DNA of 50,303 bases from a virus, in IMG/VR virus record IMGVR_UViG_3300023082_000013, positions 1 to 50,303 of that record; one strand, given 5' to 3'. How positions within the stretch are numbered: the first letter of the stretch is position 1; each line of letters starts with the position of its first letter. Below are positions 1-50,303 of the stretch, piece after piece. The notes under the pieces were generated by a model. It was not told where the DNA came from. It searched no databases and was given only the letters and a program-made list of their open reading frames with translations. The translations under genes and the position numbers were made by a program.

Positions 1-19
1 AGTCCCAAAGCTCGCTGAC

Positions 20-325
20 ATGACCGTGCGTGAGTACTTCATGGCGCATGCGCCGGAAATGCCTCAGTCCTGGTTTAAGCCTGTAGTAGCGCCGGAACCT
101 GCTGGGCTGCCTTCGGTACAAGAAGCGCCTACACACCTGCGGCCTGAGCTGAATAAGTGGTCACTCGACGACCAGGCGCCACCGTCATCCGAGGGTATCG
201 CCTGGGTTGAGGAATGGCACCGCCGTGAAAAGGAGCTTACTGCGTGGAAAACGGAACGGAGCAAACAGGCCCTTGTGCAATGGCCGGCCGCCTGGGCTGA
301 CGCTGTCATGGCGGCCGGCAAGTAA
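20..325 (+). CDS. small hypothetical phage/plasmid protein
   Basis: A 101-residue soluble protein of unknown function. It begins MTVREYFMAHAPEM and ends with a tryptophan-rich QWPAAWADAVMAAGK tail; this opening and ending are familiar from short uncharacterised prophage proteins, which is family recollection and not a functional clue. No membrane segment or known catalytic motif is visible. It is the first complete gene of the window and is closed by a hairpin just downstream. Codon use matches the neighbours, so it is probably a real gene. Confidence 0.6.
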   Translation: MTVREYFMAHAPEMPQSWFKPVVAPEPAGLPSVQEAPTHLRPELNKWSLDDQAPPSSEGIAWVEEWHRREKELTAWKTERSKQALVQWPAAWADAVMAAGK

Positions 326-343
326 GCGCCCGCCATGCTTTAA

Positions 344-369
344 ACAAGCCCCCTTGATTGGGGGTTTGT
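344..369 (+). terminator. GC-rich hairpin after the first gene
   Basis: A ten-base arm (ACAAGCCCCC) pairs through G-U pairs with GGGGGTTTGT across a six-base loop. The 3' arm supplies the T-rich part, so it may be a weak intrinsic terminator. A second small hairpin (CCGGGA / TCCCGG, 375-390) lies between it and the next start codon. Confidence 0.5.
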
Positions 370-409
370 CGGTACCGGGATTGCTCCCGGCTCTCACAAG
401 GATCATCAA

Positions 410-907
410 ATGCCAGATAAACCAGACATAGGCGTGATCGACCTCAAGGGCTCTGCTCTTGTGTTCACGCCCCACGGCGACACTGCCGTGTACAAAGTTG
501 AGCTGTCCGTTGTAGCAGCAGGGGGCGACTACATTGGCATCGAGCGCTTCGCCAATGGAATCTGGGGTTCCTTTGCCATGTTGCGCGTCGAGTACCACCA
601 CCTGATGGGCTGGGTTGAGTTCAATGCTCAGCGCCTCGCACCCGAGGACTACCAATGGTGGAAGGCACGCCTTGCGCCGCCTATTGAAGGTACCCAGGCC
701 GAGCGTGTAGGTCGCCTTGTGTCGAAGATCAAAGGCAAGTTCGGCGTATCACAAGGCGACGTAGCCGATCGCGTTGGCCTGAATCGCGTGACTCTCAGCG
801 AATACTGCCAGGGCCGGGGTAAAGGCTCAGGTGTCACCCTGGAACTGGCCCTGGAAGCGCTGCTGGCGCGCAACGTGTTCGCTTCGTCCGAAGGTGGCCA
901 GCAATGA
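410..907 (+). CDS. HTH-domain protein, possible regulator
   Basis: A 165-residue protein with two parts. Residues 1 to about 90 form a beta-rich domain I do not recognise. Residues about 100-150 look like an XRE-type helix-turn-helix: a helix around KIKGKFGVSQ, a turn at GDVADRVGLN and a recognition helix at RVTLSEYCQGRG. DNA binding is therefore likely, but the target is unknown. Its stop codon overlaps the next start (ATGA at 904-907), so the two genes are translationally coupled. It lies upstream of the replication region and could act on the accessory genes or on the origin; the sequence does not decide. Confidence 0.7.
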   Translation: MPDKPDIGVIDLKGSALVFTPHGDTAVYKVELSVVAAGGDYIGIERFANGIWGSFAMLRVEYHHLMGWVEFNAQRLAPEDYQWWKARLAPPIEGTQAERVGRLVSKIKGKFGVSQGDVADRVGLNRVTLSEYCQGRGKGSGVTLELALEALLARNVFASSEGGQQ

Positions 908-1356
908 CCGCCACCCAACAGCCGGACTACAGCGCCCAGATAGCGGCCGTGGTCGATGCCAAGCTGCTCGAGCTGGCCACCATCCCAGTAGGCGTTCTGT
1001 CGGGTCGGCGCCTGGAGCTGGGAGGCGACAAAGCCAAAGCAGGGGACTACCTGCGCCGCGCGATGATTGACGTGGGCGAACGGGTAGGGCTGCACTTCCT
1101 TGAAATGACGCCAGTGATTGCGCTCGAGCAGTTCTGCATCACGGCCGCGCTCAAGGATCACGACGTGGCGGGCCTGCTCAAGAGCCTGATCAACAGCTTC
1201 ATGGTCGGCTACTTGACACCAGAAACCAGCGATCGGGCGTTCGCGCACCTGGAGGGGCTTGAAGATATCCGCACCAGGGTCGCCACGCACCGCGCAAAGC
1301 AAACACTACAAGCGCTGGCGGAACTTCCGATCAGCGCTGCACCCACGCAGCACTAA
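904..1356 (+). CDS. hypothetical protein coupled to the HTH gene
   Basis: A 150-residue, probably alpha-helical soluble protein without a motif I recognise. The start codon overlaps the stop of the upstream HTH-domain gene, and the next gene begins nine bases after its stop, so the three likely form one operon. The middle (about residues 55-100) contains an amphipathic stretch around LEQFCITAALKDHDVAGLLK that could support oligomerisation. No function is assigned. Confidence 0.6.
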   Translation: MTATQQPDYSAQIAAVVDAKLLELATIPVGVLSGRRLELGGDKAKAGDYLRRAMIDVGERVGLHFLEMTPVIALEQFCITAALKDHDVAGLLKSLINSFMVGYLTPETSDRAFAHLEGLEDIRTRVATHRAKQTLQALAELPISAAPTQH

Positions 1357-1364
1357 GGGTACAT

Positions 1365-1871
1365 ATGAACGCCTCACCAAAACTGATTGATATCCCAGGA
1401 TCTGTACTTGCCCAACTGGATCAGGAAACGCGCGAAGACGTACGCCAGCGCCTGATTGATGAAGTCATGGAGCAGCACCAGGTGGTTTCTTCCGCCTGGA
1501 GTTTGATTGACGGGCCGTTCGCCGGTGAAGACTCGATACACGAACATGGCCGTCTGCTGCACGAGTTTCAAAACATGATAGGTCGCGTGGTCCACCTGCC
1601 GGATTCGGTTGAGGGGCTGCGTTTTCTTGAGAAGTGGTACACAAGCCGCATTGAGCAGCTCCGAGCAGTCAAGGACGCGATTAGGCCCGGTGTGGTGATT
1701 CGCTTAGAGAATGATGGGACTGAATCGACAGAGTTTGAGCTGAACGAGGACATGGCCAAGGGGATGCGTGTTGCCCTGACGCTGGTGCAGTCGCTGTTCG
1801 TGAAATTCCCGGTGGGAATGGAGCTGACGCCTGCACCGTATGCCCCGGACAGCGATGAAGGTGGTGTGTGA
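1365..1871 (+). CDS. hypothetical helical protein upstream of the origin
   Basis: A 168-residue, mainly helical and acidic protein of unknown function. The start follows a purine-rich stretch (AGGGTACAT) suited to ribosome binding. It is the last gene before the 433-base non-coding origin region, so it ends the accessory operon that starts with the HTH gene. There is no signal peptide and no catalytic signature. Its position next to oriV is suggestive but does not establish a role in replication. Confidence 0.6.
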   Translation: MNASPKLIDIPGSVLAQLDQETREDVRQRLIDEVMEQHQVVSSAWSLIDGPFAGEDSIHEHGRLLHEFQNMIGRVVHLPDSVEGLRFLEKWYTSRIEQLRAVKDAIRPGVVIRLENDGTESTEFELNEDMAKGMRVALTLVQSLFVKFPVGMELTPAPYAPDSDEGGV

Positions 1872-1899
1872 ATTACGTGGTTTCACACGCCCTTTTCCG

Positions 1900-1960
1900 G
1901 TGGTTTTCAGTTTTAAAGTTTTAAAACAGTTTTATATATAGTTTTGGGCATTGTGAATAA
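1900..1960. other. AT-rich unwinding region with DnaA box (part of oriV)
   Basis: An AT-rich stretch (about 1905-1946, with TTTTAAAGTTTTAAAACAG and TATATATAG) stands out from the GC-rich surroundings and resembles a DNA-unwinding element. It is followed at 1952-1960 by TGTGAATAA, which fits the reverse of the DnaA-box consensus TTATNCACA. Together with the iterons 55 bases downstream, this is the usual order of an iteron plasmid origin. Confidence 0.75.
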
Positions 1961-2014
1961 CTCCTGCAAGCCGCGACCTGTCTGGGGTGTAGGGGTCTAA
2001 TAACCCTGTGGACA

Positions 2015-2124
2015 GGTGGGTAAAGTACAAAGGAGGGTGGGTAAAGTACAAGATCGGGTGGGTTAAATACAGGTTCTGGTGGGTAATGTACAAACTCGAC
2101 CCCATGCGGGTGGGTAAAGTACAA
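2015..2124 (+). repeat. iteron array (five direct repeats) of oriV
   Basis: Five copies of GGTGGGTAAAGTACAA start at 2015, 2036, 2057, 2078 and 2109. Copies 1, 2 and 5 are identical; copies 3 and 4 differ by three and one bases. The first four are spaced exactly 21 bases apart and the last by 31 bases. These are about two and three helical turns, so all copies lie on one face of the DNA. They are the expected binding sites for the RPA-family initiator encoded immediately downstream. An eight-base inverted repeat (GGCCTCAG, 2132-2139, with CTGAGGCC, 2167-2174) follows the array. Confidence 0.92.
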
Positions 2125-2190
2125 GAAAACAGGCCTCAGAGCGCATTGGTGCCCCTGTGTCATCGCCTGAGGCCAACATTTACGGGTGTT

Positions 2191-2229
2191 TTGACTGTCT
2201 GAGACGGCAATTCTTGTATTTTACCCACC
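2191..2229 (+). promoter_or_regulatory. repA promoter region with inverted iteron
   Basis: A single iteron copy in the opposite orientation (TTGTATTTTACCCACC, 2214-2229; one mismatch to the consensus) lies 75 bases before the repA start. A -35-like TTGACT (2191-2196) precedes it, and any -10 element would fall in or beside the inverted iteron. Binding of RepA here would block its own transcription, as in other iteron plasmids. The promoter call is inferred; the inverted iteron is seen directly. Confidence 0.7.
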
Positions 2230-2304
2230 CTCAGCATACAGCCACCGAATTCACAGCGACCCAACACCCCATGATCGATGCGCAGCATGCACAAAGGACA
2301 GAAC

Positions 2305-3336
2305 ATGGTTAAGCCAACCGACAAAGATCAGACCGCCAAGGCCAAGCGGTTGACTACGATCGCATCCCGTAAAAAGCCTGCCGCACCAGCCCAAGACCTA
2401 TTCTCGGCGGCCGCGCCAGCTACGTCCGCGCGCAAGACTGCTGCGAAGACGCCGAAAGCTACGCCGGCACGGAAGTCGAGCCCAATACAGCCAGACTTTT
2501 TTATCCCTATGCTTTACGACGTTGGCGCCCGCGACAGCCGGGGCGTGATGGACGTTGCTGTGTTCCGCCTGTCCAAAAACGAAAGTCGCGCCAACTCGGT
2601 GATTCGCTATGAGCTGCCTGACGGGCATGTGCAGGTTTCTTCGGGCGTGTACGGGATGGCATCTGTGTGGGACTACGACATAGTGCTGATGGCTGTCTCT
2701 CACCTGACCGAGGCCATGAATCAGTATCGTGCCGGCAAAGGCGACAAGCCTGGCCAGGTATTTCGGCCCCACATCGGCGACGTGCTGACGTTCTGTGAAA
2801 AGAACGTGGGCGGTAACCAAAAGGACAGCGTGGTAGACGCCCTGATGCGCTTGAGCACTACGCATGTGAGCATTGAGCGCACACGAAGCGTAGGTGACCA
2901 GCCCATCACCATCACCGAGGGCGAGAACCTGATAGGTCCGTTCAAGGTGGTCAGCAGTCCCAAAGGCAAGCAGGTTGAGTTTGTCGAAATCAAGATCGCT
3001 GATTGGATGTATGAGGAAATCACCCAGGGGCATAAGCCTGACGTGCTGACCGTGCACCCTGACTATTTCAAGATCAGCCAGGGCGTGGCCAGATTCGTCT
3101 ACAGACTGGCGCGCAAGGCAGCCGGCAAGGATATGGCCGTATGGGGGTTTAAAACGCTCTACGAGCGTAGTGGGAGCATGGGACCATTTAAGGAGTTCTC
3201 CCGCATACTGCGTAAGGTGATCCAGGCTAATGACCTGCCCGAATACGATTTGACAGAGGAAGAAGGTCAGATGGGTCCGGTACTGCGCATGGTGCATCGA
3301 TCGGTTGCCGAGCAGTGGGCACTCCCGAAGGATTGA
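2305..3336 (+). CDS. repA: plasmid replication initiator, RPA family
   Basis: A 343-residue replication initiator that should bind the iterons upstream and open the origin. The N-terminal ~60 residues are a basic, Ala/Lys/Pro-rich tail. The core carries the block typical of RPA-family (Pfam RPA) initiators of broad-host-range plasmids: DVGARDSRGVMDVAVFRLS, VIRYELPDGHVQVSSG, ASVWDYDIVLMAVSHLTEAM and FRPHIGDVLTFC, followed by a second DNA-binding-like half. I chose the ATG at 2305 because AAAGGA (2293-2298) stands at the right distance; an in-frame ATG at 2278 has no such site. The gene sits directly behind five iterons and an inverted iteron. It shows that the phage genes here belong to an autonomously replicating element. 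Confidence 0.93.
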   Translation: MVKPTDKDQTAKAKRLTTIASRKKPAAPAQDLFSAAAPATSARKTAAKTPKATPARKSSPIQPDFFIPMLYDVGARDSRGVMDVAVFRLSKNESRANSVIRYELPDGHVQVSSGVYGMASVWDYDIVLMAVSHLTEAMNQYRAGKGDKPGQVFRPHIGDVLTFCEKNVGGNQKDSVVDALMRLSTTHVSIERTRSVGDQPITITEGENLIGPFKVVSSPKGKQVEFVEIKIADWMYEEITQGHKPDVLTVHPDYFKISQGVARFVYRLARKAAGKDMAVWGFKTLYERSGSMGPFKEFSRILRKVIQANDLPEYDLTEEEGQMGPVLRMVHRSVAEQWALPKD

Positions 3337-3341
3337 CGCGC

Positions 3342-3384
3342 TAGGCACATGTGCCTATCTTGCTGTCCTAGGCACATGTGCCTA
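3342..3384. repeat. tandem 16-bp palindromes (operator candidate)
   Basis: TAGGCACATGTGCCTA occurs twice, at 3342-3357 and 3369-3384, 27 bases start to start. Each copy is a perfect palindrome, and the second is extended by one base pair. They fill the gap between the repA stop and a small HTH-like gene. Such paired dyads are typical dimer-binding operators. The protein that binds them is unknown; the adjacent small gene is the obvious candidate. Confidence 0.8.
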
Positions 3385-3406
3385 GTCCTTAATGATAGCG
3401 AGTGTC

Positions 3407-3700
3407 ATGGATAATCGAGCGCGTTTCCTACAGCTGTTAGCACTTCACGCAATACCTCAAACGAGCAATTCCAAAGTGAGTGCCGCCAAGATAATCGCGG
3501 CAGTCACCGGCGTTCCCTGTTCCGATCGTACCGTTCGATCATGGTTGAATGATCCAGCCAAGAGCAGCTCCCGCCCATGCCCTGACTGGGCGTTGGCTGC
3601 TCTGACCAAAGGGATCGCATTCATGCAGCGAGCAGTAGGGTCGCCTGCACAACCCCCAGCAGCTGAACTTCCCGGGCCGATAGCGCAAACCCTCACCTAA
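3407..3700 (+). CDS. small HTH-like protein downstream of repA
   Basis: A 97-residue protein. Residues about 20-60 (SAAKIIAAVTGVPCSDRTVRSWLND) look like a helix-turn-helix with a C-terminal proline-rich tail. No enzyme motif is present. I chose ATG 3407; ATG 3392 is possible but lies only eight bases from the second palindrome and has no visible ribosome site, while 3407 has only a weak GCGAG. The gene may bind the two 16-bp palindromes immediately upstream and so control itself or plasmid copy number; this is inferred from position. Confidence 0.6.
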   Translation: MDNRARFLQLLALHAIPQTSNSKVSAAKIIAAVTGVPCSDRTVRSWLNDPAKSSSRPCPDWALAALTKGIAFMQRAVGSPAQPPAAELPGPIAQTLT

Positions 3701-3768
3701 ATCCCGGGCCGGCCACCTTCAAACTCTCCCCATTGGCCAGATGCTGGCGCCAGCGGGGGGAAACAGAC

Positions 3769-4038
3769 GTGATCGAGGTATCAAGGTTCTATCGAGAGGT
3801 GCGCCTGTTCGCAACGACAGAGCCATCGTATTCGAGTGCGCGCCAGGTGGTGCGAACCTTCCCCACCGAACGCTATGACCTGAGCCTGGTGGCGCGGCGT
3901 GTGTACGGTGATCCCACCGAGACGCTGGCCATCATGGCGGCTGCAGGCCTTCCCAACGTCGACGCCGAGCTGATCGAGCAGAACCTGGTGCTGCCCAGCA
4001 TTGAGCACCTGCGCTACCTCAGCAGAAGTGTGGCCTGA
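3769..4038 (+). CDS. LysM/tail-X-like small protein, possible baseplate or tail part
   Basis: An 89-residue protein starting at GTG 3769, which has a strong GGGGGGA ribosome site eight bases upstream; the alternative TTG start at 3733 would place that site inside the gene. The segment RYDLSLVARRVYGDPTETLAIMAAAGLP resembles the small peptidoglycan- or tail-binding modules of LysM and phage tail protein X (a pattern of aromatic residue, 'YGD', then an Asn/Gly-rich turn). Such proteins sit in baseplates or link tail parts. It precedes the head/portal genes. The call rests on short similarity and stays tentative. Confidence 0.5.
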   Translation: MIEVSRFYREVRLFATTEPSYSSARQVVRTFPTERYDLSLVARRVYGDPTETLAIMAAAGLPNVDAELIEQNLVLPSIEHLRYLSRSVA

Positions 4039-4063
4039 GCACTGAATCGCGGAAGGTGCGCTG

Positions 4064-5149
4064 ATGGCTGACGAATCCGAAAAGATCGACCCGCGCGCCG
4101 CGGTCATTCAGAGCGCCAACCAGGCCGGCCAGCAAGCTAAGAACAAGTTCACCTATGACCTGAACCGCCGACTGGCTGACCAGGACAAGATCCTGACAGC
4201 CGACGACATGTCGGGCCTGTACGATCCGAGCCGGCGCCTGTTCACCACGATCGACGGTAGCCCGCGCCTGCTGACGCTTGACGACATCGCCGCGTTCAAA
4301 GCCGCAGTGAAGGACGTACAGCGCAGGCACGGCCTGCAAAAGGACGGTAAGGGCGTTAATGGCGGCATCCTCCCCAGGCAAGTGATTGACTTGTCGCGGG
4401 CGCAGGACCGCAAGCGGGCTGAAAAAGAAATCCACTTTGCGGTACCGGTGCAGAACCGCGCAGGCCTGGTGCATTTCCAGACCAACGCCGGCCCGAATAA
4501 CGGCGCCGTCCGCCACCACGTCATGGTCCAGTTCCTTGGCTACGATAGCGCTCTTGCAGGCGGCGACTCGGCTAAGGCCGCTGCTACCACCATGATGCGC
4601 AGCAAGATCCGCTTTGACTGCGACTGTGGGCGTCATACGTTCTGGTATCGCTACATTGCCACGATCGGCAATTTCAACTACGGCCGGGCTGAGGATGGTT
4701 TCCCCAGGGTGCGAAACCCGACCATGTACGGTGTGGGCTGTAAACACGTATTGCGGGTCATGCAGGTGATCACCCACGGGCCGACGTTCCTCAACTTCGC
4801 CACCACCCGCATGATCGAGAACGGCCGTAAGACGCTGAGCAACAAGCGCCAGATCAATCCTGTGGCTGAGCAACGCAAGTTCGTGGAGGCGGCATCCAAG
4901 GTGCGCAGCCGTGACCGCAAGCTGACGACATCAGCAGAGCGCCGGGAAACGCGCGCCGGCACGCCCAAAGCGATGGCGGCCGCCGCGGCACGGATCAAAG
5001 CCGCCAACGAGTCGTTGAAGAAAACCCATGCCGCAAAGGTGAATAAACCGGTGGATGAAGCCAAGAAAATCAAAGTACTGATGGGGCTCGGGTATAGCCG
5101 TGACGCCGCATTGGCCGCTATTGCTGCCGCAGACAAGGCGCAGGGGTAA
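4064..5149 (+). CDS. SWIM-type zinc-binding phage protein
   Basis: A 361-residue protein of unknown role. It contains C186-x-C188 (CDCGRHTFWYRY) and C226-x-H228 (GVGCKHVLRVM), the CxC...CxH spacing of SWIM zinc-binding domains, which bind DNA or proteins. The N-terminal third is charged and helical. Residues after 270 are Lys/Arg/Ala-rich and probably helical, ending in a UBA-like run (VLMGLGYSRDAALAAIAAAD). The start has GGAAGG upstream. It lies at the head of the portal-protease gene block, which suggests a role in head assembly, DNA packaging or a virion-associated function; none is proven by the sequence. Confidence 0.65.
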   Translation: MADESEKIDPRAAVIQSANQAGQQAKNKFTYDLNRRLADQDKILTADDMSGLYDPSRRLFTTIDGSPRLLTLDDIAAFKAAVKDVQRRHGLQKDGKGVNGGILPRQVIDLSRAQDRKRAEKEIHFAVPVQNRAGLVHFQTNAGPNNGAVRHHVMVQFLGYDSALAGGDSAKAAATTMMRSKIRFDCDCGRHTFWYRYIATIGNFNYGRAEDGFPRVRNPTMYGVGCKHVLRVMQVITHGPTFLNFATTRMIENGRKTLSNKRQINPVAEQRKFVEAASKVRSRDRKLTTSAERRETRAGTPKAMAAAAARIKAANESLKKTHAAKVNKPVDEAKKIKVLMGLGYSRDAALAAIAAADKAQG

Positions 5150-5152
5150 GAC

Positions 5153-5668
5153 ATGCTCAACAATGTAGCGATCGCCGTAAACCGCGCAAACCGCCAGCGC
5201 ACCCTACGCGAACCCAATAGCCTGGAGTGCGTGCTGTTCTCCAAGGTGGTGGAGCGCAGCAACGCCACCCCCGATCCGGATGACCTCGAAGACGAGCCCG
5301 GCACACTGGGCGGCGCCGGCGTGATGTCGGACGAAGACGAAGTGAATTACAAGTGGGTGATGGCCTGTGACGCGGTGATCCACTTTTCCCAAGGGTATGT
5401 CGCGCCCCTGGGCAACACTGCAGACAGTGGCGGCTATCAGGACTATTCCGAGGGCGTGGTAGAAGCCTCGATCGAGACAATCCTGGAGCCTGCCGCGCCG
5501 GGCTACGTGCAACCGGATAAACGCATGCTGGTGGCCGTGCTGGTGGGCGGGGGCGTGATCGTCAACTTTGAAATCGTGGGCGTGACCGGGAACATCAATA
5601 TCCCGCCATACACCCGCAAATACCTGCTCAACCCGCGTCCGGACGAGGCTGTCACCGAGGCGCTGTAA
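5153..5668 (+). CDS. phage structural protein, unassigned (neck/head-tail candidate)
   Basis: A 171-residue protein with an Asp/Glu-rich linker (about 40-65) and a beta-rich C-terminal half. It begins four bases after the upstream SWIM gene and is followed by a strong terminator, so the two are co-transcribed. The beta-rich half ends with GNINIPPYTRKYLLNPRPDE, a style common in virion proteins, but I recognise no family. Its position directly upstream of the portal makes a neck or head-completion role possible. Confidence 0.55.
   Translation: MLNNVAIAVNRANRQRTLREPNSLECVLFSKVVERSNATPDPDDLEDEPGTLGGAGVMSDEDEVNYKWVMACDAVIHFSQGYVAPLGNTADSGGYQDYSEGVVEASIETILEPAAPGYVQPDKRMLVAVLVGGGVIVNFEIVGVTGNINIPPYTRKYLLNPRPDEAVTEAL
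5179..5192. repeat. copy of a dispersed 14-mer (AAACCGCGCAAACC)
   Basis: One of four exact copies in the window (5179, 11464, 13873, 44321). This copy lies inside the start of the structural gene at 5153. Near-copies lie at 42003 and 48583, both just before terminators. Its function is unknown. Confidence 0.7.
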
Positions 5669-5680
5669 ACCGCGATTTAC

Positions 5681-5714
5681 GCGCAAAGCCCCCGGAATTT
5701 GGGGGCTTTTGCGC
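5681..5714 (+). terminator. intrinsic terminator before the portal gene
   Basis: A long stem: GCGCAAAGCCCCC pairs with GGGGGCTTTTGCGC, with one bulged base, around a loop of about seven bases. The run of T in the 3' arm makes it a plausible intrinsic terminator closing the SWIM-protein operon. Confidence 0.7.
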
Positions 5715-5757
5715 TTGTACGCTGGTGCCCAAATAGGCCTATCGCGTACCCATCCCC

Positions 5758-7365
5758 ATGGCAGACGAAACGAAACCCAAACGCAAGCTCCTGAGCAGCC
5801 TGGCGAGCGCGACCAGAAACGCCGCTCAGCTGCTCATGGGTGAAATGGAAGAACCCGCGCTACAGACCTCTGTGTCTACCTTTGACGCCGACTACGTGGG
5901 CGTTGAAATGCTGCTGGGCAATACCGACCGGCCAGCCCGATCACGTATCGCCATATACATGAAGTGGCACCACATGGTGCAAGAAGGCCTGATGAACACC
6001 ATCTTGCGCCTGCATGTACAGATGGCGCTGGGCGGGCACGAGACGACGGGTGAGACGGTATTCATCGAAGCCAAGCCCGGCGCCAACGCTGCAGAAAAAA
6101 AGATGGTCGACGAGCTGCAAATGCTTGCCAAATTCTTCAACGGTTGCGCCCACCAGGTGTGTTTCAACGCGGCAGGCTATGGCGATGCTTTCGCCAGGCT
6201 GTACGTGCGCAAGGGCGAAGGCCTGTTTGCGCTCAATTACGACATTTTCCCGCCTATGGTGCAGCCCTACGAGGTGTTGGGCCAGACCGTCACCTACGTC
6301 GTCACCCTGGGCACCAAGGTCACCAGCCGTGTCAGCCACATGGACATGGCGCGCATGAAGATGCCGCGCATGGGCTACCTGCCGCAGATGCGAGCAGTCG
6401 AGAACGCCCAGCGGATCAACATGGAAGCCAACGACCCATCGGACATGGTGCCTTTGCCGGCGCTGATCGGCGGATCGTTCCTTGAAGCCGCGGAATCGGA
6501 CTTTGACAACCTCGAGGCGGCGCTGCGCGGCCTGGTGGGGCAACGGATTGCGGGCTCGATCGACGAAACCATGATCGGCGCCAACATGTCGGACATGACC
6601 GTTGACCAGCAACAGAGCTTCATGGCCTCGCTGGAAAAGATGCTCAAGACCATGAAAACCCGCGCTGAGGAAGCCGTTAAAACCGGCCGCTACTCGACAT
6701 CGCGTCACTTCCACGTCATGCCCACCTTCAACGAAAAGCAGCTGACTCAGATCAGCTCGTTTAACGGCACCTCAAATTCCGGTGTCGGCACCAACATCGA
6801 AGACGTGATGTTCCACGCCCGAAAGCTGGCCGGTACCGCAGGCATTGACCTGTCGATGGTGGGCTTTGCTGACCAGCTCACAGGTGGCCTGGGCGAGGGG
6901 GGCTTTAACCGCACCAGCAGCCAGGCCGCTGAGCGCTCCCGGATCATCCGCACCGCATTTACCCAATTCTGCAATGACGTGATCGATCGCCACATGATCG
7001 CCAAGTACAAGCGTACCTGGACCGATGACGAACGCCCGTACGTGATCAATTTCTACGGCTCGATCGCCGCCCTGGAGGCTGAGAAGCAAGCCAGCCGAGA
7101 GCGCGCCATCAACAGCTCCGCACTGCTGGTGCAGATGCTGGCGGGTATGCGCGATCTGGGCATGCCATCGGAGGCCAACGAGCAAATTCTGGTCAAGTCC
7201 GAGCTGGACAACGACTTTGCGAAGATCCTGGCCGACGGCCTCAAGAATGCCAAACCACCCGTACAGCCAGGCATGGAGGGTTTCGGCCCACCAGGTGAGA
7301 ACGATATTGAGCCGCCAGAACCAGAGCGCGCTTTGACCCAAGATAACGACGACGAGGCCGCCTGA
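5758..7365 (+). CDS. portal protein
   Basis: A 535-residue protein with the length and architecture of a myovirus portal, the dodecameric ring through which DNA enters and leaves the capsid. The N-terminal region carries the expected mixed alpha/beta wing. The C-terminal stretch around GFNRTSSQAAERSRIIRTAF resembles the helical stem and crown of portal proteins, and the end is an acidic, proline-rich tail. The downstream gene starts inside its stop codon (TGATG at 7363-7367) and encodes the prohead protease. Portal followed by protease is the usual head-gene order. This is the best portal candidate in the window; no second one is seen. Confidence 0.85.
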   Translation: MADETKPKRKLLSSLASATRNAAQLLMGEMEEPALQTSVSTFDADYVGVEMLLGNTDRPARSRIAIYMKWHHMVQEGLMNTILRLHVQMALGGHETTGETVFIEAKPGANAAEKKMVDELQMLAKFFNGCAHQVCFNAAGYGDAFARLYVRKGEGLFALNYDIFPPMVQPYEVLGQTVTYVVTLGTKVTSRVSHMDMARMKMPRMGYLPQMRAVENAQRINMEANDPSDMVPLPALIGGSFLEAAESDFDNLEAALRGLVGQRIAGSIDETMIGANMSDMTVDQQQSFMASLEKMLKTMKTRAEEAVKTGRYSTSRHFHVMPTFNEKQLTQISSFNGTSNSGVGTNIEDVMFHARKLAGTAGIDLSMVGFADQLTGGLGEGGFNRTSSQAAERSRIIRTAFTQFCNDVIDRHMIAKYKRTWTDDERPYVINFYGSIAALEAEKQASRERAINSSALLVQMLAGMRDLGMPSEANEQILVKSELDNDFAKILADGLKNAKPPVQPGMEGFGPPGENDIEPPEPERALTQDNDDEAA

Positions 7366-8279
7366 TGCGCAACCGTACCGAGGTAATCCGCTACAACGTA
7401 AAAGACAGGGGGCGCGACTTCACAGGCGTAGACCGTGACATCGATATTCCGGCGTTGGTGCTGCTGATCAATGGCCCGCTGGTGCAGGAATCCGTGCGCA
7501 AGGGCGATATCTACGGCTACATGGGCCACGGGTTCCGTGAAAAGTACGGGCTGGACCTGCCTGAGGCGATCATTGATCCACTGAGCGGCAAGACCGTTAC
7601 CCTGGAGCCTGCCGTGAAGACGGTGATGATCAAGGCCTACAACGACGGCACGATCGAGCACCAGCAAGAGTTTCTGCCTACCGCGGCCGGGCGCATCGGC
7701 TGGCGCCTGTACCAGGGTAAAAACTGGGGTTTCAGCTCCGTGTTCTATGCACCGCCCATCAACGGCAAGCGCACGCCCAAGAACTATTTCGGCATGGACT
7801 TCGTGCGTAGCCCCAACTACGACACCAACCGCGGCTATGACGCGATGCTGGACAGCACCGGCGCCGGCGCGCTCGAGGGTCAGAGCTTCGCCGAGGAAGT
7901 GGGCGCGATGATGGACAGCGTTGACGCGATCATGGCGGCCAACGAGGCGGCCGCTGAGGACATCAGCCAGGACTACCTACGCCAGTGCAAGCTCAATGAC
8001 GACCTGGTGGGGCATAACGCCAAGCTGCTGGGCATCATTTCGTCCCTCAAGAAAGGCCAGGCTGCAGGGTCAATGCTCGACAGCACGTCGCCCGCACTGC
8101 TGGAGCGCGGCTATACGTTCACACCGGGCAAGGCCAACGCCATGATGGACAGTGCCGCCCACTACATGACCGTGCCCCTGCCAGGCCTTGAGGAAGAACC
8201 TGAGGACAGCAAGACCCAAGAGGAACGCGGCTTGCTGCAGAAGGGTATTGCGCTGGTCAAAAACGTAATCGGGTTCTGA
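7365..8279 (+). CDS. prohead protease with motif-rich C-terminal tail
   Basis: A 304-residue protein, the predicted capsid-maturation protease. Residues 1 to about 158 match the serine prohead-protease fold: an opening LINGPLVQESVRKGDIYGYM strand-helix, a likely catalytic His in YMGH55G and a likely catalytic Ser in GFS124S125, comparable to the GxSS motif of T4 gp21. Residues 159-304 form a helical tail with four copies of M-L/M-D-S (161-164, 182-185, 237-240, 260-263). I infer that these are self-cleavage sites and that the tail is a scaffold-like part removed during maturation. The start overlaps the portal stop. Exact assignment of His and Ser is by eye. Confidence 0.8.
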   Translation: MRNRTEVIRYNVKDRGRDFTGVDRDIDIPALVLLINGPLVQESVRKGDIYGYMGHGFREKYGLDLPEAIIDPLSGKTVTLEPAVKTVMIKAYNDGTIEHQQEFLPTAAGRIGWRLYQGKNWGFSSVFYAPPINGKRTPKNYFGMDFVRSPNYDTNRGYDAMLDSTGAGALEGQSFAEEVGAMMDSVDAIMAANEAAAEDISQDYLRQCKLNDDLVGHNAKLLGIISSLKKGQAAGSMLDSTSPALLERGYTFTPGKANAMMDSAAHYMTVPLPGLEEEPEDSKTQEERGLLQKGIALVKNVIGF

Positions 8280-8281
8280 CC

Positions 8282-11200
8282 ATGACAGAACTCAACCATG
8301 ACGCCTCGGGGTTTCTGGTCGGCCCCCGACTGACTGACGACCTGGACAAGATCAGCCGAGAGCTGGAGCTGCTGCGCGATATCCGTGGCGACACACAGGA
8401 AACCGTCGAGCAGCTGGGCCGTCTGGTGGACGCGCTCAGTGGGATCGATGCTGTATCGCCCGCTGAGCCTACCCGCCAGGCGTTGGGACCACGCGGGCCA
8501 GACGATCGTTTGCCGCGCGACATGACGCCGGCGCTGCCTGGTGCTGCCCCCGACGCCCCGCTGGCGCCTGTGAGTGCACCAGGTGTGAGCCTGTCGCTCG
8601 CTCCTACAGACATCACGCCACTGATCATCAGCCAAACCCCAGCAGTTCCGGGGGTATCGCACCTTGCGGCGCCTCGAGCACGCGACGAAAACGGCCGGTT
8701 CGCTCCTACAGCACCTGCACAGCAGTCGATCGCCACCCCCAAGCCTGTCGTTGCAGATCCTGTGCAGGCGCGTATCGATCGGGAGAAGGTCGATCGCCAG
8801 CGCGACAAGGGCGGACGCTTTGGCAAGAGCGAAGACAGCGACAAGTCACCCTCGGGAGAATCGCGCTCGAGCAAGGCGTTGGGCGCAGCTTCCGAATCGA
8901 TCAAGAGCGCAGCCGAGGGCTTGTCGCACGGGGCTGACAACATCGATCCGGCTGTGTCTGCTGCCAAAGAGCTGGGCGGCATTGTTGCGCCTGTGATCAA
9001 CACCGTTAAACCGCTCGGGCGCCTGTTTGGCCGCGGGCGATCGCCTGAGGAAAAGAACCAGAAACAAAGCGTGATGTGGTATCGCCGGATCTGGGGCGAG
9101 CTGCGCGATACCAACAAGAAGTCGAGCGGCCGAGGTATGGGGCTGCTGATGACGGGCCTTCTGTCACTGATGGGCATGCTGCTGTCGCCGTTGCGTACGC
9201 TGGCCCGCATGACCGGCCTGTTACGCGCTGTCGGCGCCCTGGGAGGCTTGGCCAAGGGTCTGGGCGGTCTGCGTGGTGGTCGCGGTGGACGTGGCGCCAA
9301 TGGCGCCAGCGCTCCCGGCAAAGCAGGGCGGGCGGGCAAGGGTGGCAAGGCTGGGCCGGGTGGTGCTGACGTGCGCACCCGCCGTGATGCCATCAATGAA
9401 CGTGGCCAGCGCACGGCCGGCGCTCGCACGGTGCAGCGCAACCCCGAAACGGGCCGCTTCGAGTCGGTACCGGCCAAGGGGCGAGACGGCAAACCGTTGG
9501 TACCGGGCAAGCCAGGGGCTGCAGGTGGCGCGACCACTCAGAGCAAAGCTGCTCCGGCAGAAGCGAAGGCCGGCAAGCCTGGCGCAAGCGTTGCCGTTGA
9601 AGGCGCCAAGGCACCCAAGGACAAACCCGCCACTGCTGCCAGCGCCAAGCCGTCGAAGGTCGCGCGTGTGGCCAGCGGCGCCGGCAAGGTGGGTATGGGC
9701 CTGCTGCGCAAACTCCCGTTCATTGGCGCGTTGCTGGGCGCCGGCATGTTCGCCAGTGCGGCGATGGCCAAGGATGCCCCTACCGCTACCCCCGAGGAAC
9801 GCCAGGCCAACAAAACCGAACGCTACGGCTCCATGGGCGGTATTGCGGGCGGCCTGCTGGGCGGCGTATTGGGTCTGGTGGGCGGTCCTGCAGGCGCGAT
9901 CGCAGGCGGCATGCTGGGTGACCAGTTGGGTACCGCCGTGGGCGAGTGGCTCAGCACCGTCGATATGGACACCATGCTGGACAGCATTACCACCGCGTTT
10001 CAGGGCTGGGCCGACGATGCGACCAAACTGGCCGGTAGCGCGTTTGAGTACGTGCAAGGCAAGTGGGACAGCATGGTCACCGCGGGCGGCAAAGTGCTGT
10101 CGGACATGGGCGATTGGGTTAAGGAAAAATGGGGCAAGGTCGCCGAGACGTATTACAACGTCAAAGACACCGTCCAGGACAAGGTTCAGACCGGCAAGGA
10201 CTATGTAGCCAGCAAGGCCGCAGCGGTCAAGGATGCCGGGCAGAACGCTGCCTACAAGGCAACGGGCGGGCGCCTGGGCACAGAAGGCTCCGAAGGGCGC
10301 AAGGCTGAGCTGATCAAGGCTATGGATGCGGGCGGCATCACTGACCCGCAATCCAAGGCCGCGCTGATGGCCAACGCCGACGTGGAGACTGGTGGCTTTA
10401 CCAAGCAAGAGGAAAATCTCAATTACAGCGCCAAGCGCCTGCAGGAGGTTTTCCCCAAGTACTACAAGGACGCCGAGAGCGCCCGCGCCGATGCCGGCAA
10501 CCCCGAGGCGATCGCCAACAAGGTCTATGGCGGGCGCATGGGCAATACCGAGGCGGGCGACGGGTACAAGTACCGCGGGCGTAGCGACATTCAGCTGACG
10601 GGCAAGGATCAATACGCGGCCATGGGCAAGAAGCTGGGCATTGACCTGGTGAATAATCCTGAGCTGGCGACCGATCCGAAGTACTCCGCGCAAATCGCTG
10701 TGCAGCACTGGAAGGATTCAGGCGCCAACGCGCTGGCCAGCAAGGGCGATATCGTCGGCGCCCGCGTCAAGACCAATGGCGGGAGCAACGGCCTGAGCGA
10801 CGTGGAAGCCCGATACGGTAAGTACTTGGTCCAAGCGCAGGCCGGCGAACTCACCCCAACCCGTCAGGCCAATGAAGTCCGTGTGGCGCCTCCCGTGGCG
10901 GCCAACGATGCGATCACCCGCACGCTGGCCACCGTGAAGGGTCAGCCAGGCGCTGGATCGGGTGCAGCCCCTATGCTTGTCCCAGGTAGCGGGCCAATTC
11001 CTATCCCTGGCGTTGGCACGGTTGCAACTGCCAATCCGGCCGCGGGCGTTCCTGCAGGTGTGCCGGCAGCGCCCACGTCGGTGCTGGCCAGCGTCACCAA
11101 ACTGAGCCAAGCGCAGCCTGTGGGCGTGATGCCGATCCCGACGGCGACCGTTGCGCCAGTGTCCGTGGGCGCAAGCCCGTCCAGCTCGACGGCCAAACCC

Positions 11201-11458
11201 CTGTCTATGATGAGCACCATTGCGCCGGCCACCATTGCGCCGCTGCAGGTGCCCAGCTACAGCGCGCCGGCGCCGGATGCGTCACAGACCCGCATCACGC
11301 CCACCCCGCAAGTGGCCAAGCCCCTGATGGGACCGAATAAGGCCCCGTCGGCGCCGGCGCCACTGATGATGATTCCGCTGACCCAGAACCTGGCCGATCG
11401 ATCGATTGCGCACGCCGCAACGGGTGGGATTGGTATGGGGGGTGACGCCCGGCTGTAA
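8282..11458 (+). CDS. large virion protein with GH19-like muralytic domain
   Basis: A 1058-residue protein. Residues 1-300 are low-complexity and proline/alanine-rich, with R-D-x-x-G-R-F-like repeats at several places. A hydrophobic segment lies near 473-497 and a glycine-zipper run (GGLLGGVLGLVGGPAGAIAG) near 520-545. Residues about 660-860 look like a GH19-type peptidoglycan hydrolase: VE702TGGF (probable catalytic Glu), ENLNYSA, YKYRGRSDIQLTG and NGGSNG. One M-L-D-S site is at 565-568. It could cut the cell wall during DNA entry, as a tape-measure or injected head protein. The motif favours passage through the head. The C terminus is proline/alanine-rich. Confidence 0.75.
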   Translation: MTELNHDASGFLVGPRLTDDLDKISRELELLRDIRGDTQETVEQLGRLVDALSGIDAVSPAEPTRQALGPRGPDDRLPRDMTPALPGAAPDAPLAPVSAPGVSLSLAPTDITPLIISQTPAVPGVSHLAAPRARDENGRFAPTAPAQQSIATPKPVVADPVQARIDREKVDRQRDKGGRFGKSEDSDKSPSGESRSSKALGAASESIKSAAEGLSHGADNIDPAVSAAKELGGIVAPVINTVKPLGRLFGRGRSPEEKNQKQSVMWYRRIWGELRDTNKKSSGRGMGLLMTGLLSLMGMLLSPLRTLARMTGLLRAVGALGGLAKGLGGLRGGRGGRGANGASAPGKAGRAGKGGKAGPGGADVRTRRDAINERGQRTAGARTVQRNPETGRFESVPAKGRDGKPLVPGKPGAAGGATTQSKAAPAEAKAGKPGASVAVEGAKAPKDKPATAASAKPSKVARVASGAGKVGMGLLRKLPFIGALLGAGMFASAAMAKDAPTATPEERQANKTERYGSMGGIAGGLLGGVLGLVGGPAGAIAGGMLGDQLGTAVGEWLSTVDMDTMLDSITTAFQGWADDATKLAGSAFEYVQGKWDSMVTAGGKVLSDMGDWVKEKWGKVAETYYNVKDTVQDKVQTGKDYVASKAAAVKDAGQNAAYKATGGRLGTEGSEGRKAELIKAMDAGGITDPQSKAALMANADVETGGFTKQEENLNYSAKRLQEVFPKYYKDAESARADAGNPEAIANKVYGGRMGNTEAGDGYKYRGRSDIQLTGKDQYAAMGKKLGIDLVNNPELATDPKYSAQIAVQHWKDSGANALASKGDIVGARVKTNGGSNGLSDVEARYGKYLVQAQAGELTPTRQANEVRVAPPVAANDAITRTLATVKGQPGAGSGAAPMLVPGSGPIPIPGVGTVATANPAAGVPAGVPAAPTSVLASVTKLSQAQPVGVMPIPTATVAPVSVGASPSSSTAKPLSMMSTIAPATIAPLQVPSYSAPAPDASQTRITPTPQVAKPLMGPNKAPSAPAPLMMIPLTQNLADRSIAHAATGGIGMGGDARL

Positions 11459-11463
11459 CGGCC

Positions 11464-11477
11464 AAACCGCGCAAACC
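11464..11477. repeat. copy of a dispersed 14-mer (AAACCGCGCAAACC)
   Basis: An exact copy that runs into the terminator after the GH19 protein gene. Its placement between a stop codon and a hairpin recurs at 13873 and, with mismatches, at 42003 and 48583. Confidence 0.75.
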
Positions 11478-11499
11478 GCCACGCAATGTGGCGGTTTTT
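11473..11499 (+). terminator. intrinsic terminator after the GH19 protein
   Basis: AAACCGCCAC pairs with GTGGCGGTTT across a short loop and is followed by TTT. It closes the portal-protease-GH19 operon before the baseplate genes. Confidence 0.8.
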
Positions 11500-11539
11500 G
11501 TTTGTCACCATCCCAGTCAATAAACCGTTGTGGTGCTCT

Positions 11540-11872
11540 ATGGCTGACCTGGCTGACGATGTTTTCAATGTGGACCTGCTGTTTCGGATGATCGCCCACT
11601 GGCTGGGCACCAAACCGAACACTTATCTAGGTTCCACGTACGGCGCGCCACTGGCCGACCTGCTGCAAAAGCCGCTCAGCTCCCCGATCGCCGATGCCTT
11701 TCTCGCCAAGATGAAAGTAGACATCCCTGTGCTGGGGGCTCTGCCTGTGGGGACCATCAACCTGGAAGCCACCAACAACGGTATCGATCGCAAGAACTTG
11801 TTTATCAACATCAACGGCCGTTCGATCAGCGTTGATGCCCTCGTGGGAGAGGTTGACCGTGGCAGTTACTAA
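11540..11872 (+). CDS. baseplate wedge protein, gp25-like
   Basis: A 110-residue protein starting at ATG 11540 (MADLADDVFN). It has the size and layout of the T4 gp25/P2 gpW baseplate family: a start with an acidic helix, a YGAPLADLLQKPLSS segment, then a strand-rich end with VDIPVLGALPVGTINLEA and LFININGRSI. These proteins join the tube to the wedge and are needed for sheath contraction. Its stop overlaps the start of the gpJ-like gene by 14 bases, matching the usual gpW-gpJ order. Similarity is by eye. Confidence 0.65.
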   Translation: MADLADDVFNVDLLFRMIAHWLGTKPNTYLGSTYGAPLADLLQKPLSSPIADAFLAKMKVDIPVLGALPVGTINLEATNNGIDRKNLFININGRSISVDALVGEVDRGSY

Positions 11873-13262
11873 AGACGAATTCATTCAGGACGCGGTCAAC
11901 CAGATCGCGAACTACCCGACCATCGCGGCCCGGTACTCGATCGGCGATCCCTTGATCATGCAGATGATCGCGGCCAATGCGGCCATGCTGGCGCACCTGA
12001 GTGATCAGATCGATGTCACGGGCGCCGAGCCCTTCACCAAGTCGCGCGACGTGACCGTGCGGGCAGATGGCTCCGTGAAGGGCATCTTGCCGTTCGCAAC
12101 GCCCACCATTGCGCTGATCAAGGTCACCAACGGTTCCAACAGCACCATGCGCATCATTGCCGGGCGTGAGCTGATCGACCAGCAAGGGCGCTACTGGCTC
12201 GTTACAGGTGGCACCACCATGCTGGCCGGCGCTGTGGGCTACATGACCGCCAAACAAGTCAAATCGCGCGCCCTGTCGCACACCGTCAGCAAGTCCATGG
12301 CGTTCTACAGCATCGAGATACCAGCAGCTGAGGTGGGTTTCATTGCTGACGTGGCAGTGACCGGGTTCACGCTGTCGAACGCCTTCGCCAACGTGCTGGG
12401 CGGCGACATGGTGTTCAACATCAAGTGTGACGAAAGCAGCATCATCAGTGTGCAGTTCGGCGTGCAGAACCTGGCAGGCTATCAGCCGTCCGTGGGCGAG
12501 AGCATTGCGGTGCAGATCCTCGACACCGAAGGCGAGCTGGTGCTGACCGAGGCCATGAAGTTCGCCTTTCGTTACGCCGGCGCCAACGTGGGTAACCTCG
12601 AGTCGCAGCTGGTGCTCGAGCTGTCGGAGGTGACCCAGCCGGGCGCCGACCCGATGGACATCAACACGATGCGCGAAATCGGCTCATACCCCGCAATCTA
12701 TGACGAAAGCGCGGTATTTCTGTCGAACTTCGACTTTCTGGTGCGCAAAAAGGTGGTGCCGCTGACCTTTCTGAGTATCTGGAACGAAGCGCGTGAAGAA
12801 GAAGTGCGCGGCGCCAGTTACACCAACATCAATTCGATCTATGTGGCCGCGTCCAAGGATGGGGGCGACGACGACACGCTGCACAAGAACATCGCCGAAA
12901 TCATCCATCGTGCCGACAGCAGCTTGCGATATCGGCGCCGGGCGGTGGTGCCCTCGATCATGTCCGTCAAGCTGACCCTGTACATCACATCCGTATACGA
13001 CGGTGCCGCGGTGATCGAGCAGGTGCGCACCCTTATGCTCGACAAATACGGCGCCGGTTCCGCCTGGTCGCAGCGCGGGGAAGCCAAAATGCTCGAAAAG
13101 GACATTTACGACCTGCTGCGCAACAAAGTGGAAGCGCTCAACCCGCGGCTGGGTAACCTGGTGATCAACTCCATCACCAGCGCCATCCCTGTGGTGCTGC
13201 CTGAGCACCATCGGTACATCACGGACGCCAGCCTGACCGTTGTGACCGAGGAAGCCGAGTAA
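11859..13262 (+). CDS. baseplate wedge protein, gpJ/gp6-like
   Basis: A 467-residue protein starting at GTG 11859, where GGGAGAGG stands about six bases upstream. It shows the mosaic of the P2 gpJ/T4 gp6 baseplate family: an N-terminal helical part with an acidic segment, a middle beta-rich domain (about 90-300), and a C-terminal alpha/beta domain with RYRRRAVVPSIMSVKLTLYI. The wedge ring of gp6/gpJ controls baseplate opening and sheath contraction. It overlaps the upstream gp25-like gene and its stop codon overlaps the next start (TAATG at 13260-13264), so the three baseplate genes are tightly coupled. Confidence 0.75.
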   Translation: MAVTKDEFIQDAVNQIANYPTIAARYSIGDPLIMQMIAANAAMLAHLSDQIDVTGAEPFTKSRDVTVRADGSVKGILPFATPTIALIKVTNGSNSTMRIIAGRELIDQQGRYWLVTGGTTMLAGAVGYMTAKQVKSRALSHTVSKSMAFYSIEIPAAEVGFIADVAVTGFTLSNAFANVLGGDMVFNIKCDESSIISVQFGVQNLAGYQPSVGESIAVQILDTEGELVLTEAMKFAFRYAGANVGNLESQLVLELSEVTQPGADPMDINTMREIGSYPAIYDESAVFLSNFDFLVRKKVVPLTFLSIWNEAREEEVRGASYTNINSIYVAASKDGGDDDTLHKNIAEIIHRADSSLRYRRRAVVPSIMSVKLTLYITSVYDGAAVIEQVRTLMLDKYGAGSAWSQRGEAKMLEKDIYDLLRNKVEALNPRLGNLVINSITSAIPVVLPEHHRYITDASLTVVTEEAE

Positions 13263-13873
13263 TGGAGCTGATCCCCCTACAGCGCAGCGCGGTGGCCGAT
13301 GACGTTGAGGCCGAATTCAAGGCCTTGTTCCTGCAGCTGTACAAGGATCGTCTGGGCGACGGCGTGAACGAGCTGGCGCTGTACGGTATGCCGCATCTGG
13401 GCTCGATCGGCATCATTGAGCGTTACGTCTCCAATGATGGGCTGGCGGTACTGCGCACGACGACGGTTGACCAGATCCGCTATCTGTTCCATGCCTGGCG
13501 CTACAACAACCCCCAGCGCGGTACCGCGTTCCTGGGCGCCTACCTCAATGCGTTGTTCGGGCCGGTCTATACCATCACCCAGCTGTATTGCCACAAGAAC
13601 GGCGTTTACCCCACGGACGCACTGAGCCTGGGCGAGATTCAGGACATCGCCGGCAACCTTGATGACTACTACCTGACCAGTCGGCTGCGCGTCGATATCC
13701 AAACCCCGATCGTGCCCGAGCGGATCTTGCGCGCCAGCCGCACCGCTGTGGCCGCAAAGTTCGTGCTCGAGCTGCGCATTGCTCAGACCATTACCTTTGG
13801 CTACAGCCTGGCGGTACCGACGCGCGCGGTGATCGCCGGACGGTTCTCGACCACCATCCGGCCAGGGCGCTAA
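13262..13873 (+). CDS. baseplate/tail protein, gpI-like
   Basis: A 203-residue protein that follows the gpJ-like gene, the position occupied by P2 gpI, which links the wedge to the tail fibre. Residues about 30-130 contain LYGMPHLGSIGIIERYVSND and an FHAWRYNNPQRGTAFLGAYL helix as in such tail proteins; the end is beta-rich. Role and name are inferred from order and general similarity. The next gene is the tail fibre, which would attach to this protein. Confidence 0.6.
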   Translation: MELIPLQRSAVADDVEAEFKALFLQLYKDRLGDGVNELALYGMPHLGSIGIIERYVSNDGLAVLRTTTVDQIRYLFHAWRYNNPQRGTAFLGAYLNALFGPVYTITQLYCHKNGVYPTDALSLGEIQDIAGNLDDYYLTSRLRVDIQTPIVPERILRASRTAVAAKFVLELRIAQTITFGYSLAVPTRAVIAGRFSTTIRPGR

Positions 13874-13886
13874 AACCGCGCAAACC
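13873..13886. repeat. copy of a dispersed 14-mer (AAACCGCGCAAACC)
   Basis: An exact copy beginning at the last base of the gpI-like stop codon and running into the hairpin that follows. It has the same arrangement as the copy at 11464. Confidence 0.75.
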
Positions 13887-13908
13887 CCCGGAAAATAGGG
13901 GCGTTTTC
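13881..13908 (+). terminator. intrinsic terminator after the gpI-like gene
   Basis: CAAACCCCC pairs imperfectly with GGGGCGTTTT. A small hairpin with arms CCCCAAT/ATTGGGG-like (about 13922-13943) follows just before the tail-fibre start and may hold the leader of that gene. Confidence 0.65.
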
Positions 13909-13947
13909 GGCCCGTAGCATTCCCCCAATTATGAAATTGGGGGCACT

Positions 13948-16900
13948 ATGGCTGATCCGTTAATCATCAATCCCACGCTTACACTGGCGGGACAACAGGC
14001 AGCACTGGCAGCCTCCAATCAGGGTGTGTCGCTCAACCTGACGCATATTTCTTACGGCATGGGCAAGTACGCCCCTGTCGGCAACGAGGTCGCGCTTAAA
14101 ACCCCTGTCAGTATCAAGGTAAGCCTGGCGGGCGGCTCCCGTCCTACGCCCTACCAGCTGCGCATGCTTTCTGCCTGGCGCGAGAACATCGGCGGCGAGA
14201 AGGCCATCACGGAAATCGCGTTTTGGGCGGGCAACGTCCTGGCCTTCATCTGGTCGACGGCTGCTGGCCAGGCGGCCTTCACCAAAACTGATGGTGTGAC
14301 CGCGGTTCACTTCATCGACCTTGGGCTATCGTCGGTTCCGGCCGCCAGTATCAGCATCACCATCGACCCCCAGGAATCTGTGGCGCTGGCGGCGGTCGCC
14401 GCGCACGAGGGCGCCTCCAACGCCCACCCGGACTACGTCAAGCACTCCCTGTTCCCAGACGCCCAAGCTGACCTTTGGGCCGAAGTTGTCGGCGGTTCGG
14501 CGAACGCGATCGCCTTGACCATGCCCGCCGAAGTGGTGTTGAACGCCTACCGCAAAGGCCAGGTGTTCCGCTTCATGTCGTCGTATGCCAACACCTCGAC
14601 CGTCACCATGAACGTGAACGGCCTGGGCGTTAAGCCTGTGGTCAAGAGCGGTGGCAACGCCCTGATCCCGAGCGACCTCAAGGCCAACTCCGTCTATGAC
14701 GTGGTGTATGACGGTACGCGCTTTCAGCTCAACGGCGGCGTGGGCGGCGGTCAGTTCTACATCGAGTACCCGACAGCTGCAGCGACGGCCAAGCAGGTCG
14801 CCTATCAGGGCACGTACACCCCAGGCAGCATGATGGTGTTCGTGGGCGGCGCGAAGCTCCCGCAAAGCGGTTTCACGGCCACCGACGGCCAGAACGTGAC
14901 CCTTACGGCCGCCTCTGCTGCGAACATCGTCGTCGGCACCGTGGTAACGATCGTGGCGTTGAGCACCTTCGCGGTCGCTGACACCTACACGAAAGGTGAA
15001 TACCAGTCCTTTGCCGCCACCCAGGCGCAGGCGCAAGACATTGCGTCAGCCGTGCTCGATCGCTGGATGTCCCCGCAGCGCGTTCGCGAAGCCATTACCG
15101 CGCGCATCCAAGCATCGACCTATGACGGCGCTGTGAGCCGGCTGCTCGTGCCTGGCTCGTTCGGCTTGGGCGGTCTGACACTCCCTGCATTCGCCAACAT
15201 CAACACGCTGACCGTGAGCGGGATCTACGGCTGGGGCGCCGCCACTATCGGGCGTCCGGTCGACAGTGACGCCGGCGAAGTCATTCACATGGTGGGCGAT
15301 ACCGCGGCCTACGCCTCGCAGCTGGTCACCAGCCACCTGAGTGGGCGCACCTGGTTCCGTCGCAAGAGCAACAACGTGTGGTCGCAAGTCGAGCTGTTCC
15401 ACTCTGGCAACCAGCTGGCGCTGGGCACAACGCCGGCCGCTGGCCGCACCGCGCTGGAACTGGGTACCGCTGCCGGTGCTGACCTCACCACCTCGGACAC
15501 AGATGAAACCGTGGGGCGCGTGCTGCGCGTGGGTGACTTTGGCTTGGGCCGCAGGGATCTGCCCGACTATGTCGGCGATCTGAACGCGCTGGTGGCCACC
15601 GGTTTCTATTTTGCTGGTAGCGCAGCGACCAATGCGCCGGCCGGTGGTATCTCCGGGATGCTCATTGTTCTGACGAATGCCAGCAACAACACCCAACAGC
15701 TGTTTATGACCCAGGGCAGCACCCGTTTTTACCAGCGCTCAAGCGCTGCAGGCGTGTGGAGCCAGTGGGTCGAGTCGTGGCACACCGGTAACCTGGTCAA
15801 GACCACCAGCAACAGTGACGCCACCCTTGGCAGCATGCTCAAGGTCGGCGATTTTGGGATTGGGGCCAAAGCGCTGTACCTCAACAACGTGCTGGCCACG
15901 GTTGACGATGTAACCCTGCCCAACGGCATCTACGCGGCCAGCAACGCAACGACGGGCACCAAGCCTGCCACCTACGGCATCCTGATGCAGGAAGGCCGTA
16001 ACAACGTTGCAGGCACCCAAGGCCGGGTATGTCAGACCTTCATTGACGTTGATCAGGCCGTGGCGCCGCGGATCTATCACCGGGTTTATATCTCTGCTAC
16101 CTCGGCCTGGGGCGCTTGGGTAGAGGATTGGAACAGCTCCAACCTGTTCAAGACCACCAACGCCATGGACGTGACGCCAGGCGCAGTGACTCGGGTGGGC
16201 GACTTCGGGCTGGGCGTGACCCAGACGATGGGCGCGAACGCCATCACCACCGGTACCGACCTCAACAACCTGATCGTTTCGGGCTTGTACGGCCAGGCGC
16301 AGAACGTCCAGGCAACGCTGGCGCTCAACTACCCAGTGGCCAAGGCCGGCACTTTGCTGGTGCAGCGCGGTGGTAGCCAGATCGTCACACAGACGTATCA
16401 GGAATATGACTCCGGGCGCATTTGGTCGCGCGGGATCTACTCCGGCACGCCATCAGCGTGGGTGATGTCGTGGGACACCGGAACGCTCGTTAAGACGACC
16501 TCAACCCTGGACACCACCATTGGGCGTATGGTGCAGGTCGGCGACTTTGGTTTGGGTATCGACGGGGGCGTTAAGTTGACCTTTGCCACTGACGCTGACT
16601 GGGCTAAGCCTGGCGGCTGGAGTGGCTTTATTGATCTTGCCGCGAGCAGGGCTAAAGGCGTCACCACGCCTACGGCGGTCGGGTTCACCTCAAATTACGG
16701 CGCCTGGCAGATCCTGGGGCGTCGCGATTCGGGTGGCGGCTATATGGGCATCTACACCGATTACGGTACCGGGCGCATGTGGGTCGGCTATGCGACCACC
16801 AACACAGTGGCTCCTACCTTCCAGGAGATTTACAGCCGCGCCAGCGTACCAGCGTTCATGCAGACGCTGCTCGATGACGCGACCCAAGCCGAAGCGCAGG

Positions 16901-19338
16901 TAACGCTTGGCATCAGCAACATGATCAACGGCATCACCTACAAGAGCGTTGCCGGCAGCTCCAACGTGGTGCTCACAGCCGCAGAAGCAAACGTGGGGAT
17001 CATCATTCTGACCGGCGCTCTGACCGGCAATATCACGGTATCGGTGCCCGCTGCGTTTGGCCTGTGGAACGTGCTCAATCGCACTACTGGTGCATTCACG
17101 ATCACGTTCAAAACAGTAGCGGCGGGTTCTGCTGGCCAGCTCGTTCTACAAGGCAAGCAAGCACAGCTGTTCAGTGATGGCACGCAAATCTATTACGGCG
17201 CCACTCAGTTTGAAGCCGGCTACTTCCGCGGCGAAGTGATCACCGAAAGCACCAACAGCTATCGCATGGTCAACAACCTTATCGGTTCATTCTGGCGGCA
17301 AGACAGCAACGCCCTGTACTTGATGCTGACCAACTCAGGCGATCCGCTCGGCACCTACAACGCCTTGCGCCCTATGTCGGTCAACCTTACGACCGGCAAA
17401 GTCGCAATGAGCCAGGGCCTTACTGTCCCGACCATGGCTGACGGTGCAAACACGCTTGACGCGGCAACGTGCTTGTTTGTTCAGAACGCGCTGGCGGTCT
17501 ATGGGCTGGCGCAAGTTTCGGCAACCGAAACAAACCTCAACACTTTGCGAGGCACTCAGTTTTTCGGGTTCTCTTCCTCGGCAACAGGCGCCGTTCCCGG
17601 TGCCGGCTACGATGCGGTGGGCTTCCAGATTGAGGCGGCCGGACAGCGCACGCAATTCGGGGTAGCGGCTGGGGGCCTTCTGTATGTTCGTACGGACGAC
17701 AGCACAAACCAGGCGGGCTTTGACCCTTGGGTGCCCCAGGCGAGCCAAGACTACGTCGCGGCCCAGCTTGCTGCTTACGGCGTAGGCACGCTGATCAGCA
17801 CTCCAATCACGGATTACAACGAGGCAACCACTGGCGGGCTGTTCCGTGCAAGTTCCACGGCACTAAACCCACCACCCTTGGCTGCTAACTATTCGGTGAT
17901 CGTGGCCCCGTTCAATGATGGTGGCTGCCTGCAGGTCGCGACACAACTGGGCGGACCTAGTCGTTCATTCACCCGCACCCAAGCCGGGAACGGCTGGACG
18001 GCCTGGCGTGAGTCTATCTATTCGGATTCACCGGCTTTTAGTGGTTTGCCTACTGCCCCGACTGCACTGGTATCTGCGCTTGGAAATCAGCTCGCAACGC
18101 TGGACTACGTTTCATCGTGGGCGCGCAAATATGATGGCGCAGGTATTTCTATCAGTACTGCGCAATACAACGTGCAGGCCGTTGATGTAGGCCGTTGGTT
18201 TAACATTTCTGCCGCCAATGCCGTCGCTACCCTGGTAGCAGCCAGCACGCTGACCGATGGTTTGAGCTACGTCTTTCGCAACGCGTCAGGGACTAACATT
18301 ACCCTGTCGTCGACCAGCGTGTTTAGCACCACCGTCTCGGCCACTACGCTTGTACTTGCCCCCGGTGAAGTCGTTGAAGTCACCTCAAACGCAAATCAGT
18401 GGTGGGTAACCAACCGCAGCAGCTTCGAGCAACTGGCGCGTAACGCCTCGCCAAATTTAACTGGCAGCCCAACCGCTCCGACTGCCGCATTAGGCGATAA
18501 AAGCCTGGTATTGGCCAATACCGCGTTCACGCAGGCGTCAATGGCTGTCTGGGGCCTCGGTGCTGTGGACGCCAAGGACACCTCCAACCTGAATACCGCC
18601 ACTGCAGGCGGCTGGTATCGCGCTGATTCGACCACTCTGAACACCCCGTCGCCCTCATACCTCGCGGTGCTGACAAGCCCATTTAACTCGAACGGGTGCC
18701 GTCAGGATGCGGTCATTCTGGACCCTGCAAACCCGCGCGCGTTCTTCCGGGTCCAGGGGGGCGGTACCTGGTCTGCATGGAAAGAGACGGCCACTGCGGA
18801 GCTTGTCTACTCGGTGGATAACCAGCGCTGCGGCGAAGTCACTCACTTTGCAATGAGCACGCCACCGCCTGGGTTCCTGAAACGAAACGGCGCCGCTGTG
18901 TCGCGCACCACTTACGCCAACCTGTTCGCCAAAATTGGCACTACCTACGGCGCCGGCGATGGTTCTACCACCTTCAACCTGCCCGATGACCGTGGTTACT
19001 TCGACCGTGGCTGGGTCGATGGGGGGGTCTATGACACCGGACGCGCGTTCGGCTCCCATCAAGACTCTACGAACGCCAGCCACACCCACACAGGTACAGC
19101 AGTGGCTGCAGGTGCACACAGCCACGTTACAAGTTTTCAACGAGAGAAGATCACAGCGAACACTGTCACCGATCCAGTTGGTGGTAACGCAGTGTTAGGC
19201 GATATCGACACTGACGGCATTCAACCGATGACGAGTAGCACGGCAGCTGCGCACACGCACACATTGAGCATTGCAGCTGCAGGCGGCACAGAATCTCGCC
19301 CTCTCAACACCGCCTACCTCGCTTGTATCAAATACTGA
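13948..19338 (+). CDS. tail fibre with knob repeats and collar tip
   Basis: An 1796-residue receptor-binding fibre. The N-terminal ~150 residues resemble the virion-attachment part of phage tail-collar fibres. From about residue 415 to 1610 there are at least eight pyocin-knob-like repeats of some 100 residues; four share a spacer ending VGDFG[LI]G (DNA near 15530, 15850, 16200 and 16545). The C terminus (about 1630-1796) matches a phage tail-collar domain: GEVTHFAMSTPPPGFL, the GDGSTTFNLPDDRGYFDRG strand, then SHTHT, GAHSH and AHTHT metal-binding histidine runs and the ending PLNTAYLACIKY. It presumably binds a surface polysaccharide or protein. Its chaperone is encoded next. Confidence 0.85.
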   Translation: MADPLIINPTLTLAGQQAALAASNQGVSLNLTHISYGMGKYAPVGNEVALKTPVSIKVSLAGGSRPTPYQLRMLSAWRENIGGEKAITEIAFWAGNVLAFIWSTAAGQAAFTKTDGVTAVHFIDLGLSSVPAASISITIDPQESVALAAVAAHEGASNAHPDYVKHSLFPDAQADLWAEVVGGSANAIALTMPAEVVLNAYRKGQVFRFMSSYANTSTVTMNVNGLGVKPVVKSGGNALIPSDLKANSVYDVVYDGTRFQLNGGVGGGQFYIEYPTAAATAKQVAYQGTYTPGSMMVFVGGAKLPQSGFTATDGQNVTLTAASAANIVVGTVVTIVALSTFAVADTYTKGEYQSFAATQAQAQDIASAVLDRWMSPQRVREAITARIQASTYDGAVSRLLVPGSFGLGGLTLPAFANINTLTVSGIYGWGAATIGRPVDSDAGEVIHMVGDTAAYASQLVTSHLSGRTWFRRKSNNVWSQVELFHSGNQLALGTTPAAGRTALELGTAAGADLTTSDTDETVGRVLRVGDFGLGRRDLPDYVGDLNALVATGFYFAGSAATNAPAGGISGMLIVLTNASNNTQQLFMTQGSTRFYQRSSAAGVWSQWVESWHTGNLVKTTSNSDATLGSMLKVGDFGIGAKALYLNNVLATVDDVTLPNGIYAASNATTGTKPATYGILMQEGRNNVAGTQGRVCQTFIDVDQAVAPRIYHRVYISATSAWGAWVEDWNSSNLFKTTNAMDVTPGAVTRVGDFGLGVTQTMGANAITTGTDLNNLIVSGLYGQAQNVQATLALNYPVAKAGTLLVQRGGSQIVTQTYQEYDSGRIWSRGIYSGTPSAWVMSWDTGTLVKTTSTLDTTIGRMVQVGDFGLGIDGGVKLTFATDADWAKPGGWSGFIDLAASRAKGVTTPTAVGFTSNYGAWQILGRRDSGGGYMGIYTDYGTGRMWVGYATTNTVAPTFQEIYSRASVPAFMQTLLDDATQAEAQVTLGISNMINGITYKSVAGSSNVVLTAAEANVGIIILTGALTGNITVSVPAAFGLWNVLNRTTGAFTITFKTVAAGSAGQLVLQGKQAQLFSDGTQIYYGATQFEAGYFRGEVITESTNSYRMVNNLIGSFWRQDSNALYLMLTNSGDPLGTYNALRPMSVNLTTGKVAMSQGLTVPTMADGANTLDAATCLFVQNALAVYGLAQVSATETNLNTLRGTQFFGFSSSATGAVPGAGYDAVGFQIEAAGQRTQFGVAAGGLLYVRTDDSTNQAGFDPWVPQASQDYVAAQLAAYGVGTLISTPITDYNEATTGGLFRASSTALNPPPLAANYSVIVAPFNDGGCLQVATQLGGPSRSFTRTQAGNGWTAWRESIYSDSPAFSGLPTAPTALVSALGNQLATLDYVSSWARKYDGAGISISTAQYNVQAVDVGRWFNISAANAVATLVAASTLTDGLSYVFRNASGTNITLSSTSVFSTTVSATTLVLAPGEVVEVTSNANQWWVTNRSSFEQLARNASPNLTGSPTAPTAALGDKSLVLANTAFTQASMAVWGLGAVDAKDTSNLNTATAGGWYRADSTTLNTPSPSYLAVLTSPFNSNGCRQDAVILDPANPRAFFRVQGGGTWSAWKETATAELVYSVDNQRCGEVTHFAMSTPPPGFLKRNGAAVSRTTYANLFAKIGTTYGAGDGSTTFNLPDDRGYFDRGWVDGGVYDTGRAFGSHQDSTNASHTHTGTAVAAGAHSHVTSFQREKITANTVTDPVGGNAVLGDIDTDGIQPMTSSTAAAHTHTLSIAAAGGTESRPLNTAYLACIKY

Positions 19339-19351
19339 TTAGGGATTGACC

Positions 19352-20092
19352 ATGAGCACTGAAAAAACACAAGACCTTTTGCCATCGACTGGCGATGAAG
19401 TGGGGATCGAGGTTCCACCCGTGGCCACCCCTGTCGTTGTCCGGGATTGGTGGCTTGCAGAGGGCGTGCAGGCGCCGTGCATCTGCAACATTCGAGCGAG
19501 TACCAGGGAGTTCATGGGCGCCGGTGTGGCTGATTACAGCCCACTGGAGCCAGGGGTGTGGTTGATTCCCGCAAATGCCTTCCAGTGCGAGCCGCCTACC
19601 GTCGAAGAGGGCTATGCAGCTATCAGATCGGCAGACGGCACCGAGTGGCTGCCAGTCATCGACCATCGCGGCAAAACGATCTACAGCACCGCTACCGGCG
19701 AGCCTACCAAATGCGAGTCGCTTGGCGAGCTGACCGCTGATTGGACGCTAACCGCACCGAAAACCGAGTTTGACGAGTGGGACAATGGCGAATGGGTGCC
19801 GGATCAGGCCGCGCTCGATGGAGCGCGCCTGGCGCAGGCGGCCAAGAAGAAATCCTTGTTGACCCAGCTCAGCACCACCTCGATCACTACGCTGCAGTAC
19901 GCCGCAGACTTGGATATGGCCACCGATGAAGAAACCGCCACGCTCAAGGCCTGGAAGGTGTTTCAGGTGTATCTGAGTCGTGTGCCGGCCGACCCTACGG
20001 CAGCGCAATGGCCTGTCAGCCCGATGGGTGACGCCACGAACGCCTGGCTTGCTGCGCAGGGCTACGTCGAAACCGTTCCTGCAGCGGGCTAA
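19352..20092 (+). CDS. tail fibre assembly protein
   Basis: A 246-residue protein starting at ATG 19352 with AGGGA six bases upstream. It looks like a phage tail-fibre assembly chaperone (Caudo_TAP family): a beta-rich N-terminal half, a linker, and the C-terminal signature LKAWKVFQVYLSRV followed by DPTAAQWPVSP. Such proteins assist trimer folding of the fibre and are encoded directly after it, as here, 13 bases behind the fibre stop codon. The protein is probably not part of the finished virion. Confidence 0.82.
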   Translation: MSTEKTQDLLPSTGDEVGIEVPPVATPVVVRDWWLAEGVQAPCICNIRASTREFMGAGVADYSPLEPGVWLIPANAFQCEPPTVEEGYAAIRSADGTEWLPVIDHRGKTIYSTATGEPTKCESLGELTADWTLTAPKTEFDEWDNGEWVPDQAALDGARLAQAAKKKSLLTQLSTTSITTLQYAADLDMATDEETATLKAWKVFQVYLSRVPADPTAAQWPVSPMGDATNAWLAAQGYVETVPAAG

Positions 20093-20112
20093 GCGGTTCA
20101 ATCACTTTTAAC

Positions 20113-20133
20113 GCGCCAGCGCATTGCTGGCGC
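20113..20133. promoter_or_regulatory. hairpin in the leader before gene 20144
   Basis: GCGCCAGC (20113-20120) pairs with GCTGGCGC (20126-20133) over a five-base loop. No T-run follows and the ribosome site GGGGGCG comes straight after it, so it is more likely a processing or leader hairpin than a full terminator. Confidence 0.55.
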
Positions 20134-20143
20134 AGGGGGCGTT

Positions 20144-20929
20144 ATGGCGGGTACTTCAAACGGCAGCTTTGACCAGATCAAGAAGGGTTTCGGCCACTAC
20201 CTTGCACGTTGGCGTAAGGGGATTTACGCGGACTACGCCGACACCGACGCCGTGCGGTCATTTCTGGAGCGACCATTCAAACAGGCTGTGCAGTGGGCGC
20301 CGGCGCGCATGATCGATGCCGCCGAGGACATGCTGGCGCTGTACCGCAAATCCGCAAACGGTGAAAACGGCCCGGCCGCCGCGCTGCCTGTGGTGCTGCT
20401 GGCCATGGACGATAACTTTCTCGGTACCGGCGCCGACTGGAGCGGTCAGCACGTCAGCCGGCGCCTGGTGCAGATCATGGAAGGCGGTTCCTGGTACGGC
20501 TACAAGCACGTCCAGCAGGATCGACGCGCCCAAGTGGTGATCATCGCCAGCGAAGGCGGATCTGCGCAAAGCCTGGCCGCTCAGCTGGCATCGTTCATCC
20601 AGCAGCCGAAAAACCGCTGGTTTGACGCCCCTTACGTGTTTGGTGAGTACAAGGTGCCGATGCAGATCACCCTCGAAACCAACCGTATCGACTGGATGAA
20701 CGTGGCGGTGCCGGCAGACGCCAAAAACCTCAAGATTCTGGCCGCCGATATCACCCTCAAGTGCTCGATCCCCTACTTTGACGCGCCCCAGCCGGGCGAG
20801 CCGAACGACGGCAGTGACCACACCCCGCCAGGCTACCCGCTGGTGCAAGTGATCCAGGCTGACGACGTGGCCACCAGTGTGCGTACGATCGGCACCATTG
20901 AAGGCGTGACGTGGAGCAGCACCCGTTGA
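20144..20929 (+). CDS. tail/baseplate structural protein, unassigned
   Basis: A 261-residue protein starting behind GGGGGCG. Three parts are visible: a charged helical N terminus, a central helix-strand region with DNFLGTGADWSGQHVSRRLV, and a beta-rich C terminus with ITLETNRIDWMNVAVP. It has no family I recognise. It precedes the probable hub, the gpV-like spike and the PAAR protein in a tightly packed cluster and overlaps the next gene by 19 bases, so it very probably belongs to the central baseplate. Confidence 0.6.
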   Translation: MAGTSNGSFDQIKKGFGHYLARWRKGIYADYADTDAVRSFLERPFKQAVQWAPARMIDAAEDMLALYRKSANGENGPAAALPVVLLAMDDNFLGTGADWSGQHVSRRLVQIMEGGSWYGYKHVQQDRRAQVVIIASEGGSAQSLAAQLASFIQQPKNRWFDAPYVFGEYKVPMQITLETNRIDWMNVAVPADAKNLKILAADITLKCSIPYFDAPQPGEPNDGSDHTPPGYPLVQVIQADDVATSVRTIGTIEGVTWSSTR

Positions 20930-21825
20930 ACATCCTGCTCAAGGAAAACGGCGATCAGCTGCCCACCGACGTTGTACTGCGCTGGGTGCTGCGCTCGGAT
21001 CTGGCGCCGGTACCGCGCACGGTCGAATTCACGGCCAAGCTGATCGATGGCGTGGAAGATCGCCTGGTGGAAGGCGCATCGTTCTGGTCCGGACGGGAGA
21101 ACCTGCGCTATGAAATCGTCCACACGGACAAGGCGCAACCACTTGGCCAGGTGCAGGGCAAGAGCCAGCAACAGTCAATGAACGTCACAGGGCTGCTCTA
21201 CAACTGCGCCAACGTGGCCAAGCCGCGCCAGACGGCCATTGTGCAAGAGGGACAGACGTTCGGCGCTGCGTACCGATCGAGCGGCGCTTATGCCTCGATC
21301 GCCAATGACTTCGTCGTGCCGCGCTTTACCTGTTTTCGTGGGTTTGAGCCTAGCGTGCAGCTCGTGCAGATCCTGCAGGAGGAAGGCGCCGCCCTGGTGC
21401 TGCGCAACGGACAAATCAGCGCCATCCGCCTGGTGGATCTGATGGCGCAATCGCCGGTCGATGACATTGGCCAGGTGGACAGCGCCGCCAAGGTCACCAG
21501 CGAATTCCAGCAGTTTCAGCAGGTGCCGTCGTACTTCTCAACCAACGACAAGGCCGATCTGGTGTTCGGGCCCATGAACCAGGGGCGGCGAATGAGCTTC
21601 CAGCCTGGTATGGATCTGCGCCAGCTGCGCAACGCCAGCAGCGTGCTGGTGCGCACCAAGACCGTGGATAGCATGATTTGTCAGCAGATCGTCGCCGGCG
21701 ACGTGCTGCGCGTGGCGGGTGAAAACCTGGTGGTGCTGACGGCCGCGCACTGCATGGAGAATAACGAAGGGGCTGTGGAGGACCGCAGCCGTCTTTGGTT
21801 GGGGAAACTGTTCGATGCCATGTGA
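20911..21825 (+). CDS. probable baseplate hub protein
   Basis: A 304-residue beta-rich protein. It follows another baseplate candidate and is directly followed by the spike and its PAAR tip, the place of the hub (P2 gpD / T4 gp27) in contractile tails. The sequence has the mixed tube-like strands expected (VEFTAKLIDG, LRYEIVHTDKAQPLG) but no motif decisive for gpD. The start is uncertain: GTG at 20911 overlaps the upstream gene; TTG at 20926 is an alternative. The 3' end overlaps the spike gene by 11 bases. The name is inferred mostly from order. Confidence 0.6.
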   Translation: MEQHPLNILLKENGDQLPTDVVLRWVLRSDLAPVPRTVEFTAKLIDGVEDRLVEGASFWSGRENLRYEIVHTDKAQPLGQVQGKSQQQSMNVTGLLYNCANVAKPRQTAIVQEGQTFGAAYRSSGAYASIANDFVVPRFTCFRGFEPSVQLVQILQEEGAALVLRNGQISAIRLVDLMAQSPVDDIGQVDSAAKVTSEFQQFQQVPSYFSTNDKADLVFGPMNQGRRMSFQPGMDLRQLRNASSVLVRTKTVDSMICQQIVAGDVLRVAGENLVVLTAAHCMENNEGAVEDRSRLWLGKLFDAM

Positions 21826-22255
21826 CCTATATCCCGCGTTCGTGCGCTCTGTGGACCGGGCGCGCCGTGAAGTGCGTGTGGAAATTCCGCCGTTCACCGA
21901 CGGGGCGAGTATCTGGCCACTGGCGGATATCAACTACCCGATCGGCGACGACTCCAAGAACACCGAGATACGCATCGTGGAGGGGCTACCCGTCAATATC
22001 AGCTTCTACAACGGCGACCCGCGCTATCCGGTCATCATGGGGTTTCGCAACCCGCACGTAGGCAACGGGCTGGGCTGGCGACGATGGAACCATGACAACA
22101 TCGAGTGGAACGCTGACAAGGTGGTGAACATCAACGCCGGCGAGACGATCAACCTCACGGCGGGGTCAACGATCGTGCTCAAGGTGGGCGGCTCGACTGT
22201 CACCATCACTCCAAGCGCAGTCACCGTTAAGTCTCCCAAGGTCAATCTCAACTGA
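21815..22255 (+). CDS. baseplate spike protein, gpV-like
   Basis: A 146-residue central spike protein. Residues 1-90 form an OB-like domain (VRVEIPPFTDGASIWPLADI, PVIMGFRNPHVG) and the C-terminal third is a run of alternating Thr/Val/Ile and Asn/Gly, TINLTAGSTIVLKVGGSTVT, typical of the triple-stranded beta-helix of P2 gpV and T4 gp5C. It should form a trimeric needle that punctures the outer membrane. It sits between the hub and the PAAR tip. Confidence 0.82.
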   Translation: MPCDLYPAFVRSVDRARREVRVEIPPFTDGASIWPLADINYPIGDDSKNTEIRIVEGLPVNISFYNGDPRYPVIMGFRNPHVGNGLGWRRWNHDNIEWNADKVVNINAGETINLTAGSTIVLKVGGSTVTITPSAVTVKSPKVNLN

Positions 22256-22266
22256 TAGGAGGCGTC

Positions 22267-22530
22267 ATGCCTGGTGCATCGCGTGTGGGAGTGGACAGTG
22301 CTGGGGGCGTGATCACCGGCAACCTGGCGCCCACGGTGTTTGTGAACGGCGCCCCGATCGTGGTGAAGGGTGCAGGCGTGGCGGGTCATGGTGTGGGCGC
22401 CCACGCAGGCCCCGTGATGGTCGGCGCCAGCGCCACGGTGTTCGCCAACGGCATACCGGTCTGTCGGGCGGGTGACGCGGCCAACTGTACGCACACTGCC
22501 TCCGGATCTGCTGACGTGCTGGTGGGTTAA
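22267..22530 (+). CDS. PAAR-type spike tip protein
   Basis: An 87-residue protein with PAAR-repeat character. It has three short hydrophobic repeats: FVNGAPIVVKGAGVAGHG, GPVMVGASATVFANGIP and CRAGDAANCTHTASG. PAAR proteins sharpen the gpV-like needle and often carry a metal through His/Cys residues, which are present here (H, C and CTHT). The gene follows the spike gene by 11 bases, as expected, and ends the distal tail cluster. Confidence 0.83.
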   Translation: MPGASRVGVDSAGGVITGNLAPTVFVNGAPIVVKGAGVAGHGVGAHAGPVMVGASATVFANGIPVCRAGDAANCTHTASGSADVLVG

Positions 22531-22549
22531 GCACGCAAACGCCCATCAG

Positions 22550-22573
22550 TGCGGCCAATTCCACGGCCGCACA
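22550..22573. terminator. hairpin after the PAAR gene
   Basis: GTGCGGCC and GGCCGCAC are perfect eight-base arms over an eight-base loop. There is no T-run, so termination is uncertain; it marks the boundary between the tail genes and the DarA-like gene. Confidence 0.5.
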
Positions 22574-22605
22574 ATGTCCCCATACATCAACAATGGGGGC
22601 AGACC

Positions 22606-24153
22606 ATGCCAGTTTTGAACGCGTTGGACTTTACCAGCGCATCGGCCGCCGAGAGCGCGCTAAAGAAGATCAAGCAGTGGATGGTTCGGGGCGGTCAGCC
22701 CGTGGTGTCCACCGAGTTCATCGATAAGCCCAGGCGCAGCAACGGCATCACTTATCGTGAGGCCACCTTGACGCTGGCCAGCGGGCAGCTGATCACCCTG
22801 CGCGTGAACGCAACCGGCGACATCTTCCAGGCCGTGCTCAACAGCTCCGTGGTCCCCATCAAGAACCACGACGACATGGCCAAGGCCGTGGGCGAGCTGG
22901 CCAGCCTGGCAGAAAAGAATCAGGCCGCGTTCCAGAAGGCCCAGGCTCGCGTCAAAGTCGAGTTGCCCCCAGGCCTGAGCACGCCCAAGCCCAAGATGGC
23001 CGAGGTGCTGCAGCAGCGCATCACCGAGCTGGATACCCATATCGCCGATCGCAAAGCCACTGTCGCGGATCTGCAGCAGAAGCTTGGCGTTATGACGGAC
23101 AGCACCCGCCAGCCGCCTGCTGAACTGTCCGGCGCCGAGATTGACGTTATTCGCGCATTGGGCAAGCGCGGCCCGCTCGAGGATGGCGAGTTGCCGAGTA
23201 AAGCGGGCCGCTCTGATTTGTGCGATCGCGGCTATGTGACAGCGGCCGAAGGTATGAACACCCTGACGGACGAAGGCCGCGCTGCTCTTGCCATGATGGA
23301 CAGCATTGAAGTGGCGCCGGCACTGCCTATTGGCCCGCAACCGATGTCGTGGCTGGGCTTCAAGATAGTCAATCAGGCGTTTGTGGATGAAGTCGGCCCT
23401 ATCGACGTGCCTTCACGCTTCCAGATCGGCGCTGACGTATTCCTGGGGATGGGCCAGGACGGCGACAGGATGGACATCGCCGCGAAAGTGATCGGGGCCA
23501 GCTTCCGGGCTTCAAAAGTGCACTACACCTTGGCGGTGCCCACCGAGTCTGCTGGCGGCCAGCCGATGTATGCGGTGTTGCACGATGTAGATTCGATTGC
23601 TGTAGCGTCCGCCGACGACATTCTCGACAGCGCCACAAGCCCGGCGCCTGTCGAGTCGCTCGATGCCTTCAAAGAGCCCCAGCCGGAACCCACGGCAATG
23701 CCGTTGGCGGCCGCTTACGTGGCGGCGCGGGACATTGTGACGGCAGATCCTGCAATGCTCGACAGCGCGGCTACGGCTGGCGCTGTGGCGCAGCTGCGCA
23801 TTGCTCTGGACGTGGTAGAGACGAACTACCCCATCAACGTTGAAGCGGGGAACCTCGAGCAGGCCGCGCTCGAGCAGGATCTGGCAGCGTCATTCAAGCT
23901 GGCGATCGGCATGCTGGACAGCGCGCCGGTGGTGATCAGTGACGCGGGGCTGGCGCAGCTGGTGGCCATCGCCCTGGTGTCAGCGGCCGAGAGCGAGGGC
24001 ATTGCTGACCAGGGCGCACTGGCCGAGCTGCTGGCGCTGGGAATGGTAGAAACCGACTCAGGGCTGTTCATGGTCACGGCCAAGGGCGCCAATGCGCTCG
24101 ATGATGCCGGCTATGACCCGTATGGCGAGCCCTACGCCGCCAGCGAGGACTAG
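22606..24153 (+). CDS. DarA-like head-packaged protein with cleavage motifs
   Basis: A 515-residue protein behind GGGGGCAGACC. Residues about 1-115 resemble the DarA-N domain of anti-restriction head proteins (ITYREATLTLASGQLITLRV, then FQAVLNSSVVPIKNHDDM and a helical segment). A coiled-coil stretch (about 120-165) follows. The rest is alanine-rich helical sequence with M-M-D-S (230), I-L-D-S (339), M-L-D-S (384) and M-L-D-S (436), and M-T-D-S at 163. I infer processing by the prohead protease and packaging in the head, as for P1 DarA. The stop codon interlocks with that of an opposite-strand gene (CTAG at 24150-24153). Confidence 0.75.
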   Translation: MPVLNALDFTSASAAESALKKIKQWMVRGGQPVVSTEFIDKPRRSNGITYREATLTLASGQLITLRVNATGDIFQAVLNSSVVPIKNHDDMAKAVGELASLAEKNQAAFQKAQARVKVELPPGLSTPKPKMAEVLQQRITELDTHIADRKATVADLQQKLGVMTDSTRQPPAELSGAEIDVIRALGKRGPLEDGELPSKAGRSDLCDRGYVTAAEGMNTLTDEGRAALAMMDSIEVAPALPIGPQPMSWLGFKIVNQAFVDEVGPIDVPSRFQIGADVFLGMGQDGDRMDIAAKVIGASFRASKVHYTLAVPTESAGGQPMYAVLHDVDSIAVASADDILDSATSPAPVESLDAFKEPQPEPTAMPLAAAYVAARDIVTADPAMLDSAATAGAVAQLRIALDVVETNYPINVEAGNLEQAALEQDLAASFKLAIGMLDSAPVVISDAGLAQLVAIALVSAAESEGIADQGALAELLALGMVETDSGLFMVTAKGANALDDAGYDPYGEPYAASED

Positions 24154-24611
24154 ACCGAAAGGATGTCGTACATGCTCGCTACCCGGTCCATCTGATCGGA
24201 TAGCGCGCCTATCGAGCGTTGACGCGACTGGAAGTGCGCCAGCGCCAGTACCGCCATTTCACCATTGCTGAAATCTGGGGCGAGGCGATATTTCTGCCCA
24301 TTTGTGTCGATACCGTCTGTTTCTATCCTCGGACGGTACTTTGCGACCTCGTCATCTATCAAGAACGTGCCCAAGCCCTCCCCTTCCTTGTAGGCCAGGA
24401 TCGCCGACTGCAGGTGTTCCTCAGTGAACAGGCAGTCGTAGTTCGGCAATCGCATATTGGTCACAAAGGCAAAGCCCGCAAGGGGTTCATCCCGATACTT
24501 GACCCCTTTTGCGACGGAAAGTACCCCCGTCGCGTCATCCCGCAGCGCCGCTAATGTAATGGGGCTGGCGCCAATGCCGCCGTATCCGCCAATCGATACC
24601 AGGATTTTCAT
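24150..24611 (-). CDS. opposite-strand accessory protein of unknown function
   Basis: A 153-residue protein on the minus strand with AAAGGG ahead of its ATG. It starts MKILVSIGGYGGIGAS and contains CLFTEEHLQSAILAYKEGEG and FLIDDEVAKYRPRIE; no family is recognised. The N terminus has a Rossmann-like 'GGYGGIG' glycine turn, but no complete nucleotide-binding motif can be claimed. It is one of only two predicted genes opposed to the rest. It lies beside an AT-rich divergent intergenic region and shares CTAG with the stop of the DarA-like gene. It is probably an accessory (moron-type) gene. Confidence 0.6.
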   Translation of the reverse strand: MKILVSIGGYGGIGASPITLAALRDDATGVLSVAKGVKYRDEPLAGFAFVTNMRLPNYDCLFTEEHLQSAILAYKEGEGLGTFLIDDEVAKYRPRIETDGIDTNGQKYRLAPDFSNGEMAVLALAHFQSRQRSIGALSDQMDRVASMYDILSV

Positions 24612-24731
24612 ATGCAGCCCTTTAAGGTGATTTATAAATAAATCGCTATTGGATTGGTTTACTAAAAATAAATGAAATGCTAATGTCTTTTCCGCAACAC
24701 CTATCAGCCAGATAACGAAAGGATCGCTTCA
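24612..24731. promoter_or_regulatory. AT-rich divergent promoter region
   Basis: About 120 bases between diverging genes; the part near 24630-24690 is strikingly AT-rich (TTATAAATAAATCGC, AAAAATAAATGAAATGC). It should hold promoters for both the minus-strand gene and the small membrane protein. Its right end contains ATCAGCCAGATAA (24703-24715), repeated at 25120-25132 before parA. Confidence 0.55.
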
Positions 24732-24974
24732 ATGAGCACACCGAATCGTACCCCTCCCATCTACATGCGCCGTGAGGCGTGTTTCCTCCTTGGCGTCGTA
24801 TTCGCCCTGTGCCTGGGCCTGGTCGGCAAGTCCGACTATGAGCAGAAAGTGGCAGACGTTGAGTACACCTGCGACATGATCAAGGCTCGGGCATGGCCGT
24901 CCGCAGTTCGCCCAGCGTGCAAGCACGAAGCACGGGAAGCTGAGCAAGCGCCGCAACAACTCGCCAAGCTGTAA
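24732..24974 (+). CDS. small single-pass membrane protein
   Basis: An 80-residue protein behind GAAAGGATCG. Residues about 17-33 (EACFLLGVVFALCLGLVG) form one membrane segment, followed by a soluble region with C-x(n)-C spacing (YTCDMIKAR, RPACKHEAREA) and a helical end. It is probably inserted in the inner membrane with the C-terminal half outside the membrane plane. A lysis, exclusion or regulatory role is possible, but nothing in the sequence decides. A strong terminator follows. Confidence 0.6.
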   Translation: MSTPNRTPPIYMRREACFLLGVVFALCLGLVGKSDYEQKVADVEYTCDMIKARAWPSAVRPACKHEAREAEQAPQQLAKL

Positions 24975-24990
24975 CCGGCCTAGAGGACAG

Positions 24991-25016
24991 AAGCCCAGCA
25001 AATGCTGGGCTTTTTT
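24991..25016 (+). terminator. strong intrinsic terminator
   Basis: AAGCCCAGCA and TGCTGGGCTT form the stem over a very short loop and are followed by TTTT. It isolates the small membrane-protein gene from the partition locus. Confidence 0.9.
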
Positions 25017-25031
25017 GTGGATGATAGAATC

Positions 25032-25109
25032 AAACGCGCGAAGGCGCCAACGCGCGTAAGCGCTTCTGCGCCTTGGAGGGTTCGCACGTACGCGCTTTGT
25101 GGTTATGAT
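25032..25109 (+). promoter_or_regulatory. parA promoter with partition operator repeats
   Basis: Repeats of an ACGCGCG-type element (25034-25040, 25050-25058) and GTACGCGC (25088-25095) lie before a TATGAT -10 box (25104-25109). The segment AAGGCGCCAACGCGCG (25041-25056) recurs almost unchanged near 34700. These are the expected sites of partition-protein binding and self-control. The leader ends with ATCAGCCAGATAA (25120-25132), shared with gene 24732. Confidence 0.7.
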
Positions 25110-25143
25110 GCCGCGCATCATCAGCCAGATAATTGAGGTTCAC

Positions 25144-25800
25144 ATGCCAAAGGTCATCGCCATCCTTCAACCGAAGGGAGGGGCCAGTAAAACCACACTG
25201 GCGTACAACCTGACGGCCGCCATGCAGCGCGCCGGCCTGGACGTTGTTCTGGTCGATTCCGACCCCCAAGGCACGGCCCGCGACATCGTCTCCGCTCGCG
25301 CCGACGATCAGCAGTCCATCCGTATCTATGGCATCGATCGCCCTGAGCTGCTGGCGCGTGAGGTGTCGCACATCCGTAACGACTACGTGATCATTGATGG
25401 CGCTTCCAAGGCCAACAAGCTATCCGAGGCGGCGATTCGCGCGGCTGACTTGGTGCTTATTCCTGTCCAGCCTTCTCGCCTCGACGTGTGGGCGTCTGAG
25501 GATCTGGTGAACATGATCATGGATCGCCGGGCGAACATTGAGGACTTAGGCCGAACGCTAAAGGCTGCGTTTGTGTGGACGCGCGTTATTGCCAGCTCCG
25601 ATATCGATAAGGACATTGTGGATGACCTAAGCGTCTTCAATCTCCCAGTGCTCGAAGGCACCATTAACCAGCGTAAGGCGTATGCGAGAAGTGCTGGCAG
25701 AGGGCTGTCTGTTTTCGACTACAAGCCCAAGAACAAAGACGCGATCGAAGAAATAGAGCTGATCAGAGCCAACGTCATGGCCATGCTTGAGAGCGCATAA
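25144..25800 (+). CDS. parA: partition ATPase ParA
   Basis: A 218-residue deviant Walker ATPase that should drive segregation of the plasmid form. It shows the Walker A motif PKGGASKTT (residues 10-18, signature Lys 11 and Lys 16), the A' motif VVLVDSDPQG (34-43), and a Walker B-like YVIIDGAS region near 80. It lacks an N-terminal HTH, so it is a small type Ib-like ParA. The ATG at 25144 has GAGG five bases upstream. It is flanked by two copies of a GC-rich operator region and followed by the small partner gene. It confirms that the element is actively partitioned. Confidence 0.92.
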   Translation: MPKVIAILQPKGGASKTTLAYNLTAAMQRAGLDVVLVDSDPQGTARDIVSARADDQQSIRIYGIDRPELLAREVSHIRNDYVIIDGASKANKLSEAAIRAADLVLIPVQPSRLDVWASEDLVNMIMDRRANIEDLGRTLKAAFVWTRVIASSDIDKDIVDDLSVFNLPVLEGTINQRKAYARSAGRGLSVFDYKPKNKDAIEEIELIRANVMAMLESA

Positions 25801-25860
25801 CAAACGCGCCTTGGCGCGTACGCGCTTTTACACTATGATCGCAAACACGCGTACGCGCCT
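25801..25860 (+). promoter_or_regulatory. second partition operator and promoter
   Basis: GCGCGTACGCGC (25814-25825) is a perfect 12-base palindrome, and CGCGTACGCG (25848-25857) is a perfect 10-base one; a TATGAT -10 box lies between them (25834-25839). This pattern matches the site before parA and is likely both the operator of the parB-like gene and part of the centromere. Confidence 0.75.
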
Positions 25861-25888
25861 TTCGATTGATGACAGTACCAGGTGAGCA

Positions 25889-26188
25889 ATGAGTGACCGA
25901 GCGAAAACTAGCATTCGCCCCAGCCGGGCGAAAGTTGAAAAGGAAGTAGAAGAAACGGGCGAGACTTACCGTTTCAATGCTCACCTGCAGAAAGCTCCCA
26001 ACATGACCATGCGCACCGAAACCGCAGAGCTGAGACTGTCGCGCCCATCCGACCTGCTCAATCTGCTGCTCGAGGCGTATGCCGATCGCCAGGCGGCCGG
26101 CGAGAAAGATCCTTTCTTTGAAGACGCGTTGATGCGCTACCGCGATCGCAAGACCAATCGCAAGCCGGTGCCTTTGTCGGCACGTTGA
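25889..26188 (+). CDS. small ParB-like partition partner
   Basis: A 99-residue basic protein encoded directly after parA. The middle (TMRTETAELRLSRPSDLLNL) suggests a ribbon-helix-helix or similar DNA-binding fold, as in small centromere-binding partners of type Ib ParA proteins. It begins behind AGGTGAG. It probably binds the ACGCGC-type repeats flanking parA and the far copy near 34.7 kb. No long ParB/Spo0J domain is present, which agrees with the small ParA. The fold is not certain. Confidence 0.7.
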   Translation: MSDRAKTSIRPSRAKVEKEVEETGETYRFNAHLQKAPNMTMRTETAELRLSRPSDLLNLLLEAYADRQAAGEKDPFFEDALMRYRDRKTNRKPVPLSAR

Positions 26189-26200
26189 GAATTGACCAGG

Positions 26201-26225
26201 AGGGCGCCTACACGGCGCCTTTTTT
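26201..26225 (+). terminator. terminator closing the partition locus
   Basis: GGCGCC, a TACAC loop and GGCGCC, followed by TTTTTT. A TACGCGTA palindrome (26227-26234) comes straight after it and resembles the partition-operator repeats. A very similar terminator lies at 26779-26803. Confidence 0.85.
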
Positions 26226-26247
26226 GTACGCGTAAAGGAAGCGACAA

Positions 26248-26760
26248 ATGGAACTTACAGATCAACCAAACAGTGACTGGCCAGCGTTCAGGGCAAGGCT
26301 CAGTGCTCTGCTGCAGATCGGCGTTGGAGCGATGAACACTCTGGAAACGCTGACACGACTACAGCGCTTACTTCACGACGAGTTCGATCAAGCCAAAGCC
26401 ACCGGCCTACATCTGGACGCCGCACCTGGTCTGCTCGTATGTGGCGCTCGGGCGTCAGTTGTAGATCCCAATTTGTTGGCTATACGCTGGGAAAGTGAGT
26501 TTTCCCCCGGCAACCGATGGCTGCGCCCCGCGGGTGTCTGCATGCCTCTTGGGTTCTACGACGAGTTTGACCTTTATGTCGGCTTTCAAGGTGGGGGATT
26601 GCCGCCGACATTGATGGCTGTGGCGAGCAATGCGCCTGGTGGATATACAACCTTCAATCCCGCGCTGAGCGGCTTTGAGTCGGCAGAGGGCCACGGCTCG
26701 CACTTCGTGGAAGCTCTCAATAGGGCGCTGTACTTAAACGTCGACATGCTTCACGGCTGA
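26248..26760 (+). CDS. isolated accessory protein between twin terminators
   Basis: A 170-residue soluble protein of unknown function behind AAAGGAAG. It has a helical N terminus (TLETLTRLQRLLHDEF) and a beta-rich C-terminal half with many Gly and Pro (GGGLPPTLMAVASNAPGGY). The gene is bordered by two near-identical hairpins (GGCGCC arms plus TTTTTT), the typical look of a moron-type cassette acquired on its own. A palindrome of the partition-operator type stands before its ribosome site, so it may be controlled together with the par locus. Function is not assigned. Confidence 0.55.
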   Translation: MELTDQPNSDWPAFRARLSALLQIGVGAMNTLETLTRLQRLLHDEFDQAKATGLHLDAAPGLLVCGARASVVDPNLLAIRWESEFSPGNRWLRPAGVCMPLGFYDEFDLYVGFQGGGLPPTLMAVASNAPGGYTTFNPALSGFESAEGHGSHFVEALNRALYLNVDMLHG

Positions 26761-26778
26761 TCGACCGAAAGCCAATCA

Positions 26779-26803
26779 AGGCGCCAGCTACGGCGCCTTT
26801 TTT
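26779..26803 (+). terminator. second of the twin terminators
   Basis: AAGGCGCC and GGCGCCTT arms around an AGCTAC loop, followed by TTTTTTG. It differs from the copy at 26201 only in the loop and the last stem pair. Confidence 0.85.
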
Positions 26804-26886
26804 GTGCTCGTGATTCGGTGGAAACACCCGACTAAACGCCCCCGTACCGCCCTATATCGTGTGTGCTTTCATCCGAGGCGACAGCC

Positions 26887-29800
26887 ATGGCAGACACGTT
26901 TGCAGCATTACAGAGCGCGGCCCACGCTGGCGCGTTCGGCGCAGGTTCCCTCGCCACCCCCACGCCTGAGCAGATCCGCGCCGGCAACTACGCCAAAGGC
27001 TCTACGCGCCTGCACGGCATGCCGATCAAGATTGAAACCCCCATGTTTCAGCCACGTCGCGGCAAGTCCGACGGCGCGCCCTGGTCAGTGCTCTGCATGG
27101 CTCATTACGGGTACATCAACGGCACCGTGGGCGCCGACGGCGATGCAGTAGACATTTTCGTGGGCCCCATGCCCGAAAGCCTGCTGGTGTTTGTCGTCAA
27201 CCAACAGAACAAAGACCAGAGCTTTGACGAGCACAAGGTAATGCTGGGCTTTGCTGACGAGCAATCCGCCCGTGACGCCTACATGAACAGCTATGAAAAG
27301 GGCTGGACGGGGCTGGCCAGCCTCACCCCCTGCACCATCAAGCAGTTCAAGTACTGGCTACGCCACGGCGACCTAAGCCGGCCACTCGTGCCTGGCGATC
27401 TAATCAACGACGAGACTTTGAGCATGACCGACGTTTATGCGCGCTGGGATGATCAGCGCATGCCTGTGGGCGCCACTGTGACGGATCTGATCACCGATCT
27501 GCGCCGTGCTGACAACGGGCTGATGATGGATGCCGCCAACATGGCCGACCTGGTGGAGTACTTGAGCGATGGCAGCATGCTCGATGCCATGGTGATCGAG
27601 GTCGCCCAATTCGAGCGCAAGGCCAATCAGCTGCTGCGCGTGATGCAGATGGCCGCCACGGGCGTTAAAGCCAGTAGCGTGGAAGTCAGCAAGGCATTCA
27701 AGAATCGTGGCACCACGCAGCTGGCCATGCTGTTCCTGATGGACGATGGCCAGAGCGTCAGCGTGTTCTTTCACAACCCGGACACCACGCCGAACAAACT
27801 CACCCCCACTGATGAAATGGTCAGCTGGAAGTGGGTACTCAACAAAAAGGACGTGACCATTACGGTTGCCCCTGAGAACGGCCAAGACCTCAACCCGCGT
27901 GAGGTCGCCCGGCGCATTATGAAGCTGGTCGAGAAGAACAGCGCCAAGTTCACCCTGGCCAATGCCAGCAAGGGCGAGCGTGACGCCCAGATCGAGACTT
28001 GGAAGGCCGCAGAAGCCGCTAAAACCACCGAGCTGGCAGACCTAGATAAGCAGATCGACGATTTGACCGCCAAGCTCGAGGCTAAGAAGGCAGCGCCGGC
28101 GCCTACAGCCGATACCCCAGAGCCGGAAATTGAGTGGCAACCCCTTCCTGAGGGTGAGCAGGCCGCTCAGGACATACTGGAAGCACGACAGATTCAGCTG
28201 AATGCGTTGTCTCGCCCACGGACGCCCGTAGCGCCAGCTCCTGCAGCGAAGATGGAAGCCGCCAGTTCTGCACCCAAAATCAATACGTTCTTTTCTGCCG
28301 CAAGCTACAAAGGCTATGCCAGCGGCCGTGACAAGCTGGGCATGGTAAACGGTTGGGGCCTTTTCAAGGCTTACCTAGACCTCGGTGACGGCACTTACAG
28401 CTTAGCTACCACCTACAACAACGTGGGCATGTTCAAGACAGAGGATGAGGCGCGATCCTGGGCAAAATCCAATAAAGCGAATGCCAAAGGACACTTTGTT
28501 GTTCCTGCCTTGCCGGCCGGAAGCACCATTCTGGAGGACTACGCGGACGTGGCGGCGCTGGGCGTGGCCAAGGTGCTCGCTGTGGGCTCCGAGAACGTGT
28601 ATTTCATCAAAGACGGTAAGGAGTACATGACCAAGCTGCTCAACGCTGACGATTACGATGGTATGACTGGCCAGGAAGTGGATCTGTCGGGCGTAGTTGA
28701 CCCGAGCGCCGCTCCAGCACCTGACGATTCATCCGTGGTGCTCCAAGGCCCGGCCGGGCCGGTCACTGTCGCGAAAACCAAATACGTCGAGACGGGCGAA
28801 TGGGCCGTCAGCTGGGCAAGTACTCACCTGGCGACTGCGCCGAGCAAGGCGGATGGCGTGGCCATCGCCGAGCGTGTCATTGCTTCGGGCGCCGAGAACA
28901 TCGACGGCATGCGTGCGGCGCTTGTCGAGCCTGCGCCAGAGCCCGCCAGCGAGCCAGTAGTCGCCGCGGTTGATCCTAACGAAGACACAGGCACGATCGA
29001 GGCCGAGGGGCGCGATAACACGGTCAAGACCGCCAAAGGCACCAAAGTCCTTACCGGCTTCAAGGTGATCGAGGCGCGGAACCTGGTCATCAGCCACGAG
29101 ACTGACGGCATTATCAATCCGGACTATCCCGCTGAGATTCAGCCGCGCGATCGTGCTCGAGCAACCTCCCAGGCGTGGGTGCAGAAAACCGCCCGCAACC
29201 TTGATCCGGACAGCCTCGGGCGTACTCAGCGCGCCGACAGTGGTGCGCCAATCGTGGGCCCAGACCGCGTAGTTGAATCGGGCAACGGCCGGGCTATGGC
29301 AGTGCGTGAGGCCTACCGTATTGGCGCCGCCGATGAATACCGGGAATGGCTGGTGGAAAACGCGGAGTACTTCGGCGTCGACGTGGCCAAGATCAACCGC
29401 ATGAAAGCCCCAGTGCTGGTGCGGGTGCGTAAATCGGCTGTCGATCGGGTGGAGTTCGCTGTAGAGGCCAACCAGGACGACAAGCTGGCCATGACCGCCA
29501 CCGAGAAGGCCCGCAGCGATGCGAAACGCCTGGATAGCGCCATGCTGGCCAAGCTGGCAGACGGCGACCTTAACAGCGCCGCCAACCGTGATTTCGTGGC
29601 CGCGTTCCTGCAGTCCCTGGGCGATGCTGAGGCGGCGCAATACCTGACCTCCGACGGCAAGCCCACCAGCAGCCTGATCAGCCGCCTGCAGGCCGCGCTA
29701 TTCGCTGGCGCCTACTCCGATGACCGCCTGCTGGAAATGACGGCAGACGTGGCCAAGCCCGAGATTGCCAACATCGTGTCGGCCCTCAACAGCGCGGCGC

Positions 29801-30522
29801 CAGACTTCATGCGCGCCAAGGAGCAGGACCGCGTAGGCGCTGAGAACGCCGGGGGCATGGTGACCGACTCCGTGGAGCTCTCGCTTAACCAGGAAGCAGT
29901 TAACGCGATCATTGGCGCCACCAACGTGTTGCGCCAGGCCAAAGACGCCGGCATGGGGCTGGACGAGTTCCTGCGCCAGGGCGACATGTTCGGCGGCACA
30001 GATCCGGCCGTGGCAGCAATGGCCGTGTTCATCCACGCCAACAACCGCAGCGCCAAGCGTATGAGCACCGCGTTTAAGGCCATGGCCCAGTTCGTGGAGA
30101 GCGAGAACACCCGCAAGCAGACTGCCAGCCTGTTCGGTGATGAACCTGTGAGCTTCACCGATATCGTCGGCGCCGCGAACCGCAAGCTCGAGCAGGAATA
30201 TGGCGAGGGTCTGTTTGCGATCGAGCAGACCGACATGTTTGCCCAGCCACCTGCAGAGCCCGCCCCGCCGCCTGAGCCGATTCCTGATCCAGTGCCAGAG
30301 CCCGAAGTCTCCAACAACCAGGATGACGCCTTGCAAGCCGCCAAAGCCTACCTCGACAGCTTGATTGATGGTTCGGCCGCCCTGGGCGACCCGAATGCCG
30401 TGCTCACAGAGCTTGAACGGATCTACGCGCTGTTTGGTGAAGGCGAGCTGAGCGGCCTGTTTGCCGATGCTGCTGACGCTTACACCCAGTACGCCCTCAA
30501 GGCCACTGCTGGCGCCCTGTAA
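26887..30522 (+). CDS. polyvalent protein: pyrophosphatase-like, DarA-N-like and ParB-like domains
   Basis: A 1211-residue protein starting at ATG 26887 with GAGG upstream. Domains in order: about 45-165, an inorganic-pyrophosphatase-like domain of phage polyvalent proteins (HYGYINGTVGADGDAVDIFV, FDEHKVMLGF, YEKGWTG); about 235-370, a DarA-N-like domain (FHNPDTTPNKLTPTDEMVSW, DLNPREVARRIMKLVEKN) with a coiled coil; about 705-890, a ddrB-like ParB domain (NPDYPAEIQPRDRARATS, GAPIVGPDRVVESGNGRAMA). Two cleavage-like sites, M-M-D-A (213-216) and M-L-D-A (231-234), separate the first domain from the rest. It probably travels in the head and acts on host DNA, RNA or defence early in infection. Known from the family; the exact action is inferred. 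Confidence 0.82.
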   Translation: MADTFAALQSAAHAGAFGAGSLATPTPEQIRAGNYAKGSTRLHGMPIKIETPMFQPRRGKSDGAPWSVLCMAHYGYINGTVGADGDAVDIFVGPMPESLLVFVVNQQNKDQSFDEHKVMLGFADEQSARDAYMNSYEKGWTGLASLTPCTIKQFKYWLRHGDLSRPLVPGDLINDETLSMTDVYARWDDQRMPVGATVTDLITDLRRADNGLMMDAANMADLVEYLSDGSMLDAMVIEVAQFERKANQLLRVMQMAATGVKASSVEVSKAFKNRGTTQLAMLFLMDDGQSVSVFFHNPDTTPNKLTPTDEMVSWKWVLNKKDVTITVAPENGQDLNPREVARRIMKLVEKNSAKFTLANASKGERDAQIETWKAAEAAKTTELADLDKQIDDLTAKLEAKKAAPAPTADTPEPEIEWQPLPEGEQAAQDILEARQIQLNALSRPRTPVAPAPAAKMEAASSAPKINTFFSAASYKGYASGRDKLGMVNGWGLFKAYLDLGDGTYSLATTYNNVGMFKTEDEARSWAKSNKANAKGHFVVPALPAGSTILEDYADVAALGVAKVLAVGSENVYFIKDGKEYMTKLLNADDYDGMTGQEVDLSGVVDPSAAPAPDDSSVVLQGPAGPVTVAKTKYVETGEWAVSWASTHLATAPSKADGVAIAERVIASGAENIDGMRAALVEPAPEPASEPVVAAVDPNEDTGTIEAEGRDNTVKTAKGTKVLTGFKVIEARNLVISHETDGIINPDYPAEIQPRDRARATSQAWVQKTARNLDPDSLGRTQRADSGAPIVGPDRVVESGNGRAMAVREAYRIGAADEYREWLVENAEYFGVDVAKINRMKAPVLVRVRKSAVDRVEFAVEANQDDKLAMTATEKARSDAKRLDSAMLAKLADGDLNSAANRDFVAAFLQSLGDAEAAQYLTSDGKPTSSLISRLQAALFAGAYSDDRLLEMTADVAKPEIANIVSALNSAAPDFMRAKEQDRVGAENAGGMVTDSVELSLNQEAVNAIIGATNVLRQAKDAGMGLDEFLRQGDMFGGTDPAVAAMAVFIHANNRSAKRMSTAFKAMAQFVESENTRKQTASLFGDEPVSFTDIVGAANRKLEQEYGEGLFAIEQTDMFAQPPAEPAPPPEPIPDPVPEPEVSNNQDDALQAAKAYLDSLIDGSAALGDPNAVLTELERIYALFGEGELSGLFADAADAYTQYALKATAGAL

Positions 30523-30538
30523 CCGCCCCCTACCCTGA

Positions 30539-30556
30539 GCCCCCATGCGTGGGGGC
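30539..30556. terminator. hairpin after the polyvalent gene
   Basis: GCCCCC and GGGGGC arms over a six-base loop, without a T-run. A possible weak terminator or RNA-processing site before the next gene. Confidence 0.45.
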
Positions 30557-30579
30557 CATTCCATTGCAAGGTGTTTCCA

Positions 30580-30861
30580 ATGACTCAAGAAACCGTTCTA
30601 GCCCCAGCCCTGACCGCTGCTACGTCTACCGCGATCGTTGTGGAACCAGGCTCGACAGCCACCATTGGCATTTTCAGTGCTACCCGTGAAGACAAGGCAG
30701 TCACACCGGCGTTTTCGATCCTTCTGCAGACGCCTGGCGCCGACAACCTGGCCGATTACCTGTCGGGCAGCAAGCGCCAGGTGATCGTGGGCCCAGGCAC
30801 CTACCGTGTGCAGCGCCGCGCCTATGACGGGATTCCCTTTGGCGTTTTCGTTGAGAGATAA
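30580..30861 (+). CDS. small structural protein, unassigned
   Basis: A 93-residue beta-rich protein starting at ATG 30580 behind AAGG. It contains AIVVEPGSTATIGIFSATRE and ends in GPGTYRVQRRAYDGIPFGVF. It is linked to the SGNH spike gene, which starts four bases after its stop. This pairing suggests a spike-anchoring, decoration or assembly role. No family was recognised. Confidence 0.5.
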   Translation: MTQETVLAPALTAATSTAIVVEPGSTATIGIFSATREDKAVTPAFSILLQTPGADNLADYLSGSKRQVIVGPGTYRVQRRAYDGIPFGVFVER

Positions 30862-30864
30862 GCC

Positions 30865-33000
30865 ATGTTCACTCTATCGGTGACCTCGGCACTCTCCAGG
30901 GCGATCACGCGGGGCCTGACGGGGCTTTCCCGCACGCTATCCATTCCGTTCACCATGGGCGCGCTGTTCGCTAATGGCGAGGTGGGTGGCTTCTACAAAG
31001 CGTCTGATCTTGCGAGCCAGCGCCAGTACAGCGACGGCACCCGCCCGGTGTCAGAGCAGGGCCAGAGCGTTGGCCTATGGCTTGACCAGTCCAGAGCAAG
31101 CCTTGTTTCAGCGAACATGGTTACCGCCAACGCCACGGGCGCCTTTGGCAACAACTACGACCGCGCAGAGCTGAATGCAGCGCCGGGATGGGTGGCCAAT
31201 CAGTGGTACCGCATGGAAGGGTTCTATGACGGGACACAGGACACTGAACCGGCGATCAGGATTGGCGACACTGAAATCATCCGACCGCCGCGCGGCTTCA
31301 CGGGACCGGTCTACTTTCGCGCCCCTGCCAATGTGCAGCCGAACGCACCGCTGTACATCGCTGGGGCGAATAATGGCCAAGGCGGCATCAGCTGGGCGAA
31401 CCTGACGTGTGTGGCTGTCTACGGCAACCATGCGTATCAGACCAGCAACGGCCAGCGCCCACTTGCCCGCGGCAACTATCTGTACATGCTCGAGGGCAGC
31501 TCACTGCTGGCGGATTTCCCTCAGGCGCTGGGCACCAACGCTACGGTCGTGCGAGCTGTGCCGGGCGTCGGCGCGCAGATCCTGACGGGCCAGGCGATCG
31601 GCAAAACCTACAGCATCACAGGTAATACGTCCGCCATCCTGATCATCAACCGTGCGCTCACAATCTCAGAGCTGGCCGGCGTCACTGCCTGGGCGAACGA
31701 GCAGGCGGGCGTGCAAGCAGCTGATCGGATCATGGCCGTCACGCCCTGGAACGGTATCAACCATTCCACGTTCCCTGTGGGTGCCGGCAAGCAGATCGCG
31801 ACCGACTTTAGTGCCCCGATCGCTGGCGGGCCGAACGTCACCGAGCTGGATCTGTTCGCCATGTGGTTTCTGGTGACAGCGGACAGCACCGGGCTGGGCA
31901 CCAACGTCACCAATGACGGCAACATTCTGGAGATTTCAGCCGAGTGTGATGGCGTCACTGTGCCGGCGTACTTCACGGCCTCAGGCACGCGTGATTTTGT
32001 GATCCCCGACGGATCTGGCGGCGTGCCGCTCAACTCGTTGCCGGCAGCTGCATTCAACAAGGCGTTTTGGTCGCCCGACGACACCGTACACATCAAAACC
32101 AAAATGGCGTTCCCGCAAGGCGGCCTGTGTCCATTTTCGTCGCGCACGACCGAGCTGTACGAGCGCGACCGCGTACTTGTTTACGACCCATTGGTGACCA
32201 CGGTGTCGAGCGTTGACACACCTGGGCCATTCACCTGGACAGGACCGGCGCCGGATTCGATCAGCATTGGTTATACACCGTGGGTGCTGGGCAAGTTCGC
32301 AACCGGTGGCGCGCACGTCGGCCTGAATCGAAGCGACTCGATTGGCGCAGGCGTAGGCGATGACGGAGTGGGCACGTTATTCGGTAAAGGGATGTTCCAG
32401 CGCAAGCTTGGGCTGATGCCTATCAAGGCCTCTGGCATCAATCTGGGCGTACCAGGTGGCAAAGCATGGGCAGGCTTGCACGATGCCCGCGTTCAAGCGC
32501 TGGCGCGCTTCTGCACGTTCGCCGAACTGGGCTTGGGCACGAACGACCTGGGAAGGTCTGACGCCAACCACACTACCGCGCAGTCGGTTGTGGACACGCT
32601 GCTAATCATGGCAGCTGACTTGCGTGCCGCAGGCATCAAGACAGTGGGTGTGCGCAAACTGCTGTGCTGCACGAACGATGACACCGGGCAGTACATCACC
32701 GAGGCAGACCAGAGGGTGGTGGCTGGTTGGGGCCCCAGCGAGGTGGTGGACGAGTTCGCCGCTCTCATACTGGTCAATCCGGGCTTCGACTACGTGCTCA
32801 ATGGCGATGCGATCCGAGGCGTCAACCGTTACAAGTTCGCCGTGGACGGCATCACTCCAATCTGGAACACGAACGACGGGTTACACCCGCAGCGCCATGG
32901 CCATATGGTTCTTGCTGCCGAGGATGCACGGGTCACCTGGGCCGCCATCAAGGCGGCAAACGATCCGGACTTTGGAGACGATCAACGCTTGGCCGCCTAA
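30865..33000 (+). CDS. tail spike with SGNH/GDSL hydrolase domain
   Basis: A 711-residue protein, probably a virion-attached enzyme that modifies a surface polysaccharide. Residues 1 to about 300 are beta-rich with Asn, Gly and Thr, including a lectin-like GFYDGTQDTEPAIRIGDTEI region. Residues about 480-700 form an SGNH-type hydrolase: S490-D491-S492 (nucleophile block, where GDS is usual), G558-T-N560-D561, and D671-G-L-H674. These match the Ser, Asn and Asp/His of the family and suggest an esterase or deacetylase. The missing Gly in the first block is unusual. It is the second receptor-active protein besides the long fibre. Confidence 0.75.
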   Translation: MFTLSVTSALSRAITRGLTGLSRTLSIPFTMGALFANGEVGGFYKASDLASQRQYSDGTRPVSEQGQSVGLWLDQSRASLVSANMVTANATGAFGNNYDRAELNAAPGWVANQWYRMEGFYDGTQDTEPAIRIGDTEIIRPPRGFTGPVYFRAPANVQPNAPLYIAGANNGQGGISWANLTCVAVYGNHAYQTSNGQRPLARGNYLYMLEGSSLLADFPQALGTNATVVRAVPGVGAQILTGQAIGKTYSITGNTSAILIINRALTISELAGVTAWANEQAGVQAADRIMAVTPWNGINHSTFPVGAGKQIATDFSAPIAGGPNVTELDLFAMWFLVTADSTGLGTNVTNDGNILEISAECDGVTVPAYFTASGTRDFVIPDGSGGVPLNSLPAAAFNKAFWSPDDTVHIKTKMAFPQGGLCPFSSRTTELYERDRVLVYDPLVTTVSSVDTPGPFTWTGPAPDSISIGYTPWVLGKFATGGAHVGLNRSDSIGAGVGDDGVGTLFGKGMFQRKLGLMPIKASGINLGVPGGKAWAGLHDARVQALARFCTFAELGLGTNDLGRSDANHTTAQSVVDTLLIMAADLRAAGIKTVGVRKLLCCTNDDTGQYITEADQRVVAGWGPSEVVDEFAALILVNPGFDYVLNGDAIRGVNRYKFAVDGITPIWNTNDGLHPQRHGHMVLAAEDARVTWAAIKAANDPDFGDDQRLAA

Positions 33001-33014
33001 GCGCTTACCCTTTC

Positions 33015-33039
33015 AAGCCCGCCGCGTGCGGGCTTTTTT
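33015..33039 (+). terminator. strong intrinsic terminator after the spike
   Basis: AAGCCCGC and GCGGGCTT arms plus a run of T. It closes the structural cluster before the toxin-antitoxin region. Confidence 0.88.
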
Positions 33040-33056
33040 GTGGGCGCTGCGTGAGA

Positions 33057-33083
33057 TTGACAATATATCGATACCGATATACT
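33057..33083 (+). promoter_or_regulatory. promoter with operator palindrome for the toxin-antitoxin operon
   Basis: TTGACA (33057-33062) is a full -35 box; TATACT (33078-33083) or TACTGT (33080-33085) can serve as -10. ATATCG...CGATAT (33065-33080) is a perfect six-base inverted repeat placed between them, the usual position of an antitoxin-bound operator. A hairpin (CACCCAA / TTGGGTG, 33133-33149) lies further down the leader. Confidence 0.7.
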
Positions 33084-33172
33084 GTGTGTTCGGGTGCTAC
33101 TGAGCACTGTAAAGAAGTTGGTAATAGATGATCACCCAAAAATTGGGTGTTCCAACTGCTAAGGAGTAGGAA

Positions 33173-33274
33173 ATGGAATACGTCGATGTGAAATTTAATG
33201 AAACGCGTCTGAGACGCCCAAGGAGTACCCGTGAAAGATCAGGAAACCAAGCCGCTCCAATTTGTCGACTGTGA
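33173..33274 (+). CDS. possible 33-residue leader peptide upstream of the toxin
   Basis: A short reading frame begins MEYVDVKFNETRLRRPRSTR behind a perfect AAGGAG site (33161-33166) and runs into the first 44 bases of the toxin gene in another frame. It may couple translation to the toxin or be a remnant of an earlier gene. Existence as a protein is unproven. Confidence 0.3.
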   Translation: MEYVDVKFNETRLRRPRSTRERSGNQAAPICRL

Positions 33275-33551
33275 CCTTAGTGAATTTCCCCCCGAAGTAA
33301 AGCAACGGGCGGGCTACCAGCTTTTTCTGGTGCAACAGGGCGAGGAACCGAACGACTGGAAGCCAATGGCAAGCGTAGGACCAGGCGTAAGGGAAATCAG
33401 AATCAAAGGTAAAGACGGGGCTTTTCGCGTGTTTTATGTGGTCAATAGGCCTGAGGCGGTTTTCGTGCTTCATGCCTTCCAAAAGACTACTCAAAAGACG
33501 GAAAAGCGTGATATCGACCTGGCCGCGGCCAGATTGAAGTCACTGGACTGA
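33231..33551 (+). CDS. HigB/RelE-type toxin (Gp49-like family)
   Basis: A 106-residue protein of the RelE-superfamily, Gp49-like type: VPPEVKQR-like helix near the start, EIRIKGKDGAFRVFYVV and EAVFVLHAFQKTTQKTEKRD at the centre and end. These proteins cut mRNA at the ribosome when free of antitoxin. The K-x-G/A-F-R-V-FYV and F-x-K-x-T-x-K segments are the typical core. The downstream XRE gene is the matching antitoxin; toxin-first order is the HigBA arrangement. The pair would stabilise the plasmid form or block competing phages. The gene is probably not degenerate. Confidence 0.82.
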   Translation: MKDQETKPLQFVDCDLSEFPPEVKQRAGYQLFLVQQGEEPNDWKPMASVGPGVREIRIKGKDGAFRVFYVVNRPEAVFVLHAFQKTTQKTEKRDIDLAAARLKSLD

Positions 33552-33620
33552 AAGGCGATGAATGTGTGTAAGCCCCTGCGTGATGGGGGCGCACCTTTCA
33601 GTGCTATTAACCCTAAGGGT

Positions 33621-33638
33621 GAGGGGCTTAAGCCCCTC
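33621..33638. promoter_or_regulatory. 18-bp palindrome before the antitoxin gene
   Basis: GAGGGGCTTAAGCCCCTC is a perfect palindrome located 16 bases before the antitoxin start, right beside another small one (ACCCTAAGGGT, about 33610-33620). It may be an operator or an RNA hairpin that gives the antitoxin its own control. Confidence 0.55.
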
Positions 33639-33654
33639 GATACGAGGTTACACA

Positions 33655-33942
33655 ATGGCTAACGAACGCTTCACGAGTGTGTGGGATGCGTTGGCAGATA
33701 CGCCAGAAGAAGCCGAAAATCTGCGTGCCCGATCCCAGCTGCTGCTGGCGATCACCAAAGCTGTGAAAGCTTGGAATCTGCCGCAGAAAGAGGCCGCTAA
33801 ACGGTTGGGCGTAACACAGCCACGTTTAAGCGATCTGTTACAGGGCAAAATCGATAAGTTCTCGCTCGACGCACTGGTCAACTTGCTGGCCGGCGCGAAT
33901 TTGACGATGAAAATCAATGTGAGCAAACTCGCAGCGGCTTGA
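33655..33942 (+). CDS. HigA-type XRE antitoxin
   Basis: A 95-residue protein starting at ATG 33655 behind CGAGG. It carries an XRE helix-turn-helix: LPQKEAAKRLGVTQPRLSDL with a following KIDKFSLDALVNLLAGAN helix, the usual form of HigA2-type antitoxins that pair with Gp49-like toxins. It should neutralise the toxin by binding and repress the operon through the palindrome at the promoter. It lies 103 bases after the toxin, more than usual, with two palindromes in the gap. An in-frame earlier start near 33562 is unlikely because it would read through these palindromes. Confidence 0.85.
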   Translation: MANERFTSVWDALADTPEEAENLRARSQLLLAITKAVKAWNLPQKEAAKRLGVTQPRLSDLLQGKIDKFSLDALVNLLAGANLTMKINVSKLAAA

Positions 33943-33971
33943 ATTCATAAGCTGTATACATCCACGCCTGA

Positions 33972-33998
33972 AAGGCTCGCAGACCGCGGGCCTTTTTT
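33972..33998 (+). terminator. terminator of the toxin-antitoxin operon
   Basis: AAGGC(T)CGC pairs with GCG(G)GCCTT and is followed by TTTT. It faces the converging gene of the opposite strand. Confidence 0.75.
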
Positions 33999-34005
33999 GT
34001 GGGCG

Positions 34006-34245
34006 CTATTCAGGCCGTTGGCGGCTCGCTTTGTGCTGAGCAATGGACATTTGCAGCCGCGTGGCATTGGCCGCAGTGCCCAACAAGTAAGCCGTTTCAA
34101 CCATTGAGTTGTAGTCGCTCAGGGACATTAGAACCACCCCGCCCCCATGCTCGCGCTCGATCGTCACGCGCTCATGCCCCAGACCTACAGCGTCTATGAC
34201 TTGCTCAAATCCAGCCTGGGCCTGATCTACTGATAACGCTCGCAT
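34006..34245 (-). CDS. lone Phd/YefM-type antitoxin
   Basis: A 79-residue protein on the minus strand behind AGGGGA. The core AQAGFEQVIDAVGLGHERV, TIEREHGGGVVLMSLSDYNS and the MVETAYLLGTAANATRL helix are the typical Phd/YefM antitoxin layout. The usual YoeB-type toxin should follow on the same strand, but the next sequence there is the opposite strand of the HigA-type gene, so no partner is present. It may counter a host toxin or be the leftover half of a pair. It converges with the HigBA-like operon. Confidence 0.85.
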   Translation of the reverse strand: MRALSVDQAQAGFEQVIDAVGLGHERVTIEREHGGGVVLMSLSDYNSMVETAYLLGTAANATRLQMSIAQHKASRQRPE

Positions 34246-34373
34246 GGGTCTTTCCCCTTGTTGCCGTGAATTGAGTGCAAAGCACGCAAACCTCCCCAGA
34301 GTAGGCGCTGTTCGGTGGCTTAACGTTGAAGACAGCAGAAACGTTAAGCCTACCCCCTCAAGCGAGCGCCCGC

Positions 34374-34652
34374 ATGTCTGATCCCGTACGCACAGCCAGC
34401 CCTATCCCCCTCCCGAAAGTGGAAGCGGTGATGAATGAATTCTCCAAGTACTACAAGCGCTGGCGCCAGCTCCCCGATGGCACCTACGTGGCCATGGTCC
34501 AGCTGCTGAAATCCGTGGGCATCTACACCGGCGTAACCGAGAGCGGTGCAAGTAACCGGTTCATCTTCGATGACCCCGCGCTGGCGCTCACCCAGTACGA
34601 GGCGCTTACAGACCAGTCAAGCGAGCCGACCGGGTGGGCGATCAGACGATAG
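34374..34652 (+). CDS. small hypothetical protein
   Basis: A 92-residue basic protein starting at ATG 34374 (MSDPVRTASPIP). It has a Tyr/Trp-rich middle (SKYYKRWRQLPDGTYVAMV) and a DDPALALTQYEALTDQ helix; function unknown. A weak GAGCG-like site lies upstream; an upstream TTG at 34326 is also in frame. It sits between the antitoxin region and a partition-like repeat cluster. Confidence 0.5.
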   Translation: MSDPVRTASPIPLPKVEAVMNEFSKYYKRWRQLPDGTYVAMVQLLKSVGIYTGVTESGASNRFIFDDPALALTQYEALTDQSSEPTGWAIRR

Positions 34653-34661
34653 GCACGGGAA

Positions 34662-34686
34662 GGCCCGCCAAGTGCGGGTTTTTTTA
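34662..34686 (+). terminator. terminator before the distant operator cluster
   Basis: GCCCGC and GCGGGT/GCGGGC-type arms around CAAGT, then a run of seven T. It separates the small gene from the next promoter. Confidence 0.8.
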
Positions 34687-34739
34687 CGCGCGAACGCGCA
34701 AAGGTGCCAACGCGCGAACGTTCGTACGCGCCTGATAAT
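34685..34739 (+). promoter_or_regulatory. distant copy of the partition operator region
   Basis: TACGCGCGAACGCGC (34685-34699), AAAGGTGCCAACGCGCG (34700-34716), CGAACGTTCG (34715-34724, palindrome) and GTACGCGC (34724-34731) repeat the elements at 25.03-25.10 kb and 25.81-25.86 kb, about 9 kb away. A -10-like GATAAT follows (34734-34739). It is the third centromere- or operator-like site and precedes the gene at 34773. Confidence 0.75.
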
Positions 34740-34772
34740 TGAATCTCAAACCAACCATTAAGAGATCGGGCT

Positions 34773-35522
34773 ATGAGTGTTGAACAGGCGGGAAGCGTAG
34801 GCGTAGCGGCCGTGGTACAGGAACTGACCCGGCTCGAACAACACGCAGCACAGGCGCGAAAGGTGCTTGTGATCACCGGTGACATGCGGCCGGCGCTGCT
34901 TTCGCAACTGCGCGGCGCGCTGGCGCCGATCGGGATCGATTGTGTAGAAATCGAGCCTCGTGGCCAGCAGGAGTACTTCGACACTCTCCCAGAAGGTGAG
35001 CGGGTGCCAATTCAGTCGTTCGCCCAGCTGCTGGCCAGCCCAGAGCTGGCGCCGCTGATGAATGATCCGGGGTGTGATCCGCAGTCCCCGCAGTACGAGG
35101 ACGCGCCTACCACCGAGCAAGAGCGCATCGAGCTGATGGCCAGCCTGGAACGCGTGCTGGCGCCAGTGCCCGAACTAGATCCTATCGTGCAGGTCGAGAG
35201 CCGACCCAGCATTGCCGATACGATCATGGAAGCCTTTGCTGACTGTGCCACCCATAAACCCAGCCCCCCGAAGCCTGACATGACCAGGCCCGTCAACTGG
35301 AAGCTGGGCGACATCTTTTCGGAATCGCCCAAGCTGACCTTGGCTCACCTGCGCCGTGAGTGGTTCATCAAAGAAATGGACGCGGTCAGCGCGGGCGGTG
35401 ATCTGACGGGGCTCAACATCGAAATCGAGCGGGTGAATGCCAACCGCACCGAGCTGCTCACCATCGAGCAATTCCAGCGCACCTACGTGTTCGTGCGCCA
35501 CGCGCAAACCGAAGCGGCGTAA
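34773..35522 (+). CDS. hypothetical protein under a partition-type operator
   Basis: A 249-residue soluble, acidic protein without a recognised family. It has a helical N-terminal half (VVQELTRLEQHAAQARKVLV), a Pro/Asp-rich linker (about 95-120), and a C-terminal helix-rich part (LTLAHLRREWFIKEMDAVSA). Its promoter region carries the third cluster of partition-operator repeats, so it may be co-regulated with par. It precedes the Acb2-like small protein. Confidence 0.6.
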   Translation: MSVEQAGSVGVAAVVQELTRLEQHAAQARKVLVITGDMRPALLSQLRGALAPIGIDCVEIEPRGQQEYFDTLPEGERVPIQSFAQLLASPELAPLMNDPGCDPQSPQYEDAPTTEQERIELMASLERVLAPVPELDPIVQVESRPSIADTIMEAFADCATHKPSPPKPDMTRPVNWKLGDIFSESPKLTLAHLRREWFIKEMDAVSAGGDLTGLNIEIERVNANRTELLTIEQFQRTYVFVRHAQTEAA

Positions 35523-35574
35523 GCCTTCACCAGGCCCGCAGACTTTCGATCGCCCCCAATTCAGGAATGCAGCA

Positions 35575-35934
35575 ATGACTCAAGAATACGTAACGGTCAC
35601 CCAAGTGATGGCATGGCCGGCTGAGCAGGACGGCCAGCCAGGCTACAACGTCAAGGCGCCATCCGGCACGATCGCATGGCAAGCCAAAGAGACTTTCGAG
35701 TCTGCTCACGTCGCTATGGGTCACACCGGGCACCTTGCGCAGTACCAGCGCCGCGTTGTGGCTGAAAAAGCCTTGAATGATGACCGTGTCACCAAGCTGA
35801 CCGCTTTTCTTGCCACGGACGCTTTCAAGGCCTTGCGCAACCAGGAAAAGGCGACCATGGAAATCCAGCTGGGCGCAATGAGCTTGTACAGCAATGTGCT
35901 GGCCGAACGCATTGACGACTTCGCCACCTCGTAA
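35575..35934 (+). CDS. small phage protein with C-terminal helical hairpin (crAss001_48/Acb2-like)
   Basis: A 119-residue protein starting at ATG 35575. The N-terminal 50 residues form a beta-rich domain (PGYNVKAPSGTIAWQAKETF). The C-terminal ~45 residues (RVTKLTAFLATDAFKALRNQ, then a helix with MEIQLGAMSLYSNVLAERI) match the two-helix hairpin seen in a widespread class of small phage proteins, including crAss001_48-related proteins and resembling anti-CBASS Acb2. If similar, it may bind cyclic nucleotides or another defence signal. Family recall only; no binding residues can be assigned. Confidence 0.5.
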   Translation: MTQEYVTVTQVMAWPAEQDGQPGYNVKAPSGTIAWQAKETFESAHVAMGHTGHLAQYQRRVVAEKALNDDRVTKLTAFLATDAFKALRNQEKATMEIQLGAMSLYSNVLAERIDDFATS

Positions 35935-35977
35935 GTGGCGGAAAGGGCCGCCGAGTAGGGCGGTTGCGCAACATCAA

Positions 35978-36014
35978 AATGGGGCCTTGCACACTAATGC
36001 AGGCCCCTTTTTTC
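35978..36014 (+). terminator. terminator abutting a start codon
   Basis: GGGGCC and GGCCCC arms with inner TGCA/TGCA pairs are followed by TTTTTT at the very edge of the ATG at 36015. It leaves the next gene with no standard ribosome site at that start. Confidence 0.7.
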
Positions 36015-38336
36015 ATGGCTCTAAACCCCCTCGAACAAGCCCGGTTGACCTCGCAGCTGTTAGGGCTGCGCGCACAGCTGCAATCCGGCTCGTTGAACCC
36101 TATCAAGAAAGCCCGCGTAACCACCCAGGCGCTGGATCTGTATACGCGCCTGGGCGGTGAAGCGCGGGTGGCGCCGGCAACGATCGATGCCGAGCAAGCC
36201 AAGCTCGCAGCCGACGACGACGGTTTGAGCGATGACCCCAACAGCGCGAACTACCGCTACAAGGACACCGGGTATATCTCCGGATCGCGAAAGGAGCAGG
36301 CTGCAGCGCAGATCAAGGCCGCCAAAGCCGCGGGCCAAATGCTGCGCACCAGCGATATCGACTTCAAGGCGATCGAGGAAAACCCGCGCCAGGCGCGAGA
36401 ACTGATCAAGAAGTCCAACCTGTTCGGCCAGGTCGATTGGGAAGGTCTGCAGGCGGGCGGCATGCCACCCGAGGTGGGCTACCTGATCGATCGCCTGTAC
36501 GCGTCTATCGGCGCGATGCCGGCCGTTGACAGCGCCGAGGCACGCCAGAGCTATGCCTTGGGGCTGGAAACCATCCGTACGCGCCTTGAGGGCGCCAAAT
36601 CCGTCGACGACGTGACCAGCACGCTGGTGGAAATCGGCGAAACCATGACCGGCACCCGTCTCGATGCGGATGAGGCCGACCAGTACCGCGCCCTGAGCGC
36701 CCAGCTCAAGCAGTTGCAGGACCGCTCCAAAGCGATCGAGGACGGCCGCAAGGTGCTCTACGACGCCATGCAGACCGCGTTCGGCGAATTCAACAAAGCG
36801 AAGTACGCACTCGAAAATCGGCGCAAGCGCGGGTGGGCGATCGACCCTGAGCACCAGACGGCCGTTGCCGACGCACAGGCCGCGTACGACACCGCGCAAA
36901 AGGTCTGGGGCGACGAGGTTCAAGGCACCAACGACGAATTAGAGTCCCTGCGAAAGCAGCGCAGCACCGTGTGGGCTGATCGTGACGATATCGTCGACGC
37001 CGCCAAGGCTCGCAACCTGCAGAGCATTGAGGCAAAAGCCTGGCTGGCGCTGGGTGATCGATTCGTCAAATCAACCCTGTATCGCAGCAAGGGTAACGCT
37101 GGATCTGACAGTTTCGCCGGCCATGTCGCCAACGCCTGCGCGGGCGAGCCCAAGTCATGGGACTGGACCACCAAAGAGAAGGCCGCCCCCAAGCGCGCCA
37201 GCAAAAAGAAGATCAGCTTCACGCTCAAGGTGGTCGAGAACTTCGAGCGCATTGGCGGGCGGCCGGTAGCGGTGGCATCGACCAAAGACCTGGAGCGCCT
37301 GTGCGGCTTTCGGGCGGTGCAATCGGGCAACTGGGTGCTGGGCGACTTCGTCAGCGCCAAGTGGCACGTAGAGCAGACGGCGGGCGCCATGCAGGACATG
37401 GCCGACGTACTGGGGATCGATGACAACCACCTGAGTTTCGGCGGGCGTCTGGCGATGGCTTTCGGTGCACGCGGCACGGGCGGGAAGGGCGCGGCCATGG
37501 CCACCTATGACCCGATCGAGCGCGTCATCAACATGACCAAGATGAATGGCGGGGGAAGTCTGGGGCACGAAGTACTCCACGCCCTGGACAACATCATGCC
37601 CAGCCTGCTGCGCGGTGAGGAAGGCGACAGCAACGAGTATGCGACCGCCAACCCTGAGCTGCTCCCGGCCGGCGCCATCCGTGAAGCCTTCGTGAAGCTC
37701 AAAGACACTGTGACCACGGGCGGCGTGCGCCTGGTGGAAACGATCAAGCTGCCGCCCCGTTCCCTGGAGCGTGCACGCCTCAACCTCGACAACCGTACGC
37801 TGCGAGGTGTGGGCCTTCACATCAAGAACGCCGGCAACGTGCATGACGCCGTGCTGGCGGTCGACAAGGTGTTCAGCAACCTGACATCGAAGGCTTACCT
37901 CAAGCAGAAAAAGCAGTGGCGCGAAATTGCCGCGGCGTACTACTCCCCCGAGGGCGCGACTGAGGTGCAGGTTCAATCCGGCGCCAGCGTCTCGAACTAT
38001 TACATGGAAGCGATCCAGCTCGACGATGGCGTGACCGGCAAATACTGGTCATCGCACGAGGAAATGGCCGCGCGTGCATTCCAGAGCTACCTGGAGGATC
38101 GCCTGGCCGACATGGGCCGAAAAAGCGATTACCTCAGCTGCCTGGCTGACAACAAGTACCACTACGCGCCCGAGCTGGGCGCCCCCTTCAAGCCCTACCC
38201 CGAGGGCGACGAACGAACTCGCATCAATGCCGCATTCGACCAGGTGTTCAAGGCGCTGCGCGATGAAAAGGCTTTCGAGAAAGCCATGGGCAATACCGCC
38301 TTGCTGGATTCCATCTTTGGGGTGAAACATGACTGA
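36015..38336 (+). CDS. polyvalent protein with LPD1-like metallopeptidase-type domain
   Basis: A 773-residue protein (upstream in-frame starts exist to 35964). Residues 1-48 form a helical module (NPLEQARLTSQLLGLRAQLQ) shared with the next protein. Residues 60-430 are mostly helical. Around 515-525, GHEVLHALDN gives H518-E-V-L-H522, an HExxH zinc-peptidase-type motif of the LPD1-like domain in large polyvalent proteins. It ends with L-L-D-S at 763-766. I infer a packaged effector that may process a host or phage protein. The terminator directly before the start is odd. Family assignment is by motif and context. Confidence 0.72.
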   Translation: MALNPLEQARLTSQLLGLRAQLQSGSLNPIKKARVTTQALDLYTRLGGEARVAPATIDAEQAKLAADDDGLSDDPNSANYRYKDTGYISGSRKEQAAAQIKAAKAAGQMLRTSDIDFKAIEENPRQARELIKKSNLFGQVDWEGLQAGGMPPEVGYLIDRLYASIGAMPAVDSAEARQSYALGLETIRTRLEGAKSVDDVTSTLVEIGETMTGTRLDADEADQYRALSAQLKQLQDRSKAIEDGRKVLYDAMQTAFGEFNKAKYALENRRKRGWAIDPEHQTAVADAQAAYDTAQKVWGDEVQGTNDELESLRKQRSTVWADRDDIVDAAKARNLQSIEAKAWLALGDRFVKSTLYRSKGNAGSDSFAGHVANACAGEPKSWDWTTKEKAAPKRASKKKISFTLKVVENFERIGGRPVAVASTKDLERLCGFRAVQSGNWVLGDFVSAKWHVEQTAGAMQDMADVLGIDDNHLSFGGRLAMAFGARGTGGKGAAMATYDPIERVINMTKMNGGGSLGHEVLHALDNIMPSLLRGEEGDSNEYATANPELLPAGAIREAFVKLKDTVTTGGVRLVETIKLPPRSLERARLNLDNRTLRGVGLHIKNAGNVHDAVLAVDKVFSNLTSKAYLKQKKQWREIAAAYYSPEGATEVQVQSGASVSNYYMEAIQLDDGVTGKYWSSHEEMAARAFQSYLEDRLADMGRKSDYLSCLADNKYHYAPELGAPFKPYPEGDERTRINAAFDQVFKALRDEKAFEKAMGNTALLDSIFGVKHD

Positions 38337-41300
38337 CACCAATCAATCGGCCGTGCTGGCGCCGCTCGAGCAAGAACGCCTCAGTGCCGAGCTGCTCACC
38401 CTGCGCGCACAAATGACCGAGGGGGCGTCATCGCCCCTTGCTCGCGCCAAGGCCAGCACCAGGGCGCTGGTGATTAGCGACCTGCTGACCAAATCCAAGG
38501 GCCAGGCAGCTTTCGACAAGGCAAAAGCGTTCTACCGGGAAAACCTGCAGGGCAAGACGATCGATTCAGTGATCGGCCCCGTTATTGTGAACGGCAAGGG
38601 CTGGAGCAAGACCAAGTTCAACCTGAAATCAGACCCCATCAAAGCCCAGCTGGTCGAGTGCATCGTTGAGATTCTCACCACGGGCGCAGCTGGCGCGCGA
38701 ACGGCCACCAGTAAAGTGCGCGACGACAAAATGAAGGCGTTCTACTTCATCCAGAAAGAGGTGCGGGTAGGCGACTTGATGGTGTTGGCGGGGATTCAGG
38801 TGGGGGAAGACGAGGAAGGGCAGAAGTACTACAACATTTCTCACCCCGGTTCCAAGCAATGGGCGGGTGGTGAGACGCTGGACAGCGTAGGGGGGGAGGC
38901 CGGCGCCCTGGGCGCCACATGGATAAAGCCATGTTTAGCCCAGGACACCGGAAGCGAGTCGCCGAATTATGAACGGGAAAATCAGCCGTTCTCCGGCGAC
39001 ATCGCTAACGGCCTCTTTGATTCCTTGCGGGAAAAGCCGCAACTGCACTCGGATGCCGTTGAGACAAATCTAGCAGACGATGACCTAAATATCACCATCA
39101 TTTCCGTGCGCGCAGCCGACGCGGCCAATGATGATGGGCCGGCGCCGGCCGCTACCAACGCGCTGGCCACCGGGATGCAAACCCAGAAAAACGGCTCTGT
39201 CCTGGTGATGGGCGACCCTGCAGCGCTGACGGCGTATGTAGCGGCCAACTTCGACGCCAGCAAGATCAAGCAAACCCCCGAAGGGATCGTGTTCGCAAAG
39301 GCCCAGGCGCGACTGGCGGAATTCGTGCCCACAACGGCGCAAACGCTGGAAAGCGGGGCGGTGGTCTACGAGCACGGCGCCATGGGTGGCGGTGCCTCGA
39401 TCAACTATCAGGGTGAAACCTCAGGCGTTGCGCGCGACCTGGCAGACCTCAAAGGGATCATGGCCAGGGAATGGGGCCCCGAGAAATTCCGCGCCGCTTT
39501 CGGCGAGGACGCCGGCGCCGACGATGTGAAGGCGTACCAGGACCAACAACAAGCGATCGCCGACCGCAAAGCCCAGAACGCTGCAGCTGCCGAAGACGCT
39601 GCAGCTGCGCCAGAACGTGAGCGCCAGCAGGCAGCTGAGCAGGCCGCGGCCGATGCTGCAGAGATTGAGCAGATCCGCGCGCAGCGTGATGCCGATGATC
39701 GAGCAGAGTTTGCCAAGACCATCGGCGCCGGCGTATCGGGCAACGTGGTGTACCAGGCTTATCTGGACACTTTGGAGACGCTGCCCGCCTTTGAGGATGG
39801 CAACCATGCGTTTTTAGGGTGGGCTGGCCAGCGTGTTGGCGAATTCGAGGCCAAGGTAGGCGGGCGCGTATCGCACAACAGGGCCGCTTACGAGGCTTAC
39901 CTGCGTGAGTATGCGGACGAGCACCTGTCGGAGCGTGCACGCGCTGCCAGAGCCATCCCGGACACTGCGCCGGCGCTGACCGCAAAGGGCAATCCGATTA
40001 TTGAAGAAGCCGTGCTGGTCGACCTTGGGCTGGTGCGTGAGGTGTTCGGTCGCTGGAAATACCGCGATTCTGTCAATTCTCCCCAATTGTTCGCCAACGA
40101 CAGAGAAAGCGCGATCGAGCGTGGCAGTGACGCCTATGCCAAAGCAGATCCGGCTCAGCTGCTAACCAAAGAGCAGCGTTTTGACAAAGCCGACGCCGAT
40201 TTCTACGCCGATTTTGACGGCCGCTACGGGAAAATGAGCCTTGATCAGGTGCGCCAGATCATGGAGGCCGCCAAACCGGACGAAGCCAGCACGCTGGCGG
40301 CCTATGCCCGTGAATCCGACAACAACGGCGGCCGACGCACTGGCCCGGCTGTGATCACCCAAGGCGCCCGCGACGGGGCAGAGCTGGCGCGCCAGCTGCA
40401 GCGCTACATTGCCGAGCGTGAGGCAAAAGAGCCAACGCCAGACGTTGAGCCGACCCCTGTGAGTGGTGACCCCGCACCCGTAGAGCCGACGCCCGAAATC
40501 ATTGAGTACAAGACAAAGCGCGACAAGATCCTGCGCGGGATCATCCGCACGGATCTGACCCTTGATCAGGCCAAGGCGATCGACCCCTACACCTGGAAGA
40601 TGAACGGCGGCTACTTCATCCGGGAAAAGCACCTGGGTGGCGAAACCGCTCACATCCAAGCCGCACCCGCGCCCGTGGTGATGACTGCCGAACAGCAAGC
40701 CGAGGCGGTGGCCATCGCAGCGCGCCAGGCCGCCGAACGTGCACAGCAGGCATTGGCCACACAGGTGGACAAGCTGCGCCAAGTGGCGAACAAGGCCATT
40801 GGAGACGCTGACGGTAGCCTGAATGCTGATCGCAAGACCAATACGTCCAAGCGCGCCAGTGAAGCCGGCGCAGCCCTTGAGAAAGCGGCCGCCAACAAAG
40901 CCGCGGGGCAGACCCTCAACCGGGTGGCGGATGCGATCGAGGCTGGCGCCGGGGGTGTGTTGGCCAAGCTGTCCAGTCGCGCCCAGCTCGACGAGCTGCA
41001 AAGGATCATGCGCCGTGCCCAGTACGACGCCGACAGCAAACTCACCTATGGCGAGCAGCTGAGCCGCAAAGGGCGCCCGTTCGACGAAAACGACCTCAGG
41101 TTTGTGGCCTATCCGCGTGCCGAGGTGTGGAGCAACCGCTTTGCCAATGCCGCGAAGACGATGGCCAACAAAGCACAGGCGGGTAACAGCCGATTGATTG
41201 CTGCTCTGATCAAGCTGGGTGATGGGCCCGAGCGCATCATTCTCAATGACACCACCATCGCCCTGACGCGCAAAGCCGCGGCCGTGCTCAAGACAGTGAA

Positions 41301-42000
41301 GGAAAGCTGGGATCTGTCGGACCCCATGGAAGCGATCGCCCGCGTGGATCGGCTGGCGCGCATGGGGATCACTGACCGTGTGAGCCTGGTCGCGGCCGTG
41401 GAGGCGCTGATTCCCCACCTGGTAGAAAAGGCCCAGGAAGATCCGGTGAAGAAGGCCGAGCGCGCCATTGTCGGGCAAAAAGTAGGGATCGACTTTTTCC
41501 CAACGCCGGCGCACGTCGCCCAGCGCATGGCACAGCTGGCCCACATCCGGGAGGGTATGCGCGTCCTCGAGCCGAGCGCCGGCAACGGCAACCTGGCGGA
41601 CGCTGCAAAGGCTGAGGGGGGCGTGGTCGACGTAATTGAAATCTCCGACTCACTGCGCAACATCCTGACCGCCAAGGGCTACACCGTGGTCGCGCACGAC
41701 TTCGACGGTTTCACGCCAGAACAGCCGTATCCCGCGATCCTGATGAACCCCCCTTTCAGCAACCGCCAGGACGCCGCACACATCATGCGCGCATTCGGAA
41801 TGCTGGCCAGCGGCGGCACCCTAGTCGCGATCGCCGGGGAGGGCGTTTTCTTCGGAAAGGATCAAAAAGCGGTCGCTTTCCGGGACTGGCTGGACGCAAA
41901 CGAGGCCGATGTCGAGCCTTTGGAGGGTGGCACTTTCAAAGACAACACACTTTTGGCGCAAACCGGGGCAAACGCCAGATTAATCGTGCTTCGCAAGTAG
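38329..42000 (+). CDS. polyvalent protein: nuclease-like domain and adenine methyltransferase
   Basis: A 1223-residue protein. Residues 1-45 repeat the helical module of the preceding protein (APLEQERLSAELLTLRAQM). Residues about 60-182 resemble a BECR- or LPD3-type domain (YRENLQGKTIDSVIGPVIVN, GWSKTKFNLKSDPIKAQL, KAFYFIQKEV). T-L-D-S at 183-186 would release it. The middle is helical, with a known polyvalent block (RGIIRTDLTLDQAKAIDPYT, GYFIREKHL). The C terminus (about 1050-1223) is a DNA adenine methyltransferase: motif I VLEPSAGNG near 1080 and motif IV NPPF near 1138. It should modify phage or host DNA, probably to resist restriction. Confidence 0.8.
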   Translation: MTDTNQSAVLAPLEQERLSAELLTLRAQMTEGASSPLARAKASTRALVISDLLTKSKGQAAFDKAKAFYRENLQGKTIDSVIGPVIVNGKGWSKTKFNLKSDPIKAQLVECIVEILTTGAAGARTATSKVRDDKMKAFYFIQKEVRVGDLMVLAGIQVGEDEEGQKYYNISHPGSKQWAGGETLDSVGGEAGALGATWIKPCLAQDTGSESPNYERENQPFSGDIANGLFDSLREKPQLHSDAVETNLADDDLNITIISVRAADAANDDGPAPAATNALATGMQTQKNGSVLVMGDPAALTAYVAANFDASKIKQTPEGIVFAKAQARLAEFVPTTAQTLESGAVVYEHGAMGGGASINYQGETSGVARDLADLKGIMAREWGPEKFRAAFGEDAGADDVKAYQDQQQAIADRKAQNAAAAEDAAAAPERERQQAAEQAAADAAEIEQIRAQRDADDRAEFAKTIGAGVSGNVVYQAYLDTLETLPAFEDGNHAFLGWAGQRVGEFEAKVGGRVSHNRAAYEAYLREYADEHLSERARAARAIPDTAPALTAKGNPIIEEAVLVDLGLVREVFGRWKYRDSVNSPQLFANDRESAIERGSDAYAKADPAQLLTKEQRFDKADADFYADFDGRYGKMSLDQVRQIMEAAKPDEASTLAAYARESDNNGGRRTGPAVITQGARDGAELARQLQRYIAEREAKEPTPDVEPTPVSGDPAPVEPTPEIIEYKTKRDKILRGIIRTDLTLDQAKAIDPYTWKMNGGYFIREKHLGGETAHIQAAPAPVVMTAEQQAEAVAIAARQAAERAQQALATQVDKLRQVANKAIGDADGSLNADRKTNTSKRASEAGAALEKAAANKAAGQTLNRVADAIEAGAGGVLAKLSSRAQLDELQRIMRRAQYDADSKLTYGEQLSRKGRPFDENDLRFVAYPRAEVWSNRFANAAKTMANKAQAGNSRLIAALIKLGDGPERIILNDTTIALTRKAAAVLKTVKESWDLSDPMEAIARVDRLARMGITDRVSLVAAVEALIPHLVEKAQEDPVKKAERAIVGQKVGIDFFPTPAHVAQRMAQLAHIREGMRVLEPSAGNGNLADAAKAEGGVVDVIEISDSLRNILTAKGYTVVAHDFDGFTPEQPYPAILMNPPFSNRQDAAHIMRAFGMLASGGTLVAIAGEGVFFGKDQKAVAFRDWLDANEADVEPLEGGTFKDNTLLAQTGANARLIVLRK

Positions 42001-42002
42001 AA

Positions 42003-42036
42003 AAACCACGCAAACCCCCTGAAAAATCGGGGGTTT
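42003..42036 (+). terminator. intrinsic terminator before the major capsid gene
   Basis: AAACCCCC and GGGGGTTT arms over a ten-base loop, then TTTC. A near-copy of the dispersed 14-mer (AAACCACGCAAACC, 42003-42016) begins it. Further down, CGTTGCTGAA (about 42048) and TTCAGCAACG (about 42087) form a long-range inverted repeat around the capsid leader. Confidence 0.78.
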
Positions 42037-42108
42037 TCGACACTTACCATCGTTGCTGAAACGCCACCACTACGGGCGCAGCCCTTATTCAGCAACGAGG
42101 TAACACAA

Positions 42109-43788
42109 ATGCCACGACACATTTACGCGCCTGGCCAGGGTCTTGAAGACACCGAGGCCAAGGTCGACGCCCTTGTAGGGGCGGCCCGTGAAGATGGAAG
42201 CATGCTCGACAGCACCGGCGGTGCCGCTGTCAGCGTTATTAAAAACTCCGTAGCAGACGCTGCCAAGCTGCTGCCTGCTCGTATGGCTGCCTTGCTCGAC
42301 CGCATCGAAGGCGACGCCAACAAGGGTATCGCTGTACACAGCCTGCTGGACGGTATCGCACGCTACGAGTACCGCAATGGCCATCGTCCGGACGCTGCTC
42401 TGATCGATGCTGTGATTTCCCAGGCCGAGGCCGTCGCTGACGGTAAAGCCACCAACGTATTGCCAAACGGCGCCACGCTCGACAGCGTCAGCACCAACCT
42501 TGAATCCACCTCGCTCTCTCACCAGCCGAACCGAATCGCTGTCGCGATCACTGGCGGCCTGTCCGACGGTATCCCGTTCGGCGCCTACCTGCCTTCGGAT
42601 CTGAACTCCAACGAATCGAAGCTGGCCATCATCAGCGCGATCGCCGGTTCCAACTTCGGTGGCTACACCGAAGGCATGATTCTGGACGGCACCGGTGGCG
42701 GTCTGGAATACACCCGCTCCGAACGTATCCTTGACGTTAAGTGGGGCGCCGATCGCACCGCTGGCACCTTTAAGGTCACCGCTCAGATCGGTGGCGAAGG
42801 TGCTGCAGTTCCAGTGCTGCGCGGACGTACCCGCGTGATCATCGACGGCGTCACCGTCGGCGTTGAAGTCGACAACGGTGGCAGCAGCTCCCAACTGGCA
42901 GGCCAGTACACCGCTGCCGACGACACTAAATACGCAATCAGCGGCACCATCAACATCGACAACGGTGTGGGTTCTGTAGGCTTCAACCCGGCATTGCCGG
43001 CAAGCGCCTATGTCGAAGTGCAGGCGTTCATCGACTTTGAGCGCAAGCCTGACCTGGCCCCGTTCATCAACACCCGTGCCATCAGCTACAGCCTGTATTG
43101 CTCGCCTAGCCGAGTGCTGATGCAGGTTACCCCTGATAGCCGCAGCCAGACCCAGTCTGAATTGGGCGCTGATGGTCTGACCATCGCCGTGCAATCCGCG
43201 CGCACCCAGGCCGCCAACGAGCGCTACATCGGTGCTCTGCGCAAGCTCAAGCGTGTAGCCAAGCGCACCAACCGTGTCTATGACTTCGACGCTGGTGGCC
43301 GCCTGCTCAACATGACCCGCGCAGCCACATGGCGCGACTTTGGTTCGTTCGCTGCAGCTGTCGACCAGGAAGTCGCCAACCAGACCATGGAATTCGGTCT
43401 GTCCATCTGGTACGTGGGCGCAATCGGTATGTCTCAGTTCCTGTCGATGGATTCCACCGACTTTGTCAGCTCGGGCGTTTCCGCCAAGGCCGGCATCTAC
43501 CGGATCGGCAAGTACAAGGGCAAATACGACGTGTACTACACCCCGTACGTCGTCGAAGAAACCGACACCGATATCGAGATTCTCTGTGTCGGCCGTTCCG
43601 CCCAGGTTGCGCGCAACCCAATCGTGTTCTCGGACGCAGTACCGCAAACCTTGATCCCCCTGGCGGTGAACTCTGACCTGAAATCGGGTGCTGCGTTGTT
43701 TAGCCGCAACCTGACCGAGGTTAACCCGCACCTTCCGTCCGCATTGGGCTGCGCCCTGCTGACCATCAAAAACGTAATCGCCGCGTAA
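42109..43788 (+). CDS. major capsid protein with N-terminal prodomain
   Basis: A 559-residue protein with an HK97-like T4 gp23-type layout: a helical N-terminal prodomain (1-126), then a long beta-rich core with an insertion (about 215-330), and an end with helix and strand (NPIVFSDAVPQTLIPLAVNS). The prodomain contains M-L-D-S at 32-35 and T-L-D-S at 123-126, immediately before QPNRIAVAIT, where the mature chain should begin. This would yield a mature protein of about 433 residues. Its codon use is the most regular of the window, as expected for a very abundant protein. A fully coupled acidic gene follows. Confidence 0.88.
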   Translation: MPRHIYAPGQGLEDTEAKVDALVGAAREDGSMLDSTGGAAVSVIKNSVADAAKLLPARMAALLDRIEGDANKGIAVHSLLDGIARYEYRNGHRPDAALIDAVISQAEAVADGKATNVLPNGATLDSVSTNLESTSLSHQPNRIAVAITGGLSDGIPFGAYLPSDLNSNESKLAIISAIAGSNFGGYTEGMILDGTGGGLEYTRSERILDVKWGADRTAGTFKVTAQIGGEGAAVPVLRGRTRVIIDGVTVGVEVDNGGSSSQLAGQYTAADDTKYAISGTINIDNGVGSVGFNPALPASAYVEVQAFIDFERKPDLAPFINTRAISYSLYCSPSRVLMQVTPDSRSQTQSELGADGLTIAVQSARTQAANERYIGALRKLKRVAKRTNRVYDFDAGGRLLNMTRAATWRDFGSFAAAVDQEVANQTMEFGLSIWYVGAIGMSQFLSMDSTDFVSSGVSAKAGIYRIGKYKGKYDVYYTPYVVEETDTDIEILCVGRSAQVARNPIVFSDAVPQTLIPLAVNSDLKSGAALFSRNLTEVNPHLPSALGCALLTIKNVIAA

Positions 43789-43797
43789 GGGGGCTTT

Positions 43798-44604
43798 ATG
43801 GCTGCCAAGAAAACCGGGGCGAAAGCCCCAGTCGTCAAGGCAGCATCAGCCGCGGACAAAGAAAACGGCGCTTCGGCGCCGTCTTCTGATGTCCTGGATC
43901 AGGCCGGCACTACGCCGGCCGCTGGTGCTGTAGCTGGGACCGAACAGGGGAATCAAGATGGCGCAGGCCAATCCGGTGACAACGAAAGCGCGACCGACTC
44001 TGACGCCGATTCTGCTGGCCCTGGCGCTAGCGACATCACAGGCGCTGGCGCTCCCGAAGGCGGTGCAGGTGCGGCCGCTGATGGCGCGCAAGGCGTTGAC
44101 GCGGGCAATGCACCCTCTGATTCCACCGTTTCCGGCAAATCCGTAAACGCGCTTTCGACCGAAGGCGCGAACGCGCTAACGAGCGAAAGCACGGACGCGC
44201 CAATCATCCAGCCTGAGCCAGGTGCCGACGGCGAAGGCCTGGGCGATGACCTCAAGTCTGATGGCGACGACGGTGCGGGCGACGATCTGGAGTCGGAGAA
44301 CGATGACGATCAAGAGACTGAAACCGCGCAAACCCCTTCCGAAACTGCCCCCCTCGAGCCTGTAATTTTGGGTGCGTGGAAGCTTCCGACGATCACTGAA
44401 TTTCCGGCCACTTTGACCCTGACCAACAACACCGCAAGCCGTTTCGTGGTGCTGGGCAAGGGCATTCCGGTTGACGAATCACTGGTGATGGAAGTGACCG
44501 AGCAACAGTTTCTCAAGCTTGCGAAATCCTTAGTCAGCCATGTGCGGCTGGACAAGTGGGACAACGTTCGAGGCCTACAGGTGGCGCATGAAAGTAACGA
44601 TTAA
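43798..44604 (+). CDS. acidic low-complexity virion protein
   Basis: A 268-residue protein. Residues 1-185 are low-complexity and Gly/Ala/Asp/Glu/Ser-rich with many DD and GD pairs and a net negative charge. The last 80 residues form a compact domain (WKLPTITEFPATLTLTNNTA, FVVLGKGIPVDESLVMEVTE). It follows the major capsid gene by nine bases, so it may decorate the capsid. The acidic stretch could be flexible on the particle. It carries one copy of the dispersed 14-mer (44321). No family was recognised. Confidence 0.6.
   Translation: MAAKKTGAKAPVVKAASAADKENGASAPSSDVLDQAGTTPAAGAVAGTEQGNQDGAGQSGDNESATDSDADSAGPGASDITGAGAPEGGAGAAADGAQGVDAGNAPSDSTVSGKSVNALSTEGANALTSESTDAPIIQPEPGADGEGLGDDLKSDGDDGAGDDLESENDDDQETETAQTPSETAPLEPVILGAWKLPTITEFPATLTLTNNTASRFVVLGKGIPVDESLVMEVTEQQFLKLAKSLVSHVRLDKWDNVRGLQVAHESND
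44321..44334. repeat. copy of a dispersed 14-mer inside a gene
   Basis: AAACCGCGCAAACC, exact, in the acidic virion-protein gene. It is not linked to a terminator here. Confidence 0.7.
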
Positions 44605-45001
44605 CAGAACCGCGGGTGACGCGCCTCGCAAGGTCGTTGAGGCGATTGTGGGTGGCCAGGCTTATCCGTTCGTGGTGTCGCTGACCCACTCCAACATCTT
44701 GCCGGTAGTCCTGCCTTCGAGCGGCATCAACACCGTGCTTGAAGCCGGCAAAGCCTACGACGTGAAGGTTAAGAGCTTTCACCAGGCATGGCACCTGGTC
44801 ACCGACCTCAGTGAATACGCCGTTCGCACTGACAACAACGCAGATGACTACGCAGTGGTGACCACCGCTGCCGAGGAACCTGCACCCTTGCCTGTCGCCA
44901 CCGAAGTGGCTTTGGCAGAAGCCCCAGCGCCTGACGCCATCGATCTGGCCACGGTAAAGCCCCCTGCCGAAACCAAAGGCACCAAGGAGAAAGTTAAATG
45001 A
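44588..45001 (+). CDS. small structural protein, unassigned
   Basis: A 137-residue protein starting at ATG 44588 behind AGGTGG and overlapping the upstream gene by 17 bases. It has a beta-rich N-terminal 75 residues (VTINRTAGDAPRKVVEAIVG, GINTVLEAGKAYDVKVKSFH) and a flexible Pro/Ala/Glu-rich tail. Its stop overlaps the start of the sheath gene. It may be a head-tail joining or decoration protein; the sequence alone does not decide. Confidence 0.55.
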   Translation: MKVTINRTAGDAPRKVVEAIVGGQAYPFVVSLTHSNILPVVLPSSGINTVLEAGKAYDVKVKSFHQAWHLVTDLSEYAVRTDNNADDYAVVTTAAEEPAPLPVATEVALAEAPAPDAIDLATVKPPAETKGTKEKVK

Positions 45002-46635
45002 GCCAGGTAATGTCTCGAACGGTTGGCAAACGCTCCGGCGTCCAGGTCAATCCAATCAATGACCAGTCCGAACAGCCGAGCACCAGCACCGTAGCGCATA
45101 ACATCGCTATCGTTGGACGCTTCCCGCGCGGTCGTACCGACAAGGTTTTCGCTGTCAGCCAGGGCCGCTTTAAGCGCACCCTCGGTCAATCCGTTTCCCT
45201 GGCAGTCAGTGCGCTGGCAGAGCCGGCGATTCACATTTACGAAGCCCTGCAGGCCGGCACAGTGCAGGGGATCGTTTCGCGCCTGATCGGCCCGGACGCC
45301 AAAAACCAGCTGATGGTGGCCAGCTCTGCGACAGCTGCTGCCCCCGGTGATGTGTGGAAGCTGGTAGACGAAGATACAGGCCCTACTGGCACTTACCTGC
45401 TCGCGCTCAAGCACCTGGAATGCTTCTCTGACGGTGTTACCCCTGAAATTCACGCAGACGAGGTCAAAACGGCCAACGGCGCGCTGACCGAAAGCAAGAT
45501 TGTCACCATCCAGCTGCGCGACGTAATCGATAACTCGATCGTCCTGGGCCCATTCAAAGGCTCGCTCGATATCAACGCGCTGGATGAATTCCAGCAAAGC
45601 TATTACATCGGCGATATCGTCTCGCAGAACACTGACGTGCTCGAGGTGGTATCGGTCGCCGATAACGCAGTTGTGACCGCTGACTGTGTGTTCTACGGCC
45701 GCAAGGACGGCAAGGATCTGTACTCCGGTAAGACCTTGAAGTACTTCACCGAGGGCGACCAGGTCTACGCGAACGCCGATCTGGATGCCGCGATCGATCG
45801 CATCAAGCGTTCGCGTCCGACCTTCACTTACCTGTGCAGCGGTGGTTCCGAAAGCGTTGCCTTGCTGTCGCGTCTGCTGACCCTGGGTAAAGCGATCAAC
45901 CGCCAAGTGCTGTGGGATATCCCTGGCCGCCTGGCGCCGGAAGCGGCTGCAAACTTCTACGCATCCGTGGGCGGCGCGACTGACAGCCTCTACAGCCAGG
46001 CGTATTGGGCTCCGTTGAGCGCACAGAACCCGGTTGTGGGCGGCAAGGCCATTTTCGGCACCTCAGGTATGCAAGCGGGCTTGCGCTGCGCGCGTAACGC
46101 TCAGACCAACGCCAAGGGCATTGCACCGCGCAACCGTCCGATTGCTGGTGATGACTACGGTGTAAACCGCACCAACATCAGCCAGATTTTCGACCTGGAC
46201 GAAGAAATCGACCTGGAAGTACTGGCCGAGTCGCACATCAACCCGGTGATCTTCCGTGACTACACCACGGGCGGCAAATATGCCTGGGTCGACTCGTTGA
46301 CCGGTGCACAAACCGAAGGCGCCAGCAAGCTGATTGCGGTCGCGGAAATGTCCACTTACGTGGATGACACCGTGGCGGCCACGTCTCAAGGCTTCTTGCA
46401 AAAGCCGATGGGCGAAGCGATCGACAAATCGAGCAAGTTCCTCAAAACCTTTTTCGACTCTCTGCAATCGGCCGGCTGGCTGCAAGCAAGTGCCGAACTG
46501 GGCGGCGCTTGCTGGACCGCAACGGTAGAACCGAACGCTGCTGATCCGTTCCAGAAAATGAACATCAGCTATTCGATCTGCTACGACGGCACCAACCGCG
46601 TCACCGTCGTACAACAAACCTTGGTCAGGGTTTAA
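44998..46635 (+). CDS. tail sheath protein
   Basis: A 545-residue contractile-sheath protein. It has the mixed N-terminal insertion domains and the conserved C-terminal part (KFLKTFFDSLQSAGWLQASA, then PFQKMNISYSICYDGTNRVT and VVQQTLVRV) that forms the sheath core and linker strand in phage sheaths. Sheath monomers stack round the tube and contract at infection. The presence of this gene together with the gp25-like, gpJ-like and gpV-like proteins shows a myovirus. It overlaps the preceding gene by four bases (ATGA). Confidence 0.88.
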   Translation: MSQVMSRTVGKRSGVQVNPINDQSEQPSTSTVAHNIAIVGRFPRGRTDKVFAVSQGRFKRTLGQSVSLAVSALAEPAIHIYEALQAGTVQGIVSRLIGPDAKNQLMVASSATAAAPGDVWKLVDEDTGPTGTYLLALKHLECFSDGVTPEIHADEVKTANGALTESKIVTIQLRDVIDNSIVLGPFKGSLDINALDEFQQSYYIGDIVSQNTDVLEVVSVADNAVVTADCVFYGRKDGKDLYSGKTLKYFTEGDQVYANADLDAAIDRIKRSRPTFTYLCSGGSESVALLSRLLTLGKAINRQVLWDIPGRLAPEAAANFYASVGGATDSLYSQAYWAPLSAQNPVVGGKAIFGTSGMQAGLRCARNAQTNAKGIAPRNRPIAGDDYGVNRTNISQIFDLDEEIDLEVLAESHINPVIFRDYTTGGKYAWVDSLTGAQTEGASKLIAVAEMSTYVDDTVAATSQGFLQKPMGEAIDKSSKFLKTFFDSLQSAGWLQASAELGGACWTATVEPNAADPFQKMNISYSICYDGTNRVTVVQQTLVRV

Positions 46636-46644
46636 GGGGAAACC

Positions 46645-47403
46645 ATGGAAAACGTAATTACTCACCTGCAGGGCGCCCGTTCCCTGCTGGAGGCGGCCTT
46701 TGCGCCGCCAGTGCAAGCACCCATCCCGGTAATCGAGCAACCAGGTGACGGCGCCTTGATGGACAACGCCAACGGCCAAGGAAATGGCTCAGGCTCTGGC
46801 GCTGTGGATGAACAGTTTGACGCCGCAACATCGGTCAACACCGATGAAATGCGGATCGACGCTGCCGCAGTTGTTGGCGAGTGGGCTGATACCGACACGC
46901 TGGACGAAGGCGAGGGCTATGGCGATCGCTTGTATGCCTTGATCGTTGGCACCGCCAGTGAAGGCGACGACGAGCTGACCGACGACGAGTCGGAATATGC
47001 AGCTGGCGTCGGCGAGTTGGTAGGCGACTACCTGGAAGGCAAGGGCATTGACGCCGGCGATATCGACGCGCTGCTCGATGACTTCGACAACGACGTAGCC
47101 GCCCGCGTGCACGATGCCCTGCTCGACAAGATGCCGTCGGGCGACGAAGCCATGATGGACGATACCGACAAGTTCGTTCACGGTGAAGAAGACGCTTCGA
47201 TGATGGACGCCACCTACCGCAAGGTTGTGGCCATCCGTGCCGGCAAGAAGGTGCGCATTAAAAAGCGTATCGGCGGCACCGTGCGTTTGACCGCAGGGCA
47301 GAAGTCGGCCGTTCGTAAAATGCAGCGCAAAGCCTTTTCGGGCACGGCGAAGCGTAACCGCGCCAAGTCCATGCGCATCCGCATGAAGCTGATCGGTAAG
47401 TAA
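46645..47403 (+). CDS. two-part acidic/basic protein, probable processed internal or core protein
   Basis: A 252-residue protein behind AGGGGA. Residues 1-185 are strongly acidic and carry L-M-D-N (38-41) and M-M-D-D (170-173). M-M-D-A (186-189) separates them from the last 63 residues (190-252), which are very rich in Lys and Arg (RAGKKVRIKKRIGG, FSGTAKRNRAKSMRIRMK). Cleavage there would release a basic, DNA- or RNA-binding-like peptide, as for internal head proteins of T4. It is probably packed with the DNA, although it lies between tail genes. The role is inferred. Confidence 0.65.
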   Translation: MENVITHLQGARSLLEAAFAPPVQAPIPVIEQPGDGALMDNANGQGNGSGSGAVDEQFDAATSVNTDEMRIDAAAVVGEWADTDTLDEGEGYGDRLYALIVGTASEGDDELTDDESEYAAGVGELVGDYLEGKGIDAGDIDALLDDFDNDVAARVHDALLDKMPSGDEAMMDDTDKFVHGEEDASMMDATYRKVVAIRAGKKVRIKKRIGGTVRLTAGQKSAVRKMQRKAFSGTAKRNRAKSMRIRMKLIGK

Positions 47404-47407
47404 CCCC

Positions 47408-48586
47408 GTGGCTGACTTTAGCTTTGACTCGTTGGGTAGGGCAGTGGGGGCCACCATCACAGGCGTCACCCCCACGCCCGCAGGGAGCACGTCCAACACG
47501 CTGCTAGGGTCAGTCGCATCCGTCACAGGGAAAGTGGGCACAAGCATTGCTGGCGGGGTGCTTGAGTCGGCGACCGATTCGGTATCGACCATGGTGGGCG
47601 GTAAAGCCAACCTGAATGCGATTACCGGCGCCGCCACGAAGGTTTCAGGCACTGTGGTTGACCTGTTCAAGGGCAAAACGTCGGTGTCTGAGGTCTACGG
47701 GGAAATCAAAGGGAAGGTCAGCGAGCTGATCGACGGGAAAACCATTCAGGGTGCCAGCGGCATCCTGTCTGGCTCGATCGGCAACACTGTGATGGGGCTT
47801 AGCGGCCTCAACAACGATTTAGGCAGTGACTGGGGCAGTCTCGCCCAAGTATTCATGGCGCGCATCTTTGTATGTGACGCCCAAGGTATCGCCGACACCA
47901 CTGAATTTGCCGGCGTATACGGCCCCCTCATTGAGGGTGGCGGCATCAGCATTACCCAGAACTGGCAATCGCCGTTCGAGAATTCCGGGCCTGAGACAAA
48001 GGCCCCCACCCTGACGGGCATGCTGCAGACCGGGGGCCTGGTCCCTGTGCTAAACGCCCTGCAGGCCATCAGCCCGTTCAAGGACGGCGCCGTAGCAGAC
48101 TCGATCAATTCCAGCTCCGACAAACTGAAATCGGTCATGCACGACCTGCAGGGGCGCACGGGTGTGACCCGGCTCAATAGCCGCCAGGTGTTTGCCGGCA
48201 TGCCACCTGTGAAATTCACTTTCGGGATTCGCTTTCGCGCCATCACCAACGCGCAAAAGGAGGTCGAAGCGCCGCTGGCGCGTCTGCTGGAGTGGGTTTT
48301 CCCGCAAGAGCTGGCCAACGACGGGATCTTGTCCGAGGTGCTGCAAACCACCAAGGACGTTGATTCGTTCATCAAGGCGCTGTTCCCGTCCAAGGCGCCC
48401 AAGCTGCTGGGCCTGACCCACGGCGGGCGCACCTACCCGCCGTCCGTGATCGAGAACATTGATTTCCCCATGGACGCCCCGCGCGATGCCCAGGGCAATT
48501 ACATCGATCTGACGGTGCAAGTCTCCATGTCGACGCTGACGGCGCTCGATCGTCCCGATATCCGCAAGTTTTTCGCCCGCCAATAA
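47408..48586 (+). CDS. tail structural protein, unassigned
   Basis: A 392-residue protein with GTG start. Residues 1-130 are small-residue-rich repeats of Gly/Ser/Thr/Val (GSTSNTLLGSVASVTGKVGT), perhaps a hinge or hydrophobic anchor. The rest is mixed alpha/beta with FAGMPPVKFTFGIRFRAITN and ends LTALDRPDIRKFFARQ. It lies between the processed core-like protein and the tube gene; a tube-initiating baseplate role (T4 gp48/gp54-like) is possible but not proven. A terminator follows. Confidence 0.55.
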   Translation: MADFSFDSLGRAVGATITGVTPTPAGSTSNTLLGSVASVTGKVGTSIAGGVLESATDSVSTMVGGKANLNAITGAATKVSGTVVDLFKGKTSVSEVYGEIKGKVSELIDGKTIQGASGILSGSIGNTVMGLSGLNNDLGSDWGSLAQVFMARIFVCDAQGIADTTEFAGVYGPLIEGGGISITQNWQSPFENSGPETKAPTLTGMLQTGGLVPVLNALQAISPFKDGAVADSINSSSDKLKSVMHDLQGRTGVTRLNSRQVFAGMPPVKFTFGIRFRAITNAQKEVEAPLARLLEWVFPQELANDGILSEVLQTTKDVDSFIKALFPSKAPKLLGLTHGGRTYPPSVIENIDFPMDAPRDAQGNYIDLTVQVSMSTLTALDRPDIRKFFARQ

Positions 48587-48616
48587 CGCGCAAACCCCCG
48601 GCAAATCGGGGGTTTT
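48583..48616 (+). terminator. intrinsic terminator before the tail tube gene
   Basis: AAACCCCCG pairs with CGGGGGTTT over GCAAAT, followed by TCT. It begins with ATAACGCGCAAACC, a variant of the dispersed 14-mer. Confidence 0.8.
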
Positions 48617-48664
48617 CTACGTTTGACAATGACCCTTGTTTGTTCGACCACCGAGGGTATGAGT

Positions 48665-49138
48665 ATGGCCGTTGACGCGATGGCGGTTCTAAGCCGCACG
48701 TTCCAAAACACCAACGACCTGGGCCGCAAGATTGTTCAATCTGATGCCCAGATCGTGTTCGATGAATTTCCTGATATGCCCCTGCTGGTGAAGCAATTCC
48801 CGTGGCCAGTGGCAACCGTTGGCGACGTAATTGAAACCTACGGCCCCAATGGCCAACTGATGGTCCAGCCAAAGCAGGTAAAGACCAAGCAAGAAGGCCC
48901 TGTGGCGCTGTACGAAACCGCAAAAGGCCAGGCGAGCGAAATGCTCAAGGCGCTGATTGCCAATGGCAGCTACCTCAACGCCACCGTGTTTGAAGGCCGT
49001 CCGGATGACTTCCTGCGCAAAGAGGATCTGAAAAACCTCGTGCTGGTCATGGACACCCCCGATCGCGACTGGGAGAACGACGCTCAAACGTTGCTGTTCC
49101 AAGGCACCCTGCATTTCCACTGGTTTGCGAACCAGTAA
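48665..49138 (+). CDS. probable tail tube protein
   Basis: A 157-residue protein starting at ATG 48665 with GAGGG seven bases upstream (the ATG at 48659 is too close to it). It has the size of a phage tail tube monomer and a beta-rich pattern with a central helix (YETAKGQASEMLKALIANGS) typical of tube folds (P2 FII, T4 gp19). It follows the sheath by four genes and has its own terminator-bounded unit, which would allow high expression. Tube identity is inferred from size, fold and order. Confidence 0.65.
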   Translation: MAVDAMAVLSRTFQNTNDLGRKIVQSDAQIVFDEFPDMPLLVKQFPWPVATVGDVIETYGPNGQLMVQPKQVKTKQEGPVALYETAKGQASEMLKALIANGSYLNATVFEGRPDDFLRKEDLKNLVLVMDTPDRDWENDAQTLLFQGTLHFHWFANQ

Positions 49139-49140
49139 CC

Positions 49141-49545
49141 ATGAAGATCAGCCAATTAGTAGCAAATTACGTGGCAGTGCTGCCGATTGGCTGCGTGCTG
49201 ACCGAGGAACAAATTACCCGCAGTCTGCGCGGTGCAGTGCGCAAGTACTGTGGGTATGCACGCCTCAAGAATTCAGCCGGTACCGACGGCCTGTATGTCG
49301 ATATCGACGAAACCGAAACCGCCGCGGGCGCCCAGGACTTTAACCTGACCACCAGCGAGCTGGCGGTGATCAAACCTCTATGGAACATGTACATGGAAGT
49401 CGAGAACGCCACGGCGCTCGAGGCTTCACGCAGCATGGGTGCGGAGCTATACGGCCGCGCCACTGCTGAGGTTCAGCCGGCGATCGAGGCGTACGAAGCG
49501 CGCCTGCCCCAGCTGGCGTTCCAGTTCGACGTGTTGTCCATCTGA
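49141..49545 (+). CDS. tail protein, unassigned
   Basis: A 134-residue protein starting two bases after the tube stop. It has a helical-strand pattern with EEQITRSLRGAVRKYCGYAR and a C-terminal ALEASRSMGAELYGRA-type helix. It may be a tail completion or chaperone protein. Its stop overlaps the start of the next gene (TGATG), so it is coupled with the tail cluster. Confidence 0.55.
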   Translation: MKISQLVANYVAVLPIGCVLTEEQITRSLRGAVRKYCGYARLKNSAGTDGLYVDIDETETAAGAQDFNLTTSELAVIKPLWNMYMEVENATALEASRSMGAELYGRATAEVQPAIEAYEARLPQLAFQFDVLSI

Positions 49546-50252
49546 TGGCCAGTATTTTCGAGCGCCTGGCTTACCAGGGAGTCGCAGCGGTCACGCCCAA
49601 GCTTGGGCTCAGCAACAGCGTGCTCAAGTACACGTCGGCGGCGCGGGATCTGCTCAATGGCAACGTGAACGGCGCGGCCAACAAGCTGGCCGACAGCGTT
49701 TTTGGCCGCACCAGCAAGTTTTCCAGTGGAGACAACATCCTTTTGGGTGGCGTGTCCTGGGCCAAGCTGGAGCAGATGCACGAAGAAGCCATGGGCATCC
49801 AGCGCGAGCGCACCAACCTTTGGCATGTGGGCGTTGCGCCCATCGGCAAGATTGTGGCCCCGCGCGTCAACCTGTTCGCAATCGAGTGCTCTTACAACGG
49901 CGTTCAGCTGGGGTGGGAGCCGGGCAAGATCGCTGGCGGATTCACCCAGGTGCCAACCGGGGTCGACCCCGTAGAGCTGCGCCTGACCTGCTACGACGTG
50001 GACGGGGAAATCAAGCAGTGGTTCGACCTGCTCCGGCTCACCGTCGTCGCCCCTGACGGCACCTTTGGGCTGCCTTCTCAGTACGCCAACAACATCACCG
50101 TCACCCACGGCGCCGTGCAGGAAAACTACGGCTACTCAGGCACCTGGCCGATGGTGCCTGTGTCCTGCGAAACCAACCTGGCGCGCTCTGCAGACGAATT
50201 CACCACCGTCAACCTGACGTTCACCCAGTACGACTACTTCGGGGCGCTATGA
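49545..50252 (+). CDS. tail/baseplate protein, tube-like candidate
   Basis: A 235-residue protein. The N-terminal 65 residues are helical and contain small residues; the rest is beta-rich with VGVAPIGKIVAPRVNLFAIE and PVELRLTCYDVDGEIKQWFD. Such a layout suits a tube-associated baseplate or tail-completion protein (gp48/gp54 type). It overlaps both neighbours by one and four bases. No family was recognised with confidence. Confidence 0.55.
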   Translation: MASIFERLAYQGVAAVTPKLGLSNSVLKYTSAARDLLNGNVNGAANKLADSVFGRTSKFSSGDNILLGGVSWAKLEQMHEEAMGIQRERTNLWHVGVAPIGKIVAPRVNLFAIECSYNGVQLGWEPGKIAGGFTQVPTGVDPVELRLTCYDVDGEIKQWFDLLRLTVVAPDGTFGLPSQYANNITVTHGAVQENYGYSGTWPMVPVSCETNLARSADEFTTVNLTFTQYDYFGAL

Positions 50253-50303
50253 AGTACATCAGCCCGTTAAACCTCACCCGCATTTCCGTGACCATGCAGC
50301 TGC
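50249..50303 (+). CDS. start of a further tail gene, cut by the window end
   Basis: Only the first 18 codons are present (MKYISPLNLTRISVTMQL). The start overlaps the previous stop (ATGA), so it belongs to the same tail operon. The product cannot be named. Confidence 0.6.
   Translation, partial: MKYISPLNLTRISVTMQL

Follow-up and report, generated by a model that had tools for sequence, protein, structure and literature searches.

An iteron origin and RPA-family initiator as the predicted maintenance replicon of a P1-like Pseudomonas phage-plasmid

The viral DNA analyzed here, a 50,303-base IMG/VR record (hereafter, the window), carries at 1900-3336 what appears, from its sequence, to be a genuine and complete iteron origin of a P1-like Pseudomonas phage-plasmid. 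We are confident that this segment, together with a ParA gene, is the maintenance replicon of the element, and that it is replaceable on the virion chassis. In the prophage state, this phage very probably persists as a circular plasmid. The kind itself is not new, enterobacteria supplying the best-known phage-plasmids. In the papers searched, we found no description of the Pseudomonas variant, a lineage whose replicons are exchangeable and whose members have a recombinase in common; pKF715C, one of its plasmids, appears only in a genome announcement.

The origin region is intergenic (1872-2277) and contains an AT-rich block, a DnaA box, an iteron array, and an inverted iteron, followed by repA and a hairpin. 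The features are as follows.

1900-1947, unstranded: predicted AT-rich DNA unwinding element, holding the most AT-rich 40-mer of the window; same position in relatives
1952-1960, minus strand: DnaA box TGTGAATAA (TTATTCACA on the minus strand); the single exact TTATNCACA in the window
2015-2030, plus strand: iteron 1 (16-mer search)
2036-2051, plus strand: iteron 2 (16-mer search)
2057-2072, plus strand: iteron 3, 3 mismatches (16-mer search)
2078-2093, plus strand: iteron 4, 1 mismatch (16-mer search)
2109-2124, plus strand: iteron 5, after a 31-bp step; several relatives have a 30-bp step here
2214-2229, minus strand: inverted iteron, between array and repA; likewise placed in all relatives with the origin
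2278-3336, plus strand: repA, RPA-family replication initiator, frame open (PF10134, E=8.5e-62, full profile length)
3341-3385, unstranded: two perfect 16-bp palindromes TAGGCACATGTGCCTA, 27 bp apart; strong hairpin (z -6.6)

The richest 40-mer of the AT-rich block has 34 A or T among its 40 bases (window mean 15.9, sd 2.9), and four AGTTTTA/G repeats, at 1909, 1917, 1928, and 1940, lie inside the block. The five direct iterons follow one another at steps of 21, 21, 21, and 31 bp. Allowing at most 3 mismatches, the 16-mer GGTGGGTAAAGTACAA occurs six times in the window, always at the origin, while shuffled windows contain a mean of 0.10 and a maximum of 1 occurrence; these counts rule out a chance origin of the iterons. 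The better start of repA is probably the ATG at 2305, which is preceded by AAAGGA. Ahead of repA, no site resembling a sigma-70 promoter was found, Rep_3 (PF01051) has no match in the window, and a sequence search of solved structures returned no RPA relative. Relatives of the window RepA are found in 1,100 plasmid records. The region thus combines the hallmarks of an iteron-controlled theta plasmid replicon, namely, a plasmid Rep-family initiator, regular direct iterons adjoining rep, an AT-rich region, and a DnaA box. The sequence-only reading had named an unwinding element, a DnaA box, five iterons, an inverted iteron, and an RPA initiator, and every one of these parts is present at 1900-3336.

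The notion is that RepA would occupy the direct iterons, all five of them, and host DnaA the box 63 bp ahead of the array; together they would open the AT-rich block. Replisome loading at the opened block would then permit theta replication of the prophage circle. The inverted iteron is a probable site of autoregulation or handcuffing: by acting there, in front of its own gene, RepA would probably repress repA and limit copy number. Finally, the ParA cassette at 25 kb would partition the prophage copies.

Comparison of 19 RPA loci, window included, reveals the full origin arrangement in 17. These related origins possess at least 4 iterons, most of them spaced 20-21 bp, and carry an inverted copy ahead of repA. 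The DnaA-like box lies 63-64 bp ahead of the first iteron in 17 of the 17 origins in which both are readable. The two exceptions are G020, which is cut at the contig start, and G004 (L014), which encodes RPA and was discarded as an origin carrier, there being no iterons in front of the gene. Constancy of geometry across diverged sequences points to an origin layout under selection for function. The iteron core itself differs: GGTGGGTRAATTAC or a close variant in most relatives versus GGTGGGTAAAGTAC or a near variant in the window. The AAATTAC core of most phage-plasmid relatives appears in none of the six window iterons, which suggests that the specificity of the window RepA has shifted.

Non-phage plasmids with RPA initiators (pGLE121P3, pPK_RT811, pVIM KSS435, one from Xanthomonas citri, and one from Rhodospirillum) resemble the window in RepA (62-67% identity), in a related iteron core in most, and, in some of those read, in an AT-rich block and DnaA-like box. 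They differ in that the origin lies downstream of repA, that is, repA is flipped relative to the origin, and in that most are typed as conjugative. Specifically, repA is followed downstream by repeats GTAAAGTAC or GTAATGTAC in reverse orientation, with the AT-rich block and DnaA-like box after them in the plasmids read further. The RepAs of these plasmids form a separate supported branch (97/96). The phage-plasmid layout, in which repA reads away from the iterons and the inverted iteron lies between, would suit autoregulation.

Behind repA, the TAGGCACATGTGCCTA palindromes were not found in the relatives searched. The hairpin is followed by an ORF of 102 aa (3392-3700); the sole homolog seen belongs to the SM1 phage-plasmid and maps elsewhere there (14.6 kb). 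Hairpin and ORF may represent a small inserted module or a regulator-operator pair.

The remainder of the window identifies the virus. Downstream of repA come a baseplate wedge protein, tail proteins, and then the portal protein; farther along lie DarA/DdrB-type proteins, the tail sheath, the tail tube, and a PmgG-like protein. Two virion genes anchor the assignment.

5758-7365, plus strand: portal protein, P1 Prt-like (phrog_1497, E 8e-128; 84% identical to pKF715C, 25% to the P1 portal)
44998-46635, plus strand: tail sheath (phrog_1036, E 6e-114)

Other matches to the portal are from Xanthomonas phage Rb1 (42%) and an Acinetobacter phage (32%); the P1 match has an E of 2e-31. P1-type virion genes are thus joined in the window by Dar genes, as is expected of a P1-like phage-plasmid, and the tail sheath makes the phage a myovirus. 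The myovirus genome with a portal-containing structural cluster, proposed from the letters alone, is therefore real, and the window is a piece of a P1-like tailed phage, presumably of Pseudomonas. The record has no terminal repeats, so it is probably a fragment. Its parent element is 80-95 kb; of the 29 portal relatives in IMG/VR, the longer ones are 77-95 kb. In pKF715C, 41 kb or so lie beyond the window-like part; besides early genes, rdgC, and the integrase gene, this stretch includes the gene of a conserved helix-turn-helix regulator, close to that of the small terminase. The lysogeny switch, said earlier to be missing, is indeed not in the window, but its absence reflects the fragment, as the conserved regulator of the relatives sits outside the corresponding segment. 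A separate observation concerns 38329-42000, which encodes a 1223-aa protein, kept in relatives, whose C-terminal part resembles a methyltransferase (weak matches to PADLOC mad2 and to type II methyltransferases).

Two complete Pseudomonas plasmids possess both the RepA and the portal, and both are collinear with the window on either side of repA. The first, pKF715C (Pseudomonas putida KF715, NZ_AP015032), is circular, 94,696 bp long, and collinear over ~53 kb. It shares with the window its virion genes, the placement of its RPA repA, and the origin layout, and it is typed as non-mobilizable; it differs in its RepA (~60% identical, on another branch), its iteron core, a distant ParA, and a mercury-resistance transposon. 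The SM1 plasmid of Pseudomonas atacamensis (NZ_CP070504; 81,190 bp, ends overlapping by 77 bp) has collinear virion genes, the origin layout, and a RepA 74% identical to that of the window, while its portal is 67% identical and it carries another ParA. A third plasmid, DR133 (80,993 bp, circular), has the portal and lacks RPA. The phage-plasmid reading is well supported, since closed circular plasmids of Pseudomonas are the nearest relatives: the circular extrachromosomal state is observed for close relatives with the same gene order and origin layout, and the window itself is a 50-kb fragment. This much of the lifestyle proposed by the sequence-only reading holds.

P1 and D6 of the Enterobacteriaceae share with the window group the portal, DarA/DdrB-type, PmgG, sheath, and baseplate families and a plasmid prophage; they are set apart by a portal identity of ~25% and by enterobacterial hosts. 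P1 itself uses a Rep_3 initiator and Cre-lox. Having RPA in place of Rep_3, the window is not filed under P1 proper. The enterobacterial P1 groups have been described (PMC12977533, PMC10879196).

A partition cassette, the second component of the predicted replicon, lies midway along the window.

25099-25800, plus strand: ParA partition ATPase, start probably 25144 (PF13614 and phrog_164)
25815-25858, unstranded: CGCGTACGCG repeats in the gap from parA to the following gene; candidate operator or centromere
25889-26188, plus strand: candidate ParB partner, 99 aa; by eye, a suspected ribbon-helix-helix protein; 52% homolog at the same gene-order place in pKF715C

The linkage of the origin to a ParA system is thus borne out, and ParA would supply the partition function typical of a P1-like phage-plasmid; its ParB partner would be the 99-aa protein, which has no match in Pfam or PHROG. 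Identity between the window ParA and the ParAs of its relatives reaches only 24-28%, while three relatives have ParAs 69-71% identical among themselves.

Trees of RepA and portal disagree. The portal tree groups the window with pKF715C and G003 (100/100), and the RepA tree does not. The AU test on the RepA data rejects the portal-tree grouping (p 1.4e-5), and on the portal data it rejects joining pKF715C to G019 and G020 as in the RepA tree (p 1.7e-7). RPA is present in 16 of 26 records. One relative, G015, instead encodes a Rep_3 initiator (L061, G015:C1 about 54660-55109) with TGACCCTGAATCACTCCACA repeats, its iterons, in front, adjoining tail-gene homologs of the same phage-plasmid group. 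A candidate initiator is the 186-aa HTH protein common to DR133, G018, and G021; in DR133 (L005:872-1800, CP048608), it has only weak RepL similarity (E 0.027). A tandem-repeat search for iterons in DR133 found instead a 24-bp repeat array beside this protein. Given the conflict between the trees and the Rep_3 or small HTH protein of some relatives, the origin-repA cassette, and the par cassette with it, behaves as an exchangeable module on a P1-like virion chassis, as read from these comparisons.

That the plasmid state replaces chromosomal integration, as originally claimed, can be upheld only in part. Every near-complete relative in the group encodes a P4-type tyrosine integrase of the arm type outside the window-equivalent part, so the element could also integrate through this enzyme, with the iteron origin serving only a transient or alternative plasmid state. 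Integration has truly occurred in a distant Pseudomonas cousin: G148 harbors a P1-like prophage of ~75 kb (C3 about 194675-270004, L049-L052) in tRNA-Leu(CAA), with 25-bp att repeats TGGTGCCCCGAGGGAGACTCGAACT. That prophage shares P1-like virion genes with the window, mostly 27-45% identical, but its integrase is a different one, 27% identical to that of the group, and RPA, Rep_3, and ParA have no match in it. The close relatives, moreover, are closed plasmids, and no chromosomal copy of any was found. The flanks of the SWRI74 integrase match its own chromosome at chance level only, and none of the candidate attB matches, which we rejected, lies in a tRNA gene. Among 399 Pseudomonas genomes, no chromosomal integrase exceeds 48% identity. 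In 14 of 14 relatives examined, the integrase start is preceded, at a distance of ~165-215 bp, by a palindrome of the type GGGGATA...ATCCCC, whose two arms in some cases carry matching changes; no such palindrome occurs near 11 chromosomal relatives of the integrase. Given the conserved palindrome, for which no chromosomal partner was found, and the absence of a close chromosomal integrase from the genomes searched, integrase and palindrome more likely serve resolution or circularization, by analogy to Cre-lox, than insertion. We therefore judge it improbable that the phage of the window integrates. According to PMC12977533, phage-plasmids typically lack integrases, and their chromosomal copies are ascribed to recombination that is not integrase directed; the integrase-bearing relatives and the integrated G148 prophage depart from this picture. 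We speculate, with slightly more doubt than conviction, that the Pseudomonas lineage keeps a tyrosine recombinase and its own palindromic site as a Cre-lox analog that would circularize the genome or resolve dimers, while swapping replicons (RPA, Rep_3, small HTH candidate) and par cassettes, thereby changing incompatibility group but not virion.

Plasmid maintenance must also be weighed against a role for the iteron origin as the start of lytic replication. The origin adjoins virion genes, and P1 has a separate lytic replicon, both of which would fit such a role. It is nonetheless very unlikely: many ordinary plasmids have RPA and iterons as their replicon, alongside a similar AT-rich block and DnaA box, a partition cassette is present, and other plasmid-type initiators replace the cassette in some relatives. 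We give even less credence to a relic or plasmid-phage hybrid that has ceased to function, or to an assembly chimera, to which the divergence of repA and iterons from relatives, and the single contig of the exact element examined, might point. The repA frame is intact, the origin geometry is conserved, and the gene order of pKF715C matches on both sides of repA, an agreement that makes an assembly chimera unlikely.

With its P1-like virions, a retained tyrosine recombinase, and exchange of the replication cassette, the Pseudomonas lineage lends itself to comparative study of how phages acquire plasmid maintenance. It bears on how replicon incompatibility decides which prophages share a cell, and on how P1-like phages move between plasmid and integrated life. 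The lineage can also move cargo, as the mercury-resistance transposon in one relative indicates. This Tn3-type transposon with its mercury-resistance operon lies among the virion genes of pKF715C (L001:33857-43779), between the homologs of window 11832-13262 and 13262-13873. Finally, the SM1 phage-plasmid (NZ_CP070504, L004:27468-29744) carries a gene annotated as a Hint-domain homing endonuclease (intein-like).
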